Below, piece by piece: positions 1 through 64,000 of a DNA stretch of 64,000 nt. Location of the stretch: positions 1-64,000 of the forward strand of contig CALXSE010000005.1 of the NCBI GenBank assembly GCA_944391085.1. The letters are read 5' to 3'. The notes beneath the pieces were generated by a model, which was given only the letters and a program-made list of their open reading frames with translations, made no database searches and was not told the origin of the DNA. Within the stretch, counting starts at the first letter, position 1, and the number at the start of each line of letters is the position of its first letter. The translations under genes and the position numbers were made by a program. This DNA comes from an uncultured Kiritimatiellota bacterium (lineage in GTDB: Bacteria; Verrucomicrobiota; Kiritimatiellia; RFP12; DVOR01).

Positions 1-87
1 CCCGCCGACAGTTTCCGCCGCATGATCATGCGTGCCGCCTTGGACCCCGACTACCTCGAATTCCTCTTGAATCTTCAACAAAATTAG
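1..87 (+). CDS. C-terminal end of an unidentified protein (partial)
   Basis: Frame 1 is open from the first base to a TAG at 85-87 and gives 28 residues ending LLNLQQN. It could be the tail of a gene that begins before the window. Nothing in so short a piece identifies a family. It is GC-rich, unlike the gene pair that follows, so it may mark the edge of the resident chromosome next to an acquired segment. Confidence 0.35.
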   Translation, partial: PADSFRRMIMRAALDPDYLEFLLNLQQN

Positions 88-175
88 ATGCGTTTGCCCT
101 GGGGCGGGGGAGGATAACTGTTGCCCTGGCGGATTGGATGTGAGATAATAAGATGATGAGAAAGGAGGACGGAGC

Positions 176-1087
176 GTGAGCATAAATCAATTTTTACTGA
201 TTTTGTTTGCTGCCTATCAAGGGCGTTTGAACAAGGTCAATTTGATGAAGCTTGTCTTCTTTGCTCAAAAGCAACTTGGGATGAGTTGGTGTGATTTCGT
301 CCCTGTAAAGCGTGGAGGTTATTCCTTCGGATTAAAGCGTGTCTGTGAAAAACTTGTGGAGGCTGGGCTTCTTGAAACACGTGGTGAAGAGTTGTTTTTG
401 TCGGGCTGGCGGTCTTACGGCGATTTTGGGGGGCTTTCACTTGAGTTGCAGAACTTTTTGAGGAGTTTGTCTAAGTTCGGTGACATGGGAGGGCAAACAT
501 ATAATGGGCCTTTTGTCGCGTACGTCTATGGGCTTGCCCCTGAATTTGCCGTCAACAGTGTTATTTTGGATGAGTTGTGTCAGTATGACAATACGCTTAA
601 CCAACAAGTCGCAGATATTCGTAAACGGAATCAAACGCGACTAAAGGATGCCCCCTCCCTTATTACGATTGGTTATGAGGGCTATTCATTGGATCGCTAT
701 CTTCGCGCATTGCTCAGTCGTGGTGTCACCATGTTGATCGATGTTCGAAAAAATCCTATCAGTCGTTGTTTCGGGTTTTCAAAATCCCGACTAGGAAGTT
801 CGTGTCAGAAAGTCGGAATCGCTTATCGACATCTGCCAAATCTGGGGATTGCCTCGGAGAAGCGTCGGTCGCTTTATACGCAAGAAGATTACGATGCGTT
901 GTTCGAGGATTATGAGCGTACGGTTTTACCCAATGCCACGGAAGAACTCCAAACCATCGTGAACTTATTGAATGTTGGAGAGCGTGTGGCATTGACTTGC
1001 TTTGAGGCCAATGCCCTACAATGTCATCGAACATATGTTGCACGCCGAATTACGCAGATGTGTGGTATCGCGGCATTGTCATTGTGA
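176..1087 (+). CDS. DUF488-family protein with N-terminal winged-helix-like domain
   Basis: 303 residues. The GTG start is chosen because AAAGGAGG lies eight bases upstream (161-168). Residues about 1-75 resemble the small helical/winged-helix module seen in SocA/YwgA-like proteins (LMKLVFFAQ, FVPVKRGGYSFGL). Residues about 162-300 are a DUF488 domain: LITIGYEGYSLDRYL at its start, IDVRKNP, and a closing CFEANALQCHR motif whose Cys and His are typical of the family. The biochemical activity of DUF488 is unknown. The gene sits 17 bp upstream of its partner and the pair is far more AT-rich than the rest of the window, which suggests transfer. Such pairs often sit in accessory or defence regions, but a defence role is inference. 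Confidence 0.8.
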   Translation: MSINQFLLILFAAYQGRLNKVNLMKLVFFAQKQLGMSWCDFVPVKRGGYSFGLKRVCEKLVEAGLLETRGEELFLSGWRSYGDFGGLSLELQNFLRSLSKFGDMGGQTYNGPFVAYVYGLAPEFAVNSVILDELCQYDNTLNQQVADIRKRNQTRLKDAPSLITIGYEGYSLDRYLRALLSRGVTMLIDVRKNPISRCFGFSKSRLGSSCQKVGIAYRHLPNLGIASEKRRSLYTQEDYDALFEDYERTVLPNATEELQTIVNLLNVGERVALTCFEANALQCHRTYVARRITQMCGIAALSL

Positions 1088-1104
1088 GACAAGGAGTGTC
1101 GATC

Positions 1105-1953
1105 ATGGGAGAGACAATTGAGCGGAAAAGAATCCTGATTTTGGTAAAGACTCAACCGACAATCTCAAAAAGGTATGGGGAGTTAGTTTGCACGGCAGGA
1201 ATCGATGAAAACGGCAATTGGGTGAGACTTTATCCACTTCCTTTCGAGACTTACGAGAAAGGGGCGTTTCAGAAATACACGTGGATCGATGTGGATGTCG
1301 TTGCTCGTGATCTCTGGAAAGACCCTCGTCCAGAAAGTTTTACGCCTCAACGCAAAACGCTTTCTCTAGGGGAAACGCTTTCGACAAATGATTGTTGGAG
1401 AGCTCGGCGAAAATGTGTCCTGGAAAAGGCGAAAATCTTCACTTCGATGGACGAATTGCGGGAATTGGGTCGTGCGAACAAAGTCTCTTTGGCAATCTTC
1501 AAGCCTAGCAAAGTCGTAAATGTACAAGTTCTTAAAGAAGAAAATCCTAATTACACAAAAAAGGAAATAAACAACTTTCTCCAGGGAATGGAAGCGCTCT
1601 CGTCGGACTTGTTCGATGGGGAAGATTATCCCATGCGATATGTGCCCACACAGAAAGTCCCATTCAAACTAAAAATTACCTTCCTTGATTCGTACCGCAA
1701 GAAGTCCTGTATGTCAGTACTGGATTGGGAGGTCGGCGCGCTATGGTATAACAATTACAGAAACGCGCCGTTTGAGACCATCAAAGAAAAAGTCGAAGCA
1801 CTATATTGGAATTTCGCGAGAAACACAGACCTTCATTTTTACATGGGAACCATTCATCAATGGGCCCAAAAACGTGCACCTAATCCTTGGTCAATCATTG
1901 GTATTGCCCAATTCCCTCATCGATGGCAACAAGAGTTTGACTTTGGCATTTAA
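1105..1953 (+). CDS. Conserved protein of unknown function, partner of the DUF488 gene
   Basis: 282 residues from ATG 1105, preceded by AAGGAG at 1091-1096; an in-frame extension upstream overlaps the DUF488 gene and has no reason to be used. The N-terminus (RILILVKTQPTISKRYGELV followed by CTAGI and WVRLYPLPF) and the C-terminus (FYMGTIHQWAQK, WSIIGIAQFP) are recognisable as a small conserved family commonly encoded next to DUF488 proteins. I cannot assign an enzymatic activity. No signal peptide or membrane segment is visible. AT-rich base use matches the upstream gene, so the two probably arrived together and are co-transcribed. Confidence 0.75.
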   Translation: MGETIERKRILILVKTQPTISKRYGELVCTAGIDENGNWVRLYPLPFETYEKGAFQKYTWIDVDVVARDLWKDPRPESFTPQRKTLSLGETLSTNDCWRARRKCVLEKAKIFTSMDELRELGRANKVSLAIFKPSKVVNVQVLKEENPNYTKKEINNFLQGMEALSSDLFDGEDYPMRYVPTQKVPFKLKITFLDSYRKKSCMSVLDWEVGALWYNNYRNAPFETIKEKVEALYWNFARNTDLHFYMGTIHQWAQKRAPNPWSIIGIAQFPHRWQQEFDFGI

Positions 1954-2155
1954 TCCATGGCTTGCGTTCCTTTCGGGTTTGTGGTTTACTAGTGGCAGAT
2001 GACGAAACGGAGCAGTGGGCGCACATGACGACTCCGTGAGTCCCCCTCGGGGCTGCGCCGCCCTATGAACCTTAGGGGATTACAGTCGCATTGTGCGGGC
2101 ATGCGCATAACAATGCACTGCGGCGTGTGGGTCTTGCCGCCAGCGCCGACCCTTT

Positions 2156-2587
2156 TCATTTCCCGATGCTCCTGTGGACGTCCTTGGTATTCTTCGAGAA
2201 GACATCGAAGACTTCTTGGACTTCGCCCTTGTTGTCCACGAAAACCATGACGCTGGTCCGTTCGCTGGTGGGCTTGACGTAGACGTTGCGGTCGGCCAGC
2301 CCGCGGGGATTCAGGATGGGCTCGGTGGTGCGGACGGCATCCATCGCGTAGTCCAATTTCACCAATCTTCGCGCCTGTTCCTCGGGTGATTTTTCCGCGA
2401 GGTGCCGTTCCAAGCGTTCGCCGAAGCGGACGCGCTGGCCTTTGGGGTCGGTGACCTCGGGATGTTTGGCGAGGAGTTCGCGGCCTTCCTCGGCCGTGAC
2501 CTTCCCCGGCGTTTGGTGGTTGGGATGGGTGCAGCGCCCATCCTCGCCGATGAAGGCGCCGTCTTTGGGGCAATGCGTCGCGCTCAT
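2156..2587 (-). CDS. Small phage-remnant protein with zinc-ribbon-like N-terminus
   Basis: 143 residues. The ATG at 2587 overlaps the TGA of the portal gene (ATGA), so translation is coupled. Residues 6-24 contain Cys-x13-Cys-x-His-x2-His (CPKDGAF to CTHPNH), a possible zinc site. The C-terminal half (residues about 75-143: NVYVKPTSERTSVMVFVDNK then GEVQEVFDVF) has the beta-rich look of the Barnase-EndoU-ColicinE5/RelE-like (PBECR) domains found next to Mu-like portal and head genes; that match is tentative. It is probably a leftover of a Mu-type morphogenesis operon. Confidence 0.6.
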   Translation of the reverse strand: MSATHCPKDGAFIGEDGRCTHPNHQTPGKVTAEEGRELLAKHPEVTDPKGQRVRFGERLERHLAEKSPEEQARRLVKLDYAMDAVRTTEPILNPRGLADRNVYVKPTSERTSVMVFVDNKGEVQEVFDVFSKNTKDVHRSIGK

Positions 2588-3954
2588 CGGATTTTCCCTT
2601 CCTCGACCAGCTCGTCGTAGAGGGACTGGACCTCTTCCTGGGTGAGGTGACGGTAGGGGCGGGGCGCTTTGTTGGCGACGGCGGGTTTTTCGGGGGCCGT
2701 GGCGAGGGTGTCGCCGAAGGTCCGGGTGAGGGCCTCCTCGATGGCTGCGGCCATCTCGGGGTCGTCGGGGAGGAGGTCGGGGAGGCGGGCGGCGAGGGCC
2801 TGGGCGACGGTCGGCGAAGGCTCGGCCAGGAGCGCCCGCAGGGCCTCGGCAAGGGGGGCGCAGTCGGTCCGCAGGGCGTCCGCAAGGGCGCCGAGCCCAC
2901 TGTCCGCGGCGGGGGCGCGGTTGGTAATAGGTAAATGGTAATCGGTAAATGGTAAATGGTAATTGGTAAGTGGTGAATGGCCGGCGGCGCCCGGAGAGCC
3001 CGCGCCGAAGGGCGCGGGCCGGGGTGGAGCGCCCTGCGCTCCCGCGGGGTCGAGGGGCTGCGCAAGCCCCTCGCCAAAGCCTCCCCCAAAAGCCCCCGAA
3101 AGCCCTTCGCCCAAACCCTGCCCGTTGGGTTCGAGGCGGAAGCCGGTGCGTTCCTCGAGCTCGTCTTGGGCGACGCGGTAGCCGGCCTGGACGGCCTTGG
3201 CGGCGAGGTCGAAGAGCTCGGCGGGGCCGGGCTCGGGGCGGGTCTGGAAGTCGAAGGCGGCGAGGTGGGGGCGGCCGGGGAAGGCGCGGTCGAGAAGGGC
3301 GTCGGTGACGGTGCGGTTGAGGGCGGTGGCGATGGCGGCGGCGTCGCGGCGGACGATGGCGCGCCAGGTCTCCTCGTGGGCCTGGGTGGCGCCCTGGCCG
3401 ATGCCGGTGGCGCCGGTGAGGGAGGTGAGCATGCCGCCGGTGGCCATGAGGACGACGAGCTGCTGCTGGTGGTCGAGGAACTCCCGGAAGGGGTTGACGC
3501 CGCGGGCCTCTTGGGCGTAGGTGACGACGGAGCCGAAGGGGAGGGCGCCGGAGCCGCCGTCGCTCATCTCGACGGCGCGGGCGCAGAAGGCGTCGACCTG
3601 GGCGGGGTCGATGTCCTGGGGCATGGTGATGAGGACGGGGGGGATGCCGTAGCGCTCGAGGAAGCGGCCCCACTCGCGCTCGCCCAGGCCGTTGCGCAGG
3701 TAGATGGCCAGGGCGGGATAGTCGATGTGGCGGGTGCGCACGAGGGTAACGAGCTCGCCGGGGGGGACGGGCTCGAGGGCGGCGAAGCCGCGGGCGCGGC
3801 CGGCGGCCTTGGGGCGGATGGTCCAGTCGAGGTCGGCCAGGGCGGCGGCGCGGCGCTCGGCGCAGACCATGAGGGTGGGGTCGGCCTGCTCGATGTTCTC
3901 GTAGATCCACTGGAGGCGGACGTCGTTGCCGCGGCGGGCGGCGTCGAAGATCAT
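2584..3954 (-). CDS. Mu-like portal protein (DUF935/gp29 family), 5'-truncated
   Basis: 456 residues from ATG 3954. IFDAARRGNDVRLQWIYENI, QADPTLMVCAERR and LDWTIRP are hallmarks of the Mu gp29/DUF935 portal family, which forms the DNA-entry ring of the phage head. The conserved family sequence continues in frame upstream of the ATG (NLRGLTLRRAQ), but no usable start follows the in-frame TGA further upstream, so the first tens of residues are missing and the gene is probably dead or starts abnormally. The linker near residues 325-345 is encoded by a 7-bp tandem repeat. No terminase, protease or capsid gene adjoins it: this is a remnant, not a prophage. Confidence 0.7.
   Translation of the reverse strand: MIFDAARRGNDVRLQWIYENIEQADPTLMVCAERRAAALADLDWTIRPKAAGRARGFAALEPVPPGELVTLVRTRHIDYPALAIYLRNGLGEREWGRFLERYGIPPVLITMPQDIDPAQVDAFCARAVEMSDGGSGALPFGSVVTYAQEARGVNPFREFLDHQQQLVVLMATGGMLTSLTGATGIGQGATQAHEETWRAIVRRDAAAIATALNRTVTDALLDRAFPGRPHLAAFDFQTRPEPGPAELFDLAAKAVQAGYRVAQDELEERTGFRLEPNGQGLGEGLSGAFGGGFGEGLAQPLDPAGAQGAPPRPAPFGAGSPGAAGHSPLTNYHLPFTDYHLPITNRAPAADSGLGALADALRTDCAPLAEALRALLAEPSPTVAQALAARLPDLLPDDPEMAAAIEEALTRTFGDTLATAPEKPAVANKAPRPYRHLTQEEVQSLYDELVEEGKIR
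2923..2980. repeat. Heptanucleotide tandem repeat (about 8 copies) inside the portal gene
   Basis: On the plus strand eight successive 7-mers of the form GGTAANN (GGTAATA, GGTAAAT, GGTAATC, GGTAAAT, GGTAAAT, GGTAATT, GGTAAGT, GGTGAAT) end in GG. The coding strand reads (TTACCNN)n. Because 7 is not a multiple of 3, three copies encode one 7-residue protein period (NYHLPFT, DYHLPIT), and any change of copy number shifts the reading frame of the portal gene. It is AT-rich in very GC-rich surroundings. Confidence 0.9.
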
Positions 3955-4233
3955 CTGGGCGCGGCGGAGGGTGAGGCCGCGGAGGTTGCCCGTCAGCGCG
4001 TCCGTCCCACGCTCCGCACAGCTGCGCTCAAGTAACCGCCATCGCGCGGGTGGGGTGGGATTGTTCGGTCCGCTACCGTCGCATTTCCTTGGGCGACGGA
4101 GCGCCGACAGAGAACGCGCGCGGCCTAGCCTTCGACCTTGTCAAGGGCGTTCCCGGGCAGGCTGTGCGTTTTTGTTTCTCGGGGTAGGCGGCACTTGCGG
4201 TCAGGCCTGCCGACAAGATGCCGCGGGTGAACG

Positions 4234-5892
4234 TCAAAGCGTCTCGGCGTCGACGATCGCGAGGGATGGCGCGGGTTCGCGGAAGGTGTCCACCGAAAGG
4301 GTGAAGAGGGCGCGGAGGCGTCGGCCCTCGTGCCAGCCCGCCGCCCGTGCCGCGCCGCCGAACCAGATGGCCTTGAGCGGTTCGCCGCCTTCGTCCGGCG
4401 CGAGGAAAAGCTGCAGGTGGCTCTTGTCCGCGCCGACGGGCCTGGCCGCGGCCAGCGTGAAGGGCTTGAGGAAGAGCGGCTTGGGGTTGCCGTGGCCGTA
4501 GGGCTCCAGGCGTTCCAGTTCGCGGCAGAGCGCCAGGGAGACGGGCAGGCCGGTGAGGTCGGCGTCGTAGACCCTCGGTTCTTCCTCCGTCGCGCCGGGG
4601 AAGGACAACGGCAGTCGCGCGCGGAAAGCCTCGTAGGCGCCGGGGCGGAGGGTGAAGCCGGCGGCTTTGGCGTGCCCGCCGAAGTGCTCCAGCAGATCCG
4701 CCACGCTCTCCAGCGCCCGCACGGCGTGCCAGTTGCCGCAGGCGCGCATGGAGCCGTGGCCGCCACCGTCCGGCGTGCGACGCACGAGGGCCACGGGGAG
4801 CCCCTCGCGGGCCATCAGGCGCGCCGCCACGATGCCGAGCACGCCGGCGTGGAAATCCTCCCCGCCGACGAGGAGCAGGTTGCCCGAGGGCTTGGGGCCC
4901 GCGGCCACGATGCGCGCCAGCAGGTCGCGCTCGATGGCCTTGCGCTTGGCGTTGAGGTCGATGAGCGCGGGGGCCTGGTCGGCGCGGCCCAGGCCGATGA
5001 GGGCATAGGCGGCCTTGAGCGCGCCCAGGCGCCCGGCGGCGTTCACGCACGGCACGAGCGAAAAGGCCAGGTCCTCGGCGGTCGGCGTCCCGGGCAGGAG
5101 GCGCAGGCGCTCGGCCAGGGCCTTCAGGCCGGGGTTGGCGGCGGGCGTGCGCAGGGCGCGGAGGCCTTGGGCGACGAGCGCGCGGTTCTGCCCGGTCAGG
5201 GGCATGACGTCGGCCACGGTCGCGACCGCCGCCAAATCAAGGAAGCGGCCTGGGTCGAGCGGCGCGCCCTTGGCCGCCAGCGCCCGCAGGAGCATGAGGG
5301 CCGTGGCGCAGCCGCAGAGGGCCTCCGCGCCGGGGGGCGCGCCAAGGCGGGGGTTGACGACGGCGTTGGCGGGGGGGAGCGCGGCGGGAGGCGTGTGGTG
5401 GTCGGTGACGACGACGTCGATGCCCCGCGCGCGGAGGTCTGCCACCTCTTCCACGGAGGTGATGCCGCAATCCACCGTCACCAGGAGCGCCGGGGTGGGG
5501 GCGTAGGTGAGGCACCGGGCCACGGAGGCCGGGGTGAGGCCGTAGCCCTCGCGTTCGCGGTCGGGGAAGAAGGGCTTGACACGGGCGCCGAGGGCGGAGA
5601 GCCCCTGCACGAGCGTGGCCGTGGCGGTGACGCCGTCCACGTCATAGTCCCCGAAGACGGTGATGGGCTCGCGCCCCGCCACGGCGCGGAGGAGGCGCTC
5701 GGCGGCGGCCCCCATGCCGGGGAAGGCGAGCGGGTCGCAGAGCGGCGCGGACTCGGGGCGGAGCCAGAGGGCCGGGTCGTCGCCGCCCAGCCTCCGGGCG
5801 AGGATTCCGGCCACGAGCGGCGAAAGGCCAGCCTCCGCGGCCAACGCGGCGGCGAGGGCGGGGTCGGCGCTCGGCGCGGGGGCCCAGGCCAC
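4234..5892 (-). CDS. recJ: Single-stranded-DNA-specific exonuclease RecJ
   Basis: 552 residues, slightly shorter than E. coli RecJ. It degrades ssDNA 5' to 3' in mismatch and RecF-pathway repair. DHH-phosphoesterase motifs are intact: GDYDVDG at 81-87, DCGI at 141-144, DHH at 164-166; the DHHA1 region carries HAGVLGIVAARL and GGGHGSMRA, in which the usual GGH is kept. The C-terminal OB-like domain ends near the stop. The start is GTG 5892, one base after the dtd stop (TGA-G-GTG), so it is the last gene of the ddl-fts operon. Confidence 0.95.
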   Translation of the reverse strand: MAWAPAPSADPALAAALAAEAGLSPLVAGILARRLGGDDPALWLRPESAPLCDPLAFPGMGAAAERLLRAVAGREPITVFGDYDVDGVTATATLVQGLSALGARVKPFFPDREREGYGLTPASVARCLTYAPTPALLVTVDCGITSVEEVADLRARGIDVVVTDHHTPPAALPPANAVVNPRLGAPPGAEALCGCATALMLLRALAAKGAPLDPGRFLDLAAVATVADVMPLTGQNRALVAQGLRALRTPAANPGLKALAERLRLLPGTPTAEDLAFSLVPCVNAAGRLGALKAAYALIGLGRADQAPALIDLNAKRKAIERDLLARIVAAGPKPSGNLLLVGGEDFHAGVLGIVAARLMAREGLPVALVRRTPDGGGHGSMRACGNWHAVRALESVADLLEHFGGHAKAAGFTLRPGAYEAFRARLPLSFPGATEEEPRVYDADLTGLPVSLALCRELERLEPYGHGNPKPLFLKPFTLAAARPVGADKSHLQLFLAPDEGGEPLKAIWFGGAARAAGWHEGRRLRALFTLSVDTFREPAPSLAIVDAETL

Positions 5893-5893
5893 C

Positions 5894-6337
5894 TCAGGCC
5901 TCCAGGAGGAAGGTGGCGGGGCCGTGGTTGAGCAGGCGCACCTCCATCTCCGCGCCGAAGCGGCCGTGTTGGAGGCGGTCGCCGAGGGTGGCGCGGAGGG
6001 TGGCCAGGCAGCGCTCGTAGAGCGGCTCGGCGACTTCGGGGCGCGCGGCGGTGGAGAAGCCCGGGCGGTTGCCGGACGAGGTGTCGGCGTAGAGCGTGAA
6101 CTGGGAGACGAGGAGGACGCCGCCGCCCACGTCGAGGACGGAGCGGTTCATCGCGCCGCGCTCGTCCTCGAAGATGCGCAGCTTGAGGAGCTTGGCGCAA
6201 AGTTTGTCGGCCTGCGCGGGGGTGTCGCCGGGGGCGACGCCGCAGAGGACGAGGAGGCCGGGGCCGTCGAAGCCGGAAAAGCGCGCGCCGCCGATGTCGA
6301 CGGAGGCGCCAAGGACACGTTGGACGAGGAATCTCAT
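5894..6337 (-). CDS. dtd: D-aminoacyl-tRNA deacylase
   Basis: 147 residues, the normal family length. It hydrolyses D-aminoacyl-tRNAs (and Gly-tRNA-Ala), recycling mischarged tRNA in the cytoplasm. Visible motifs are MRFLVQRVLGASV at the N-terminus, the SQFTLYAD strand at 78-85, NRPGF at 90-94 and the cross-subunit Gly-cisPro motif as NHGPATFLLEA at the C-terminus. ATG 6337 overlaps the TGA of the upstream lipoprotein gene (ATGA), and its own stop is one base from recJ, so all three are translationally coupled. Confidence 0.95.
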   Translation of the reverse strand: MRFLVQRVLGASVDIGGARFSGFDGPGLLVLCGVAPGDTPAQADKLCAKLLKLRIFEDERGAMNRSVLDVGGGVLLVSQFTLYADTSSGNRPGFSTAARPEVAEPLYERCLATLRATLGDRLQHGRFGAEMEVRLLNHGPATFLLEA

Positions 6338-6582
6338 AGGGTCTCGAGGGCGTAGGAGAGGTTCTTTGGGGCCAGGTGCAGGGCGTTGTAGCGGATGATG
6401 AGCGTGCCGCCGTGGCACGTGACCTGCGGGGGCGTGCCGCGGTCGAGGGCGCGGAGTGCCTCTGCGGCGCGGGCCGGGTCGGCGCCGGGCGGCAGGGGCA
6501 ACGCCGCCGTGCGCCAGTCTTCGCGGGCGCAGCCGCAGATGAGGCAGAGCAGGGCGGCAAGGAGCGGGAACGGCGTCTTCAT
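6334..6582 (-). CDS. Small predicted lipoprotein
   Basis: 82 residues. The N-terminus MKTPFPLLAALLCLICGC is a signal peptide with a lipobox-like LICGC (lipidated Cys at residue 18). The mature part has about 64 residues, with two conserved-looking stretches, VTCHGGTLIIRYN and LAPKNLSYALETL. No family is recognised. It lies between ftsZ (11 bp away) and dtd (4-bp overlap), so it is co-expressed with division genes; an envelope role is inference only. Confidence 0.7.
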   Translation of the reverse strand: MKTPFPLLAALLCLICGCAREDWRTAALPLPPGADPARAAEALRALDRGTPPQVTCHGGTLIIRYNALHLAPKNLSYALETL

Positions 6583-6593
6583 GGGCGGCTCCC

Positions 6594-7745
6594 TCAGCGC
6601 GCCAGGCGGATGCCGCGGCGGCGGTAGGTGGGCTCGTCAAGGTTCTGCCCGTTGACGATGGTGGGGCTGACGTCGGAAAAACGGCTTTTCGCGGCGCGGA
6701 GGAGGCCGCTGCCGGTGTTGCGCGTGCCCCGGCCCTTCTTGGCGGAGAGGGGGCGCGGCGCCTCTGCGCCGATCTGGGCGGCCTCGGCGACGGGGAGCCC
6801 AAAGGCCAGGACGACGACGGAGAGGGCGCCCGCGCGGGAATCCTCGACGGACGTCCCCAGGAAGGTCTCCTTCAGCGCCTGGCAGTGGGCGCGGAGCCCG
6901 TCCATGAGGGTGGAGAGCTCGCAGAGGCGCAGATCCGGCCCGGCCAGGACGCCGACGATGAGCTGTGCGGCGCTGGCCAGGCGGTCCAGGTTCTCCACGC
7001 GGAGGCGCGGGTCGCCCTTGAGCGCGGCCAGGGCGGCCTCGGCGCGGCCCTCGCCGGAGCAGGTGGCGTCGGCGAAGCAGAAGGGCAGCCCGCCGGCGAC
7101 GGCGTTGGCGAGCAGGGCGCGGAAGCGCTCGGCGTCGAAGGCGATGAAGCCGGGGTGGGCCACGAGCGTCCAGAGCAGGCCCAGGCCGGCGGCCAGGCGG
7201 TCCGCGGCGCGGGCGAAGGCCTCGGCGGCGGGGAGGGCGGCCGCGTCGGCGCCGACGAGCGCGTCGAGGGGGATCTTGGCCAGGGCGTCGGCGCGGGCCT
7301 CGACGTCCGGGAGGAGGACGGCGGCGCAGCGGCGCCGGTCGGTTCCCTCGAAGGCGAAGGGGAGCGTGGCGAAGACGAGGGTGGCGACGCCCCGGGCGCG
7401 GAGGGCCTCGAGGAGATCCCGCGCGGCCCCGGCGGTGCCGCCGCCGCAGGAGATCAGGAGGACGGCCAGGCGCGGGGAGCCGATTTGGGCGAGGATCTGC
7501 GCCGCGTCGTCGCGGAAGGCGCCCGCGCCGAGGGTGTGGTCGCCGCCGGTGCCGCGGCCGGCCAGGCGCTTGGCGCCGAAGACGGACGTGGAGAGGCCGA
7601 CGGCGGGCGTGAGGGCCGCGAGGGTGGCGTCGTCGGTGTCGAGGATGAGGGCGCGCAGGGGGGCGGTGGCGCGCTCGGCCACGCGGCGGGCGACGGTCGC
7701 CGCCGCGCCGCCGAGGGAGATGAGCAGGAGGTCTTCGGTGTCCAT
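6594..7745 (-). CDS. ftsZ: Divergent FtsZ-like tubulin homologue
   Basis: 383 residues in ftsZ position after ftsQ and ftsA. The fold is recognisable throughout: DTDDATL at 36-42 (canonical NTDAQ-L), CGGGTAGAA at 100-108 (GGGTGTG tubulin signature), ATLPFAFEG at 126-134 (T-KPF-FEG), SGEGRAEAAL at 230-239, and a C-terminal tail NLDEPTYRRRG like the FtsA-binding peptide. Several nucleotide residues differ: the P-loop-like start is GGAAAT rather than GGGGGN, and the T7 catalytic motif N-x-D-x-x-D reads A202-F-D204-A-E-R207. It may polymerise with weak or no GTP hydrolysis. Function in division is inferred from synteny. Confidence 0.85.
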   Translation of the reverse strand: MDTEDLLLISLGGAAATVARRVAERATAPLRALILDTDDATLAALTPAVGLSTSVFGAKRLAGRGTGGDHTLGAGAFRDDAAQILAQIGSPRLAVLLISCGGGTAGAARDLLEALRARGVATLVFATLPFAFEGTDRRRCAAVLLPDVEARADALAKIPLDALVGADAAALPAAEAFARAADRLAAGLGLLWTLVAHPGFIAFDAERFRALLANAVAGGLPFCFADATCSGEGRAEAALAALKGDPRLRVENLDRLASAAQLIVGVLAGPDLRLCELSTLMDGLRAHCQALKETFLGTSVEDSRAGALSVVVLAFGLPVAEAAQIGAEAPRPLSAKKGRGTRNTGSGLLRAAKSRFSDVSPTIVNGQNLDEPTYRRRGIRLAR

Positions 7746-7748
7746 GGG

Positions 7749-8942
7749 TCAGCCCTTGAGGAAGGCGCGGAAACGGGCGAAGAGGGTGGGGCGGCGGGTC
7801 TCTTGCGCGAGGACGCGGCGCCGCCAGTTGAGCAGGCCCACGGCGGTGGCGTGGCGGTAGGGCTCCTCGGTCATCTCCGGGGGAAGCCTGGCGACGTTGC
7901 AGGGCACGCCCAGCACGCAGGGGAGGCCGAAGATGGCGGCGGCCTGCTCGGCGATGAGGGGAAGGGCGGCGGTGCCGCCGGTGAGGTGGATGGCGCCGCG
8001 GATGTGGGGGAGGACGTCGCGCAGGGCCTCGCGCAGGATGCGGAAGGTCTCGTCGACGCGCTCGGTGGTGACGGTCTGGATGGCGTGCACCGAGAGGGCG
8101 CGGTCGCCGGTGGAGAAGGGGGTGCGCAGGGCGTAGCGGTCGCCGGCGAGGTCGGGCTGGATCTGGGCGGCGCCGCGCGCGAGCTTGACTTCTTCGGCCT
8201 GGGTCTGGAGGATCTGGAAGGCGAGGGCCAGGTCGTTGGTCAGGTGGCCGCCGCCGACGCCGAGATTGCCCGCGGCGGCGACGACGCCGTTGCAGACGGC
8301 CAGGTAATCCACCGTGCCGGCGCCGAAGTCGAGCACCAGCGCGCCGTCGTTGCGGGCCTTGGCGTCGAGGACGGCCTCGGCGGCGGCGAAGCCGGAGAAG
8401 ACGGTCTCGTTGAGGCGCAGCCCGGCGCGGTGGACGGCGGAGGTCAGGGCGTCGAGCTCGGTGCGCGGGACGGAGAGCTCGAGGATGTTGGCCACGAGCT
8501 CGGAGCCGGTCATGCCCAGGGGGGTGCCGACGGGCTGGCCGTTGACCTCGTATTTCTGGCGGAAGCGCTGGAGGACGATCTCGGTGGCGTCCGGCGACTC
8601 GACGGATTGGGCGTTTTCCTCGGCGGCGTCGACGTCGTCCTGGTCGATGGCATGGCCGGGCATGAGCAGGGTGTGGCCGGCGTGGACGGCGGAGGCGAGG
8701 CCGAAGCAGGAGAGCGAGGCCGTGACGTCCGCCAGGTCGATGTGGTGGAGGCGATCCATGTCGTCGCGCACCTTGCGGACGCCGGCGGTGACGGCGTTGA
8801 TGTCGTGGATGAGGCCTTTGCGGACGCCGGCGGTGGGGGTCTCGGTGCGCGCGAGGACGCTCAGCGCGCCGCCTTCGCACTCGCCGGCCACCAGGCTGGT
8901 CGTCTGCGTGCCGATGTCCAATGCGCCCAGGAGGATGCCCAT
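7749..8942 (-). CDS. ftsA: Cell division protein FtsA
   Basis: 397 residues, actin/HSP70-fold membrane tether for FtsZ. ALDIGTQTTSLVAGE at the N-terminus is the phosphate-1 loop; VLDFGAGTVDYLA is phosphate 2; LTGGTAALP is the adenosine motif. The 1C subdomain region (IHDINAVTAGVRKVRDDM) is present. The C-terminus RPTLFARFRAFLKG can form the amphipathic membrane-targeting helix. The gene lies 3 bp before ftsZ and 10 bp after ftsQ. Unlike its partner FtsZ it looks conventional. Confidence 0.92.
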   Translation of the reverse strand: MGILLGALDIGTQTTSLVAGECEGGALSVLARTETPTAGVRKGLIHDINAVTAGVRKVRDDMDRLHHIDLADVTASLSCFGLASAVHAGHTLLMPGHAIDQDDVDAAEENAQSVESPDATEIVLQRFRQKYEVNGQPVGTPLGMTGSELVANILELSVPRTELDALTSAVHRAGLRLNETVFSGFAAAEAVLDAKARNDGALVLDFGAGTVDYLAVCNGVVAAAGNLGVGGGHLTNDLALAFQILQTQAEEVKLARGAAQIQPDLAGDRYALRTPFSTGDRALSVHAIQTVTTERVDETFRILREALRDVLPHIRGAIHLTGGTAALPLIAEQAAAIFGLPCVLGVPCNVARLPPEMTEEPYRHATAVGLLNWRRRVLAQETRRPTLFARFRAFLKG

Positions 8943-8952
8943 GTCGTTCCTT

Positions 8953-9804
8953 TCAGTCCGAGACGGTGACGGCGTCGGCCGCCATCGCGTTGAAGTGCCG
9001 CTTGCCGGCCAGGTGGGGGTTGCGCAGGGCCATGGCCACGTTGGTCAGGCGGCGGTACATCCCCTCCTGGGGCGCCTCCTCGCCGGCCATGCCGGGCCAG
9101 GCGATGACGATGCGCCGCCCGTCGCCCAGTGTCATGACAAGGCCGTCGTCGGCGTCGGTGTAAAGGAAGGAGACGGCGCGCACGTCCCCGGGCAGGCGGT
9201 AGTCCTCCGAGGCCGCGGCGGCGATGAGGTGGAGCATGCAGCGGGTCTGCGGCGGCAGGCGGTGCCCCGGCGCCAGGTCGCTCGCGGGCAGGTCGAAGCC
9301 GCCGATCGTGGGCAGGTCGCCATATGACCGTGCGCCGCGCAGGCAGACGCCCTCCTCGTCCACCACGAAGAGGGGTGCGGATTGGAGCCTGGCGATGGGG
9401 GTGCGCTCCTCCACCCACAGTTCCAGCGAGCGGCCCGGCTGGAAGGTCATCTCGGCGTTGCGGATGCGCGGGTCTTGGGTGTGGAGGCGCGCGACGATGT
9501 CCGAGCGCATCACCTCGAAGCCGTTCCGCTCGGCGTCTAGGCCGAAGTTCAGGAGCACCTCCTCGCGCGTCAGCGTGGTGCCGCCGCGCACGACGATTTC
9601 CTCCGGGCGCACGAGGAAGGCCCCGTTGCCGAAGTAGTAACGGGCCCGGAAGAGGCAGAAGAGCGCCGCGGCCGCCCCGATCACCAGCAGGGGGAAGAGC
9701 AGGCGCAACAGGCGCGGGCCCACGCTCCCGGCCACGGCGGCGACCGCCCCGGCCATGGGGCCCGGCTTGGCTTTTTTGCGGCGTTTGGGGGCGCGCTCAG
9801 TCAT
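8953..9804 (-). CDS. ftsQ: Cell division protein FtsQ
   Basis: 283 residues. A basic cytoplasmic N-terminus (KRRKKAKPG) precedes one membrane helix (about 33-52, LLRLLFPLLVIGAAAALFCL), then a POTRA domain (FLVRPEEIVVRGGTTLTREEV) and the FtsQ beta domain (LELWVEERTPIARL, LFVVDEEGVCL). FtsQ bridges early and late divisome proteins in the periplasm. The start overlaps the end of ddl by 8 bp. The order ddl-ftsQ-ftsA-ftsZ is that of the conserved dcw cluster; murB and murC are not here. Confidence 0.9.
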   Translation of the reverse strand: MTERAPKRRKKAKPGPMAGAVAAVAGSVGPRLLRLLFPLLVIGAAAALFCLFRARYYFGNGAFLVRPEEIVVRGGTTLTREEVLLNFGLDAERNGFEVMRSDIVARLHTQDPRIRNAEMTFQPGRSLELWVEERTPIARLQSAPLFVVDEEGVCLRGARSYGDLPTIGGFDLPASDLAPGHRLPPQTRCMLHLIAAAASEDYRLPGDVRAVSFLYTDADDGLVMTLGDGRRIVIAWPGMAGEEAPQEGMYRRLTNVAMALRNPHLAGKRHFNAMAADAVTVSD

Positions 9805-10693
9805 GCGTGGCGGCCTCCACGAGCCGTGCGCACAGCTCCGGGAAGGGGATGCCCGCGCGGGCCGCGGCGTCCGGGAGCAGGCTGGTGCCCGTGCACCCCG
9901 GCGAGGTGTTCACCTCCAGCGCGAAGAGCCCGCCCTCCGGCGAGAGGCGGAAGTCCACGCGCACCGCCCCGCGGCACCCCGTGGCCACGGCGGCGGCCAC
10001 GGCCAGGCGCCGGGCCTCGCGCGTCAGGGCGTCCTCGGCCGGGAAGAGGTGGCGCGAGACGCCCGGCGCGTACTTGGCGCGGTAGTCGTACCATCCGTCC
10101 GGCGCGACGATCTCGAGCACCGGCAGGGCCTGGCCGCAGAGTACGCCCACGGCCCATTCGCGCCCCGGGATGAAACGCTCCACGAGCGCCTCCCCCCTGG
10201 CGTCCTGCGCCGCGGCCAGGCGCACGGCGCCGGCCCATTGCCCCGGCTCCGTCACCTTCGAGAGGCCCACGCTCGAGCCGTCGCGCGGCGGCTTGACGAC
10301 GAGCGGCAGGGGTAGCGGCGGGGGGAAGTCCGCGGCGGCGGCGGTGAGGATGGCGCCCTCGGGCGTCGGCACGTGGGCCTTGCGCAGGGCGGCCTTCGCC
10401 GCCGGCTTGTCCATGCACAGGCGGCTGGCGGCCGCGCCAGGCCCGGTGTAGGGGAGGCCCGCGGCGTCGAGGTCGGCCTGGAAGCCGCCGTTTTCGCCGT
10501 ACCCGCCGTGCAGGGCGTTGAAGACGGCGTCCACCCCGCGCGGGAGCTCCTCGATGGAGTCCTTCGTCAGGCGCGCCTCGAGGACGTCGTACCCGGCCTT
10601 GCGCAGGGCCTCGGCCACCGCCGCGCCCGAGCGCAGCGAGACCTCCGCCTCATGGCTTGTGCCGCCCATCGCCACCGCAATCCGCTTCTTCAT
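9797..10693 (-). CDS. ddl: D-alanine--D-alanine ligase
   Basis: 298 residues, cytoplasmic ATP-grasp enzyme that joins two D-Ala for peptidoglycan. MGGTSHEAEVSLRSG is the N-terminal motif, ALHGGYGENGGFQ the substrate loop, VVKPPRDGSSVGLSKV the ATP-binding strand, and LEVNTSPGCTGTSLLPDAA the Mg/ATP site. AAGG is 8-11 bases upstream of the ATG. It is the first gene of the minus-strand operon running to recJ, facing away from the nucleotidyltransferase gene. Confidence 0.95.
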   Translation of the reverse strand: MKKRIAVAMGGTSHEAEVSLRSGAAVAEALRKAGYDVLEARLTKDSIEELPRGVDAVFNALHGGYGENGGFQADLDAAGLPYTGPGAAASRLCMDKPAAKAALRKAHVPTPEGAILTAAAADFPPPLPLPLVVKPPRDGSSVGLSKVTEPGQWAGAVRLAAAQDARGEALVERFIPGREWAVGVLCGQALPVLEIVAPDGWYDYRAKYAPGVSRHLFPAEDALTREARRLAVAAAVATGCRGAVRVDFRLSPEGGLFALEVNTSPGCTGTSLLPDAAARAGIPFPELCARLVEAATHD

Positions 10694-10929
10694 CTTGACG
10701 TTCCTTACAAAACCTGTTTATTTTAGCATAGTGGGGCGAAGAACGGAAACCGGGGCGCGGTGGGCCGGGGCAAGGGCCGCTTCCTGGCAGGGACTGCGCC
10801 TGCGGCACGCTCCTTCCTGCCCTGGGACGGGACGAGGGGTGGCCGCCGGGGCGCATGGGCGCAGACGCGCCGTTGCCTGTCCGGGGGCGGGGCCTTTTTT
10901 CCCGTCCGCCTGGCGTTTCGTTTTGGTGG

Positions 10930-10958
10930 TTGCGTGGGACGGGTGGGTGCGCTATACT
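10930..10958 (+). promoter_or_regulatory. Sigma70-type promoter for the nucleotidyltransferase gene
   Basis: TTGCGT (10930-10935) and TATACT (10953-10958) are separated by 17 bases; the ATG lies 36 bases further on. The remaining 240 bases back to ddl are GC-rich and show no other recognisable element. Confidence 0.6.
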
Positions 10959-10993
10959 AGGGTTGTTGTATGGAATCAACGAAGGAAGGCATC

Positions 10994-11914
10994 ATGAGCA
11001 AGAAACCGACCCTTTTGATTTTGGCCGCTGGCATGGGCAGCCGTTATGGCGGGCTCAAGCAGATCGACTCCGTGGGGCCCTCCGGGGAGACGATCATGGA
11101 TTACTCCATTTATGACGCCATCCGCGCGGGGTTCGACAAGGTGGTCTTCATCATCCGCCACGATTTCGAGGAGGCCTTCCGCGAGAAGGTCGTCTCGAAG
11201 TACGAGGGCAAGGTCAAGATTGAGCTGGCGTTCCAGGATCCCCTGGATCTGCCGCCCGGGTGCGTTTTCCCCGAGGGGCGCGAGAAGCCGTGGGGCACGG
11301 CGCACGCCATCCGTTCGGCGCGCGCGGTCATCGACGCGCCCTTCGCGGCCATCAACGCGGACGATTTCTATGGGGCGGACGCCTTCAGGTGCCTGGCCGA
11401 CTTCCTGACGCAGGTGGACGCGGCGGCCCGGCCCAAGCGGTTCGCCATGGTGGGCTACCGCCTGGATCAGACGCTTTCCGAGAATGGCTCGGTGGCCCGC
11501 GGCATCTGCGAGGTCTCGCCCGAGGGCAAGCTGCTGGGCGTCACGGAGATGACGAAGATTGCCAAGAAGCCCGACGGGGCCATCCAGAACGAGGAAGACC
11601 CGGCGAACCCGGTGCCGCTGAAGGGCGAGTGCCGCGTCTCGCTGAACCTGTGGGGGTTCACGCCAGCCCTCTTTGAGGGGATGGAGGAGCGCTTCACGGA
11701 GTGGTTCCACGCGCATGAGGGCCAGCTGAAGGCCGAGTGGTACATCCCCTTTTACGTGGATGAGCTGGTCAAGGCCGGCCAGGCCACCGTGGAGGTGTTG
11801 CCTACCGACAGCACATGGTTCGGCGTCACCTACCGCGAGGACAAGCCGGTGGTCGTCGAGGCCATCGCGAAGATGGTCGCCGCCGGCGAGTATCCCGCCA
11901 AGCTCTGGCCGTGA
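10994..11914 (+). CDS. NDP-sugar-type nucleotidyltransferase
   Basis: 306 residues, starting at ATG 10994 behind AAGGAAGG. LILAAGMGSRYGGLKQ is the nucleotide-binding motif of the RmlA/GlmU-like NTP transferases; INADDFYG is the metal-binding DD region. Such enzymes activate a sugar phosphate or a phosphorylated alcohol with NTP. The subgroup (GSRYGGLKQIDSVGPSGE) is widespread in gut Bacteroidota and Verrucomicrobiota but its substrate is not settled by the sequence. It is monocistronic, with its own promoter and a strong terminator. Confidence 0.85.
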   Translation: MSKKPTLLILAAGMGSRYGGLKQIDSVGPSGETIMDYSIYDAIRAGFDKVVFIIRHDFEEAFREKVVSKYEGKVKIELAFQDPLDLPPGCVFPEGREKPWGTAHAIRSARAVIDAPFAAINADDFYGADAFRCLADFLTQVDAAARPKRFAMVGYRLDQTLSENGSVARGICEVSPEGKLLGVTEMTKIAKKPDGAIQNEEDPANPVPLKGECRVSLNLWGFTPALFEGMEERFTEWFHAHEGQLKAEWYIPFYVDELVKAGQATVEVLPTDSTWFGVTYREDKPVVVEAIAKMVAAGEYPAKLWP

Positions 11915-11941
11915 GCGGCGGCACGGCTGACCGGACGAACG

Positions 11942-11972
11942 GACGGGGCGGGCGACCGCCCCGTCTTCGTTT
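11942..11972 (+). terminator. Rho-independent terminator
   Basis: GACGGGGCGG and CCGCCCCGTC form a perfect 10-bp stem around a GCGA tetraloop, followed by TTCGTTT. It ends the nucleotidyltransferase transcript. Confidence 0.8.
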
Positions 11973-12050
11973 CGCGGGAGGGCCGAAAGGGCCGCGCCGC
12001 GGGGTGCGCACGGGGGTGCGCAGGGTGGGGGATGGGCGCCGGAAAAGGCC

Positions 12051-12079
12051 TTGCATACCTTTTGGAAGGTTTGTATAAT
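12051..12079 (+). promoter_or_regulatory. Promoter with embedded palindromic operator for the efflux operon
   Basis: TTGCAT (12051-12056), 17-base spacer, TATAAT (12074-12079). Inside the spacer, ACCTT-TTGG-AAGGT (12057-12070) is a perfect inverted repeat, with outer ATA/TAT symmetry. A TetR dimer bound there would block polymerase, so autoregulation by the next gene is likely. Confidence 0.7.
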
Positions 12080-12105
12080 ACGCCCATTCTTTGATTGGAA
12101 CGCGT

Positions 12106-12714
12106 ATGCGCAGGACAAAGGAAGAGGCATTGGAGACCCGGAAGGCCATCTTGAAGGTGGCACTGGATTGCTTTTCGAAGCGGGGCTACGCGCTGACGAC
12201 GTTCAACGACATCGCGCGGCGCATCCACCTGACGAAGGGCGCGGTCTTCTGGCACTTCAAGAGCAAGGAAGAGCTGCTGGCCGAGCTGATCGAGCGCGAG
12301 CACGCGATCTATGAGCCGCTGAAAGGGGTGGAGCAGGCGCAGGCGCCGGAGGACATCCGCGACGCCTTCGTGGCGTGGGCGGAGGCGGTGTCGTCGCATC
12401 GGGAGCTGAAGCGGTTCACGACCTTCCTGATGAGCCGGGTGGAATGGGGGGAGACGCTGAAGCAGAGCCTGGCGAAGCGGCTGGAGGGGCTGGTGGTGAC
12501 GGACCCCGTCGAGCGGCTTCACCGGCGGCTGCAATGGATGAAGGATTCCGGCGTCATCGACACGCCGCTCTCCGTGGAGCAGCTGGCGGCGCTGATGATG
12601 GGGGTGTTCTTCGGGACGCTGCGGAAGGCATGGCTTTACAAGACGCCGATCAACGTCGTGGAGACGGTGGCGGCAGGTTTGGATTTCATTGTTCAAGGTA
12701 TCAGGAGCAAGTGA
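12106..12714 (+). CDS. TetR/AcrR-family transcriptional repressor
   Basis: 202 residues from ATG 12106 (a TTG five codons upstream is possible). The N-terminal helix-turn-helix is typical (ETRKAILKVALDCFSKRGY, FNDIARRIHLTKGAVFWHF). The C-terminal ligand domain is of the AcrR/TtgR kind. It lies directly before and is coupled to the RND pump genes (its stop is 2 bp from the next ATG), so it most likely represses the pump operon and itself through the palindrome in its promoter. The inducing compound cannot be read from sequence. Confidence 0.9.
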   Translation: MRRTKEEALETRKAILKVALDCFSKRGYALTTFNDIARRIHLTKGAVFWHFKSKEELLAELIEREHAIYEPLKGVEQAQAPEDIRDAFVAWAEAVSSHRELKRFTTFLMSRVEWGETLKQSLAKRLEGLVVTDPVERLHRRLQWMKDSGVIDTPLSVEQLAALMMGVFFGTLRKAWLYKTPINVVETVAAGLDFIVQGIRSK

Positions 12715-12716
12715 CC

Positions 12717-13934
12717 ATGGAAGAGAAGAAGAGTCCGTTGAGCGCGACGATCGGCTTGGTGCTGAGCGTGGCCGTGGCGGTGGGGCTGGGATGGTTCGGC
12801 CATTCCATCTACGCCAGCAGCCAGGCGGCGAAGGCTCAGGCCAAGGCCGTGGAGGAGGCCGCCGCGGCCGCCGCCGTGCGCCCCGTGACGGTGGAGACGG
12901 CGTCGGCGACGCTGAAGGCCATCAACCCGCCCCAGACCTTTATGGGGCACGTGGAGCCGATCCAGGACGTGGACCTGCGCGCGCAGATCGACGGCACCAT
13001 CCAGGAGGTGGCCTTCACGGAAGGCGCCTTCGTCAAGGAGGGCGACCTGCTTTACCAGATCGACCCGCGCGTCTATGAGGCCCGCGTGGCGCAGGCCAAG
13101 GCCGCGCTCGCGCAGGCCAAGGCCTCCAGCGAGAACGCCGACCGCTACTACGCGCGCATCAGCAAGGTGGACAAGCGCTCGGTGACCGAGGCGGAGGTCG
13201 ACCAGGCCTATGCCAACATGCTCGAGGCCAAGGCCGCCATCGCCCAGTGCGAGGCCGACCTGAAGAGCGCCGAGATCAACCTGGGCTACTGCCGGATCAC
13301 CGCGCCCATCTCCGGCCGCATCGGCCAGAGCCTGCTGAAGAAGGGCGACTACGTGTCGCCCTCGATGGGGACGCTGGCGCGCATCGTGCAGATGGACCCG
13401 GTGCGCGTGGTCTTCTCCGTGCCCGACCGCGCCTACCTGCAGGGCAAGACGGTCGCCGGCTCGCAGGGCCTGGCCTCCGACGCCATCCGCGCGCAGATCC
13501 GCCTGGCCGACGGCACCGTCTACGCCCACGACGGCAAGCCTGACTTCATCGGCAACGAGATGAGCATGGAGACGGCCTCGCTGCCCGTGCGCTACGCCTT
13601 CGCGAACCCCGACCAGCTGCTCCTTTCCAACGCCTACGTGACGGTGTTGCTGAGCGAGGCCAAGCCTTCCGAGGCGCTGACCATCCCCGCCAACGCCGTC
13701 CTGGCCAACGCCACCGGCGACTATGTCTACATCAATGAGAACGGCAAGGCCGCCCGCCGCGCCATCGTCATCGGCGCCCGCCTGGAAGGCATGGTGGAGG
13801 TCAAGTCCGGCCTCCAGCCCGGCGACGAGGTGGTGACCGAGGGCGTGGTGAACGTCATCGAGGGCGCGAACCTGAACGTGGTGAACCCCTCGCCGAACGC
13901 CAAGCCCCAGGCGGCCGTCTCCCTCGCGAAGTAA
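12717..13934 (+). CDS. RND efflux periplasmic adaptor (AcrA/MexA type)
   Basis: 405 residues. One N-terminal membrane or signal helix (LSATIGLVLSVAVAVGLGWF) is followed by a coiled-coil hairpin (VAQAKAALAQAKASSENADR) flanked by lipoyl halves (VDLRAQIDGTIQEVAFTEGA; ITAPISGRIGQ), a beta-barrel and a membrane-proximal domain. No lipobox Cys is seen, so it is anchored by the helix. It links the inner-membrane pump to the outer-membrane channel. ATG 12717 sits 2 bp after the regulator stop, behind CAGGAG. Confidence 0.93.
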   Translation: MEEKKSPLSATIGLVLSVAVAVGLGWFGHSIYASSQAAKAQAKAVEEAAAAAAVRPVTVETASATLKAINPPQTFMGHVEPIQDVDLRAQIDGTIQEVAFTEGAFVKEGDLLYQIDPRVYEARVAQAKAALAQAKASSENADRYYARISKVDKRSVTEAEVDQAYANMLEAKAAIAQCEADLKSAEINLGYCRITAPISGRIGQSLLKKGDYVSPSMGTLARIVQMDPVRVVFSVPDRAYLQGKTVAGSQGLASDAIRAQIRLADGTVYAHDGKPDFIGNEMSMETASLPVRYAFANPDQLLLSNAYVTVLLSEAKPSEALTIPANAVLANATGDYVYINENGKAARRAIVIGARLEGMVEVKSGLQPGDEVVTEGVVNVIEGANLNVVNPSPNAKPQAAVSLAK

Positions 13935-13958
13935 ACCCACGCAGGAGGAGCCCCAACC

Positions 13959-16900
13959 ATGGCCGATCAAGAACGTATCATGAGCCTCGAGGAGCTCGAG
14001 GCGAATGAGCGCGCGTCCGTCCAGAAGATGGTCGAGGAATTGCCGAAGAAGAGCATCTTCTCGCGCGTCTTCATCAACCGCCCGCGCTTCGCGGTGGTCA
14101 TCGCCCTGGTGATGTCCATCGTCGGCGTCATCGCCATCCAGTCCCTGCCCATCGCGCAATACCCGGAGGTCACCCCGCCGGCCGTGCGCGTGAGCTGCAC
14201 CTACCCCGGCGCGAACGCCGTGGATTTGGCGAACTCCGTGGCCATCCCGATCGAGTCGGCGGTCAACGGCGTCGAGGACATGCTCTACATGAGCTCCTCC
14301 TGCACGGACTCGGGCCGCTACAGCCTGACGGTGACCTTCGCCGTGGGCACGGACCGCGACATCGCCCAGGTGCGCGTGCAAAACCGCGTGGCCCAGGCGG
14401 AGTCCAAGCTCCCCAAGGAAGTCACCCAGCAGGGCGTCAACGTCGAGACCCGCTCCGACTCCACCCTCGGCTTCATCTCCTTCCGCTCCCCCAGCGGCGA
14501 GCTCAGCAAGCTGGAAATCTCCGACTTCCTCTACTCCAACGTGCGCGACGCCATCCTGCGCGTGCACGGCGTGGGCGGCGCGGACGTGCACGGCGCCCGC
14601 ATGGCCATGCGCATCTGGCTGGACCCCGAGCGCCTGGCCGCCCAGGGCCTTGACGCCTCGGACGTCATCTCCGCCATCGAGGCGCAGAACCTCCAGGCTG
14701 CGCTCGGCTCCGTCGGCGCCTCGCCGGTGCTCGACGTGAACATCCGCGACACCTTCTCCATCATCGCCGAGGGCCGCCTGAGCACCGTCCGCGAGTTCGA
14801 GGACGTCGTCGTGCGCTCCGCCGACGAGGGCGGCCTCGTCCGCGTCCGCGACATCGCGCGCGTCGAGCTCGGCGAGCAGAGCTACTCCAACACCGGCTAC
14901 TTCAACGGCCAGGACGCCGTCTCCATGGGCATCGAGCAGACGCCCGGCACCAACGCCATCGAGGCCATGAAGGCCGTCCGCAAGACCCTCAAGGACCTTG
15001 AGCCCACCTTCCCCGGCGACCTCGAGTACACCATCGCCTACGACTCCACCGAGTTCGTGCAGGTCTCCATCGACGAGATCGTCAAGACGCTCATCGAGAC
15101 CTTCGTCCTCGTGTTGATCGTCTGCTACGTCTTCCTGCAGGACATCCGCGCCACCATCGTGCCCCTCTGCGCCATCCCCGTGTCGTTGCTGTGCACCTTC
15201 CTGGCGCTCAAGCTCTTCGGCTACACCATCAACACCATCTCCCTCTTCGCCCTCGTGCTGGCCATCGGCTCGGTGGTGGACGACGCCATCGTCGTCGTCG
15301 AACGCGTCCAGCACCACATGGACAAGAACAGGCTGGACCGCAAGACGGCCACCCTCCTGGCCATGCACGAGGTGACCGGCGCCGTCGTCGCCACCACCCT
15401 GGTGCTCCTGGCCATCTTCGTGCCCGTCGGTTTCGTCGGCGGCATCACCGGCCGCATCTACTCGCAGTTCGCCGTCACCATGTCGATGGCCATCCTCTTC
15501 TCGGCCGTCAACGCCCTCACCCTCTCCCCGGCCATCTGCGCCACCATCCTCGGCGTCCCCAAGCCCCACGTCAAGTGGTGGGATCCCTTCACCTGGTTCA
15601 ACAGGGCCCTCGACTGGGTGCGTCTGCGCTACGGCGCCCTCGCGCGCTTCTTCGCCGCCCGTCGCCTGCTCACCTTCATGCTCCTGCTTCTCTGCTTCGT
15701 CGGCGTGGCCGTGAGCTACAACAGGACCCCCACCTCCTTCCTCCCCGAGGAAGACCAGGGCGTCGTCTTCGTCGACATCGCCCTGCGCGAGGGCACCAAC
15801 CGCGCCGTCACCGACGACTTCATCAAGCGCTTCGAGGGCGAGGTGCGCCAAATCCCCGGCGTCAAGAGCACCATGTCCGTCATCGGCTGGGCCATGATCT
15901 CCGGCAACGCCGAGAGCACTGGCATGCTCATCGTCGCCCTTGAGCCCTGGGCCCAGCGCACGACCGACGACCTCTCCGTCTGGTCCATCCAGAAGAAGAT
16001 CCAGGACATCGCCGCGCGTTACCACGAAGGCAAGTTCCTCGCCATGGTGCCGCCCTCCATCCAGGGCCTCGGCGTCTCCGGCGGCATGAGCCTCTACTTC
16101 CAGTCGCTCTCCTCCACCGACCCCGAGATCATCGAGCAGAACCTCAAGTCCTTCCTCGCCTCCCTCAACCAGGCGCCCGAGGTCTCCAACGCCTTCTCGC
16201 CCTACACCTCCGGGACGCCGCACATCGAGCTGGAGGTCGACCGCACCAAGGCCGAGAGCTACAAGGTGCCCGTCTCGTCCGTCTTCACGACGCTCCAGAA
16301 CTACCTTGGCTCCTACTACGTGAACGACATCAACCTCGGCACGCAGGTCAACCAGGTCATCGTGCAGTCCGACTGGGACGGCCGCGCCACGCGCGACGAT
16401 ATCGGCCGGCTCTACGTCCGCTCCACCGAGGGCAACCTCATCCCCGTCTCCGCCCTCGTGAACCTCGAGACCGTCGGCGGCGTGCGCAACTACAACCGCT
16501 TCAACCTCTTCCCGGCCGCGCGCATCACCGCCAACGCCTCCGAGGGCTTCTCCTCCGGCGAGTCCATGGCTGCGGTCAAGCGCGTCGCCGGCGAGTCGCT
16601 CTCGCGCGACTTCTCCTTCGCGTGGACGGATCTTTCCTACCAGGAATCCATCGTCGAGGGGCAGACCGGCCTGCTCGTCCTCGCGGCCTTCGTCTTCGGC
16701 TACCTCTTCCTGGTCGCCCAATACGAGAGCTGGACGCTCCCGCTCCCCGTGATGACCTCCATCACCGTCGGCGTCGTGGGCGCCTTCCTGGGCATCATCT
16801 ACTGGGGCATCTCCCTCTCCATCTACGCCCAGGTCGGCCTCCTCCTGCTCATCGCCCTCGCCGCGAAGAGCGCCATCCTCGTGGTCGAGTTCGCCGCGCA

Positions 16901-17195
16901 GCGCCGCGAGCAGGGCCTCGGCATCGTCGACGCCGCCGGCGAAGGCGCCTCCGAGCGTCTGCGCGCCGTGCTCATGACGGCCCTCACCTTCATCCTCGGC
17001 GTGCTGCCGATGGTCTATGCCACCGGCGCCGGCGCCGTCAGCCGCGTCCACCTCGGCGCCACCGTCTACAGCGGCATGCTCGCGGCCACCACCGCCGGCA
17101 TGATCATGATCCCCGCGCTCTACTCCCTCTTCGAGAAGATGCGCGAGGGCACCTACTCGCTCTTTGGCAAATCCCACGTCCGGGAGGAAAAATGA
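13959..17195 (+). CDS. RND multidrug efflux transporter (AcrB/HAE1 type)
   Basis: 1078 residues, the full family length, 12 membrane helices expected. It is a proton-driven inner-membrane trimer pumping hydrophobic compounds from periplasm to outside. The proton-relay residues are present: D441-D442 in [12 protein letters not shown] and K970 in [14 protein letters not shown]. The N-terminus has about 35 extra residues before the first helix ([17 protein letters not shown]) compared with AcrB; a second start at M8 is possible. SD AGGAGG precedes it. The end overlaps the outer-membrane gene by 4 bp. Confidence 0.95.
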
Positions 17196-18946
17196 AAAGT
17201 TCCACCCTCACCCTCTGCCTCCTTCTGACCCTTGCCGGCTGCGCCATCCCCAACCACAAGGATTATCAGGAGCGCCCCGTCGCCGACGTCCTCCAGTCCG
17301 CCTCCGTCGCCAAGGACACCCGTGAGGACGCCCTCCCCGGCCTCCTCGCCCAGGCCCCCGCCCCCGAGCTCGACGCCTGGTGGCGCGCCTTCGGCGACGA
17401 GCCCCTCAACCGGCTCCTCGCCAAGGCCTACGCCGCCAACCGCACCCTCCAGGCCGCCCGCGCCAACCTCGCCGCCGCCCGCGCCACCTGGCGTTACCAG
17501 AAGGGCGCGCTCTGGCCCCAGGTCGACCTCGGCGGCGACGCCACGCGCAACCGCACCTCCCACTACGGCCGCTCCGGCTACGACCGGTACACCGACTATA
17601 CCCTCGACGCCTCCGCCCGCTGGGAGCTTGACCTCTTCGGCAAGAACACCTACCTTGTCGGCGCCGCCGAGGCCCAGGCGCAGGCCTCCGAGGCCGACCT
17701 CAAGGCCATGTGGGTCTCCGTCTCCGCCGACCTCGCCACCTACTACGTCGAGCTGCGCACCCTCCAGGGCCGCCTCATGGTCGCCGAGGACAACCTCCGC
17801 CTTCAGCAGGACAACTACGACCTTCAATCCGACCGCAATGCCGGCGGCCTCACCAACGAACTCGAGAAGAACCAGGCCGAATACGACCTCCGTTCCACCG
17901 CCGCCGCCATCCCCTCCCTCAAGGCCCAGATCACCGCCGCCGAGGACGCCATCGCCCTCCTCTGCGGCGTCGCCCCCGGCTCCCTTCCCCCCGAGGTCAT
18001 CCAGAACCCCGACTTCATGGAGCGCCCCGCCGAGGAGGCCGACCAGGGCGCCGGGGACGGCACGGGCCGCAAGGCCACCGGCCTTCGCCCCACCGCCATC
18101 CCCTCCGCCCAGGGCCTTGACCTTGAAGACGGCATCCCCGCCGACGCCATCCGCCGCCGCCCCGACGTCTACGCCGTCGAGCGCCGCCTGAAGGCCGCCA
18201 CCGACACCCTCGGCTCCGCCAAGGCCGAGCGCTATCCCACCGTCTACATCTCCGGCAACTTCGGCCTCAACGCCATCCATGCCGGCGACCTCTTCGACTG
18301 GGACAGCCACGTCTACGGCATCGGCCCCGGCGTCACCCTCCCTATCTTCCATGGCGGCCAGATCGTCGCCAATATCGACGTCAAGACCGAGCAGCAGAAG
18401 GCCGCCCTCGCCGACTACGAGCAGGCCGTCCTCACCGCCCTCGCAGACATCCGCGATGCCCTCTCCGGCTGCGAGCAGGAGCAGGAGCGCCTCCGCCAGC
18501 TCCGCCTCGGCGTCCAGGCCGCGCAGGCCGCCTACGAGATCGCCGGCAACAAGTACGATGCCGGCCTCGGCAACTTCTTTGACGTCCTCGACGCCCAGCG
18601 CCAGCTGTTCTCCCTCGACGAATCCCGCGTCATCAGCGAGGGCGAGATCGCCAAACAGCAAATCGCCCTCTACCGCGCCCTCTGCGGCGGCTGGGGCGGC
18701 ACGGAGGATGAGCAGACCGCCGAGGCGCTCTTCGGCCCCAACCAGGGCGCCGAGCCGCTCCTTGCCCCCCTTGCCCAAACCCTTGCCCCTGAGCCCCCGG
18801 CACCTGCCGCCCAGGCGCCCGCGCCCGCGCCCGCGCCGGCCGCCCCCGCACAGGCGCCCGCGCCGGCCGCCCCCGAGGGCCCGGCCAGCGAGGAACGCCT
18901 CCCGGACGGCGTCTCTCCCGCCCCCGACGGCGCCACCCAGGCCTGA
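17192..18946 (+). CDS. Outer-membrane efflux lipoprotein (NodT/OprM type)
   Basis: 584 residues. The lipobox LAGC puts the lipid anchor on Cys17. Two OEP repeats are visible (first around [19 protein letters not shown], second around [20 protein letters not shown]), which build the TolC-like trimeric channel. About 80 C-terminal residues after the second repeat are an Ala/Pro-rich low-complexity tail ([17 protein letters not shown]) not found in OprM. ATG overlaps the pump gene stop (ATGA). Confidence 0.93.
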
Positions 18947-18971
18947 CCCCGCACCAAACGAGGAGCCGACC

Positions 18972-19412
18972 ATGCGAAGCCCGCTTTTCCTTCTCCCGAT
19001 CGCCCTCACCCTCTGCGGGTGCGCCGCCCTCTGCCCCGTCCCGGATGAGGCGCCCGCGCCCGCGGAAGTCCCCGCGCCCGTCGAGCGACCCGTCGAGGCC
19101 GAGCCTCAGGCCCCCGTCCAGGAGGCCCCGGCGGCGCAGGACGTCCCCGTGCCCGCCCCCGGCGCCTACTCCGCGCAGGCCGCCCTTGACCCCGAGCAGC
19201 GCGATGTCTACGCCGCCGCCACCCGGGATTCCGAGGCCCACACCCTGCGCCCCCGCACCGTCGCCGTCCAGGTCGTCAACGGTCTCAACTATGACTTCCG
19301 GTGCCTTGGCGAGGATGGCCGCCGGTACAGCGTCATCATTCACCGCCCGCTTCCCCAAAGCGGCCAGGGCCCCCGCGTCATTTCCATCCGCGAGCTTCCC
19401 GCCGTGGATTGA
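18972..19412 (+). CDS. Lipoprotein with C-terminal cystatin-like domain
   Basis: 146 residues. The signal peptide ends in LCGC (lipid on Cys17), then a Pro/Glu/Ala-rich linker (about 25-63), then a domain of about 80 residues. In that domain TVAVQVVNGLNYDFRC holds the QxVxG motif (QVVNG, 100-104) and the NYxF strand of the cystatin fold, followed by YSVIIHRPLPQSG, like the second cystatin hairpin. Cystatins inhibit papain-like cysteine proteases; whether this one does is inference. It is the last gene of the RND operon, 25 bp downstream and preceded by AGGAG. Confidence 0.75.
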   Translation: MRSPLFLLPIALTLCGCAALCPVPDEAPAPAEVPAPVERPVEAEPQAPVQEAPAAQDVPVPAPGAYSAQAALDPEQRDVYAAATRDSEAHTLRPRTVAVQVVNGLNYDFRCLGEDGRRYSVIIHRPLPQSGQGPRVISIRELPAVD

Positions 19413-19433
19413 GAAGCCGCCTCTGGCTTGGCA

Positions 19434-19467
19434 GGGCGGGGTCCGCAAGGCCCCGCCTTTTTTGTTT
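19434..19467 (+). terminator. Rho-independent terminator of the efflux operon
   Basis: GGCGGGG (19435-19441) pairs with CCCCGCC (19451-19457), followed by a run of six T and TGTTTT. Confidence 0.85.
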
Positions 19468-19470
19468 TGG

Positions 19471-19560
19471 GCAGGCGCCCACGGGCGAACGGGGCAAGGC
19501 GCCGATGTCAATCTTGCGGCGAATAAACTCCGCAGGCGCCCACGGGCGAACGGGGCAAGG
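19471..19560. repeat. Direct repeat pair, 29 bp, period 61
   Basis: The 29-mer starting GCAGGCGCCCACGGGCGAAC and ending GGGGCAAGG occurs identically at 19471-19499 and 19532-19560, separated by 32 unrelated bases. It contains the partial inverted repeat GCCCACGGGC. Confidence 0.85.
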
Positions 19561-19786
19561 GGGCAGGGAAGCGTGGGAGTGTCCCCTGGACGGGGCGCCC
19601 TTTCTGGGGGTGGGGGCGGGAGATGACGCCGAGGCGCGGACAAGCGCGCTTTTCCCGTTGCCAAACCCCTATGGGAGATGGTAAACTACCCCCGTATTCT
19701 AAATGTGTAGGAAAGCCCAGGGCAACACCCAACATGCCGTGGGCGGCGGGCGTCGAAGGATCTTCCCCTTCGCGCCCGTTTTTTCT

Positions 19787-19865
19787 CTGCCCGGTGTGGG
19801 CATAGGCTCGACGCTGGCGGGCCCGTGCGCACCTTCCAGGTTTTCCTGCCCGGCGTGGGCATAGG
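19787..19865. repeat. Direct repeat pair, 20 bp, period 59
   Basis: CTGCCCGGYGTGGGCATAGG occurs at 19787-19806 and 19846-19865 with a single T/C difference; both copies follow a T-rich stretch (TTTT or TTTC). The spacing is close to that of the neighbouring 29-bp pair. Confidence 0.8.
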
Positions 19866-20028
19866 AGGGGGCACGCCGCCGTTTCTCCGAGGCTTGGCAC
19901 ACGGGTTCCCTTTGGGGGATGCGGCGGGCGGCTCTTGGGCAAAGGGGAAACCGCGGGGTTTGCCAAAAACTAACGCGGCAGGGGAGGAGATTATGATAAA
20001 ATGAAAAGACATTTTTTGGATGCGTGAA

Positions 20029-21522
20029 ATGCCGAGAAAAAAGCGAGTGAGCGAGCCGTTGCCCCTGTCCGAGCTGGCGGGGGAGGCGCCGTTGCGCCGG
20101 GAGCTGCCGCAGGATGTGGAGGCGGAGCGGGGGCTTTTGGGCTCGTTGCTGCTGGATCCGGTGCGGGTGTTGGACGTGTGCGCGTCCAAGGGCGTGGTGG
20201 CGGAGGCCTTCGTGGAGCCGTCGCATCGGAGCATTTACGCGGCGATCGCGCGCCTGGCCTCGAAGGGGCAGCCGGTCGACGGCATCACGGTGGCGAACTT
20301 CCTGGGGGGGACGGGAGACCTTGAGGCGATCGGCGGCCTGCGGGCGCTGACGGAGTTGATGGATCGGACGCCGACGAGCGCGCACGCGGGTTATTACGCA
20401 GAGCTGGTGATGGAGCAGTACCTGCGGCGGTGCATCCTGGGGGCCGTGCGCGAGGTGGAGGCGAACGTCTACGACGCCACGCAGTCGGCCGACTATGTGT
20501 TGGGGATGGCCGAGCAGACGATTTTGGGGATCGGGGAGGGGCGGACGAAGGCCGGTACGAGCGTCGACTGGCGCACGAGCGTGGGCGAGACGCTCTCGAT
20601 GCTCACGCGCCAGCTGGAGCACCCGGGCGAGCTTTCCGGCATCCCGACGGGCTTCAAGGCGTTGGATGACCAGCTGCGCGGATTGCACAAGGGCGAGATG
20701 ATCGTGTTGGCGGCGCGGCCCTCGATGGGCAAGACCTCGCTGGCGATGAACATCGCCGAGTGCGTGGCGCGCGGGCGCGACATCATGGGGCGCCCCTTCC
20801 CGTCGCCGGACGGGCGGGTGAAGAAGCGCACGGTGCTTGTCTTCTCGCTGGAAATGCCCCAGATGCAGCTGACCACTCGCATGCTTTGCGGCATCGCCGG
20901 GGTCTCCGCGCGCGAGGTGGAGAAGGGGCAGTTCGTGAAGAAGGACGTGGTGTTGCCGTTGCTGCGCTCCGCCGCCAAGGAGCTCTCCGAGACGCCTATC
21001 CTGTGCGACGACCAGGGCGGGCTGGACGTGATGGAGCTGCGCGCCCGCGCCCGCCACGCCCACAAGCGCAACCCGGTGGAGCTCATCGTCATCGACTACC
21101 TGCAGCTGCTCAGCTACCGCGAGTTCGCCCAGCAGGGCCAGCAGGTGATGGTGGCGAAGATCTCCGGCGAGATCAAGGCGATGGCCAAGGAACTGAACGT
21201 GCCGGTCCTCGTCCTCTCCCAGCTTTCCCGAAACCCCGAGCAGCGCGGCGGGGACGAGAAGCCCAAGAACTCCGACCTGCGCGATTCCGGCGCCATCGAG
21301 CAGGACGCGGACGTGATCCTGCTGCTGCGCCGCCCCAGCTTCATGAGCAGCCGCGTGCCCGAGCACGACGACCGCCTGCTGGCCATCGTCGACGTCTCGA
21401 AGAACCGCAACGGCGCCACCGGCGAGGTGCGCCTGAACTTCGACGGCGCCACGACCCGCTTCAAAGACCGTGTGGAGACTAACCCCGACAGGATGACCGG
21501 CGACATGGAGCCGGTGGAATAA
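20029..21522 (+). CDS. dnaB: Replicative DNA helicase DnaB
   Basis: 497 residues from ATG 20029 (GGA eight bases upstream; an ATG three codons earlier is an alternative). DnaB N-terminal domain at about 20-130 (LPQDVEAERGLLGSLLLDP), RecA-like motor after it with Walker A ARPSMGKTS near residue 230, Walker B LIVIDYLQLL, LSQLSRNPEQR and the arginine-finger region. It is a hexameric helicase at the fork. There is no intein. Confidence 0.96.
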   Translation: MPRKKRVSEPLPLSELAGEAPLRRELPQDVEAERGLLGSLLLDPVRVLDVCASKGVVAEAFVEPSHRSIYAAIARLASKGQPVDGITVANFLGGTGDLEAIGGLRALTELMDRTPTSAHAGYYAELVMEQYLRRCILGAVREVEANVYDATQSADYVLGMAEQTILGIGEGRTKAGTSVDWRTSVGETLSMLTRQLEHPGELSGIPTGFKALDDQLRGLHKGEMIVLAARPSMGKTSLAMNIAECVARGRDIMGRPFPSPDGRVKKRTVLVFSLEMPQMQLTTRMLCGIAGVSAREVEKGQFVKKDVVLPLLRSAAKELSETPILCDDQGGLDVMELRARARHAHKRNPVELIVIDYLQLLSYREFAQQGQQVMVAKISGEIKAMAKELNVPVLVLSQLSRNPEQRGGDEKPKNSDLRDSGAIEQDADVILLLRRPSFMSSRVPEHDDRLLAIVDVSKNRNGATGEVRLNFDGATTRFKDRVETNPDRMTGDMEPVE

Positions 21523-21533
21523 GGACCCGAAAC

Positions 21534-23903
21534 GTGAAACGAATCCTTCCCTTTGCCCTTTGCCTGATGCTTGGCCTGGCCCCGGTGGCGCACGCCGCGC
21601 GCATCACCGTCAGCGATGTGCGCGTCCGCGCCGACGACACCTTCGGCGTCGACCCCACCGAGGCCGTCCTGGGCATGTGCTCGGTGCAGAAGGGGATGGC
21701 CGCCGAGCAGGCCGACATCCAGAGCGCCATCAGCGACGACGTCAAGGCCCTCCTGGCCACGCCGGACTACGCCAAGGCCGACGCCGCCATCGGGCAGGAC
21801 GCCAACGGCGACTGGGTCATCGTCTACACCGTCAGCCGCCGCCCCCAGCTGGCCCAGGAGCCCGCCATCGACGGCCTGGAGCGCGCCATCCGCCTGAGCA
21901 CCGCTGAGGAGGCCGTCAAGCTCAAGGCCCAGGACCGCGTGGACGAGGCCATCGCCGCCGCCGCCGCCGGGCGCCTGCGCGACAAACTGGCCCAGGAAGG
22001 CTACACCGACGCGCAGGTTTCCTTCGAAATCCGCCACGCCGAGGTCCCCGGCTACGCCTACCTCTCCTTCCTCGTCCAGCCCGGCGTGGAGCGCGACATC
22101 CGCGACTACCTGTTTGAGGGCAACACCGTCTTCGACCACGGCACCCTGGCCAGGGCCTTCGGATGGAAGCCCCTCTGGAACCCCATCAGCTGGTTCACCG
22201 ACTTCCCCACCACGGACGAGAAGCTGGACGACGCGCGCGCCGCCGTCAACGCCGTCTACACCGACGCCGGCTACCTTGACGCCGAGGTCGCCTTCCCCGA
22301 GCTGCGCCAGGTGGAGGGCAAGGAGGAAGGCCGCGTGGACGCCGTCTTCAAGGTCTCCGAGGGCCCGCGCTACACGGTCGGCGACATCACCGTCGAGGGC
22401 GCGACCCTGTACCCGAAGGAGGCGCTTGAGGCCGCCGCCCGCGCCGTCCGCGACGCCGCGCCGGACAACGCCGCGGCCACCCGCGCGACGCTCGACGCGC
22501 TGCGCATGGCGGTGGAGGATTATTACGGGTCGCGCGGCTACGTGGACACCTACGCGCGCCAGACCCTCGTGCCGCGCGCGGACGCGCCGGTGGTGGACGT
22601 CACCTTCCGCCTGGCCGAGGGCGAGCGCGTCCGTATCCGCGACATCCAAATCCGCGGCAACTCCGTGACGCAGGACAAGGTCATCCGCCGCGAGCTGGCC
22701 ATCCAGCCCGGCGAGGACTACGACAGCCGCCTGGTGCGCCGCTCCGAGGCGCGCATCCGCAACCTCAACTACTTCCAGGACGAGAGCGGCGTCTCCTCCT
22801 ACACCGTCAAGACGCCCAACGAGGGCGAGCGCGACCTGGTCTTTGAGGTGCGCGAGACGGAGACGGGCACCTACGGCCTGGGCGTGGGCGTGAGCACCAT
22901 CGACAACTTCTTCGTCTACGCCAAGGCCACCCAGCGCAACTTCGACCTCTTCAACCCCTCCAACGGCTTCCGCGGCGGCGGCCAGCGCGCCAGCGCCGAG
23001 GCCGAGATCGGCGGCCGCCGCCAGACCGTCCTGGTGAGCTGGACGCAACCGTGGCTGTGGGACATGCCGCTCTCCTTCACCGTCGACGCCTACCGCCGGA
23101 TGCGCTGGCGCGACTACTACGACGAAATCCGCACCGGCGCGGCCTTCACCTTCGCCTGGAAGCCCATCCCGCTGCCCACGCCGTGGGGCGACCTGCAGCT
23201 TGACCGCGTCGGCATCCGCTACACCATCGAGCAGGTGGAGTACGATGACCCGGACGCCGGCACCTGGTGGTACGACGGCAAGCCCTTCCGCTTCACCGAC
23301 CAGGAGGACGGCATCAACAGCAAGCTGCGCGTCTTCTGGCAGGAAGACCATCGCGACCGCCCCCTCTTCCCCACCGCCGGCTGGAGCAGCCTCGTCTATG
23401 CCGAGGTGGGCCTTGGCGGCGACGGCAAGGATTACGGCCTGGGCTTCAACTTCTCGCAGTACTTCAACCCCTGGCTCGACCATACGCTGATGGCCCGCCT
23501 GCGCTTCGACACCATCGACGCCTACAGCGGCGACGTGCCCATGTTCGACCGCTACTTCATCGGCGGCGGCCGCACCGTCCGCGGCTTCGAGTTCCGCGAC
23601 GGCGGGCCCAAGGCCTGGTCCCGCGGCGGCAGCCACGTGCCCGTCGGCGGGCAGACGCTCTGGTGCGGCACGCTCGAATACGCCGTCCCGATCGTCTCGT
23701 CCGTCTCCTTCGCCGTCTTCACCGACGTCGGCGCCGTGGGCGACGATTTCTTCGACGTCGGCGGCGACATCCTCTGGTCCGCCGGCTGCGGCCTGCGCCT
23801 GAACCTCCCCGGCTTCCCCATCCGCCTCGACTTCGCCAAGCCCATCGTCAACGACGACGACACCGAGGAGGAGACCTTCACCTTCTGGATCGGCATCGAT
23901 TAA
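21534..23903 (+). CDS. bamA: Outer-membrane protein assembly factor BamA
   Basis: 789 residues with GTG start 21534 and an Ala-x-Ala signal site (LAPVAHA). POTRA repeats follow (RDYLFEGNTVFDHGTLARAF; YTVGDITVEGATLYPKEAL; VRIRDIQIRGNSVTQDKVI), then a 16-strand barrel with the conserved FIGGGRTVRGFEFRDGGPK loop (canonical VRGF) and a C-terminal aromatic strand (FTFWIGID). It folds beta-barrels into the outer membrane. It is 12 bp from dnaB and directly before the chaperone gene, the usual bamA-skp order. Confidence 0.95.
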   Translation: MKRILPFALCLMLGLAPVAHAARITVSDVRVRADDTFGVDPTEAVLGMCSVQKGMAAEQADIQSAISDDVKALLATPDYAKADAAIGQDANGDWVIVYTVSRRPQLAQEPAIDGLERAIRLSTAEEAVKLKAQDRVDEAIAAAAAGRLRDKLAQEGYTDAQVSFEIRHAEVPGYAYLSFLVQPGVERDIRDYLFEGNTVFDHGTLARAFGWKPLWNPISWFTDFPTTDEKLDDARAAVNAVYTDAGYLDAEVAFPELRQVEGKEEGRVDAVFKVSEGPRYTVGDITVEGATLYPKEALEAAARAVRDAAPDNAAATRATLDALRMAVEDYYGSRGYVDTYARQTLVPRADAPVVDVTFRLAEGERVRIRDIQIRGNSVTQDKVIRRELAIQPGEDYDSRLVRRSEARIRNLNYFQDESGVSSYTVKTPNEGERDLVFEVRETETGTYGLGVGVSTIDNFFVYAKATQRNFDLFNPSNGFRGGGQRASAEAEIGGRRQTVLVSWTQPWLWDMPLSFTVDAYRRMRWRDYYDEIRTGAAFTFAWKPIPLPTPWGDLQLDRVGIRYTIEQVEYDDPDAGTWWYDGKPFRFTDQEDGINSKLRVFWQEDHRDRPLFPTAGWSSLVYAEVGLGGDGKDYGLGFNFSQYFNPWLDHTLMARLRFDTIDAYSGDVPMFDRYFIGGGRTVRGFEFRDGGPKAWSRGGSHVPVGGQTLWCGTLEYAVPIVSSVSFAVFTDVGAVGDDFFDVGGDILWSAGCGLRLNLPGFPIRLDFAKPIVNDDDTEEETFTFWIGID

Positions 23904-23918
23904 CCCGAAAGGAACCCC

Positions 23919-24530
23919 ATGAAACGCATCCTCGCCCTGGCCTCCGCCAGCCTCCTGCCCATGGCCGCGCTCTTCGCGCAGACCTTCGCCGTCGTGGACA
24001 TGGAGCGGGCCCTCGCCAACCATCCCAACACCCCCAACGACCAGAAGCTCCTCGAGAGCACCCTCGCCGAATACACCAAGGAGCGCGACGCCCTGCGCGC
24101 GGACATCGACCGCCGCATGGCCGACCGCGACCAGGCCGTCAAGGACGCCCAGAACCCGATGCTCGCCCCCGCCAAGGCCGAGGAGCTCCGCAAGCTGGCC
24201 GAGGCCAAGGCCCGCGACATCGAGGAGGCCATCCGCCGCGCCGACGCCCAGATGGCCGATCGCTCCAACACCCTCTCGGAGATGGAGCGCAACCTCATCA
24301 AGCGCACCACCGACGAAATCCAGGCCCACATCGCGGCCTATGCCGGGGAGAACAAGATCGATCTCGTCGTTTACAAGAACGTCGTCCCCTACGCCAACCC
24401 CGGGCTCGACATCACCGACCGCATCATCGCCCGTTGCGGCGGCACCCCGCCCAAGGCCGACTCCGCCAAGGACGGCGCCACGCTCGCCCCGCCCGCCAAG
24501 AGCGGCCTGCCCGCCAAGCCCACGAAATAA
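23919..24530 (+). CDS. Periplasmic chaperone, Skp/OmpH family
   Basis: 203 residues. Signal peptide to about residue 21 (MAALFAQ), strand FAVVDMERALANHP typical of OmpH, then a long charged coiled-coil (ERDALRADIDRRMADRDQAV and following) forming the jellyfish tentacle, then IDLVVYKNVVPYANPGLDIT. It keeps unfolded outer-membrane proteins soluble for BamA. A Lys/Pro/Ala tail of about 30 residues is extra. It follows bamA by 15 bp. Confidence 0.88.
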   Translation: MKRILALASASLLPMAALFAQTFAVVDMERALANHPNTPNDQKLLESTLAEYTKERDALRADIDRRMADRDQAVKDAQNPMLAPAKAEELRKLAEAKARDIEEAIRRADAQMADRSNTLSEMERNLIKRTTDEIQAHIAAYAGENKIDLVVYKNVVPYANPGLDITDRIIARCGGTPPKADSAKDGATLAPPAKSGLPAKPTK

Positions 24531-24538
24531 GGAACGCC

Positions 24539-24967
24539 ATGAGCCACGAACTGGAAGAGGGCCTCACCCTCAACCTCGATTTCTCCAAGATCGCCAAGGT
24601 CGCCGCCAACATCCGCGAGGAGAAGGACAACGTCATCCCCGTCGCCGTCCAGAACGCCGACACCAAGGAGGTCATCCTCATCGCCTACACCAACCGCCAG
24701 GCGATGGAGCTCACCTTCAAGACCCGCACCCTCACCCTCTGGTCCACCTCCCGCAACGTCCTCTGGGAGAAGGGCAAGACCTCCGGCGAGAGTTTCGAGG
24801 TGCTCGAGGCCCGCGTCAATTGCGAGCAGAACTCCCTCGTCTACCTCGTCCGCCCCCGCCGCGGCGCCATCTGCCACACCAAGAACAAGGCCGGCCAGCC
24901 CCGAAACTGCTACTACCGCGCCGTCAACCTTGACGACGGCGTGACGCTGACCAACCTCGACCCCTGA
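24539..24967 (+). CDS. hisI: Phosphoribosyl-AMP cyclohydrolase
   Basis: 142 residues. It opens the adenine ring of PR-AMP in the third step of histidine synthesis and needs Zn and Mg. IPVAVQNADTKEVILIAYTN, the WSTSRNVLWEKGKTSGE signature and the three zinc cysteines (VNCEQN, AICHT, RNCYY) are in place; the usual DCDxD Mg site is NCEQN, so metal binding may differ. No other his gene is nearby; it appears to be co-transcribed with bamA and the chaperone. Confidence 0.92.
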   Translation: MSHELEEGLTLNLDFSKIAKVAANIREEKDNVIPVAVQNADTKEVILIAYTNRQAMELTFKTRTLTLWSTSRNVLWEKGKTSGESFEVLEARVNCEQNSLVYLVRPRRGAICHTKNKAGQPRNCYYRAVNLDDGVTLTNLDP

Positions 24968-24973
24968 CCGCCC

Positions 24974-26752
24974 GTGAACACCACGGACTGGACGAACGCG
25001 AAAGCCCTTTTCCACGAAGGGCTTTCCGTTATCCTGCCCTTCCACCGCCTTGCCGCGGACGTCGAGGCCAACCTCGCCCGCCTCGCCGCGCTCCTGCGCC
25101 CGCACGGGTTCCCCTTCCGGCTCATCGCCGTCGACGATGGCAGCCCAGACGCCACGGCGGAGGCCATCCGGCGCGCCGCCGCGGCGGATCCCGCCGTCAT
25201 CCCTGTCTTCCTCCCCGAGAACCGGGGCAAGGGGGCGGCGCTCCTCGCCGGGCTGCCCGCCGTCCGCCACGGCTGGGTGCTGCTCCTCGACGGCGACCTT
25301 GACCTTGACCCCGCCGCGCTCCCGGCCTTCGCCGACGCCGCGCGCGCCACCGGGGCCGACCTCGTCCTGGGCAGCAAGCGCCACCCGGAGGCGAGCGTCC
25401 GTTATCCGCGCCGCCGCCGGCTGGCCTCCGCCCTTTACGCCGCGCTTGTGCGCGCGCTCCTGCGCCTTGACGTCTCCGACACGCAGGGCGGCATGAAGCT
25501 CATCCGCGCCGAGGCTCTGCGGTACGCCGCCGGGCGGCTCCTCGTCAAACGGTTCGCCTTTGACCTCGAGCTCCTGGCGGTCATCCGCGGCGGCGGGTTC
25601 CGGTTCGCCGAGGCGCCCGTGCGCGTCGATTTCGGCCGACGCTGGGGGTGCCTCACGCCGCGCACGGTCTGGCGCACGCTGCTCGACACCCTCGCCATCG
25701 CCTACCGCGACCGCTTCTTGCACTATTACGCCGCCCTCACGCCCCTGCCGGCCCCGGGCGGGCGTGGGCCGCGGTTCTCCCTGCTCGTGGCCTGCCCCGG
25801 CGACAGCGCCGTCCTCCGGCGCCTGCTGGACGCGCTCGAGGCGCAGACCTACCGGGATTTCGAGGCGCTTGTGCTTCCGGATGGGCCGCTTGACCTGCCC
25901 GCCCGCCCGTGGCTCCGCGTGTTGCCCACGGGGCCCGCGCGCCCGGCCGCCAAGCGCAACCTGGGCGCCCGCGCGGCCACGGGGGAGATCCTTGGGCTCA
26001 TCGACGACGACGCCTATCCCCGTGCCGACTGGCTGGCCACGGCCGCCGCGCGTTTCGCCGGGCCGGAGGGCGTCGACGCGCTTGGCGGGCCCGGGCTGAC
26101 GCCGCCGGACGACCCGCCGGCGGCCCAGCTTTCCGGGCTTGTCCTGGCCTCGCCGCTGGTCTCCGGGAACTTCCGCTGCCGGTATTTCGTCCAGGGGCCG
26201 CTCCGCCGTGTGGAGGATTTCCCCAGTTGCAACCTGTTCGTGCGGCGCGCCGCCTTTGAGGACGTCGGCGGCTTTCGGGAGGATTTCTGGCCCGGGGAGG
26301 ACACGCTGCTCTGCGCCGACCTGCAGCGGGCGGGGCATACGCTGTGGTACGACCCGCGGCTTGTGGTGTGGCACCATCGGCGGCCCGTCTTCGGGCCGCA
26401 TTTGCGGCAGGTTGGGCGTTATGCGCTTCATCGGGGGTTCTTTGCGCGGCGCGTCGGGCTGAACTCGAGGCGTCTGTCCTACCATCTGCCTTCGCTTTTC
26501 CTGCTGGGGCTCGTGGGCGGCTTCCCGTTGGCGTGGCTGTCGCCGTGGCTGGCCGTGCCTTACTGCGCTGTGGTCGGGCTTTACCTGCTCGTGACGGTGG
26601 CGGACGCGGCCGTCGAGGCGCCGACGCCGCGTCTGTTCCTGCCGCTGTGGTGGGGCATCGTGGCGACGCATCTGGTCTATGGCGCGCGTTTTCTCCAGGG
26701 GTGGTTCGCCGCGGCGCTCCCGAATGCGCCGCGGCCTTTCGACCATCGGTAG
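24974..26752 (+). CDS. Tandem family-2 glycosyltransferase, membrane-anchored
   Basis: 592 residues from GTG 24974. Domain 1 (about 15-240) resembles DPG/DPM-synthase-type GT2: LSVILPFHR, AVDDGSPDA, LLDGDLDLDP, DTQGGMKLIRAEAL, FAFDLELLAVI. Domain 2 (about 265-500) is a second GT2 (FSLLVACPGDS, LIDDDAYPRADW, CNLFVRRAAF, GEDTLLCADLQRAG). Two or three hydrophobic helices close the protein (about 505-585). It likely makes a polyprenyl-linked or surface glycan at the inner membrane. Two catalytic domains on one chain suggest two sequential sugar transfers. Confidence 0.85.
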   Translation: MNTTDWTNAKALFHEGLSVILPFHRLAADVEANLARLAALLRPHGFPFRLIAVDDGSPDATAEAIRRAAAADPAVIPVFLPENRGKGAALLAGLPAVRHGWVLLLDGDLDLDPAALPAFADAARATGADLVLGSKRHPEASVRYPRRRRLASALYAALVRALLRLDVSDTQGGMKLIRAEALRYAAGRLLVKRFAFDLELLAVIRGGGFRFAEAPVRVDFGRRWGCLTPRTVWRTLLDTLAIAYRDRFLHYYAALTPLPAPGGRGPRFSLLVACPGDSAVLRRLLDALEAQTYRDFEALVLPDGPLDLPARPWLRVLPTGPARPAAKRNLGARAATGEILGLIDDDAYPRADWLATAAARFAGPEGVDALGGPGLTPPDDPPAAQLSGLVLASPLVSGNFRCRYFVQGPLRRVEDFPSCNLFVRRAAFEDVGGFREDFWPGEDTLLCADLQRAGHTLWYDPRLVVWHHRRPVFGPHLRQVGRYALHRGFFARRVGLNSRRLSYHLPSLFLLGLVGGFPLAWLSPWLAVPYCAVVGLYLLVTVADAAVEAPTPRLFLPLWWGIVATHLVYGARFLQGWFAAALPNAPRPFDHR

Positions 26753-26776
26753 CGTTTTTGCTATCATGTGTCAGTC

Positions 26777-27220
26777 ATGGTGCTTTATTTGATACGGCAT
26801 GGCGCGTACGCCGCGGGTGGGGACGACCCCGGGCTTTCCCCCTTTGGCCTGGCCCAGGCGCGGGCCGCGGGGCGGTTGCTCAGGGAACGGGGCGCGCGCC
26901 CCGGGGCCCTTGTGACGAGCGGTTACCGCCGTGCCCGTGAGACCGCCGCAGCCATCCAGGAGGAGCTCGGCACGGCGCTTGACCCCATCGAGAGCCGGGA
27001 TTTCACGCCCTTCGGCGACCCGGCGGCCATGCGTGCGACGATTGAGGCGCTGGGCGTGCCGGAGGCGTTGGCGGTGGGGCACATGTGTTCGATCGGCGAG
27101 CTGGCGCGGGCGCTGTGCCCGGACGCGCCGCACGTGTTCGGCACCTGCATGGTCGTGGCGCTGGAACGCGTCGGGGAGGAATGGCGCCTGTCGTGGGCGC
27201 AGCGGATGGAGACGGTATGA
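26777..27220 (+). CDS. SixA-like histidine phosphatase
   Basis: 147 residues from ATG 26777 (a GTG at 26768 is possible). LYLIRHGAYA holds the catalytic RHG; SGYRRARETAAAI and AVGHMCSIGELA supply the second Arg and His. Family members such as SixA remove phosphate from His of phosphotransfer domains; the partner here is unknown. A TGCTATCAT extended -10 lies just upstream of the start. It overlaps the transporter gene by ATGA. Confidence 0.85.
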   Translation: MVLYLIRHGAYAAGGDDPGLSPFGLAQARAAGRLLRERGARPGALVTSGYRRARETAAAIQEELGTALDPIESRDFTPFGDPAAMRATIEALGVPEALAVGHMCSIGELARALCPDAPHVFGTCMVVALERVGEEWRLSWAQRMETV

Positions 27221-28587
27221 GCGAGAAGCGTGAGTCGTTGGCCACGAGCCTGGGTTTTTTGTTGGTGTCGGCGGGGTGCGCCGTGGGGCTGGGCAATGTT
27301 TGGCGTTTCCCGTACATCGTCGGCGAGGGCGGCGGGGCGCTCTTCGTGTTGCTGTACATCGTCTTTTTGCTTCTGTTCGGTCTGCCGATGATGGTGGCCG
27401 AGTTCTCGGTGGGGCGCGCGGCGCAGCGTTCGCTTGCCACGGCCTACCCGCAGCTCACGCCGCGTCCGGGGCCTTACAGGGCCATCTCCAGGGTACAGGT
27501 CGCCTGCAACTGGCTGCTGATGATGTACTACACCACCGTCGCCGGCTGGATGATCGCCTATCCTGTCGCCATCCTCTGCGGGTGGTTTGATTTCGCCGAC
27601 CCGGCGGGCTTCCTGGCGGATTTCCAGGGCAACGCCACGGCGCAGCTTTTCTGGATGGCCGTTGTCTGCCTTGTCGGCTTCGGCATCTGCGCGCTGGGGC
27701 TGGAGAAGGGCGTGGAGAGCGTGACCAAGAAGATGATGGCCGCGCTTTTTGTCCTCCTCGTCGGCCTGGCCGCCTATGCGCTGACCCTTGAGGGCGCCGG
27801 CGAGGGCGTGCGGTTTTACCTGATGCCTTCCCTGGAGCCGCTCAGGCACCGGCCGCTCTTCGACATCGTTTTCGACGCGCTGGGGCAGAGCTTCTTCACG
27901 CTTTCGCTGGGCATCGGCTCCATGGCCATCTTCGGTAGCTACACTTCGCGCCGGTACACGCTTCCCGGCGAGTCGGCCAAGATCATCGGCATCGACACCA
28001 CCGTCGCGCTGCTTTCGGGCCTGGTCATTTTCCCGGCGTGCTTTGCCTACGACGTGCGCCCGGATCAGGGCCCCAACCTTATCTTCAACACCCTGCCCGC
28101 CGTCTTTGCGCAGATGCCGGGCGGGCTCTGGATCGGCGCGGCCTTCTTTATCCTGTTGGCATTGGCGGCGCTCACCACCGTCATCGCCGTCTTCGAGAAC
28201 ATCATCGCCATGACGATGGAGGTGCGCGGCTGCACCCGCCACAAGGCCATCAAGCGCGATGCCCCGCTCCTGTTCCTGCTCTCCATCCCCTGCGCGCTTG
28301 GCTTCAACCTGCTTTCGGGCTTCCATCCCCTCGGCGAGGGCTCCACCATCATGGATCTCGAGGACTTCCTCGTCTCCAATATCGCCCTTCCCCTTGGCTC
28401 CCTTTCCATCCTTGTCTTTTGCGTCAGCCGCCGTTACTGGGGGTGGGGCAACTTCCTCAAGGAGGCCAACGCCGGGCGCGGCCTGCGTTTTGGCGACGCG
28501 CTGCGCTTTTACATGGCCTACGTCCTGCCTGTCATCCTCGTGCTGGTCTTCCTGTTGGGCATCTACGTCAAGTTCTTCTACCGTTGA
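27217..28587 (+). CDS. Sodium-dependent transporter, NSS/SNF family
   Basis: 456 residues and about 11-12 membrane helices. The first helix motif SAGCAVGLGNVWRFPYIVGE, with FSVGRAAQRS after helix 2, is diagnostic of LeuT/MhsT-type symporters, which import amino acids or related amines with Na+. SLGIGSMAIFGSYTSRRY matches helix 6-7, and LAALTTVIAVFENII carries the Na2 site. Substrate is not predictable. It is coupled to sixA upstream (4-bp overlap) and ends 1 bp before the MFS gene. Confidence 0.92.
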   Translation: MSEKRESLATSLGFLLVSAGCAVGLGNVWRFPYIVGEGGGALFVLLYIVFLLLFGLPMMVAEFSVGRAAQRSLATAYPQLTPRPGPYRAISRVQVACNWLLMMYYTTVAGWMIAYPVAILCGWFDFADPAGFLADFQGNATAQLFWMAVVCLVGFGICALGLEKGVESVTKKMMAALFVLLVGLAAYALTLEGAGEGVRFYLMPSLEPLRHRPLFDIVFDALGQSFFTLSLGIGSMAIFGSYTSRRYTLPGESAKIIGIDTTVALLSGLVIFPACFAYDVRPDQGPNLIFNTLPAVFAQMPGGLWIGAAFFILLALAALTTVIAVFENIIAMTMEVRGCTRHKAIKRDAPLLFLLSIPCALGFNLLSGFHPLGEGSTIMDLEDFLVSNIALPLGSLSILVFCVSRRYWGWGNFLKEANAGRGLRFGDALRFYMAYVLPVILVLVFLLGIYVKFFYR

Positions 28588-28588
28588 C

Positions 28589-29797
28589 ATGCGCAACCGC
28601 AAGCCTCTCCTGCTTTCCGCCGCCTTCCTTCCGCGCACGCCCGGCCCCATCCGCGCCCGGGTGGCCATCTGTTGCTCCTTCTTCATCCAGGGCGCCACCT
28701 TCGCCACCTGGTGCAGCCGCATCCCGGACGTTCGCGACCGTCTGGGCCTCAACGAGGCCGCCCTTGGCACGCTGCTGCTGGCCATCCCCGTCGGCCAACT
28801 GCTTTCCATGGCGCCGAACGGCTTCCTCGTCGCCCGCTTCGGCAGCCGCCGGATGCTCATCCTCGCCGGCTTTCTTTATCCCGCCGTCCTTCTCTTCCTC
28901 GGTTTCGCGCCGACCGTCCCGCTCCTGGCGCTTGGGCTTCTCGCCGCCGGTTTCGCCGCCAACCTTTCCAACACCGCCGCGAACACCCAGGGCGTTCTTC
29001 TCGAGCATTTCTATCGGCGCTCCATCATCGCCCTTTTCCATGGCATGTGGTCGTGCGCCGGCCTTGCCGCCGTCGCCCTTGCCATGGCCCTGGGGCCCTT
29101 TGGCGTGCCTGCGTGGGCGCATTTCGGCGGCGTGGCTTTGGGCGCCTGGGCGCTCCTCTCGTTCTCCGGCGGCGCGCTTCTTCCCTTCGACCGCGCCGCC
29201 CCCGCCGCCGCGCGGGACGGCATGGCCTGGCGGCCCACGCCCTTCCTCCTTTGGCTTGGCGTCGCCTCGCTTGGCTGCATGGCCTGCGAGGGCGCGGTCT
29301 ATGACTGGGGCGGCGTCTATTTCCGCGACGTCCTTTCCGCCGCACCCGCCCACCAGAGCTATGGTTATTTCGCCTACCTCTGCACGATGGTCGCGGGGCG
29401 TTTCGTGGCCGACCGCATCGTCAACCGCCTGGGCGTCCGCCGCGTGCTCTACGCCGCCGGGGCCTTCATCGCCGGCGGCCTGGCCCTGGCCGTCTGCGCG
29501 CCGTCCTTTGGCGGGCCGGCGGCGATGGTTGGGACGATGGCTGGCTTCGCGCTGGTGGGGTGCGGCACCAGCGCCGTCGTGCCGCTCTGCTGCGGGCTTG
29601 CGGGCAAGGCCCACGGCGTGCCGCCCAGCATCGCCATCGCCCAAATCTCCACCATCGGGTTCTTCGGGTTCCTTGCCGCGCCGCCCCTCATCGGCTACGT
29701 CGCCCACGCCGCGGGGCTCCGGCTCTCCTTTGCCCTCATGGCCGTCGTCGGCCTCCTTGTCCTTTTGGCCACCCGCCGCCTCCGCCTTGCGAGATAA
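28589..29797 (+). CDS. MFS transporter
   Basis: 402 residues with 12 predicted helices. The A-motif-like loop FLVARFGSRRMLI follows helix 2, with VADRIVNRLGVRRVL in the second half. The type (FATWCSRIPDVRDRLGL at the start, TAANTQGVLLE) resembles YbjJ/FucP-like MFS proteins; no substrate can be given. It is last in the sixA-NSS-MFS unit; no strong terminator follows. Confidence 0.85.
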   Translation: MRNRKPLLLSAAFLPRTPGPIRARVAICCSFFIQGATFATWCSRIPDVRDRLGLNEAALGTLLLAIPVGQLLSMAPNGFLVARFGSRRMLILAGFLYPAVLLFLGFAPTVPLLALGLLAAGFAANLSNTAANTQGVLLEHFYRRSIIALFHGMWSCAGLAAVALAMALGPFGVPAWAHFGGVALGAWALLSFSGGALLPFDRAAPAAARDGMAWRPTPFLLWLGVASLGCMACEGAVYDWGGVYFRDVLSAAPAHQSYGYFAYLCTMVAGRFVADRIVNRLGVRRVLYAAGAFIAGGLALAVCAPSFGGPAAMVGTMAGFALVGCGTSAVVPLCCGLAGKAHGVPPSIAIAQISTIGFFGFLAAPPLIGYVAHAAGLRLSFALMAVVGLLVLLATRRLRLAR

Positions 29798-29800
29798 GGC

Positions 29801-29831
29801 TTGACCTGGAGCGTACGCAAGGTGGTATAAC
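29801..29831 (+). promoter_or_regulatory. MerR-type promoter with 19-bp spacer
   Basis: TTGACC (29801-29806) and TATAAC (29826-29831) are both near consensus but are 19 bases apart, the overlong spacing that MerR activators correct by untwisting DNA. The spacer holds ACCTGGAGCG-TACGCAAGGT, a partial dyad as expected for the MerR site. It reads into the merR-type gene 20 bases downstream. Confidence 0.75.
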
Positions 29832-29851
29832 GGACAATCGAAAGGAGCCCC

Positions 29852-30235
29852 ATGACCATCGCCCAAGTCTGCAAACGCTGCAACGTCACCGCCGACACCC
29901 TGCGTTACTATGAGCGCGTCGGCCTCATCCCCGCCGTCCGCCGTTCCCCCAGCGGCATTCGCGACTACACCGAGGGCGACGTCAATTGGGTCACCTTTAT
30001 CCGCCACATGCGCGCCGCCGGCCTGCAGGTCAGCGCCCTTGCCCGCTACGTCGGCCTCTTCCGCAAAGGGGACGCCTCCCTCGCCGAACGCAAGGACATC
30101 CTCATCCGCCAACGCGACCTCCTCGCCAAGCGCATGGAGGCCCAGCGCGAGGTCCTCGCGCGCCTCGACGCCAAAATCGCCAACTATGAGGAACGGTGCG
30201 TCGCCTGGGAGCGCGCCCATCTGCGCAAACCCTGA
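29852..30235 (+). CDS. MerR-family regulator
   Basis: 127 residues. The winged HTH MTIAQVCKRCNVTADTLRYY plus ERVGLIP is typical, followed by the wing (GIRDYTEGDVNWV) and a long dimerisation coiled coil (DILIRQRDLLAKRMEAQREV). It resembles the NmlR/AdhR subgroup: only one Cys (C118) lies in the tail and no metal-binding Cys set is present, so it is not a heavy-metal sensor of the MerR/ZntR type. It probably controls its own promoter; no other target is adjacent. Confidence 0.88.
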   Translation: MTIAQVCKRCNVTADTLRYYERVGLIPAVRRSPSGIRDYTEGDVNWVTFIRHMRAAGLQVSALARYVGLFRKGDASLAERKDILIRQRDLLAKRMEAQREVLARLDAKIANYEERCVAWERAHLRKP

Positions 30236-30237
30236 CG

Positions 30238-30312
30238 TGGAGCCGGCGGTGGGATTCGAACCCACGACCCACTGATTACAAATCAGTAGCTCTGCCACTG
30301 AGCTACACCGGC
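30238..30312 (-). tRNA. tRNA-Thr (anticodon TGT)
   Basis: Minus-strand cloverleaf: acceptor GCCGGTG/CGCCGGC, D-arm GCTC-AGTGGCA-GAGC, anticodon stem CTGAT/ATCAG with loop TTTGTAA (TGT), T-arm GTGGG-TTCGAAT-CCCAC. The 3' CCA is encoded (30238-30240). It lies 2 bases beyond the stop of the convergent merR-type gene. Confidence 0.97.
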
Positions 30313-30616
30313 GAAGGCTTGGCGGCAAGGCCGGGCGTGTCGGTACACGAAGGCTTGCGCCGCTGAAAGCGCCCCTTATGTTAGCAAACGCAAGGTGGAA
30401 AGCAAGCGTCTTTTGCGTTTGCCGTTGCTTTTTTCGCCGTGCGCGGCGATTGGCGCGGGAGCGGAATATCAGCCCTGCCCGCGAGCGTATCTCCCCGTCC
30501 ACATGCCCCTGCAAGGGGTCGATGCCCGACCGCCCTGCCAAGGGAGGATGGCCGCAGGCCTTACAAGCGGGCATCCGGTTGGCCTCAAGGCAACCCGCCA
30601 TGCGGGAGGGGACGGC
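30313..30616. other. Intergenic spacer carrying the tRNA-Thr promoter
   Basis: No gene is seen. The part next to the tRNA has a probable minus-strand promoter; the rest (30410-30616) is GC-rich with small inverted repeats (for example CCGCATGGCGGG region near 30598) and lacks a T-tract terminator for the hydrolase gene that ends at 30617. Confidence 0.5.
30378..30405 (-). promoter_or_regulatory. Promoter for tRNA-Thr
   Basis: On the minus strand TTGCTT (30405-30400), 16-base spacer, TAACAT (30383-30378) with TGC just before it as an extended -10. The tRNA starts about 60 bases downstream. Confidence 0.5.
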
Positions 30617-31264
30617 TTAAAAGTCGGGGGTCTCCTGCAAATAGGGGTTGGCCCGGCGTTCGTGGGCCATGGTGGTGGCCGGGCCGTGGCCGGGGAGCAG
30701 GGTGGTCTCCGGGGCGAGGTCGGCGACAAGGCGCTTGAGCGAGGCGTTGAGCGTGGCGTAGGAGCCGCCGGGGAGATCCGTGCGCCCCACGGATTCCTGG
30801 AAGAGCGTGTCCCCGGTGAAGCAGAGGGGGGCGGGGACGTCTTTCTCGATGAGGACGCATTGCCCGCCGGGGGTGTGGCCGGGCGTGGGGATGAGGCGCG
30901 CCTCGATGCCGCCGCAGGCCCACGCCTCGCCGGCTTCGACGAGGCGCTCTGGTTCGTGCTGGTGGGCGTAGAAGGGCGGATATTGGTTCATCGGGTGGGT
31001 GAAGGCCCACTTGCGCTCCTCGGCCCGCAGGACGACGGGGAGCCCGGGCCAGCGGCGGAGCACGTCGTCCAATGCGCCCAGGTGGTCGAAGTGCCCATGC
31101 GTCAGCACCACGCAGGCGGGCGTGAGCCCGTGCGCGGCGACCGCCTGCTCGATGTGGGGGAAGTCGGCGCCGGGGTCGATGATCCACGCCTGTTTGCCCT
31201 CGCCCCAAACCAGATAGCAATTCTCGGCCAGCGGGCCGGTCTCGACGACGGAATACGTGATCAT
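30617..31264 (-). CDS. Metallo-beta-lactamase-fold hydrolase (YcbL/GloB-like)
   Basis: 215 residues. The zinc ligands THGHFDH, PTPGHTPGG, FTGDTLF and LLPGHGP are in family order, and QESVGRTDLPGG is the typical loop of glyoxalase-II-like YcbL enzymes. It probably hydrolyses a glutathione- or other thioester, but lacks the C-terminal HAGH domain of true GloB. It is monocistronic; AAAGAGATG gives a weak ribosome site. Confidence 0.88.
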   Translation of the reverse strand: MITYSVVETGPLAENCYLVWGEGKQAWIIDPGADFPHIEQAVAAHGLTPACVVLTHGHFDHLGALDDVLRRWPGLPVVLRAEERKWAFTHPMNQYPPFYAHQHEPERLVEAGEAWACGGIEARLIPTPGHTPGGQCVLIEKDVPAPLCFTGDTLFQESVGRTDLPGGSYATLNASLKRLVADLAPETTLLPGHGPATTMAHERRANPYLQETPDF

Positions 31265-31467
31265 CTCTTTCCCCTTGGGCTAAACGTGCTTTCCTTCCTG
31301 CAGGCTGACCTTCGCGCCGACGGCGGCCAAGCCGTCGCCAGAAGTGCGGCAAGTTTCATGGGCGTAGTTTAGCACATTCCAGACCCGCCCGGGCGGCCTC
31401 GCCGCCCCCTGCGCTTCCCGCGTTGCCTGCGTGGCGTACGCGGAGTCGAAGTGTCGTTTTTCTTTTC

Positions 31468-31800
31468 TTACGATTCAAGGGTTTGGTCTAATACAGACTT
31501 TTCCTTAGGGTCAGAAGGCTTCCCCTCGGCCTCGGCTCGGGCCTTCTCCGCCGCCTCCCGACGGCGTTGGAGGCATTGCTCGTGCCTTAGCTTCCCGAGC
31601 TTCTCGACGCCGTTCGGGCGGGCGGGAAACTTCCCGACCCGACGCACGAGGATCTCGCCGCGGGCTATACGGCGAGCCAGCGTCATGATGGATGGGGAAG
31701 AAAAAGCGCCGTAATTCGGTATGCAGGCGAGCTTCTCTGCAACCTTGAAAAGGTTGTTCCTGTCTTCCCTCGTCAGGCTTAGGGTCAGTTCAAGTAGCAT
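31468..31800 (-). CDS. Unknown small protein A, paralogue of the protein encoded at 32075-32281
   Basis: 110 residues from ATG 31800 (GGAAAGG just upstream); a start nine codons earlier exists but homology begins here. Residues 1-50 (LLELTLSLTREDRNNLFKVA then SPSIMTLARRIARGEI) align with the protein at 32075-32281: both have a short beta strand, LxKVA and SPxxxxLxxxIARGxx. The rest is basic and charged (QRRREAAEKARAEAEGK). It overlaps the middle gene by 16 bp. No known domain is recognised. Confidence 0.6.
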   Translation of the reverse strand: MLLELTLSLTREDRNNLFKVAEKLACIPNYGAFSSPSIMTLARRIARGEILVRRVGKFPARPNGVEKLGKLRHEQCLQRRREAAEKARAEAEGKPSDPKEKSVLDQTLES

Positions 31801-32075
31801 TCTTCTTCCTTTCCGATCAGTTTCCATCCGAGGTCATCTGCGAGGCCTCGGAACACGGAGAGGGCGAAGAAGGCGTCCTCGCCGTCCTTGAAGGTGATGA
31901 TGGGCGGGCGGTTCCTGCGCCAGCGGTTCGCGCCGACGTTCTTGGTCATCCCGCTCATCTTCCATTTCCCGTCCGCCTCGTCGAGGTAGAGGGTGGCGAC
32001 GGTCTCGTCGCCGTCGCCAGTCTTGTAGCGGTAGGTCTGTTCGTTGCGCATGGCCGGCATCCATTCTCCGTGCAT
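31785..32075 (-). CDS. Unknown small protein B, middle gene of a three-gene operon
   Basis: 96 residues from ATG 32075, which overlaps the stop of the upstream gene as TGATG; an internal start at 32051 (MRNEQTYRYK) is possible. It looks like a compact beta-rich domain: YRYKTGDGDETVATLYLDEA, then WKMSGMTKNVGANRWRRNRP and IITFKDGEDAFFALSVFRGL. No signal or membrane segment is visible. I do not recognise the family. Overlaps on both sides indicate strict co-expression. Confidence 0.6.
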   Translation of the reverse strand: MHGEWMPAMRNEQTYRYKTGDGDETVATLYLDEADGKWKMSGMTKNVGANRWRRNRPPIITFKDGEDAFFALSVFRGLADDLGWKLIGKEEECYLN

Positions 32076-32281
32076 CAGGGGACGCGCATGGCGGCTTTTT
32101 CGCCGGGGAGGTCGCACGCCACGCTCCCCCGTGCAATCTCAAGCATGAGGCGCGCCGGGGAGGGGAGCCCGGCGTTTACGCCTCTGCCCGCTCGGCTGCC
32201 CACGGACTGTGCCACCTTCGTCAGCGACGCTACGTTTTTTGCTGACAAAGAGACGTTTAAGCTCAACATTTTCTCGCCCAT
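32075..32281 (-). CDS. Unknown small protein C, first gene of a three-gene operon
   Basis: 68 residues from ATG 32281 with AAGGGA five bases upstream. LSLNVSLSAKNVASLTKVAQ and GLPSPARLMLEIARGSV match the N-terminal half of the protein at 31468-31800, so the two are paralogues flanking an unrelated gene. A minus-strand extended -10 TGGTACAAT (32344-32336) lies about 55 bases upstream. GC content of this small operon is lower than that of neighbours, which suggests mobile or phage origin; this is inference. Confidence 0.55.
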   Translation of the reverse strand: MGEKMLSLNVSLSAKNVASLTKVAQSVGSRAGRGVNAGLPSPARLMLEIARGSVACDLPGEKAAMRVP

Positions 32282-32439
32282 CTTAATCCCTTTCTCTGTT
32301 GCAAGATGTCGCCCTTTATGGGTCGAGCCAACCCAATTGTACCATACGGGTTCACCTCGGGGCGCCGCGTTGCACAAACCCTCGCAGCCATTCTGTTTTT
32401 GGTGAGGGAAGCGTTTGTGGCGGGGAGAAAAGAAAAAGC

Positions 32440-32469
32440 TTGCGCGGGGTGGGGGAGGTGTGCTATCAT
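32440..32469 (+). promoter_or_regulatory. Promoter for tRNA-Gln
   Basis: TTGCGC (32440-32445), 18-base spacer, TATCAT (32464-32469) preceded by TGC. The tRNA begins 20 bases further on. Confidence 0.6.
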
Positions 32470-32489
32470 ATGCGGCGTTTTACGTTCCT

Positions 32490-32563
32490 TGCCTCATGGT
32501 GTAACGGTAGCACAACTGACTCTGGATCAGTTTGTCAAGGTTCGAATCCTTGTGAGGCAACCA
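32490..32563 (+). tRNA. tRNA-Gln (anticodon CTG)
   Basis: Acceptor TGCCTCA/TGAGGCA, anticodon stem ACTGA/TCAGT with loop CTCTGGA (CTG), T-arm CAAGG-TTCGAAT-CCTTG, encoded CCA at 32561-32563. The unusual U at position 1 is common in tRNA-Gln. Confidence 0.96.
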
Positions 32564-32570
32564 ACTTGGA

Positions 32571-32602
32571 TGGATTGTGGGGGCTCCCGCAATCCATTTT
32601 TT
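32571..32602 (+). terminator. Rho-independent terminator after tRNA-Gln
   Basis: TGGATTG (32571-32577) pairs with CAATCCA (32590-32596), the inner GGG/CCC extending the stem, followed by TTTTTT (32597-32602). It ends only 13 bases before the Lrp gene start, so Lrp expression needs read-through or an unseen promoter overlapping the tRNA. Confidence 0.85.
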
Positions 32603-32615
32603 GACGGAGGCCGCG

Positions 32616-33098
32616 GTGGTAGAGAGTCTGCTTGAGATCCTGCGCAACAACGCGAAGGAGTCGCCCGAGACGATGGCCAAGATGTTGGGCGTGGCGCCGG
32701 AGGCTGTCTCGGCGGAGATTGCGCGCCTGGAGCGCGAGGGGGTCATCCGCGGCTGGCAGGCCATCGTGAACGACGACCTGCTGCCCAAGGGCCACGTGAC
32801 CGCCGTCATCGAGGTGCGCGTGACGCCCGAGCGCGAGGGCGGGTTCGACCGCATCGCCGAGCAGGTGAGCCGCTTCGAGGAGGTGGACGCGGCGTATCTG
32901 ATGAGCGGGGGGTATGATCTGCTGCTCTTCGTCAGCGGGGCGAGCCTGCTTTCCGTGGCGCGCTTCGTGAGCGAGAAGCTGGCGACCATCCACGGCGTGC
33001 TTTCCACGGCCACGCACTTCAAGCTCAAGACCTACAAGCAGAGCGGCGTGCTGATGGCCAAGCCCGGCGAAGACGGGCGATTGGCGGTGACGCCGTGA
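32616..33098 (+). CDS. Lrp/AsnC-family regulator
   Basis: 160 residues from GTG 32616, chosen because GGAGG lies at 32606-32610 and upstream codons run into the terminator. HTH at about 1-50 (ESPETMAKMLGVAPEAVSAE, EGVIRGWQAIVN) and a RAM ligand domain (HVTAVIEVRV, YLMSGGYDLLLFVSG). Such proteins sense amino acids. The stop overlaps the aminotransferase start (GTGA), the same pairing as yugG-yugH in Bacillus, so it probably regulates that enzyme. Confidence 0.9.
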   Translation: MVESLLEILRNNAKESPETMAKMLGVAPEAVSAEIARLEREGVIRGWQAIVNDDLLPKGHVTAVIEVRVTPEREGGFDRIAEQVSRFEEVDAAYLMSGGYDLLLFVSGASLLSVARFVSEKLATIHGVLSTATHFKLKTYKQSGVLMAKPGEDGRLAVTP

Positions 33099-34264
33099 GC
33101 CTGGGCCCCGAACGCCTGGCCCGGCACATCGTGGGCCTGCCCAAGAGCGGCATCCGCGAGTTCTTCGACATCGTCAGCACCCGCCGGGGCGTCATCTCCC
33201 TGGCCATCGGCGAGCCGGATTTCGACACGCCCTGGCATATCCGCGAGGCCGCCATCGCCTCGCTTGAGCAGGGCAAGAGCCACTACACCGGCAACGCCGG
33301 GCTGGCGGAACTGCGCCGCGCCATCGCCGATTATGTGCGCGACCGCTTCGGCGGGGCGTATGACCCGATGCGCGAGGTGCTCGTCACCGTCGGCGCCTCC
33401 GAGGGGCTGGATCTTGCGCTGCGCGCGTTGCTGAACCCCGGCGACGAGGTGCTCTTCCACGAGCCCTGTTTCGTCAGCTACGGCCCCGAGATCGCCATGG
33501 CCCACGGCGTCCCCGTCCCCGTCGAGACGCGGGTGGAGGACAACTTCCGCCTCTCCATCGACGCCCTCGAGGCCAAGGTCACCCCCCGCACCCGGGCCCT
33601 GCTCGTCAACTTCCCCAACAACCCCACCGGCGCGATCCTCGAGCCCGAGGACGTCCGCGCCATCGCCGATTTCGCGGTGCGGCACGACCTCATCCTGATT
33701 TCCGACGAGATTTACGCCGAGCTCACCTGGGGCGGCAAGCGCCACACCTCCTTCGCCGCCGTGCCCGGGCTCAAGGAGCGCCTCGTCCTCCTCAACGGCT
33801 ACTCGAAGGCCTGGGCGATGACCGGCTTCCGCATGGCCTGGGTCTGCGCCCCCGAGTGGATGATGGACACCATCCTCAAAATCCACCAGTACCAAATCAT
33901 GTGCGCGCCCACGCCCTCGCAGTACGCCGCGCTCGAGGCCATGCGCCAGCCCGCCGAGGACATGGCCCCCATGCTCCGCGCCTACGAGATGCGCCGCAAC
34001 TACCTGCGCGCCGCCTTCGCCGAGGCCGGCATCCCCATGCACAACCCGGCCGGCGCCTTCTACGCCTTCCCGCAGGTCGGCAGGTTCGGCCTCAGCTCGC
34101 GCGACTTCGCCGTGCGCCTGCTCGACGCCGAGAACGTGGCCGTCGTGCCCGGGTCGGCCTTCGGCGCCTGCGGCGAGGGCTTCGTCCGCTGTTCCTATGC
34201 CACCGGCATCGATCAGCTCAAGGAGGCCGCCGCCCGCATCGCCCGCTTCGTCAAGACCCTGTGA
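33095..34264 (+). CDS. Class I/II PLP aminotransferase
   Basis: 389 residues from GTG 33095. SLAIGEPDFDTP, YTGNAGLAELRRAIA, NFPNNPTGA, ISDEIYAEL and NGYSKAWAMTGFR (Schiff-base K238) and a closing VRCSYATG (substrate-carboxylate Arg) mark the aspartate/aromatic aminotransferase fold I group, PatA/YugH branch. It exchanges amino groups between an amino acid and 2-oxoglutarate in the cytoplasm; preferred substrate cannot be fixed. It is coupled to the Lrp-type regulator upstream. Confidence 0.92.
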   Translation: MSLGPERLARHIVGLPKSGIREFFDIVSTRRGVISLAIGEPDFDTPWHIREAAIASLEQGKSHYTGNAGLAELRRAIADYVRDRFGGAYDPMREVLVTVGASEGLDLALRALLNPGDEVLFHEPCFVSYGPEIAMAHGVPVPVETRVEDNFRLSIDALEAKVTPRTRALLVNFPNNPTGAILEPEDVRAIADFAVRHDLILISDEIYAELTWGGKRHTSFAAVPGLKERLVLLNGYSKAWAMTGFRMAWVCAPEWMMDTILKIHQYQIMCAPTPSQYAALEAMRQPAEDMAPMLRAYEMRRNYLRAAFAEAGIPMHNPAGAFYAFPQVGRFGLSSRDFAVRLLDAENVAVVPGSAFGACGEGFVRCSYATGIDQLKEAAARIARFVKTL

Positions 34265-34271
34265 GCCCGCC

Positions 34272-35156
34272 ATGACCCCCGACCGCGCCCCCGCCAAGCC
34301 CAAAATCGCCGTCGTCACGCGCGACGAGGAGGGCATCAGCCTTCAGGACTTCCTCGCCGCGCGCCTGCGCACCACCAAGCGCGCCGCCAAGGCGATGCTC
34401 GACGCCCGCGTCGTCTGGGTCAACCGCAAGCTTGTCTGGATCGCCCGCCACGCGCTGAAGCCCGGCGACAAGGTCGCCTTCGTCGTCAAGCCCGGCACCG
34501 GCGCTAAGCAGAGCAAAGAGGGCGACCGCGCGCCGCACGTCCGCATCCTTTGGCAGGACAGCCGCTACCTCGCCGCCGACAAGCCCGCCGGCCTGCTCAC
34601 CCAGGGCCGCGGCTCCGCCGAGGAGCTCCTCCGCAGGCAGGAAGGCAACCCCGCCATCGCCGCCGTCCACCGCCTGGACAAGGAAACCAGCGGCGTGCTT
34701 CTCTTCGCCAAGGACGCCGAGGCCCTCGAGGCCGCCATCGCCATGTTCCGCACCCATCGCGTGGTCAAGCACTATGCCGCCATCGTCGCCGGGCGCGTCG
34801 AGCGCGAGATGAGCACCCTCACCGAGACGCTCGACGGCGAGCGCGCCGTCACCCACCTCAAGCGCCTCCGCGCCACCCCGGACGCCACCTTCCTGTCCGT
34901 GCGCATCGAGACCGGCCGCACCCACCAGATCCGCCGCCACCTCGCCGGCATCCGCCACCCCGTCGTCGGCGACCGCCAGTACGGCCTCAAGCGGACCGAC
35001 GACCCGCGCCTGCTCTCCGTCACCCGGCAGATGCTCCACGCCCAGGAGCTCGAGCTCCCCAACCCCCTCACCCCCGGCGAACACATCAGGGCCCACGCCC
35101 CCCTCCCGGCCGACTTCCGCGCCGCCCTCAAACTCTTCTCCCTCGGCAAACGCTGA
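34272..35156 (+). CDS. RluA-family 23S/tRNA pseudouridine synthase
   Basis: 294 residues. S4-like RNA-binding domain at about 20-75 ([20 protein letters not shown]), then the catalytic domain with [15 protein letters not shown] (catalytic Asp), RTHQIRRHL and [10 protein letters not shown]. It isomerises uridine in structural RNA; the target position is not given by sequence. It is 7 bp after the aminotransferase gene. Confidence 0.92.
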
Positions 35157-35277
35157 CCCTCCCTGCCGGCAGGGCCCGTCCCGGGCGGCCATCGCCCCGG
35201 GCGCACGCTCGCGCCTCTGCGGCAAAAAACGCGCGGATGTGCTATGCTATGCACATCCGTTTACCAAGGAGTTTGGA

Positions 35278-36963
35278 ATGAGCACGATTGCGATTGGGTG
35301 CGACCACGCCGGGGTGGCCCTGAAGGCCAAGATCATCGACTTCCTCAAGGCACGCGGGCACGCGGTCGAGGACATGGGCTCCTTTGACGCGGCCGCCGCC
35401 GACGATTACCCGGACTTCGCCGTCCCCGTCTGCGAGGCCGTCATCGAAGGGCAGGCCGGGCGCGGCATCCTGCTCTGCACCACCGGCATCGGCATGAGCG
35501 TCGTCGCCAACCGCTTCACCGGCGTGCGCGCCGCCATCATCACCGATGAGGCCGTCGCCAAGCTCTCCCGCGAGCACAACGACGCCAACGTCGCCATCCT
35601 TTCGGCGCGCGCGCTCGACGGCGAGGCCGCCCTGCGCGCCCTCGCCCTCTGGCTCGACACCCCCTTCTCCTGCGCCGAGCGCCACGTCCGCCGCCTGGCC
35701 AAGTGCGACCGCGCCGGGCGCCTGGCAGAGGCCTCGCTCCTCGCGCAGGTCGACCCCGAGGTCCACGCCGCCGTCGTCGCCCAGATCCGCCAGGAAGACG
35801 AGACGATCAACCTCATCGCCTCCGAGAACTACACCTCCCCCGCCGTCCGCGAGGCACAGGGCTCCGTCCTCACCAACAAGTACGCCGAGGGCTACCCCGG
35901 GAAGCGCTTCTACAACGGCTGCCTGCCCGTCGACGCCGTCGAGACCCTCGCCATCGAGCGCGTCAAGGCGCTCTTCGGCGCGGAGGCGGCCAACGTCCAG
36001 CCCCACTGCGGCAGCGCCGCCAACATGGCCGTCTACAACGCCTTCCTTCAGCCCGGCGACACCATCCTCTCCATGAGCCTTGACCAGGGCGGGCACCTCA
36101 GCCACGGCTCCCCCGCCAACTTCTCCGGCAGGCTCTACAAAATCGTCCCCTACACCGTGGACAAGGAGACCGAGCGGCTGGACTACGACGCCATCGAGCG
36201 CCTCGCCCTCGAGCACAGGCCCCGCCTCGTCCTCGCCGGCGCCTCCGCCTATCCGCGCGCCATCGACTTCGCCCGCTTCCGCGCCATCGCCGACAAGGTC
36301 GGCGCCTACCTGATGGTCGACATGGCCCACATCGCCGGCCTCGTCGCCGGCGGCGTCCACCCCAGCCCCGTGCCCTACGCCGACTTCGTCACCTCCACCA
36401 CCCACAAGACCCTGCGCGGCCCCCGCGGCGGCCTCATCCTCTGCAAAGAGAAATACATCAAGGACATCAACCGCAGCGTCTTCCCCGGCCTCCAGGGCGG
36501 CCCCCTCGAGAACGTCATCGCCGCCAAGGCCGTCTGCTTCGGCGAATGGCTCCGCCGCGACGCCCACGCCTACGCCCAGCGCGTCGTCGACGACGCCCAG
36601 GCACTCGCCGCCGCCCTTGCCGGGCACGGCTTCCGCCTTGTCTCCGGCGGCACTGACAACCACCTCTTCCTCGTCGACGTCAAGGCCGCCGGCCTCACCG
36701 GCAAGCTCGCGGCCGCCGCCCTTGACGCCGCCGGCATCGTCTGCAACAAGAACACCATCCCTTACGATTCCGAGACCCCCTTCGTCACCTCCGGCATCCG
36801 CGTCGGTACCGCCGCCGTCGCCACCCGCGGCATGGGCCCGGACGAGATGCGTCAAATCGCCGACTGGATCGCCCAGATCCTCCGCGCCCCCGAGGACGCC
36901 GCCCTCGCCGGGCGCGTCCGCGCGGAAGTCAAGGCCCTCGCCGCCCGCTTCCCCGTCCCCTGA
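35278..36963 (+). CDS. RpiB-GlyA fusion: ribose-5-phosphate isomerase B + serine hydroxymethyltransferase
   Basis: 561 residues from ATG 35278 (AAGGAG six bases before). Residues about 1-145 are RpiB: GCDHAG at 7-12, catalytic Cys67 in [28 protein letters not shown]. Residues about 155-560 are full-length Gly[46 protein letters not shown] lysine K377 in [30 protein letters not shown]. One chain thus interconverts Ru5P/R5P and transfers the serine C1 unit to THF. rpiB and glyA are neighbours in many bacteria; here no stop or frameshift separates them. A short linker of about 10 residues joins the halves. Confidence 0.95.
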
Positions 36964-36971
36964 GGCGCGCG

Positions 36972-37415
36972 ATGGACACCTCCGCCAAGGCCTCCCGCGT
37001 CTCCGCCCTCATGGTCGCCGCCGCCCTCGTCGGCGTGGCCATCGGGTTCCTGTGGGGCAACCTTGGCCGTGAGGCCCGCCTGCCCGGCGACGCCCTGCGC
37101 ACCGACGACGCCTCCGGCCCCTTCAACGTCCCCGTGGCCCCCGCCGAGGCCGACGCCGTCGCCGCCAAGATCACCGGCGGTCGCCTGGGGCTGCTCACCC
37201 AGGCCGTCCAGCACTACTCCCTGCTCAACGCGGGCGCGCCCCCGCCGACCCTCGAGACCCTCGTCGAGGCCGACCTGCTGGGGCGCGAGCTGCTGCGCGA
37301 CGGCTGGGAGCGCCCCTTCCGGTACACCGTCGACCCCAAGACCGGCGCCTATTCCGTCCGCTCCCTCGGCCCAGACGGCAAGCCCTCCGAGGACGACCTG
37401 CCCCCCGCCGACTGA
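36972..37415 (+). CDS. GspG-like protein with a non-prepilin membrane anchor
   Basis: 147 residues. One N-terminal helix (about 10-30, VSALMVAAALVGVAIGFLWG) is followed by a domain like the C-terminal part of T2SS major pseudopilins: GLLTQAVQHYSLLNAG, LRDGWERPFRYTVD and SLGPDGKPSEDDL (the calcium loop region). The G-F-T-L-x-E prepilin peptidase site is absent, so it is probably a membrane-bound relative rather than a pilus subunit. It follows rpiB-glyA by 8 bp and precedes a phosphodiesterase-like gene by 2 bp. Confidence 0.7.
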   Translation: MDTSAKASRVSALMVAAALVGVAIGFLWGNLGREARLPGDALRTDDASGPFNVPVAPAEADAVAAKITGGRLGLLTQAVQHYSLLNAGAPPPTLETLVEADLLGRELLRDGWERPFRYTVDPKTGAYSVRSLGPDGKPSEDDLPPAD

Positions 37416-37417
37416 CC

Positions 37418-38653
37418 ATGCGCAAGCTGCTTGTCCTCAGCGTGGCCGCCTTGGGCGCGGATCTGCTTCGCCGCGCCGGGGTCGGGCGCCTCGCCGGCCT
37501 GCCCGTCCGCCCCCTGGCCCCCGTCTTCCCCGCCGTCACCTGCGTTGCCCAGGCCACGCTCCGCACGGGCCTCGGGCCTGATGGCCACGGCGTCCCCGCC
37601 AACGGCCTTTACCTCCGCGACACTTTCCAGACCCAGTTCTGGTGCCAATCCGCCCGGCTCGTCCACGGCCCCCGCATCTGGGACGCCTTCCGCGCCAAAG
37701 GCGGCCGCGTGGGCCTCTACTTTTTCCAGCAATCCCTCGGCGAGGCCGTGGACGAGCTGGCCTCCCCCGCCCCCATCCACACCCATGGCGGCGGCATGAT
37801 CATGGCCACCTACCAAAAGCCCCCGCGCGTCCTTGGCTGCGACAATCCCGTCAAGCTCTGGCGTTACTGGGGCCCCCTCGCGCATCCCAAGGTCGGCCGC
37901 GGCATCGCCGCCGCCCTTGCCGGGCGCCTTGCCCGCGGGGACGCCCCCGAGCTCCTGCTCGCCTATCTTCCCACCCTGGACTACCAGCTCCAGCGCTTCG
38001 GCGCCGCCCACCCGAAGGTCGAGGCCTCCCTCCGCGAGCTCATCGCCCAGATTGACCTGGTGGCCTGCGCCGCCCGCGCCCAGGGCTATGCCCTCCTCAT
38101 CCTCGGCGACTACGCCATCACCGACGTCTCCGGTACCGTCGCCTTCCCCAACCGCGCCCTCCGCCGCGCCGGGCTCTTCGCCACCCGTCCTGTCCGCGCC
38201 ATGCGCTACCCGGACCTCTACCAAACCCGCGCCCTCGCCCTTTGCGACCACCAGGTGGCCCCCGTCTACTGCGCCGACCCGGCGGCCAAGGAGGAGGCGC
38301 GCCGCGTCCTTGCCGCGCTCCCCGAGGTCGAAGCCGTCCGCGAAGGCGTCGCCGGCGCAGACCTTGAGCTCCTCGCCAGGCCCGGGTGCTGGTTTGCCTG
38401 GCCGTGGTGGGAAGACCCCCGCGAGGCGCCCGACTACGCCACCCACGTCGACATCCACAACAAGCCCGGCTTTGATCCCTGCGAACTCTTCTTCGGCGCG
38501 AATCCCTTCCACTGTTCCGCCGACGTCTCCCGTGTCCGCGGCACCCACGGCCGCGCCGACGCCCCCGTCGCCCTCGCCACAGACCTTGACCTGCCCCCCG
38601 TCCAGGACACCCCCGCCCTTGCCCGCGCCCTTGCCTCCTGGCTCGACGCCTGA
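37418..38653 (+). CDS. Alkaline-phosphatase-superfamily (type I phosphodiesterase-like) protein
   Basis: 411 residues. The opening KLLVLSVAALGADLLRRAGV, the Thr-containing VAQATLRTGLGPDGHGVPAN segment (nucleophile region), TLDYQLQRFG, and LLILGDYAITDV (metal-binding Asp) and HNKPGFDPCELFFG (late His/Asp) fit the type I phosphodiesterase/nucleotide pyrophosphatase family. No signal peptide is obvious, so it is cytoplasmic or non-classically exported. Substrate is unknown. It is the last gene of the rpiB-glyA group and faces the ABC gene convergently. Confidence 0.75.
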   Translation: MRKLLVLSVAALGADLLRRAGVGRLAGLPVRPLAPVFPAVTCVAQATLRTGLGPDGHGVPANGLYLRDTFQTQFWCQSARLVHGPRIWDAFRAKGGRVGLYFFQQSLGEAVDELASPAPIHTHGGGMIMATYQKPPRVLGCDNPVKLWRYWGPLAHPKVGRGIAAALAGRLARGDAPELLLAYLPTLDYQLQRFGAAHPKVEASLRELIAQIDLVACAARAQGYALLILGDYAITDVSGTVAFPNRALRRAGLFATRPVRAMRYPDLYQTRALALCDHQVAPVYCADPAAKEEARRVLAALPEVEAVREGVAGADLELLARPGCWFAWPWWEDPREAPDYATHVDIHNKPGFDPCELFFGANPFHCSADVSRVRGTHGRADAPVALATDLDLPPVQDTPALARALASWLDA

Positions 38654-38844
38654 GCCGCCCCTGGGGTGGGGATGCCGTGCCGCGCCTGCCGCAAGGGCAG
38701 GGGGGCTTTCCCCCTTCCCAAGTTTGGCCCATGGAGGTGCCGGAAGGGGTTGATGCCTATCGCCTCCTGTTCGGGAAGGCCGCCGCGCATGGCGCTTCGG
38801 GCATCACGATGCGCCCAACCCGCCCAACCCGCGCGGCGGCGGAT

Positions 38845-40617
38845 TCAGGGGCGCAGGCCGGCGCCGGCGGCACAGCGCTGGAGCGCGGCATAGCGGCCGT
38901 CGGCGGCGAGGAGCTCGTCGTGTGAGCCGTGTTCGACGATTCGGCCGTCCTCGAGGTAGCAGATTTCGGTGGCGTGGCGGATGGTGGTGAGGCGGTGGGC
39001 GATGATGAGGGTGGTGCGGCCTTGGGCGAGGCGGGCGAGGGCTTCCTGGACGGCGGCCTCGGCGAAGGTGTCGAGCGCGCTGGTGGCTTCGTCGAGGATG
39101 AGGATGGCGGGGTCTTTGAGGAAGACGCGGGCGATGGCGAGGCGCTGGGCCTGGCCGCCGGAAAGGCGGACGCCGTGTTCGCCGACGGGGGTGTCGAGGC
39201 CGTCCGGCCAGAGGTGGAGGGCGTCGGCGAGGTTGGCCTGCGTGAGGGCGTGAAGGAGGGCCTGGTCGTCGGCGCCGGGGCGGCCGAGAAGGAGGTTGTC
39301 GCGGATGGTGCCGTCGAAGAGGAAGGGGCGTTGGGCGACGAGGCCGATGGCGGCGCGGAGATCCCGTTTCGGGATGGTGGCGATGTCGCGGCCATCGAGC
39401 AGGATGCGGCCGGCGGTGGGGGCGTAGAAGCGGGGGATGAGCGCGGCAAGGGTGGATTTGCCGCCGCCGCTTGGGCCGACGAGCGCGCAGACGCCGCCGG
39501 CGGGGATGTCGAGGGCGGGGATGTCGAGGACGTCGCGGGCGGTGCCGGGGTAGCGGAAGCGGAGCCCTTCCACCCGGAAGGCGCCGCGGACGGCGCCAAG
39601 GGGCGCGGCGTCGGCGGAGGGGTCGTCCTCGGGCGGTTGGGCCATGAACTCGCGGAAGCGCCGGTAGCCGACGAGGCCTTGCTGGAACATGTCCAGGAAG
39701 CCGACGATGCGGAGCATGGGGGCGGTGATGTAGCGCGCGTACATGAAGAAGGCGAAGACCTGGGGCAGGGTGGCGGCGTCGCGGGCGACCATCCATGCGC
39801 CGAGGGCGATGTAGAGGAGCGAGTAGCCTTCGAGCAGGAGTTGGGTGCCGGAGAAGAGGGGGGCGTAGAGGGCGGAGACGCGCTCGAAGGACTTGCGGAA
39901 GCGGGCGTTGGCGCGGCGGAAGGCCTGCCTGGCGCGGCGTTCGCCGGTGAAACTCTTGATCTCGCGGATGCCTTGGACGGCGTTTTCGACGTGCGCGGCG
40001 AAGGCGGCGGCCTCGTGGCGGTTCGCGCGCCACATTTGGTGGATCCGGCGCTGGAAGCAGCCGGCGAAGAAGAGGATGAAGGGAACGGGCAGGAGGGACC
40101 AGGCGGCGAGGGGCGGGTTGATCCAGAACATGAAGGCAAAGGCGCCCACGAGCGTGAGGGTGATTTCCAGGAGGGCCTCTGGCAAGAGGTGCGCGGTCGA
40201 GCCGACCATGCGCAGGTCGGAGGTCAGGCGGCTGAGCACCTCGCCGGTCTTGGTGTTGTCGAAATAGGCGAACGGGAGGCGCTGGAGGTGGTCGAAGAAA
40301 TCCCCGCGCAGGGCGGCCTCGATGCGGAAGCCCAGCCATTGGCCGCAGATGGTGCCGCACCATTCCGCGAGGGCGGCCAGGATGGCCAGCGCGGCGAAGG
40401 CGAGCGCCGCGAACCCCGTCGCCCGCAGATCACCCGCGGGGAGATAGATCTGGAAGACGCGCAGGGCCACCGCCGGGATCGCCAGGCGCAACCCCGACTT
40501 CAGCACCAGCGCCGTGAGGTCAAGCGCCAGAAGCGCCTTGTGCGCGCCGTAATGCCCAGCGACCTCGCGAACCCATTGTTTGATCTCGCCCGATGATGTG
40601 CCTTCTTTCCCGTTCAT
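38845..40617 (-). CDS. ABC exporter, fused membrane and ATPase domains (MsbA-like)
   Basis: 590 residues, a half-transporter that dimerises. Membrane domain to about residue 340 with six helices and the LQRLPFAYFDNTKTGEVLSR coupling-helix region; ATPase domain with Walker A GPSGGGKST, Q-loop LVAQRPFLF, signature LSGGQAQRL, Walker B ILILDEATSALD and His-switch IIAHR. It probably flips a lipid or peptide outward. The -10 box lies only 9 bp before the ATG. It stands alone on the minus strand between two plus-strand operons. Confidence 0.93.
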   Translation of the reverse strand: MNGKEGTSSGEIKQWVREVAGHYGAHKALLALDLTALVLKSGLRLAIPAVALRVFQIYLPAGDLRATGFAALAFAALAILAALAEWCGTICGQWLGFRIEAALRGDFFDHLQRLPFAYFDNTKTGEVLSRLTSDLRMVGSTAHLLPEALLEITLTLVGAFAFMFWINPPLAAWSLLPVPFILFFAGCFQRRIHQMWRANRHEAAAFAAHVENAVQGIREIKSFTGERRARQAFRRANARFRKSFERVSALYAPLFSGTQLLLEGYSLLYIALGAWMVARDAATLPQVFAFFMYARYITAPMLRIVGFLDMFQQGLVGYRRFREFMAQPPEDDPSADAAPLGAVRGAFRVEGLRFRYPGTARDVLDIPALDIPAGGVCALVGPSGGGKSTLAALIPRFYAPTAGRILLDGRDIATIPKRDLRAAIGLVAQRPFLFDGTIRDNLLLGRPGADDQALLHALTQANLADALHLWPDGLDTPVGEHGVRLSGGQAQRLAIARVFLKDPAILILDEATSALDTFAEAAVQEALARLAQGRTTLIIAHRLTTIRHATEICYLEDGRIVEHGSHDELLAADGRYAALQRCAAGAGLRP

Positions 40618-40626
40618 AGCGGGGCG

Positions 40627-40635
40627 AGTATAGCA
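40627..40635 (-). promoter_or_regulatory. Extended -10 promoter of the ABC exporter gene
   Basis: On the minus strand TGCTATACT (40635-40627) is a near-perfect extended -10; no good -35 is seen 17 bases upstream. Only nine bases separate it from the ATG at 40617, so the mRNA would start within about three bases of the start codon, i.e. nearly leaderless. Confidence 0.55.
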
Positions 40636-40802
40636 AAATGTTCCCCGGTTTAATAGGAAAAGCTAATCAAATCCAGATTTTTTCCATCGTTTTGGGGTGG
40701 AAAATCGGCCCTTGATGGACAACGCTTCCCCTGTCATTGCCGAGCAACTGCATGGATTTACGGATGTTATGAAATGATTGCGCCGGGGCGCGGGCAGGTG
40801 AA

Positions 40803-40838
40803 AAAGGTCTTGACCAAACGATTAGAAAGGTCTAAACT
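40803..40838 (+). promoter_or_regulatory. Promoter and direct-repeat operator of the heme operon
   Basis: TTGACC (40810-40815), 17-base spacer, TAAACT (40833-40838). AAAGGTCT occurs at 40803-40810 and again at 40826-40833, 23 bases apart, overlapping both promoter elements; a regulator could bind this pair on one face of the helix. No Fur-like GATAATGATTATC box is seen. Confidence 0.55.
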
Positions 40839-40874
40839 ATACGGCGTTTTATTTGTTACATCTAAGGATTGACA

Positions 40875-42233
40875 ATGAAGCCCCCATTCTTCCTCCCGAT
40901 CGAACGCACGGCGTTGCTGGAAAGACTTTCCGCGAAGAGCGCCGCGCCGCATGGCGACATGTCGGCGATGCTGGCGGAGCCGGCGAAGGCCGAGGCGTTG
41001 CAGCGGATTTGGGGCGAGGCCGTGCCGACCGAGGGGCAGCCGCTGATCGTGTATGTTCATGTTCCGTTCTGTGTGAGCCGTTGCGCCTTCTGCGGGTTCT
41101 ATGCCCATCGGACGGACGAGGCGGCGCTGGAGGCGTACACGGGGCGGCTGCTGAAGGAAATCGCCCGGGAGGCGGAGCGGGGCGTCTTCACGAAAAAGCC
41201 GGTGGACGTGGTCTATTTCGGCGGGGGGACGCCGACGGCGCTGAGCGCCGATCAGCTGCGCCGGGTGATCGGTGCGATTTATGAGCGCTTTACCGTCGCG
41301 CCGGACGTGGAGTTCACCGTCGAAGGGCGCATCTTCGCGTTCGACGATGGGCGGGTTCGGGCGTGTCTGGAGTCCGGCGCGACGCGTTTCTCTTTCGGCA
41401 TCCAGAGTTTCCAGACGGAATTGCGGCGGAGCCTCGGGCGCCGGAACAGCCGCGAGGAACTGCTCACACGCCTGGGCGAGATCAAGGGCATCTGCGGCGA
41501 CAAGATCGCGCTGGTGGCCGATCTGATTTACGGGCTGCCGGGGCAGACGCAGGAACAGTGGATGGAGGAGAACGTCAAGACCGTCCACGCCTCGGCGCTC
41601 GACGGCGTGGATCTCTACTCGCTCAAGGTCTTCCCCGGCCTGCCGCTGGCCAAGCGGATGGAGAAGGAGGGGTGGGGCGAGGCGGAGCGCGCGGCGCGCC
41701 ACGCGGCGGCCTGCGACTGGCTGGCCGGGCAGGGCTGGCGGCAGCTCTCCTGCACGCATTGGGGGCGCAACGCCCTGGAGCGCAACCTCTACAACCATTG
41801 GGCCAAGACGGGGGCGGACATCGTGCCCTTCGGCTGCGGCGCGGGCGGGTTCGTCGGCGACCGTTCCTTCATGCAGACGGGCGACCTGGAAGCGTGGGGG
41901 CGAATGGTCGACGCCGGCGAGAAACCCCTTGCCACGGCGATGACCAAACCCGCGAACCACCGCCTGCGCGCCAAACTCTCAGACCAGATGGAGCGCGGCC
42001 TCTTCAATCCCACCGATTTCCCGGACGCCGACTTCTCCCCGCTGCTGGAGAATTGGGAGCAAGCCGGCGTCTGGGTTTCCCTTCCCGACGGCTGCCGCCG
42101 CCTGACCCGCTTGGGTGAGTATTACCAAACGAAACTGTCGTCCCTGCTTGCGGGGTATCTTTTTGCGGGCCGGCCCGACGCCTTCGAGGCGATGCGGGCC
42201 GCCGCCAGGGCGATGAAGCTGGGGGATGCTTAA
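40875..42233 (+). CDS. hutW: HutW/ChuW-like radical SAM heme-degrading enzyme
   Basis: 452 residues from ATG 40875. The 4Fe-4S motif is C66-x3-C70-x2-C73 (CVSRCAFCGFY), preceded by VYVHVPF; YFGGGTPTAL, FSFGIQSFQ and LIYGLPGQT place it in the HemN/HemW class. It differs from HemW in the C-terminal half (CTHWGRNALERNLYNHW, GCGAGGFVGDRSFMQTGD), which fits HutW/ChuW/HmuW, enzymes that open heme anaerobically by SAM-dependent methylation. Context supports this: importer and flavodoxin follow in one operon. HemW-like chaperone or coproporphyrinogen oxidase activity is less likely. Confidence 0.85.
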   Translation: MKPPFFLPIERTALLERLSAKSAAPHGDMSAMLAEPAKAEALQRIWGEAVPTEGQPLIVYVHVPFCVSRCAFCGFYAHRTDEAALEAYTGRLLKEIAREAERGVFTKKPVDVVYFGGGTPTALSADQLRRVIGAIYERFTVAPDVEFTVEGRIFAFDDGRVRACLESGATRFSFGIQSFQTELRRSLGRRNSREELLTRLGEIKGICGDKIALVADLIYGLPGQTQEQWMEENVKTVHASALDGVDLYSLKVFPGLPLAKRMEKEGWGEAERAARHAAACDWLAGQGWRQLSCTHWGRNALERNLYNHWAKTGADIVPFGCGAGGFVGDRSFMQTGDLEAWGRMVDAGEKPLATAMTKPANHRLRAKLSDQMERGLFNPTDFPDADFSPLLENWEQAGVWVSLPDGCRRLTRLGEYYQTKLSSLLAGYLFAGRPDAFEAMRAAARAMKLGDA

Positions 42234-42792
42234 GGTGGCGCCCCTGCGCAAAGGGTTTTACTGGGACACCGAGAGCCTGATCGTCGTGGGGCTCTTCACG
42301 GCGCTGGGCAAGGCGGCCTCGCTCCTCGTGGCCCTGCTGGGCGGGGGGATGAACCCGGTGACGCTGCTGCTGAAGAACGGCATCGCCACGGCGTTGCTGG
42401 TGGTGATGCTGGCGCGGGTGCGGAAGTTCGGCACGCTGATGCTCTACACGCTGGTGGCGCAGGTGGTCTCCTTCCTCATGACGGGGGGCATCATGGTCGG
42501 CACCCTGCCGCTCTACCTGCTGGGTGCGCTCGCTGCGGACGCGCTGATTGCGCTGTGCGGGGGGTATCGCAAGGTGTGGGCGGTGCTGCTGGGGGTGGCG
42601 GTCTACGACGCCTTTGGGCGGGTGCTGGGGCTGGCGATGTCGTTTCTGATGGCGCGCGAGAACGTCGGCATGGTCGGCGTGGGCGCGGCGATCGTGGCCT
42701 TCGGCTACCTGGGGTGCCTCCTGGTGGGGCTGCCCTGCGGGGCCAAATTCGTGAGGGAGCTCCGCCATGCGGGCATTATCCGTGAGCTCTGA
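42226..42792 (+). CDS. ECF transporter S component (MptD/Trep_Strep-like)
   Basis: 188 residues and about 6 membrane helices (SLIVVGLFTALGKAASLLVA; FGTLMLYTLVAQVVSFLMTG; GVGAAIVAFGYLGCLLVGLP). The S component binds the substrate. Its class has no settled ligand; since it is wedged between hutW (8-bp overlap) and the energising T and A subunits, heme or another tetrapyrrole is the natural guess. The start ATG 42226 lies inside the hutW end, so expression is coupled. Confidence 0.78.
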   Translation: MLKVAPLRKGFYWDTESLIVVGLFTALGKAASLLVALLGGGMNPVTLLLKNGIATALLVVMLARVRKFGTLMLYTLVAQVVSFLMTGGIMVGTLPLYLLGALAADALIALCGGYRKVWAVLLGVAVYDAFGRVLGLAMSFLMARENVGMVGVGAAIVAFGYLGCLLVGLPCGAKFVRELRHAGIIREL

Positions 42793-43588
42793 GGCGCTGG
42801 ACATCCGCACGCGGCTGCTGATCTCGCTGGCCGTCTCGGGGGTGTCGATCTACCTGAGCGGCACGGGGCCGCTGCTGGCGCTCGGCGCGGCGACGCTGCT
42901 CTACGTGCTCACCTCGGGGCGTTACAAGGTCATTGCGGTCTCCTACCTGGCCGTCTGCGCGATGATGGCCTTCACGGTGGGCGTGATCGTCGTCTCTTTC
43001 AGGATCGGCGAGTGGCTGGTGGCCGGCACGGCGTGGGAACGCTCGGTGGCGATGCTCAAGCCCGCGATGCTGGGCAACTTCCACACTCCCTTCCTGCGCA
43101 TGATCCCGGCGCTCAACGTCCTGCTCGCCATCGGCCTGGACTTCTCGGTGCAACGCTTCGTGGGGGCGATGAAGAGCCTGCGTCTGCCGCGCGTGGCGTT
43201 GGTGCCGCTGATGGTCTTCTGTCGCTTCGTGCCGGAGTTCGTCGACGTCATCCGCCAGCTGCGCGACGCGGTTCGGATGCGCGGCTTCTCCCTCAGTTTC
43301 GGCGCGGCGCTCCTCCATCCCGTCCAGGCGGTGCGGCTGACGGTGGTGCCGCTGACCGTCCGCACGCTCCGCATGGCCGACCACCTCTCCGTGGCCGCCG
43401 AGATGAAGCGCGTGGGCTACGCCCGGCGTCCCACGCAACTGCTGGCCCTGCGCTTCGGGAAGGCCGACTTCGCGGCGCTCGTGGCCGCGGCGCACATCCT
43501 CGCGGCGCTCTGCGCCTGGCAGGCCCTCATCCCCGCCACGCCCTACGGCCCCCGCGCCGTCCAAACGGAGGAGGCCGCCCATGAGTGA
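42767..43588 (+). CDS. ECF transporter T (EcfT/CbiQ-like) component
   Basis: 273 residues. Hydrophobic N-terminal half with four to five helices, then two cytoplasmic coupling helices with the A-R-G-type signatures: DAVRMRGFSLSF and EMKRVGYARRP. These dock on the ATPases and topple the S component. It overlaps the S gene by 26 bp and the ATPase gene by 8 bp, so the complex is made in fixed ratio. Confidence 0.85.
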   Translation: MRALSVSSEALDIRTRLLISLAVSGVSIYLSGTGPLLALGAATLLYVLTSGRYKVIAVSYLAVCAMMAFTVGVIVVSFRIGEWLVAGTAWERSVAMLKPAMLGNFHTPFLRMIPALNVLLAIGLDFSVQRFVGAMKSLRLPRVALVPLMVFCRFVPEFVDVIRQLRDAVRMRGFSLSFGAALLHPVQAVRLTVVPLTVRTLRMADHLSVAAEMKRVGYARRPTQLLALRFGKADFAALVAAAHILAALCAWQALIPATPYGPRAVQTEEAAHE

Positions 43589-45023
43589 GTGGATGATCCG
43601 GGCCGAGGACGTGGCTTACCGCTATCCCTTCGCCGAGGCCCCCGCGCTGGAGGGCGTCTCCTTCCGTCTGCGGCGGGGCGAGGCCCTGCTCGTGACCGGC
43701 GCGAGCGGCTGCGGCAAATCGACCCTCCTGCGCCTGCTCAACGGCCTCATCCCCAACCACTACAAAGGCGCGCTCACCGGCCGCCTCACCGTCGCCGGCG
43801 AGCGCCTCCCCGTGCCGATGGAGGCGCTGGCCAAGCGCGTCGGGACCGTCCTCCAGAACCCCGACGAACAGTTCTTCGCCACCACCGTGGAGGAGGAGGT
43901 CGCCCTCACGCTCGAATGGCAATGCCGCCCGCGCGAGGAGATCCGCCGCCGGGTGGATGGCGCCCTGCGCGTCCTCGACCTCACCGACCTGGCCCGCCGC
44001 TCCGTCTTCACCCTCTCCTCCGGCGAGAAGCAAAAGACCACCCTCGCGGCCATCCTCGCCGCCGAGGCCGACCTGGTGGTGATGGACGAGCCGACGGCCA
44101 ACCTCTCCCCCGAGGCCACCGAGGCGCTCGCCCGGCTCGTCCTTCGCCTCAAGCGCCATGGCGTGACGCTCGTCATCGTCGACCACCGGCTCTACTGGCT
44201 CCGCGGCGTCCTCGACCGCCTCCTCGTGCTCGAGCGCGGCCGCGCCGTCTTCGCCGCCGAGCGGATGCCCGGCGGCGAGGACCCGCTCGACCTCCTCGCC
44301 GCCCAGCCGCGCGTCGCCGAATGGGGCCTCCGCCGCGTGGACGTCTCCCGCCCCGACCTGCCGCCCGCCGACACCTTCGGCGCGCCCGCCGTCGAAATCC
44401 GCAGCCTCACCTTCCGCCACTCCAAGAAGTCCCGCCTCATCTTCGACGGCTTCTCCGCCAACGTCCCGCGCGGCGCCGTCACCGCCATCGTCGGCGCCAA
44501 CGGCGCGGGCAAGACGACCCTTGCGCGCCTCCTTTGCGGCCTGGCCAAGCCCCAGGCCGGCGAGATCCTCCACGAGGGGCGCGCCCTCCGCCGCCGCGAC
44601 GTCCGCGCGCACGCCGCCTTCGTCATGCAGCAGATGGACATCCAGCTCTTCATGCGCACCGTCCGCGAGGAACTGCTCTTCTCCGCGCCGCGCACGGTGC
44701 CCCGCGCCGACCGCGAGGCCGAGGCCGACCGCCTGCTGGGTGTCTTCGGGCTGGCGCATTTGGCCGGGCGCCACCCGCAATCCCTCTCCGGCGGCGAGAA
44801 GCAGCGCCTCGTCGTCGCCTGCGCGCTGATGAAGCGCCCCGCGCTACTGATCCTGGACGAACCCACCAGCGGGCTCGACGGCCGCAACATGCGCGTCATC
44901 GCCGCGCAGCTGGCGCAGTTCGCCCTCGACGGCGGCGCGGCCCTGCTCATCACCCACGACCTTGAACTGTTGGAACTGGTGGCCCAGTGCCAACTCCGCA
45001 TCGAAAGGAACGAAACCCCATGA
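43581..45023 (+). CDS. ECF transporter ATPase with two fused ABC domains
   Basis: 480 residues. Domain 1: Walker A GASGCGKST at 40-48, Q-loop VLQNPDEQFF, signature LSSGEKQK, Walker B LVVMDEPTANL, switch IVDHR. Domain 2: Walker A GANGAGKTT near 305-313, MQQMDIQLF, LSGGEKQRL, LLILDEPTSGLD, ITHDL. Both sites look competent. In most group II ECF systems the two ATPases are separate (EcfA and EcfA'); here they are one chain, so this is a dedicated rather than shared module. Confidence 0.92.
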   Translation: MSEWMIRAEDVAYRYPFAEAPALEGVSFRLRRGEALLVTGASGCGKSTLLRLLNGLIPNHYKGALTGRLTVAGERLPVPMEALAKRVGTVLQNPDEQFFATTVEEEVALTLEWQCRPREEIRRRVDGALRVLDLTDLARRSVFTLSSGEKQKTTLAAILAAEADLVVMDEPTANLSPEATEALARLVLRLKRHGVTLVIVDHRLYWLRGVLDRLLVLERGRAVFAAERMPGGEDPLDLLAAQPRVAEWGLRRVDVSRPDLPPADTFGAPAVEIRSLTFRHSKKSRLIFDGFSANVPRGAVTAIVGANGAGKTTLARLLCGLAKPQAGEILHEGRALRRRDVRAHAAFVMQQMDIQLFMRTVREELLFSAPRTVPRADREAEADRLLGVFGLAHLAGRHPQSLSGGEKQRLVVACALMKRPALLILDEPTSGLDGRNMRVIAAQLAQFALDGGAALLITHDLELLELVAQCQLRIERNETP

Positions 45024-45529
45024 AAACGCTCGTCGTCTACTCCACCGCCACCGGCAACACCCGCAAGGTCGCCGAGGCCATCGCCGCCGCCCTCCCCGGC
45101 GCCGAACTCCACGACGTCAAGACCGCGCCCGCGCCCGACGCCTACGACTTCGTCGCCATGGGCTTCTGGGTCGACAAGGGCGGCCCCAACAAAGAGGCCG
45201 CCGACTACATGAAGACCATCCGCGGCAAGAAGGTCTTCACCTTCTTCACCCTCGGCGCCAACCCCGACTCCATGCACGCCCGCACCTGCGCCGAGGCCGC
45301 CCCCAAGGCCTACGGCGAGGGCACCGAGCAGGTCGCCGCCTTCTGGTGCCAGGGCGCCATCGCCCCCAATCTCATCGAATGGATGCGCAAGATGCCCGCC
45401 GGCAACCCCCACGCCCCGACCCCGGAGGCCGAGGCCCGCTGGGCCGAGGCCGCCAAGCATCCCGACGAAACCGATCTCCAGCACGCCGCGCAGGCCGCCG
45501 CCGAGGCGCTCGCCAAGGCCCAGGCCTGA
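45020..45529 (+). CDS. Flavodoxin (BilS/HmuF-like)
   Basis: 169 residues from ATG 45020, overlapping the ATPase stop (ATGA) with AAAGGA upstream. The FMN phosphate loop is STATGNTRKVA (residues 8-18); the segment VAMGFWVDKGGPN and KVFTFFTLGANPDSMHA are typical of the short flavodoxin family found beside anaerobic heme or bilin reductases. It likely supplies electrons to the radical SAM enzyme at the start of the operon. A His/Glu/Ala-rich C-terminal tail of about 30 residues is unusual. Confidence 0.85.
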   Translation: MKTLVVYSTATGNTRKVAEAIAAALPGAELHDVKTAPAPDAYDFVAMGFWVDKGGPNKEAADYMKTIRGKKVFTFFTLGANPDSMHARTCAEAAPKAYGEGTEQVAAFWCQGAIAPNLIEWMRKMPAGNPHAPTPEAEARWAEAAKHPDETDLQHAAQAAAEALAKAQA

Positions 45530-45566
45530 GTTCACACACACACACCAACAAAAGGAAACATCCGCC

Positions 45567-46751
45567 ATGGACACACACCTCAGACACACCAAACGCCACG
45601 CGGGCTTCACGCTCGTCGAGCTCCTCGTGGTCGTCGCCATCATCGCCGTCATCGGCGCCGGCGTCGCGGTCACCTACCGCAACCTCGACGACAAGGCGCA
45701 GACCGCGATGGAAATCAGCGACTGTTCCATCCTCAAGAAGGTCATCGCCCAGTGGAGCGCCATCAACGACGGGAAGATCCCGGACGGCCTCGACTCCCTC
45801 GTCTCCACCGAAGGCGAACTCTATTCCACGATGCCCGAGCTCGGGATGAACGAGGACGTCCCCTCCGACACCAGCATGGGCGTGAATGGCCCGCTCGGCT
45901 ACACCCTCGCCGTCCGCACGGCCCCGGATGTCGTCCTCACCAATCTGGCCGCCGCCGGCCTTACGCACGTCTACCGCCACTTGGTTGGCGAGGACAATGT
46001 GAACGGCAATGCCAATGATTCCACTTGGGAGGCCGGCGAAACCACAATGACCCTGCCTCCCATGATGGGTGGCGGCTCCGTTACGATGACCTCCGGTCAG
46101 GTCGACACCTCCCGCACGCTCTACACCCTCACCAGGGGCGGCGACAGCACGATGGAGACCGCCCAGGCGCTCGTGGACGACTCCGGCCCCGCCGACCCCT
46201 CCGCCTGGCCCGTCGATGGCTACCTCGCCGCCGACGGCGTCACCTACGCCAACCAGAGCGACTTCGTCCAAGCCAAGCAGGAGGCCCAAGAGGTGCTCGA
46301 CGCCCCCGTCACCGACCGCCTCGCCTTCGTCTGGTCGGGCAGCGGCGCCAACCAGGACGGCGTGCCCATGCCCATGAACATGTCCGAGGAAATCATGACC
46401 AACTGCGGGTATACGGCCGCCGACGTGGCTAACCCCGAGGAAAGGGTTTCCGACGAGATCGCCGCCGGCAAGAAGTGCTACCTTGTGGTGATGGGCCTGG
46501 GCCGTTTCGCCTCCATCTACGACGCCAAGTCCATCCGCGTGGATGCCCCCGCCTACGGCAAGCGCAACGGCCAGAGCAAGGCCTACTACAACCGTTACCT
46601 CGCCGTCATCAGCGTGCCGTTGGAGGAATACGACTCCATGACCGGCTCGTCCGTCCTCCCCTCCGTCGTCGACGTCCTCACGCCGCAGGGTTACTCCGTC
46701 TCCGCCCTTCGCGACAAGTATATTGCCGACGAGGAGCGCGTCAAGGATTGA
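45567..46751 (+). CDS. Type IV pilin-like/pseudopilin protein, large
   Basis: 394 residues. The prepilin motif G-FTLVELLVVVAIIAVIGA follows a 12-residue basic leader, cleaved after the Gly before F. The globular part of about 350 residues is much larger than typical pilins and acidic, with no match I recognise; Met- and Gly-rich patch TMTLPPMMGGGSVTMTSG near 160. AAAGGA is ten bases upstream, after a (CA)7 run at 45533-45546. It is the first gene of the pilus/secretion operon and possibly its main or tip subunit. Confidence 0.85.
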   Translation: MDTHLRHTKRHAGFTLVELLVVVAIIAVIGAGVAVTYRNLDDKAQTAMEISDCSILKKVIAQWSAINDGKIPDGLDSLVSTEGELYSTMPELGMNEDVPSDTSMGVNGPLGYTLAVRTAPDVVLTNLAAAGLTHVYRHLVGEDNVNGNANDSTWEAGETTMTLPPMMGGGSVTMTSGQVDTSRTLYTLTRGGDSTMETAQALVDDSGPADPSAWPVDGYLAADGVTYANQSDFVQAKQEAQEVLDAPVTDRLAFVWSGSGANQDGVPMPMNMSEEIMTNCGYTAADVANPEERVSDEIAAGKKCYLVVMGLGRFASIYDAKSIRVDAPAYGKRNGQSKAYYNRYLAVISVPLEEYDSMTGSSVLPSVVDVLTPQGYSVSALRDKYIADEERVKD

Positions 46752-46766
46752 ACCCGCGCCGCACGT

Positions 46767-46817
46767 CCCGGGCAGGCCCCCCGTTTGGGCCCTGCCCGGG
46801 GCCCAGGCCCCAAACGG
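46767..46817 (+). other. Predicted H-type RNA pseudoknot between pilin genes
   Basis: Stem 1: CCCGGGCAGG (46767-46776) with CCTGCCCGGG (46791-46800), perfect 10 bp. Its 14-base loop contains CCGTTTGGG (46781-46789), which pairs perfectly with CCCAAACGG (46809-46817) downstream. Loops are 4, 1 and 8 bases, sterically possible for a pseudoknot; the stems can also form as alternatives. There is no U-tract, so it is not a simple terminator. Confidence 0.6.
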
Positions 46818-46887
46818 CTGAAGGCGAGGGGAACCCAGGCCGCCAGGCCTCCGAACACGCTCCCGAGTGAACAGAAAGCAAGACCCG

Positions 46888-47730
46888 ATGACCACGCCCA
46901 CGTCCAATCGCCGCGGCTTTACCTTGGTGGAATTGTTGGTTGTGATCGCCATCGTGGCGGTGGTGGGGGCGGGCGTGACCGTCACCTATGGGCGCGGCGT
47001 CGTCGTCCAGGCCAGACGCCAGATGACCTTGGCCGAGATGGGCCGCATCCGCGACGCCTTCGCCCGCTTCCACGCCGACAACGCCCCCCGCCTCCTGGCC
47101 GGGCTCCACGCCCCCGACGACGGCGAGATCTTCCCTTCGTCGGACTTCGTCGCCACCTTCCGCGGCGACGCCCCGGGCGCGGGCGACCGCACCTACGGCA
47201 TGCTCGAGTTCTACGAGCGCTACGGTCTCTGGCCGCTCCTCCAGCCCTCCGTCGCCGAGGACGGCGAGCGGCTGGAAGACGCCGACTTCGTCGTCTTCGG
47301 CGACCCCGACCCCCTCACCGGCGAGGGCTGGCAGGGCCCCTACGCCGACGCCCCCAGCCGCGTGGCCTGCGTGGTCGACGGCGCCTACGGCACGCTCGTT
47401 CCCGCCGGGGAAAACCCGCGCGACCCCGTCTTCCCCCAGATTGCCACCCGTTGGGACGGCCTCTATCGCGTCCTCTACCTCGAGCACTGCGAGGACGAGG
47501 CCGACCCCGCCCAGCCCATCTACCGCCGACTCTTCCTCGTCTGCGCCGAAAACCCCGGGGATTGGGACGACTTCGACGACGAGGAGCTCGGCGCCCTCAC
47601 CGGCAACCGCCGCCTCGGCGCCGACTCCGGCCCCCTCGACCTCGCCACCGGCGCGCTCCGCCCGCGCGACGACGCCCGCGGCCTGACCTTCGTGGAGCTG
47701 CTCAACCTCGACATCTGGAGGACGCCATGA
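46888..47730 (+). CDS. Pseudopilin 2
   Basis: 280 residues from ATG 46888 (GTG 46867 is an alternative). Leader TTPTSNRRG then FTLVELLVVIAIVAVVGAG. The mature part shows repeated GW-GPY-like features of T2SS pseudopilins: GEGWQGPYADAPSRVACVVD (the D-x-W-G-P-Y analogue) and YRRLFLVCAENPGDWDDFDD. An acidic Asp-rich C-terminal half may bind calcium. Its stop overlaps the next ATG (ATGA). Confidence 0.85.
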   Translation: MTTPTSNRRGFTLVELLVVIAIVAVVGAGVTVTYGRGVVVQARRQMTLAEMGRIRDAFARFHADNAPRLLAGLHAPDDGEIFPSSDFVATFRGDAPGAGDRTYGMLEFYERYGLWPLLQPSVAEDGERLEDADFVVFGDPDPLTGEGWQGPYADAPSRVACVVDGAYGTLVPAGENPRDPVFPQIATRWDGLYRVLYLEHCEDEADPAQPIYRRLFLVCAENPGDWDDFDDEELGALTGNRRLGADSGPLDLATGALRPRDDARGLTFVELLNLDIWRTP

Positions 47731-48713
47731 CGCGCCGTGGCATGACGCTCGTCGAGCTGCTCGTCGTCCTCGCCATCCTGGCGGGGCTGACGGCGGCGGT
47801 GACGGTCGGCGCGGCGGCGACCCGGGAGAAGGCGCGTTACGACCGCACCGCGCGCGACGCCGCGGCGATGGCCGAGGCGCTCACCCGCGCCGACGGCCTC
47901 TCGCTCGTCTCCGATCTCGGCCTCGCGCTGGATTCCGCCGAGGCGCTCTGCCTGCTCTTCGGCGCGCGCCTGCCTGCCGAGACCGTGACGCCGGACCCGG
48001 GGAACCCCGGCGAGACCGTCGCCTCCGTCGCCGTCCTCGATATCCCCGCGTGGGCCCTCCGCTCCGCGCCGCTCATCCCCGCCGCGACCGAGCCGCAGTA
48101 CGACGCTGCCGAGGTCGCCGCCGTCGCGGCCATCACCAACCGTTTCGCCGCCGTCACCCTCGGCGCGGGCTGGCGCGGGCCCTACTGCGTCGGCGACGCC
48201 CTGGCCGCCGACGATTCCGACCCGGACAACCCCATCCCGTATGTCGTCGACGGCTTCGGCGGGCCGTGGGAGTTCGACGGTGAGACGCTCGTCTCCCGCG
48301 GCCGCGACCGCATGGACGACGTGTTCCGCCCCGACGCCGCGTCCATCGACTGGCGCGACCGCGACCGTACGTTCGCCGTGCCCGCGCCCGCGCCCACCCT
48401 TTCGCTCACCGTCGAGGCCGAGGGCGGCGCCGCCATCCAGCGGCTGCACGCCTTCGTCCATCAGCCGGCGCTGACGGTGGGCGCGACTTCGGCCTCGGTG
48501 GGGCTGGCCTGCCGTTATTACCGCTTCGAGAACGCCGATTCCGTGCTCCTCTCCGAGGGGCTCACGCTGGGCGAGCGGGCCGTCTTTGTCCTGGCCGAGA
48601 CCGCCTCCGGCGCGCAGTCGGCCCCCGCGCGGCGCGTGCTTCTCCGCCCCGGCGCCAACAGTGTCAATCTCAGTCTCCACCCCGCCACCGCCTATCCTGT
48701 CCTTTCCCCATGA
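47727..48713 (+). CDS. Pseudopilin 3
   Basis: 328 residues. A very short leader (MTRRG) precedes MTLVELLVVLAILAGLTAAV, with Glu5 of the mature protein present. GAGWRGPYCVGDALAADDSD and VVDGFGGPWEFDG echo the GWxGPY and DxFGxPW motifs of the previous pseudopilin and of GspG/H. The C-terminal 100 residues look like an added beta-sandwich (TLSLTVEAEGGAAIQRLHAF to the end). It is coupled at both ends (ATGA upstream; next gene starts 4 bp before its stop). Confidence 0.85.
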   Translation: MTRRGMTLVELLVVLAILAGLTAAVTVGAAATREKARYDRTARDAAAMAEALTRADGLSLVSDLGLALDSAEALCLLFGARLPAETVTPDPGNPGETVASVAVLDIPAWALRSAPLIPAATEPQYDAAEVAAVAAITNRFAAVTLGAGWRGPYCVGDALAADDSDPDNPIPYVVDGFGGPWEFDGETLVSRGRDRMDDVFRPDAASIDWRDRDRTFAVPAPAPTLSLTVEAEGGAAIQRLHAFVHQPALTVGATSASVGLACRYYRFENADSVLLSEGLTLGERAVFVLAETASGAQSAPARRVLLRPGANSVNLSLHPATAYPVLSP

Positions 48714-50044
48714 AACCCAAACGCTCCAGCCTCCCGGCAATCCTGATCCACGACGGCGCGCGTTGGCACCTGGCCGGCCGAGCGCCGCAGGCCGGCGCGC
48801 CAGACGCCCCGCCCCGTACCTGGCTCGACGCACTCGCGCAGACCCATGCCGCCGTGCGCTTTCTCCTGGACGGCGAGGTCGCCCGACTGGAGCTGGCCTT
48901 GCCGCCGCGTACCGCGTGGGCCGAGGCTCAGGCGCTCGTCGCGCAGGAAATCGCCGACCAAACGGGCGCCGATCCCGCCTCGCTCATCCCTGCCGGCCAA
49001 CCCTATGGCGCGGGGCGCGAGGTCGCCCTGCTTGCCGTGCCGTTCCCCTCCGACAGGCTTGCCTCCCTGCGCGCCGCCGCCGAGGCCGCCGGTTTGCGTT
49101 TCGCCGGCGCGGCTTCCCTCTCCCTGGCCATCGCGGCGGTTTGGCGTGGGCAGGGTGGGAATCGGCGGGAGGCGCTCCTTGTGGTGGGGGCGGGGCAGAC
49201 CGTGGTGGCGCCGCCCGCGCCGTCCGTGCCCTTTCCCGTGTCCGCCGGTCTGCGCCACGCGGCCATGGGCGCGTCGGTCTGGCTGGAACGCTTCACCCAG
49301 GGCGCGCGGATTCTTGGCGCCGAGGCGGCCTTGCGCGTGGTCGCCTTGGGCGAGGCGGGGGGCGGTCTGGCCGAGACGCTTCGTGAGGCCGGCGGCTTTC
49401 CCGACGTGCGCGCCCTTGATGCGGAGGCGTGTTTGGCAGAGGCCGCCTCGCTTGTGGCCGGGGTGCGCCCGAACCGCTTGGGCGTGGCCGTCCCGGTGGT
49501 CAACCCGTGGGAACCGCGCAAACGTTTCTCGAATGCCTGGATCGTCGCGCCCTGTCTGCTGATTTTGGCCCTGCCCTTTCTCTACTCGGGGGGCGCACGC
49601 CTGGGGCTGCGCGCAGACGAGCGGCGTTACCGGGCCGAGGCCGCGCGGTATCTGCCGCTGGAACGGGCCACCGAGGCCGCGCGAAGGCGGAGGGACGCCG
49701 CCCAACGCGCCCTCGACGCCGAATCCGCCGCACAGCGGGCGTTGGCGGAGCGTCGTAGACCCCTGGCGGCCTTCGTGCAGGTGGCCTATTTCTTTTGCAA
49801 ACATGCCGGGGCGACGGTCGTGCTCGATGGCCTCACGGAGCGGGATGGGGTCGTCTCCGTCGCCGGTTCCTACGTGGACGACGAGGAGGGGCTGCGTCTG
49901 CGCGAGGCGCTCACCGCCTTTGCCGAGGCCGAGGGGCTGCGCCTCGTCGACGCCAGAGACGAGGCCGGCGTGGATGGCGAGGGGCTCCCCCTCACGCGTT
50001 TTGTTTATACCATCGACTGTACCCGCATGGGAGGCGCGCAATGA
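48710..50044 (+). CDS. GspL/PilM-PilN-like assembly platform protein
   Basis: 444 residues. The N-terminal 250 residues have the actin-like PilM/GspL look (LAIAAVWR, EALLVVGAGQTVVAPPAP), followed by one helix (about 270-287, WIVAPCLLILALPFLYSGG), a coiled coil (RYRAEAARYLPLERATEAAR) and a ferredoxin-like periplasmic domain (LDGLTERDGVVSVAGSY). This is the GspL arrangement, equal to PilM+PilN in one chain. It recruits the assembly ATPase to the inner membrane. Confidence 0.75.
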   Translation: MKPKRSSLPAILIHDGARWHLAGRAPQAGAPDAPPRTWLDALAQTHAAVRFLLDGEVARLELALPPRTAWAEAQALVAQEIADQTGADPASLIPAGQPYGAGREVALLAVPFPSDRLASLRAAAEAAGLRFAGAASLSLAIAAVWRGQGGNRREALLVVGAGQTVVAPPAPSVPFPVSAGLRHAAMGASVWLERFTQGARILGAEAALRVVALGEAGGGLAETLREAGGFPDVRALDAEACLAEAASLVAGVRPNRLGVAVPVVNPWEPRKRFSNAWIVAPCLLILALPFLYSGGARLGLRADERRYRAEAARYLPLERATEAARRRRDAAQRALDAESAAQRALAERRRPLAAFVQVAYFFCKHAGATVVLDGLTERDGVVSVAGSYVDDEEGLRLREALTAFAEAEGLRLVDARDEAGVDGEGLPLTRFVYTIDCTRMGGAQ

Positions 50045-50841
50045 GGGCGGACATCCTTTCCAAGACCAACAGCTGGCATTGGCTTGCCGCGGCCGTGACC
50101 GTGAGCGTGGCCGTCTCCGGCTTCCTTTGGCACCGCCAGGTCTCCGCCGTCCGTGCCGAGCGTGACCCCGCTTTGGCGCGCATGGCCCGTCATTTGGAGA
50201 CGCTCCGCGCCCTGCCGCCCGGCGGCCCCGAGGCGCTTGACCGCCAAGCCGCGGCCCTCGGGACCCGCCTGGCGGCGCTCCGGCAGGAGGTGGCGCAGGC
50301 CGGGTTCGCCCCCATCCCGGAGGGCGCGGAGAGCACGCTTGCCACGAAGAACGCCGTCGAGCGTGCCCTTGCCGCGCGGAATCTGCGCGTGCTGTCCTCC
50401 GCCTTTGCCGCGGTGGAGGAACCTGACTCACGCGGGAAGCCTGCCGAGCCTGCCCTTGCCGCCCAGTCCCTCACCGCCGACGCCTACGCCCGCGAGGTCC
50501 GGCGTGCCGCCGCCAAGATCCCGGACAAGATGCGGGCCGATTTCCTGCGCGACGCCCAGCGGAAGCTCGCCCAGCTCCGGGCCGCCGAGGCCCGCACGGC
50601 CAAACGTACGGACAAACGCGCCGCCGCCATGCCGGCCGTCGCCAAGGCCGCGCCCGCGCAGCTTCCTTTCCGGACGGAGGAGATGGCCTACGTGGCGGAG
50701 GGGGCGTTCCGCGACATGTTCCTCTTCTTCGTGGGCGAGACCTTCCGCAAGCCGTCTTATCACTTCAAGGACATCGCGGTGACGCGCCCCGCCGGGGGGG
50801 CGCTCCGCCTCACCTTCACCCTGCAGGCCAATTATCGATGA
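50041..50841 (+). CDS. GspM/PilO-like inner-membrane protein
   Basis: 266 residues. Short cytoplasmic start, a helix at about 12-30 (WHWLAAAVTVSVAVSGFLW), long charged coiled coil, then a C-terminal domain (TEEMAYVAEGAFRDMFLFFV, LRLTFTLQANYR) with PilO-like topology. It is identified mainly by position between the GspL-like and GspE genes, overlapping both by 4 bp. Sequence similarity to GspM/PilO is weak, as is usual for these proteins. Confidence 0.65.
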   Translation: MRADILSKTNSWHWLAAAVTVSVAVSGFLWHRQVSAVRAERDPALARMARHLETLRALPPGGPEALDRQAAALGTRLAALRQEVAQAGFAPIPEGAESTLATKNAVERALAARNLRVLSSAFAAVEEPDSRGKPAEPALAAQSLTADAYAREVRRAAAKIPDKMRADFLRDAQRKLAQLRAAEARTAKRTDKRAAAMPAVAKAAPAQLPFRTEEMAYVAEGAFRDMFLFFVGETFRKPSYHFKDIAVTRPAGGALRLTFTLQANYR

Positions 50842-52283
50842 ACATGGAGACGCTTGACGTTGCGCGGGTTCGCCCCCCGCAGGCCGTCCTGGCCCTGTTG
50901 CCGCCGAGGCTGGCGCGTGGGCTGGGCGCGCTTCCCGTGGCTGTGTCCCCGGACGGCGCGGTCACGGTGTGCGTGGCCGACGCCACGGATTTCGCGTTGC
51001 GCGACCGCGTGGAGCGGGCCTTGTCCGGCCGGGCCGTGCGTTTCGTGGAGCCTTGCGACCCTGCGGCCTTTGCCGCCGCCCTCCGCGAGAACTATCCCGA
51101 CGCCGCGCTCAACGGCACGCTTGACCGCCCGGAGGAGCTCTTCGCCTACATGCTCCGCCGCGCCCTCGCGCGGGGCGCCAGCGACATCCACGTCTCCCCG
51201 GACGAGCGCGGGGCCCGCATCCGCCTGCGCGTGGACGGGCGGTTGGTGACGGATCGCCGCGAGCCGCCCGAGGCCGCCGCCGAGTTCGTCTCCTACATCA
51301 AGGTGCTCGCCGGCCTGGACATCGCCGAACGCCGTGCCCCGCAGGACGGCAACATCGAGACGGCGCTCGATGGCGCGACCGTCGCCCTGCGCGTGGCCAC
51401 CGTCCCCACGCTTTACGGCGAGCACGTCACCCTTCGCCTCTTGAGCCAGAGCGCCCGCACCCGGCGGCTGGAGCGGCTGGAGGAGCTGGGGATGCGCCCG
51501 GAGGCCTTCGCCCTTTTCCGCAAGGCGTTGCGCGCGCCCAACGGCGTGATCATCATCTCGGGCCCCACCGGCAGCGGCAAGACGACCACCCTCTATGCCG
51601 CGCTCCGCGCCCTCGCCGCACCGGACGACCGCCATCTGGTGAGCATCGAGGATCCCGTGGAGAGGCCCGTCGCCGGGGTGACGCAAATCAAGGTGGATGG
51701 CCGCCAGGAGCGCGTCTCCTTCGCCAAGGCCCTGCGGAGCGTCCTCCGCCATGACCCGGACGTGGTGATGGTGGGCGAGATCCGCGACGGCGAGACGGCC
51801 GCGACCGCCCTGCGCTCCGCGCTTACCGGGCACCTCGTGCTCACCACCCTGCACACCAACAGCGCCCCCGCTATCCTCACCCGCCTGACCGACCTCGGCG
51901 TGCCGCCTTACCTCGTGGCTGGCACGCTCCGTCTGGCGATGGCCCAGCGCCTGGTGCGCCGACCCTGCCCCGAGTGCGTCGCCTGGCGCGCCGCCACCCC
52001 CGAGGAATGCGCCGCTTGCGGGTGGGACGCCACGCGCCCGCCGAACATCCCCCACGCCACGGGGTGCGCCTATTGCGGCGGCACGGGTTACGCCGGGCGC
52101 ACGGCCGTCTACGAAATGCTCCCGGTGGACGACGCGGCCCGCGCCGCGCTCCTGGGCGGCCGCCCGCCGACGATCGCCGACCCCGCGCTCACCCTCCGCG
52201 GGGACGGCCTGCGCAAGATTTTGGAGGGCGAGACGACGCTCGACGAGATCGCCGACGTCATCGACAACGAGCTGCTGTCGTGA
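50838..52283 (+). CDS. gspE: Assembly ATPase GspE/PilB
   Basis: 481 residues. Walker A GPTGSGKTT at about 242-250, Asp box HVSPDERGARIRLRVDGR, Walker B VVMVGEIRDGETA and His box LVLTTLHTNSA. A zinc-binding C-terminal module is present (CPEC, CAAC, CAYC). The N1 domain is short. It hexamerises at the inner membrane and powers pseudopilus extension. It overlaps the genes on both sides by 4 bp. Confidence 0.95.
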   Translation: MNMETLDVARVRPPQAVLALLPPRLARGLGALPVAVSPDGAVTVCVADATDFALRDRVERALSGRAVRFVEPCDPAAFAAALRENYPDAALNGTLDRPEELFAYMLRRALARGASDIHVSPDERGARIRLRVDGRLVTDRREPPEAAAEFVSYIKVLAGLDIAERRAPQDGNIETALDGATVALRVATVPTLYGEHVTLRLLSQSARTRRLERLEELGMRPEAFALFRKALRAPNGVIIISGPTGSGKTTTLYAALRALAAPDDRHLVSIEDPVERPVAGVTQIKVDGRQERVSFAKALRSVLRHDPDVVMVGEIRDGETAATALRSALTGHLVLTTLHTNSAPAILTRLTDLGVPPYLVAGTLRLAMAQRLVRRPCPECVAWRAATPEECAACGWDATRPPNIPHATGCAYCGGTGYAGRTAVYEMLPVDDAARAALLGGRPPTIADPALTLRGDGLRKILEGETTLDEIADVIDNELLS

Positions 52284-53506
52284 CACGTTTCAGGTACACA
52301 GGCATCCAGGGCGGCGCGCGGGTCTCCGGCTTCGTGGAGGCCGAGGACCCGACCGCCGCGCGCGCGGCGCTCCGCGAACGCGGGGTGACGCCCCTTGCCG
52401 TGGCGCCCGCGCCGCCGCGCGGCAGGGTCATCCGTCCCCGCAACGCGGCCGAGCGCGCGCTGAGCCGGTGGCTTGTTTCCCGGCAATCCGTCGAGCAGGC
52501 GTTCATGCAGCTGGCGGTGCTTCTGCGCGGCGACGTGGCGGTGGTGGAGGCCTTCGAGACGGCCGCCGAGCTCGCCGACGGGCTGTTGGCCCAGGCGCTC
52601 GCCGAGACGGCGCAGGCCGTGCGCGGCGGCAGCTCGTTGGCCAAGGCGATGCGCGCGGCGATGCCGTGGGTGGGTGAGCTCCACCTGGGGCTGGTGGCGG
52701 TGGGGGAGGCCAACGGCGCCCTGCCGCGGATGTTCGATTATTGCGTGGGGCTGATGGCGGAACGCCGCAAGCTGCGCAACGAGATCGTGCGTGCGATGAC
52801 CTATCCCGCCATCGTCGTCCTCATGGGGATGGGCGTGGGCTATTACGTGAGCACGGTGGCCATCCCGCAGATCGCTTCGGTGATGGGCGACCCGGGCGCC
52901 TTGCCGCCCATCACCCGCTCCCTGCTTGACACGAGCGATTGGGTCAAGGCGCGGGGCCATTGGCTCATCCTCGGCCCCGTGCTCGCCGTCGCGTCGGTGG
53001 CGCTCCTGCGGCGGGTGCCGGGCCTGGGCCTGGCGCTCGACCGCGTGGGGCTGGCGCTGCCGCTCTTCGGCAAGGTGGGCCGCTTCTCCGGCAACGCGCT
53101 CTTCAACCAGACCCTCGCCATCCTCCTCGAGAGCGGCATCTCGGTGGTCGAGTCCCTCGCCCTCATCCGCGGCACGCTGGCGAACGCCTTCTACCGCCGC
53201 CAGGTCGCCGCCGTCCGGGAGGGCGTCCTGGCCGGCAAGCCGCTCTCCGAGGGCATCGCCGCCTCCGCGCTCGACCGGCTCTCCCCGCTCACCAAAGCGC
53301 TCGTCCGCGTGGGCGAGAGCTCCGGCGACCTTGCCGAGGGGCTGCGTTACGTGGGCGACTTCTACGCCCAGGCGCTCGCCCGCCGGCTCGACCTGCTGGG
53401 CAAGCTCGTCGAGCCCGCGCTCGTCATTGTCGTGGGCGGCATGGTCGCCTATGTCTACGTCGCCTTCTTCATGGGGATGGCAGCGATGAACGCCGCCGCC
53501 GGATGA
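52280..53506 (+). CDS. gspF: Polytopic platform protein GspF/PilC
   Basis: 408 residues from GTG 52280, overlapping the gspE stop. Two T2SSF repeats are visible (FMQLAVLLRGDVAVVEAFET; FNQTLAILLESGISVVESLA), each followed by an EIVRAMTYPAIVV- or LVEPALVIVVGG-type membrane pair. The N-terminus has the small GspF strand domain FRYTGIQGGARVSGFVEAED. It transmits ATPase motion to the growing pseudopilus. Confidence 0.93.
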   Translation: MTRFRYTGIQGGARVSGFVEAEDPTAARAALRERGVTPLAVAPAPPRGRVIRPRNAAERALSRWLVSRQSVEQAFMQLAVLLRGDVAVVEAFETAAELADGLLAQALAETAQAVRGGSSLAKAMRAAMPWVGELHLGLVAVGEANGALPRMFDYCVGLMAERRKLRNEIVRAMTYPAIVVLMGMGVGYYVSTVAIPQIASVMGDPGALPPITRSLLDTSDWVKARGHWLILGPVLAVASVALLRRVPGLGLALDRVGLALPLFGKVGRFSGNALFNQTLAILLESGISVVESLALIRGTLANAFYRRQVAAVREGVLAGKPLSEGIAASALDRLSPLTKALVRVGESSGDLAEGLRYVGDFYAQALARRLDLLGKLVEPALVIVVGGMVAYVYVAFFMGMAAMNAAAG

Positions 53507-53530
53507 CAACGAAACGAAAGGAACCCCGCC

Positions 53531-54022
53531 ATGGACCGATTGCCGAAACCCCGCCTTGCGCTTCTCGCCGCGCTCCTTTGCGTGACGGCGCACGCCGCAC
53601 TCCCGCTCGCCGAGCCGCCGCAGAAATTGCGGGACGCGGAGGGCAACCCCGAGGTGGGGCTGGTCGACCCCTTCGTGCCGCGCGCCGCCGCCGAGGACCC
53701 CGACATGCCCGGCTCCGGCCTCACCCGCACGGCCGCCGGCGAGTTGCCCGCCGATTTCCGCATCCTGGCCATCTCCATCCCCGAGCGGGGCGAACCTTCC
53801 GCGCTCATCCGCATGGGCGGGAAGGAGGAGCCCACCCTCGTGCGCCAGGGCGACCAGATCCGCGTGCCGCGCGCCGCCCCGCGGGTCCGCGCCCGCGCCG
53901 CCGAGCCCGACCCCAACGCGCGCACCACCTTTTACCTCTACGTCAAGACCATCGCCCCCACCTACATCGAGGTCTACCACACCAAGACCCGTCCCGATGA
54001 CACCCAAATCCTCCGCTGGTGA
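53531..54022 (+). CDS. PilP/GspC-like periplasmic protein
   Basis: 163 residues. Signal peptide to about 22 (LLAALLCVTAHA), then a proline-rich linker and a small beta domain: FRILAISIPERGEPSALIRM, EPTLVRQGDQIRVP, TFYLYVKTIAPTYIEVYH. This matches the homology-region fold of GspC/PilP, which contacts the secretin. It is identified by topology and position directly before the secretin gene. Confidence 0.65.
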   Translation: MDRLPKPRLALLAALLCVTAHAALPLAEPPQKLRDAEGNPEVGLVDPFVPRAAAEDPDMPGSGLTRTAAGELPADFRILAISIPERGEPSALIRMGGKEEPTLVRQGDQIRVPRAAPRVRARAAEPDPNARTTFYLYVKTIAPTYIEVYHTKTRPDDTQILRW

Positions 54023-54028
54023 CCCGCC

Positions 54029-55738
54029 ATGAAACGACTGCTCCCCCTGTTCCTGCTCGCCGCGCCTCTCCTTGCCCAGACGCCCGCCCCCGCCGTCCCG
54101 CGCCTCCGTTCCCTGATGGTGCGCGAGGCCCCCGTGGAATACGCCATGTGGATCCTCTCCGGCGCCTGGGGCCGCCATATCGTCGTCACCGACGCCGCCA
54201 AGCCGATCGCCGTCCGCGCCTTTTTGCAGGACATCGACTGCATGAGCGCCCTCAAGGCCATCTGCCGCGCCCATGGCCTGTGGTACCGCGAGGACCCGGA
54301 GAGCGGCGTGCTTTACGTCGAGACCCTCGAGGAATACGTCGGGAACGCCTCGCGCGACAGCCACAAGTTCGTCGAGGTCGTCACCATCGTCTATCCCCGC
54401 GCCGAGGACGTCGCCGCCAGCCTTGAGCAGGTCTTCAACGACATGGTCGTCTACAATCCGCCCGAGGACGAGGACGGCGACCCGGCCAGCGACATCGACC
54501 GTGCCCTCGACCGCATGGATCAGCTCTCTGACCGCGCCACGATGGTCGAGGACGACGCCGCCAGTTCATCCGGCGCTTCCTCCCGCCGCTCCAACCGCAA
54601 CCGGAACCTTGTCGGCCTGGACAACGTGCGCGATTACTACCGCGACATGGATCGCCTGAACCGAGACAACGCCGCCGTCATCTCCGAGGGGGACGACGGC
54701 GCGCCCCGCGCCTCCAGCCCCAGCGTCGTCTTCGTCGCCGTCGCCCGAGACGCCAACGCCATCCTCCTGCGTTCTTCCGACCGCGCCACCCTCCAGCAAG
54801 TCCGCGAGGTCATCGCCCAACTTGACCGTCCCAAGCCCCAGGTCCTCCTCGAAGTCCGCATCCTCTCCCTGGACGTCACCGACGAGGAAGACCGTCAGCT
54901 TGACCTCCTCTTCGGCTCCGGGGACGGCGCGCCCCTCAAAGGCGGGTTCGTCGGCGGCTATGACAACGGCCCCGTCGGCGGGCTCACCACCGCGATGGAC
55001 AGCCTTGGCACCTTCAACGCCAACGCCGCGGCCCTGCAATATCTCTCCGAGCGGCTCTCCCTTCGCCTCAAGTGGCTGGACGAACGCGGCAAGGTGCGCC
55101 GCCTGGCCACCCCCAACCTCATGGTCTCCGACTACGAGGCCAGCCGCATCTTCGTCGGCAAGGAGACCTCCATCATCCTCAGCGTCGAGACCTCCACCAC
55201 CTTCACCGGCACCGAGACCGCCACCCCCACCACCTCCACCACCGCCGACATCGAGCGCGCCGACATCGGCACCACCCTTGTCATCACCCCCAAAATCCAT
55301 GCCGACGGCACCTGCACCATCCGCATCCTTCAGGAGAACGCCGAGGAGGGCAACGCCAAGAACATGAGCTACGGCCCGGACGCCGAGCGCATCGAGTATC
55401 AGACCACCGACGTCATCAAGCAGTCCATCGTCTCCACCATCGTCGCCAAATCCGGCGAGACCCTCGCCCTCGGCGGGCTCGTCTCGACCATCGATTCGGA
55501 GACCACCGCCCGCGTCCCCTATCTGGCGGACATTCCGTGGATCGGCCCCCTCCTCTTCGAGCGCAAGAACAGGGAGAAGGTCGTTGAGGAGCTCATCGTC
55601 CTTGTCCGTCCCCACGTCATCCTCACCCCCGGCGACGCCCGGCGCGTCTCCCACGGCTTCTACGAGAGCATCGACGCCGACCCCCTGCTCAAAGGCATCG
55701 CCGGGGGCCTGACGGGGGAGGCTCCCGCCAAGCGCTGA
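54029..55738 (+). CDS. gspD: Secretin GspD/PilQ
   Basis: 569 residues. Signal peptide to about 17 (LLAAPLLAQ), N0-like domain (APVEYAMWILSGAWGRHIVV), N1-like domain (KFVEVVTIVYPRAEDVAASL), then VARDANAILLRSSDRATLQQ, the wall domain (VRRLATPNLMVSDYEASRIFVG) and the secretin signature near VAKSGETLALGGLVSTIDSE and VPYLADIPWIGPLLF. A charged Ser/Asp/Arg insert lies at about 150-215. It forms the outer-membrane gate. Confidence 0.94.
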   Translation: MKRLLPLFLLAAPLLAQTPAPAVPRLRSLMVREAPVEYAMWILSGAWGRHIVVTDAAKPIAVRAFLQDIDCMSALKAICRAHGLWYREDPESGVLYVETLEEYVGNASRDSHKFVEVVTIVYPRAEDVAASLEQVFNDMVVYNPPEDEDGDPASDIDRALDRMDQLSDRATMVEDDAASSSGASSRRSNRNRNLVGLDNVRDYYRDMDRLNRDNAAVISEGDDGAPRASSPSVVFVAVARDANAILLRSSDRATLQQVREVIAQLDRPKPQVLLEVRILSLDVTDEEDRQLDLLFGSGDGAPLKGGFVGGYDNGPVGGLTTAMDSLGTFNANAAALQYLSERLSLRLKWLDERGKVRRLATPNLMVSDYEASRIFVGKETSIILSVETSTTFTGTETATPTTSTTADIERADIGTTLVITPKIHADGTCTIRILQENAEEGNAKNMSYGPDAERIEYQTTDVIKQSIVSTIVAKSGETLALGGLVSTIDSETTARVPYLADIPWIGPLLFERKNREKVVEELIVLVRPHVILTPGDARRVSHGFYESIDADPLLKGIAGGLTGEAPAKR

Positions 55739-55758
55739 CCCCATGCGCCCCGCACGCC

Positions 55759-56823
55759 ATGCCAGACAGCACGCTTGAGCCGCTCTTCCGCCTCATGTCC
55801 GAGGCCGGGGCCACCGACCTCCACTGGTGCGAGGGCGACGTCCCCCGCCTCCGCGTCCACGGCTTCCTCCGCCCCGTCGAGGCGCCCGCCCCCCTCCGCG
55901 CGCTTCCCTTCGCCGAGCTCACCGCCCGGCTCATCGGCCGCGGCAACCTCGACGCCCTCATGCGCGAGCGCGAGTTCGACGCCTCCGCCACCGTCCTTGG
56001 CGGCAAACGCATCCGCATGAACTGCTTCTTCAAACGCGACCGCCTGGCCTGGGCCATCCGCCTCCTGCCGGAACGCTTCCTCTCCTTCGAGGAACTGGGC
56101 CTCCCGCTCCCCTTCCTCCGCGACGTCGCCGAGATGCGCCAGGGCCTCGTCCTCGTCACCGGCGCCACAGGCAGCGGCAAGACGACCACCCTCGCCGCCA
56201 TCCTCCACCAGATCAACCTCCGCCGCCACGAACACATCCTCACCATCGAGGACCCCGTCGAATACGTCCACGACTCCGCCGCCTGCCTCGTCTCCCAACG
56301 CGAGGTCGGCCACGACACCCACGGCTTCCACCACGCCCTGCGCGCCGCGCTCCGCGAAGACCCCGACATCGTCCTCCTCGGCGAAATGCGCGACCGCGAG
56401 AGCATGGACGCCGCCCTCACCCTCGCCGAGACCGGCCACCTCACCTTCGCCACCCTCCACACCTCCGGCGCCGTCGAGACCGTCACCCGCGTCATCTCCG
56501 CCTTCGACGCCGTCGAGCAGGCCCAAACCCGCGAACGCCTCGCCGCCAACCTCAAGGTCGTCCTCACCCAGCGCCTCGTCCCCTGGGCCAACCGTGCCGG
56601 ACGCTCCCTCTGCGCCGAGATCATGGTCTCCACCCCCGCCGTCCGCGCGCTCATCCGAGACGGCAAGGAGCGCCAACTTCTCTCCCTCATCGAGACCGGC
56701 TCCGCCCACGGCATGACCACCATGACCGCCTCCCTCGCCCAACTCGTCCACCGCCGCCTCGTCTCCCCCGAGGAGGCCCTCCGCCACGCCCCCGACCGCG
56801 AGGCCCTCCTCCGCCACCTTTGA
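55759..56823 (+). CDS. pilT: Twitching/retraction ATPase PilT
   Basis: 354 residues. Walker A GATGSGKTT at 135-143, Asp box, Walker B IVLLGEMRDRES, His box LTFATLHTSGA, and the PilT-specific C-terminal motif AVRALIRDGK (AIRNLIRE-like). It removes subunits and drives retraction of type IV pili. Its presence at the end of an otherwise T2SS-like operon argues that the machine makes a retractable fibre. It lacks the zinc Cys cluster of GspE. Confidence 0.93.
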   Translation: MPDSTLEPLFRLMSEAGATDLHWCEGDVPRLRVHGFLRPVEAPAPLRALPFAELTARLIGRGNLDALMREREFDASATVLGGKRIRMNCFFKRDRLAWAIRLLPERFLSFEELGLPLPFLRDVAEMRQGLVLVTGATGSGKTTTLAAILHQINLRRHEHILTIEDPVEYVHDSAACLVSQREVGHDTHGFHHALRAALREDPDIVLLGEMRDRESMDAALTLAETGHLTFATLHTSGAVETVTRVISAFDAVEQAQTRERLAANLKVVLTQRLVPWANRAGRSLCAEIMVSTPAVRALIRDGKERQLLSLIETGSAHGMTTMTASLAQLVHRRLVSPEEALRHAPDREALLRHL

Positions 56824-56853
56824 CGCCCCGCCAAATTAAATAAGTCTTTATGC

Positions 56854-56882
56854 TTGACGGGGGGGGGGTGACATGCTATTGT
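56854..56882 (+). promoter_or_regulatory. Promoter with a G10 tract in the spacer
   Basis: TTGACG (56854-56859) and TATTGT (56877-56882), with TGC before the -10, are 17 bases apart. The spacer starts with an uninterrupted run of ten G (56859-56868, the first G shared with the -35). Slippage in the tract would change the -35/-10 distance and thus strength. Confidence 0.75.
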
Positions 56883-56930
56883 ATCCCCATCATCTGGAAT
56901 GGTTCCCGATGTGGCAATTAGGACAAAGAC

Positions 56931-57599
56931 ATGAAGAAACTTGGATTGCTCGCCCTCGCCCTCTGCGCCGCCGGCGCCGTCGGCGCGGTGACGACCGGCT
57001 GGCAGGCGGGGAACACCTTCACCTCGCAAACCTCCACCTTCACCGTGGCGGTCTCCTTCACCTCCGCGGACCTGACCGGCAACGTGCGCGACCTGCTCTA
57101 CATCGGCAACAAGACGACCGATCAGCCGACTGAGGCCGGCTCCTGGGCCGCCGTGGACACCGAAGGCACGGCCTGGAAGAAGAACAGCACCACGGGTGAG
57201 GCCGGCGGCACCAACGGCTGGAAGGCGCCGGGGACCATGGGAAATGGTCAGTATGCGCTTGACGCGCAGACCGGTGACAAGGTGAACGTCCTCGCGAATG
57301 TCCAAAAGGGGCTCAACGTGATCGGCATCACCGTGACGATGACGCAGGAAGGCAATTCCAACAAGGCCTCCTACGACTTCTACCTGAACGGGTCGCTCCT
57401 GGGCTCCCTGGTCCATACGGACATCGGCGCCGCCGTCTACTCCTACGGCAACCTCTCGACGCAGGTCGAGGGCGCCGACCTCTACTGGATGGCCGGCACG
57501 GCGACGGCGGACGACTACAAGACCATCCCCGAGCCGACGGCGCTGGCGCTGTTGGCGCTGGGCGTGGCCGGCGTGGCGCTCCGCCGCCGCGTGGCCTGA
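56931..57599 (+). CDS. PEP-CTERM-sorted exported protein
   Basis: 222 residues. Signal peptide to about 19 (LGLLALALCAAGAVGA). The C-terminus IPEPTALALLALGVAGVALR plus RRVA is a complete PEP-CTERM tag: Pro-Glu-Pro, a hydrophobic helix, then basic residues, cleaved by an exosortase and tied to exopolysaccharide export. The mature part is Thr/Gly/Asn-rich and beta-like (SFTSADLTGNVRDLLYIGNK, ASYDFYLNGSLLGSL), resembling a lectin/LamG-type fold. It has its own promoter and terminator. No exosortase gene is in the window. Confidence 0.9.
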   Translation: MKKLGLLALALCAAGAVGAVTTGWQAGNTFTSQTSTFTVAVSFTSADLTGNVRDLLYIGNKTTDQPTEAGSWAAVDTEGTAWKKNSTTGEAGGTNGWKAPGTMGNGQYALDAQTGDKVNVLANVQKGLNVIGITVTMTQEGNSNKASYDFYLNGSLLGSLVHTDIGAAVYSYGNLSTQVEGADLYWMAGTATADDYKTIPEPTALALLALGVAGVALRRRVA

Positions 57600-57623
57600 C
57601 CGGGCGCGGTGCGCCAGGGATGT

Positions 57624-57657
57624 GCGCGGCTTCCGTCCACGAAGCCGCGCTTTTTTT
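57624..57657 (+). terminator. Rho-independent terminator of the PEP-CTERM gene
   Basis: GCGCGGCTTC (57624-57633) and GAAGCCGCGC (57641-57650) form a perfect 10-bp stem with loop CGTCCAC, followed by seven T (57651-57657). Confidence 0.93.
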
Positions 57658-57673
57658 GGGAAGGGAGGCGAGG

Positions 57674-58708
57674 ATGAGACGTGTGGTTTTGGCGTTGGCC
57701 TTGGGCGCGGCAACGCTGGTTGGCGCGGTGCAGGTAACCTTTTCGGGCAAGACGGCGTCCTCCATCGCGGCCTCGGCGCCGCTTGAGTTCGTTTCGCTGG
57801 AGCCGGCCGTGGGCTTCATGACCACCGGCGACGCGGCGAAGGACGCGACCTTCTTTAGCCCCAACATCAACATCCAGACCGGCGCGGAGGGCTACTGGAC
57901 GGTGACCTTCTGCGCGACGGAGGTGGCGATCTTTCAGACGCTGACGTTGGATGTGGGCATCTTCAACTCCGAAGGGAAACCGCAGGGAGCCGACACCGAG
58001 CGCACGGCGACCTTCGAGGCGACGGTGGGCGGTAAGACGGTCTCTGCGACCCACACGTGTATGGGTGCGGATCCCCTCTCCAACCAAAACAATATAGTGA
58101 CATTGGACTTTGGGCGGGTGGTTGCCCTTGGGGTGGGGGATGAGCTCACGGTCTCCTGTCGGCGGGCCAATGAGACGCTGGGGTGTTACTTCGGCCTCAA
58201 GTCCCTCTCGTGGGAAGAGGCGCCGCTGACGGTCGGCGCGGATGGGCTGACGTGGCCAGCGGGCACGGAGGAGCTGACGGTCGCCTTCGACGGCGGCACG
58301 CTGACCGTTCCGGCGGGGGTGTCGGCGCGGCGCCTGCGCGTGGCCGAGGGCGGGTCGGGCACGGGAACGATCGTGATTGCGTCCGGCGCGACGCTGTGGG
58401 GCGCGGACACGGGCGAGCCGTGGGTGCCGGCCTTCGCCATTCCCCCGGAGGTCGCGGTGCGGGTGGAGGCCAAGGGCGCGCTTTTGATGGATGGCCGCCT
58501 CTCCTGCCCCGTGACGGCGGCGCTCGGGGCGCGGCTGGGCGCGGCCACGGAGGCCGGGACGCTGACGCTCGACACCCTGGCGACGGAGGGTGCGCCGATG
58601 GTCGTCCAGGGTTGTCTGGAGGTCTACCGCGTGTGGGACTTCGTCTTCGCGGAGGGCGCGGCCTTGCGCCGGTGGGACGGAAGCGGTTATACTTTGCGGT
58701 TGAAGTAA
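57674..58708 (+). CDS. Secreted protein of unknown function
   Basis: 344 residues from ATG 57674 behind GGAGGCGAGG. Signal peptide to about 19 (VVLALALGAATLVGA). Residues 20-185 look like a beta-sandwich (VQVTFSGKTASSIAASAPLE; YWTVTFCATEVAIFQTLTLD); the rest is a beta-repeat segment (LTVAFDGGTLTVPAGVSARR, GTGTIVIASGATLWG) of the kind seen in autotransporter-like or sheet-repeat surface proteins. There is no sorting tag. It lies 12 bp before the sulfatase gene, so the two probably act on the same polymer; that is inference. Confidence 0.75.
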   Translation: MRRVVLALALGAATLVGAVQVTFSGKTASSIAASAPLEFVSLEPAVGFMTTGDAAKDATFFSPNINIQTGAEGYWTVTFCATEVAIFQTLTLDVGIFNSEGKPQGADTERTATFEATVGGKTVSATHTCMGADPLSNQNNIVTLDFGRVVALGVGDELTVSCRRANETLGCYFGLKSLSWEEAPLTVGADGLTWPAGTEELTVAFDGGTLTVPAGVSARRLRVAEGGSGTGTIVIASGATLWGADTGEPWVPAFAIPPEVAVRVEAKGALLMDGRLSCPVTAALGARLGAATEAGTLTLDTLATEGAPMVVQGCLEVYRVWDFVFAEGAALRRWDGSGYTLRLK

Positions 58709-58719
58709 GGAGCGACACC

Positions 58720-60981
58720 ATGCGCAGAAGGGATTTCTTGAAGGCGATCGGGGCGTGCGCGGTGTGCGCGGCGCCCGGCGCGATGTGGGCCATCGGGCCC
58801 GAGGAAGAGACGACGGTGCGCCCCGGGGCGGCGCCGAACCCCGCCCACGGCAAGAAGCCCAACGTCATCCTCGTGCTTTGCGACGACCTGGGGTGGGGCG
58901 ACTTGGGCGCCTTCTGGCAGAACGCGCGCGCCGAGGCCGGCAAGGCCCACATCGACACGCCGAACCTGGACGCGGCGATGCGGCGGGGCGTGATGCTCAC
59001 CAACGCCTACACCACCGCGCCGGTCTGCGCGCCCGCCCGCGCCTCGATGGTCTCGGGCAAGCACCAGGGCAACTGCAACCTGCGCGACAACATGTTCGAC
59101 CGCCCCGTGGACGCGCATATGACCCTCGGCACCGTGATGAAGCAGGCCGGCTACGCCACCTGGCACATCGGCAAGTGGGGCATCGGCGGCGGCTACGAAA
59201 GCGGCGGTCAGCCGCGCCGTTCCATGGCCTGCGACGCGGGTTTCGATTATTCCTACGGCTATCCCGCCCATGCCCATGGCCACTCCTTCTACCACTGGGA
59301 GGGGAATGAAAGGGGTTACGACTGGCGTACCCAGAAGCAGGGGTCGCCCGTGGTGGAAAACCTCTCCGCCCAAGCCAAGGACGACACCTTTTACGCAGGA
59401 CTCTCTCACGGCGCGACCGACTGGGAGCGCGATGAGGAAGGCACCTACTGGCGGCGGTTGATCTCCGATGCCGAGGTGCGCCATTGCTACGACACCGACC
59501 TCTTCACGGCGAAAATCAAGCAGCTCATCAAGGCTCATCAAGACTCTGGACGAGAGGAGCCCTTCTTCTGCTACGCCTGCTACACCACCTGTCACGGTGC
59601 GGGGCAGTCGGGAACCCAAGCCGACCCCAACCTTGGTTCGACCACGCAGTTCCATATCCCCGGCAACGCCTATCCGGACCTCAACGAGGACAAGACGTGG
59701 GGTGGCGGCGTGACCTGGGAGCAGGATACGGAGGGCCACCTGCCCTTCCGGGCCGTGGACGAGCAGGGCAAGGCGACCTCCAACACCTACGTCTACGACG
59801 AATACAAGGGCTATACCGCTTCGCAACAGCGTTACGCCTCCAACGTGCGGCGAATCGATGAGGCGCTGGGCGACCTGCTCCACTTCCTTGAGTTGCGCGG
59901 ATTGGACAAGGATACGCTCTTTATCTTCACTTCCGACAACGGCCCTGCGGGTGAATACCTTTCCCCCGGCAACATCACGTGGGTGAACGGCGCCTTTGAC
60001 TCCAATGGGCCCTTCAAGGGCATGAAGCGGTGGTGCTATGAGGGCGGTCTGCGCGAACCGACCTTCGTCCTCTGGCCCGGCACCGTCCCCGCCTCCGGCA
60101 CGGAGATGCCGCGCGTGAGCGACTTCCCCTTCCAGTTCCCCGCGTGGATGGCCACGCTGGCCGATGTCGCCGGCCTGCCTCAGCCCGCCCACTGCGACGG
60201 CGTGTCGCTCCTGCCCACGCTTACCGAGCAAGGCACCCAGTTGCCCATGCGGATTTACGCGGAGTACCAGGACGGCGGTTCCCAGCAGAACTTCCAGTTC
60301 GAGCAGATGGTGCGCGACGGCGACTACGTGCTTATCCGTAACCGCGGAGCCTCCGGGACGGTCGAGCTCTACAACGTGGTCGAGGACGAGGGTCAGACCA
60401 CGAACCTCGCTGCCTCCGATCCTGATCGCGTACGCTGGATGACCGACCTGCTCATTGCCTGCCGCGTGCCTTGCGGCAAGGTGCCCGCCGCGTGTGGCGC
60501 CAAGGGCAGTTATTGGAACGATGACCACGGCACCATCGATGGGATGGCGATGCCCGCGACGTCGTTGCGTGGGGCCTTGCCGCAACTTCAGGTGCGGGTC
60601 TTCCGCACGGGCGCGGAGGCTTGGCCCTGGGTGCCGAACTTCCGCACGCTCGAGCCCGACGCCGGATTCCTCGCCGCGGACGTCGCCGCCCTTCGCGGGC
60701 GCCTCGCCGGGGAAAGCGGCCCCTTCGGCCTCTCCGTCGAGGGCTGGCTCGAAGCCGAGGCCGAACAGGAATTGACCTTTGCGGCCACCGGCGCGGGTGG
60801 GTGCCAGCTCTGGCTCCATGAATCCCACATCCTGGAATACGAGGCCGGCGATTGCGCCCAGGGCCGCGCCATTGCGGTGAAGCTCGCCAAAGGCCGCCAC
60901 CCTTACCGCCTCTACCTCACCGCGCCAACCGGCCCCGCCTCCCTTTGCGCCGTCTCCGCCGGCTCCGTGGCCCTGTACTGA
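58720..60981 (+). CDS. Tat-exported type I sulfatase
   Basis: 753 residues from ATG 58720 (AAGGAG upstream). Twin-arginine signal MRRRDFLKAIGACAVCAAPG. Arylsulfatase domain: metal D55-D56 in VILVLCDDLGWGDLG, the formylglycine site C103-A-P-A-R in APVCAPARASMVSG, HIGKWGIGGG, and IFTSDNGPAGE. Cys rather than Ser at 103 means an anaerobic or FGE maturase is needed; none is nearby. About 160 C-terminal residues (SVEGWLEAEAEQELTFAATG, LWLHESHILEYEAG) form an added PA14-like beta domain. It removes sulfate from host or algal glycans. Confidence 0.93.
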   Translation: MRRRDFLKAIGACAVCAAPGAMWAIGPEEETTVRPGAAPNPAHGKKPNVILVLCDDLGWGDLGAFWQNARAEAGKAHIDTPNLDAAMRRGVMLTNAYTTAPVCAPARASMVSGKHQGNCNLRDNMFDRPVDAHMTLGTVMKQAGYATWHIGKWGIGGGYESGGQPRRSMACDAGFDYSYGYPAHAHGHSFYHWEGNERGYDWRTQKQGSPVVENLSAQAKDDTFYAGLSHGATDWERDEEGTYWRRLISDAEVRHCYDTDLFTAKIKQLIKAHQDSGREEPFFCYACYTTCHGAGQSGTQADPNLGSTTQFHIPGNAYPDLNEDKTWGGGVTWEQDTEGHLPFRAVDEQGKATSNTYVYDEYKGYTASQQRYASNVRRIDEALGDLLHFLELRGLDKDTLFIFTSDNGPAGEYLSPGNITWVNGAFDSNGPFKGMKRWCYEGGLREPTFVLWPGTVPASGTEMPRVSDFPFQFPAWMATLADVAGLPQPAHCDGVSLLPTLTEQGTQLPMRIYAEYQDGGSQQNFQFEQMVRDGDYVLIRNRGASGTVELYNVVEDEGQTTNLAASDPDRVRWMTDLLIACRVPCGKVPAACGAKGSYWNDDHGTIDGMAMPATSLRGALPQLQVRVFRTGAEAWPWVPNFRTLEPDAGFLAADVAALRGRLAGESGPFGLSVEGWLEAEAEQELTFAATGAGGCQLWLHESHILEYEAGDCAQGRAIAVKLAKGRHPYRLYLTAPTGPASLCAVSAGSVALY

Positions 60982-61299
60982 CGTGATGGGATCACAGAGG
61001 CCACAGAGGATACACAGCGGAACACGGAGAACGGAAATCACAAAGGACGCAAAGCTTGGGGTCGCCGGGTCAGGCACGTCGCAGACGTGCCGCGGGTGCA
61101 GGGGGAGCTTCCCCCTGCCGGGGTCAAGGGGCGGCGCCCCTTGCCCTTTCTTTTCCCTCTGTGTTTCCTCTGCGTTTCCTCTGTGCCCTCTGTGATCTCC
61201 CCTGCGTCGTGCAAGCCTTTGTGTCCGTTGTGATTTCCAATGCTCTGTGTCCCTTCGTGTGTCCTCTGTGCCCTCTGTGATCGAAAACCAAAAAAAGTG
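60982..61299. repeat. Spacer with CACAGAGG-type repeats and three hairpins
   Basis: Copies of CACAGAGG/CACAG lie at 60993-61035 and the complementary CCTCTGTG at 61155-61280, so the segment forms a long imperfect inverted repeat. Between them are three tight palindromes: GGCACGT-cgcag-ACGTGCC (61073-61091), GCAGGGGGA-gc-TTCCCCCTGC (61098-61118) and CAAGGGGC-ggc-GCCCCTTG (61125-61143). No gene is seen. The hairpins may serve as the sulfatase terminator although the T-tract is poor. Confidence 0.75.
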
Positions 61300-61327
61300 T
61301 TGCATGGGCGAAAATCTTTGTTATAAT
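61300..61327 (+). promoter_or_regulatory. Promoter of ssrA
   Basis: TTGCAT (61300-61305), 16-base spacer, TATAAT (61322-61327), a perfect -10. The tmRNA begins 19 bases later. Confidence 0.7.
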
Positions 61328-61345
61328 ATTGGCACCTTTTTTCAA

Positions 61346-61699
61346 GGGGGTGACCAGGTTTCGACAGGGTATGTTGGATCCTCGGTTGCGTGCCGGGGAT
61401 GATCGTTGGCCCCGTAAAACATCGATCAAAACCTAACTGCGAACGATAACTTCGCTTACGCGGCCTAACTGAATGGCCCGTCGCCGAAACGCCGATGTCT
61501 GCTGAGCGTGGAAGCGTCGACTAGCAGGCCCTGCCGTGAACCGAACCTTCGGGGACGCGCGCTTGTACCATCATGAGGGTATGCGTCGGATGTGGCCCGT
61601 CGGCCGACTTGTCCGCCGCGAGACAAAAGGCCGGATACGCACGTAGAGATCGTGGTGAAGCTATCTTGGACGGGGGTTCGATTCCCCCCACCTCCACCA
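61346..61699 (+). ncRNA. ssrA: Transfer-messenger RNA (tmRNA)
   Basis: 354 bases. The 5' end GGGGGTGACCAGGTTTCGAC and the 3' end GGGGGTTCGATTCCCCCC-ACCTCC-ACCA form the alanine-tRNA-like part (acceptor GGGGGTG/CACCTCC with one G-U, T-arm with TTCGATT). CCA is encoded at 61697-61699. The resume frame GCG-AAC-GAT-AAC-TTC-GCT-TAC-GCG-GCC-TAA (61439-61468) gives the tag ANDNFAYAA after the tRNA-borne Ala. It rescues stalled ribosomes. Its 3' end is a common integrase target. Confidence 0.96.
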
Positions 61700-61862
61700 A
61701 TCAGGCCACGCACGGCCGCCTGTCTTCAACGGCGCCTTTGTCTCCACGGCGTGGCCGCGATGCCAAAAAAGAACCAAAAGGGCAAGCCTTATCGCGTCTT
61801 GGCCCTCCGGTTCTGTTTGGTTGTGCTCCGCTGATAGGTCGTCAAATTCATGTTCATTATCA

Positions 61863-63611
61863 TTATATTTCAATGTAATCCCACTTTTTTCTTGGAAATC
61901 TTATATCCAATTGAACTGTACTTTTTGGCATCGCAATAGCCAACAGTTTTCTTGGCCGCGTCATTGCAACATATGCAATACGCATCAATTCTGTATCAGT
62001 GCTTCCACTTGCCAAAAATGAGGGTGTTAATGTATTTCCTCGTGTTCCTTTTATCAAGAGCATAAGGGCATCATACGTTTCTCCCTTTACACCATGGACT
62101 GACGAATATGTATATTCGTTACAGGTCTTTACCTCAAAATAGTTTTTTATGGGTATTTGCTTGAAATTTCGATTTTGTGTGTCATGTGTCTTTATTTTTA
62201 TTAAATCGGCTACTGTAGTACCTTTAAGCAAGGTTAAATTATGGGTTGTAAGAGTTTCCTGTATGATGGCTTTGACATTAGTTATCCATTGACCACATTG
62301 TTCTGTTGCCAAAGGAAGGCTTGTAAGAACTTCAATGACAATTTGTTTCCATTGACTATATGGTAATATTTTTGACACTTCCTGTTCGATAGAAACATTG
62401 ATGTCTTTTAAATCCTTAATTGTCAATTGAAATAATGCTTTTTCGCAGAAAGAGTATGCTTTGCTTCTGTCACCGCTCATCCACGCGAAGGATGACTTTG
62501 CCAACAACTCAGTTTCTGGCGTTTTCCAGAGATTTTTTACAATATTGCCGGAGTGAATTCTACCTCTTGTTACAACTGCAACTTTATCAGGAGAAAAAGA
62601 AATATCACATGCAGCACACTCTTCTTTGAACCTCTCGACAATAGAACTTTCAGTTGTATCTTTTTCATACAGAAAAAGAATGGGCTTTTTGTTGTAGCCT
62701 GCAAACAGACCAGATGCTTCATTTGCTTTCTTATCTTTGTAGATATCAGAAAAGACAAAGGTTGCGTTGCATATCAATTGCGAACTTCTAAAATTTTTTG
62801 TTAAGACTAATTGCTGCCATCCAGTGTCTCTCATTTTTTTCAAAAATGATTCTGGATTAGCGTTTCGCCATTCATAAATTGACTGATCCGGATCTCCTAC
62901 AATATACATTGACTCTAAACCTGCAGCACATAGAAAATCTAGTAATTTCATTTGCTCTTGCGATGTATCTTGTGCCTCATCCAAAATAATGACAGGAAAT
63001 CTTGATGCAATGCATTTTGCAATTTCTGGGTATTTTTCTAGAAGTATACACGTTAATCTTGCCACTTCATCTTGAAAGAATTGCCCCTTGCTCAACAATG
63101 CCTTTTTAAATTGAATGCAAGGAGGTTCATATCGTCCATTTCCGGAACAGGTAATTTCGTTTCCATTTTTAGTTAATTTCCCATTTGAAGCCCATTTGAA
63201 ATCACCAATACTGGACAAGCATCTTGTATAGCATTCTTTTCTCCAATATCGATATGAATTTACGATATCAGATGAAATAATTGTCGGCCTTTTAGGTGGT
63301 TTTAGCAACAAATATCCAAATCGCAAAAAGATATAGTTGTCAATAAAACTATCCAATGTCCCTACGAAATGTGGATCTTCAATACTAAATCCTTTAGGGA
63401 GCATTTCTAAAGCTTGACGGCTAATTTCGTCACTGGCAACATTGGTAAACGAAAGAACAGCTATTCCTTGGTGCGAGCGATTCCAATTTTGTAAGTAGTT
63501 GATCATTTTTTGTGCAACTACTGTCGTTTTACCACTTCCCGGGCAGGCATGTAGAACAACTTTTCCTGAAGATTCAAGAAATCTAATTTGTTCTGCTGTA
63601 AAGCTAAACAT
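61863..63611 (-). CDS. UvrD/PcrA-like helicase, GajB-like (Gabija defence)
   Basis: 582 residues, superfamily 1: Walker A ACPGSGKTT at 22-30, motif Ia AVLSFTNVAS, motif II VIILDEAQDTS, VGDPDQSIYEWRNANPESFL (motif III), LTKNFRSS (IV), TYSSVHGVKGETYDALMLL (V) and RIAYVAMTRPRKLLAIAM (VI). The single-chain, UvrD-fold size fits GajB. It starts 1 base after the stop of an OLD-type nuclease gene, the class 2 OLD/Gabija arrangement. The gene is strongly AT-rich, unlike all genes upstream of ssrA. Confidence 0.85.
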   Translation of the reverse strand: MFSFTAEQIRFLESSGKVVLHACPGSGKTTVVAQKMINYLQNWNRSHQGIAVLSFTNVASDEISRQALEMLPKGFSIEDPHFVGTLDSFIDNYIFLRFGYLLLKPPKRPTIISSDIVNSYRYWRKECYTRCLSSIGDFKWASNGKLTKNGNEITCSGNGRYEPPCIQFKKALLSKGQFFQDEVARLTCILLEKYPEIAKCIASRFPVIILDEAQDTSQEQMKLLDFLCAAGLESMYIVGDPDQSIYEWRNANPESFLKKMRDTGWQQLVLTKNFRSSQLICNATFVFSDIYKDKKANEASGLFAGYNKKPILFLYEKDTTESSIVERFKEECAACDISFSPDKVAVVTRGRIHSGNIVKNLWKTPETELLAKSSFAWMSGDRSKAYSFCEKALFQLTIKDLKDINVSIEQEVSKILPYSQWKQIVIEVLTSLPLATEQCGQWITNVKAIIQETLTTHNLTLLKGTTVADLIKIKTHDTQNRNFKQIPIKNYFEVKTCNEYTYSSVHGVKGETYDALMLLIKGTRGNTLTPSFLASGSTDTELMRIAYVAMTRPRKLLAIAMPKSTVQLDIRFPRKKWDYIEI

Positions 63612-63612
63612 A

Positions 63613-64000
63613 CTACTCCTCCAAAGCTGGCTTCTCTCTTGTTACATTATAGATTGCATCTTTTATATATTGAGGAACGATAAAAGGTGATGCAACCGTC
63701 TCACCATTTTCTATGGCTCGGGATTGCTTTTGCAAAGCTCGCCCTAAAGCCAGTGCTACTTGCGCCTTTGCTGAATTCCTTGAACGGATAAATAGCCAGA
63801 TCATAAGTGCTTTAAGCTGTTGATCGGAGGTTTCATTCACTTTTATCTTGAGTTTAGGCCCGGCAATGGGATATGCTGAGGCAATTGCATCTAACATATA
63901 TGAGATATTGTTTGGCTCTAATGCCAGGGCATACTCAAACGTCTTAACTGAGCCAAAACATCTTACAATGTTGTTACTACATAAGTCAGAGATGGAATTA
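63613..64000 (-). CDS. C-terminus of an OLD-family/GajA-like nuclease (partial)
   Basis: The last 128 residues of a gene continuing beyond the window edge, stop TAG at 63613-63615. The reading frame stays open to base 64000. The segment VKTFEYALALEPNNISYMLD resembles the post-TOPRIM region of OLD-type ATP-dependent endonucleases (KTxEYxLA), followed by a helical tail (QLKALMIWLFIRSRNSAKAQ). The ATPase and TOPRIM catalytic parts are outside the window, so the call rests on this motif and on the adjacent helicase. Confidence 0.65.
   Translation of the reverse strand, partial: NSISDLCSNNIVRCFGSVKTFEYALALEPNNISYMLDAIASAYPIAGPKLKIKVNETSDQQLKALMIWLFIRSRNSAKAQVALALGRALQKQSRAIENGETVASPFIVPQYIKDAIYNVTREKPALEE

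Follow-up and report, generated by a model that had tools for sequence, protein, structure and literature searches.

This locus raises the question of how FtsZ can serve cell division when residues that bind and hydrolyse its nucleotide have been replaced. The window, by which we mean the whole 64,000-nucleotide stretch analysed here, comes from an uncultured Kiritimatiellota bacterium and carries the gene within a dcw cluster. The following features define the gene and its surroundings:

7745..6594, minus strand: ftsZ, an intact ORF of 383 amino acids plus stop with its ATG at 7745, assigned by PF00091 and the AlphaFold2 fold, with a TIGR00065 match below cut-off; its strand is not mentioned in the sequence-only reading.
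7749..8942, minus strand: ftsA, 397 amino acids, 3 nt upstream of ftsZ; TIGR01174 at 200 bits (cut-off 175.85).
8953..9804, minus strand: ftsQ; PF08478 POTRA_1 at 23.4 bits (cut-off 23).
9797..10693, minus strand: ddl, D-Ala-D-Ala ligase; NF002378 at 305 bits (cut-off 243).
6612..6641, minus strand: C-terminal FtsA-binding-like peptide LDEPTYRRRG (amino acids 369-378), conserved through the order.

The 383-residue product is FtsZ by orthology, as profile, synteny, fold and tail agree. It matches the tubulin/FtsZ GTPase-domain profile PF00091 at 47.3 bits (cut-off 33), the dcw order ddl-ftsQ-ftsA-ftsZ is present with all four genes on the minus strand, ftsA lies at the same loci in congeners, and the FtsA/ZipA-binding C-terminal peptide of an FtsZ orthologue, to which the sequence-only reading had drawn attention, is there. 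The FtsZ equivalog model TIGR00065 gives 71 bits, below its cut-off of 295.2; an FtsZ match was found in 373 of the 384 genomes of the phylum and this model is ill-suited to them, as only 35 pass its cut-off. The nearest named records, from uncultured Kiritimatiellaeota MAGs, are 92, 73 and 69% identical. An AlphaFold2 model built from seven sequences (mean pLDDT 77, pTM 0.75) has the two-domain FtsZ fold, and the best 50 PDB matches listed are all FtsZ, with TM-scores up to 0.71 (query) and 0.89 (target). In the model D204 ends T7 and R207 falls within H8, but the alignment was too shallow for loop geometry to be taken from this prediction.

The nucleotide site is a mixture of replaced and retained residues:

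7695..7712, minus strand: T1 loop GGAAAT (amino acids 12-17) in place of GGGGGN; GGAAA in 15/15 genus sequences and 0/208 others.
7632..7640, minus strand: T2 loop D36-T37-D38, placed by alignment; N43 is replaced by D36, and D38, equivalent to the Mg-site residue D46 of S. aureus (role from PMC8936486), is kept.
7425..7445, minus strand: T4 tubulin signature GGGT-AGA (amino acids 101-107), which lacks one residue of GGGTGTG; all 15 genus sequences and none of the 208 others have this gap, at E. coli G109.
7335..7349, minus strand: T5/H5 E133 (the ribose Glu) and R137 (S. aureus R143, Arg-finger-like), both kept; Glu in 223/223, R137 in 15/15 of the genus.
7266..7268, minus strand: T6 L160 in place of the guanine-contact N165; Leu in 15/15 of the genus, Asn in 88/94 sequences from elsewhere in the class and 73/74 from the remaining phylum.
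7203..7205, minus strand: H7 A181 in place of the guanine-contact Asn/Asp (E. coli N186, S. aureus D187); Ala in 14/15 of the genus, Asp or Asn in 73/94 of the rest of the class and 69/74 of the rest of the phylum.
7125..7142, minus strand: T7 loop A202-F-D204-A-E-R207 in place of N-x-D-x-x-D, placed by ungapped alignment with E. coli and by the hydrophobic register of H8.

In the T7 region E. coli GLMNVDFADVR aligns without gaps with GFIAFDAERFR, so that N207 becomes A202, D209 is kept as D204 and D212 becomes R207. This register is supported by H8, where hydrophobic F208, L211 and L212 match E. coli V213, V216 and M217. AFDAER thus keeps one of the three residues of NxDxxD. The guanine-contact positions of E. 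coli N24, N165 and N186, whose roles we take in part from general knowledge, carry T17, L160 and A181 instead, replacements that the sequence-only reading had not noted. The T1 and T7 changes lie exactly where the sequence-only reading had placed them; it had also seen GGGTAGA in T4, which falls one residue short of the GGGTG[ST]G signature and is better read as a single-residue deletion than as substitutions. Retained are D38 (S. aureus D46), E133 (E139), R137 (R143), F177 (F183) and the glycines of T3, and D204, D38, E133 and R137 are invariant across the 15 aligned genus sequences. Judged by its residues, the protein is not a canonical GTPase under the catalytic-motif definition.

Work on S. 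aureus filaments gives these residues their probable meaning. There the catalytic water is positioned by a swing of D210 (D204 here) and held by D213 (R207), which also forms a bridge to R143, and N208 (A202) is a K+ ligand that touches the Mg sphere; each of the mutations N208L, D210N and D213N blocked assembly in vitro (PMC8936486). Guanine contact has been described for N25 and loop T6 (PMC8936486) and by docking (PMC10020519).

We aligned 223 FtsZ sequences from the window’s GTDB phylum, a few per family: 15 from the genus, 40 from the rest of the order, 94 from the rest of the class and 74 from the rest of the phylum. The sample was not random, and as its coordinates came mainly from better-scoring hits, canonical sites will have been over-counted, if anything. 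The equivalents of N207 and D212 were replaced in all 15 genus sequences. Both T7 acids were present in 0/15 of the genus, 0/40 of the rest of the order, 45/94 of the rest of the class and 8/74 of the rest of the phylum, and the full NxDxxD motif in only 29 of the 223. Outside the phylum this motif is near-universal, a statement based on PMC8936486 and two aligned sequences (E. coli and SAR86). The N165 equivalent was lost throughout the genus and in 26 of the 40 other sequences of the order. The combination of GGAAA and a short T4, found in every genus sequence and in no other, puts the changes beyond chance or assembly error. Comparison with relatives therefore bore out the losses that the sequence-only reading had described, but not as a peculiarity of this genome, as the second T7 acid is missing throughout the order and has been lost repeatedly in the phylum.

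The families f54 (G251, G271, G325, G410, G487, G489) and f63/f64 are represented by near-complete genomes, several of them single-contig, whose sole FtsZ mostly matches the FtsZ profile weakly (many at E 1e-4 to 1e-22) and is as divergent as that of the window or more so. Some genomes of the phylum, G250 and G258 (f59), G355 (f76), G132 (f21), and G172 and G188 (f35), had two FtsZ-type matches each.

The losses across the phylum follow a pattern. D209 or D212 was kept in 217 of the 223 sequences, with both acids in 53, only D209 in 121, only D212 in 43 and neither in six. The window’s order mostly has xDxxR/T/H, having lost D212 together with guanine contacts, whereas the clade of f53, f61 and their allies has lost D209 instead (xGxxD); its counterpart in f55, f50, f68 and f71 is NxDxxT/A/S. 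Parsimony on a phylum tree from which the T7 and T2 columns had been left out counted 18 changes for D212, 19 for D209 and 28 for N207. Pagel’s test found the losses of D209 and D212 to be negatively dependent (LR 18.2, p=0.0011; p=0.0027 with the root fixed to both acids). The result held with the f53-type clade (p=0.02), the window’s order (p=0.0064) or the longest branches (p=0.0016) removed. Simulations of independent loss at similar marginal rates left a mean of 26 sequences with neither acid against the six observed, and none of 131 runs went that low. This was one of five pairs tested, so that a five-fold correction gives p of about 0.006; the other four pairs were not significant. As the test is sensitive to large single clades, we regard the evidence for the one-acid pattern as good but not final. 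Changes in T2 (N43D, Q47x), considered as compensation for the T7 loss, had strong raw counts but were not significant once the tree was modelled.

The six sequences with no acid at either catalytic T7 position are L007, L021, L024, L055, L162 and L166, and in all but L055 the T7 segment contains no acid at all. By their residues, they are more likely than the FtsZ of the window to be non-hydrolysing.

The sequence-only reading had suggested that a second FtsZ might exist elsewhere, in which case the window gene would be a divergent paralogue of a canonical one. Searching the whole genome (1.73 Mb) found one PF00091 gene and no match to the FtsZ-like Tubulin_2 (PF13809). The genome is 88.9% complete, which leaves a gap in which a copy could lie, but the congeners make this hardly credible: an FtsZ match was found at a lax threshold in 16 of the 17 genus genomes, eight of them 92-95% complete, always as a single gene (which in G008 seems to be divided between the ends of two contigs) and never over the TIGR00065 cut-off. 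G001 had no match at this threshold. The gene could instead be relaxed and decaying towards FtsZ-independent division, as in the two sister phyla that have lost ftsZ, Planctomycetota and Chlamydiota (PMC12283558). Its long branch and weak TIGR00065 score fit this idea, as does the repeated loss of active-site residues in the phylum. However, the ORF is intact, the operon and tail are kept, a single copy persists in almost every genus genome, and ftsZ is essential in a remote relative, V. spinosum (PMC12283558). The gene is also under purifying selection: NG86 dN/dS was 0.08-0.11 in three well-diverged congener pairs (L040/L041, L050/L051, L049/L041), while ftsA, measurable in two pairs, gave 0.055-0.061, so that ftsZ is constrained, slightly less than ftsA. 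Raw values of 0.39-0.65 for the window gene against L033-L035 were given no weight, as ftsA behaved alike in the same pairs and NG86 is poorly suited to these GC-rich genomes. We therefore consider decay very improbable.

The gene product might be a non-hydrolysing scaffold, binding nucleotide or none and forming static filaments, with FtsA and the septal synthases doing the work. This was the other suggestion of the sequence-only reading, and the residue losses on which it rested hold. In its favour, the N207 and D212 equivalents are gone, T1, T4 and the guanine contacts are altered, E. coli D212G has static rings with very low GTPase activity (PMC7320174), and six relatives have neither catalytic T7 acid. 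The invariance of D204, R137 and D38 in the genus and the one-acid pattern of the phylum weaken it, and we think a scaffold possible but unlikely. At the other extreme, the site may have been rewired into a fully active GTPase, with E206 or an altered geometry taking over the role of the lost Asp. E206 stands beside R207 in 15/15 genus sequences, and 17 of the 40 other sequences of the order have Glu at this position. As a replacement acid, though, E206 had to be rejected. It is not conserved in families f2 and f5, where Ala at 211 is followed by a basic residue at 212 (DPARL, DPAHL), so that the Glu is not needed, and the register of H8 bars it from replacing D212. A compensating change at N43 or Q47 was not upheld on the tree either, making a fully active site improbable.

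It seems probable, rather, that this is the organism’s sole working division FtsZ, with a site that is slow and perhaps less specific for GTP. As the only FtsZ, it would still build the division ring, which FtsA would tether to the membrane through the retained C-terminal peptide. Its nucleotide site would have degenerated stepwise, the order losing its second T7 acid, for the most part also the T7 Asn, and in the majority of families the guanine contacts; in a later step the genus alone would also have changed T1 and shortened T4. Filaments would be expected to form on nucleotide, with slow hydrolysis and slow turnover, and their preference for GTP over other NTPs may be poor. The K+ ligand and second Asp are lost, but the Asp that positions the water, the Asp of the Mg site and the Arg are kept, which suggests slow rather than absent hydrolysis; the loss of the guanine contacts suggests weaker base choice. 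That one T7 acid is nearly always kept across the phylum speaks for catalysis having been retained to some degree.

Engineered E. coli FtsZ with the same catalytic position replaced shows that slow hydrolysis need not preclude a ring. D212A retains 7% of the GTPase activity (cited in PMC8142252), D212G lowers it about tenfold and gives static rings (PMC7320174), and D212A filaments still localise to constriction sites when co-expressed with wild type (PMC4383033). Unlike these point mutants, in which the rest of the protein is canonical, the state seen here is natural and fixed in a whole order. Some points count against a slow but working site. Six relatives lack an acid at either catalytic T7 position, and since the window FtsZ lacks two of the three residues whose mutation blocked S. 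aureus assembly (PMC8936486), its assembly might fail or be independent of nucleotide. A further, distinctly doubtful reading is that the division ring of the genus no longer depends on GTP and is powered by a different NTP, or by any of them, through one catalytic acid. This is suggested by the changes in all three guanine contacts, T1 and T4, with the ribose, Mg and gamma-phosphate residues kept.

The picture of a slow, sole FtsZ can be set against better-characterised systems. The protein resembles canonical FtsZ (E. coli, S. aureus) in its fold, its dcw place after ftsA, its FtsA peptide and the retained equivalents of D209, D45, R142 and E138, and differs in residues of T1, T4, T6, H7 and T7. 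It scores about 75 bits against E. coli FtsZ, a comparison in which the archaeal FtsZ of M. jannaschii gives 284. In beta-tubulin, T7 has a Lys where alpha-tubulin has its catalytic Glu, and this is linked to non-hydrolysis. The window FtsZ likewise has a basic residue at the corresponding position but, unlike the tubulin heterodimer with its Glu kept in alpha, forms a system with a single subunit only. A natural FtsZ with low GTPase activity is found in Ca. Thiosymbion oneisti (PMC8953583). Closer relatives, the Verrucomicrobiota Prosthecobacter, Methylacidiphilum and V. spinosum, share the fast evolution of FtsZ, which is phylum-wide, and the sequence-only reading was right to link this gene with divergent FtsZ in the PVC superphylum.

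Fast or divergent FtsZ in Verrucomicrobiota is already published, in reports that call it the most divergent in bacteria; a residue-level account was not found in these papers, and in one a reviewer remarks that Lentisphaera FtsZ is non-functional (PMC9871819; PMC2474590 for the remark). In the literature searched we found no account of phylum-wide T7 residue losses or of the one-acid pattern, and as Pilhofer 2008 and Spring 2016 might contain one, we claim novelty for both only provisionally. The need of FtsZ for GTP hydrolysis and treadmilling in division has been studied mainly with point mutants. Here is a natural case: an entire order has shed its second T7 acid and most guanine contacts in the course of evolution, one of its genera has additionally reshaped T1 and T4, and no backup gene was found in the organism’s own genome or its congeners. 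In the phylum either catalytic Asp can be lost, but the loss of both is very rare; this suggests that a single acid suffices and opens the minimal FtsZ active site to direct tests. The case may also show intermediate states towards the FtsZ-free division of Planctomycetota and Chlamydiota.

Two further observations concern the genus and the locus. No MinC C-terminal domain was found in any of the 17 genus genomes, and division-site placement thus proceeds without a recognisable MinC. About 2.6 kb from ftsZ, an ORF at 2584-3954 on the minus strand matches the C-terminal portion of the portal protein of Mu-type phages (PF06074, 104 bits) and marks a prophage or prophage remnant. It contains about eight copies of the 7-base unit TGGTAAA at 2922-2980, and as the unit is not divisible by three, the array could vary the reading frame of this ORF.
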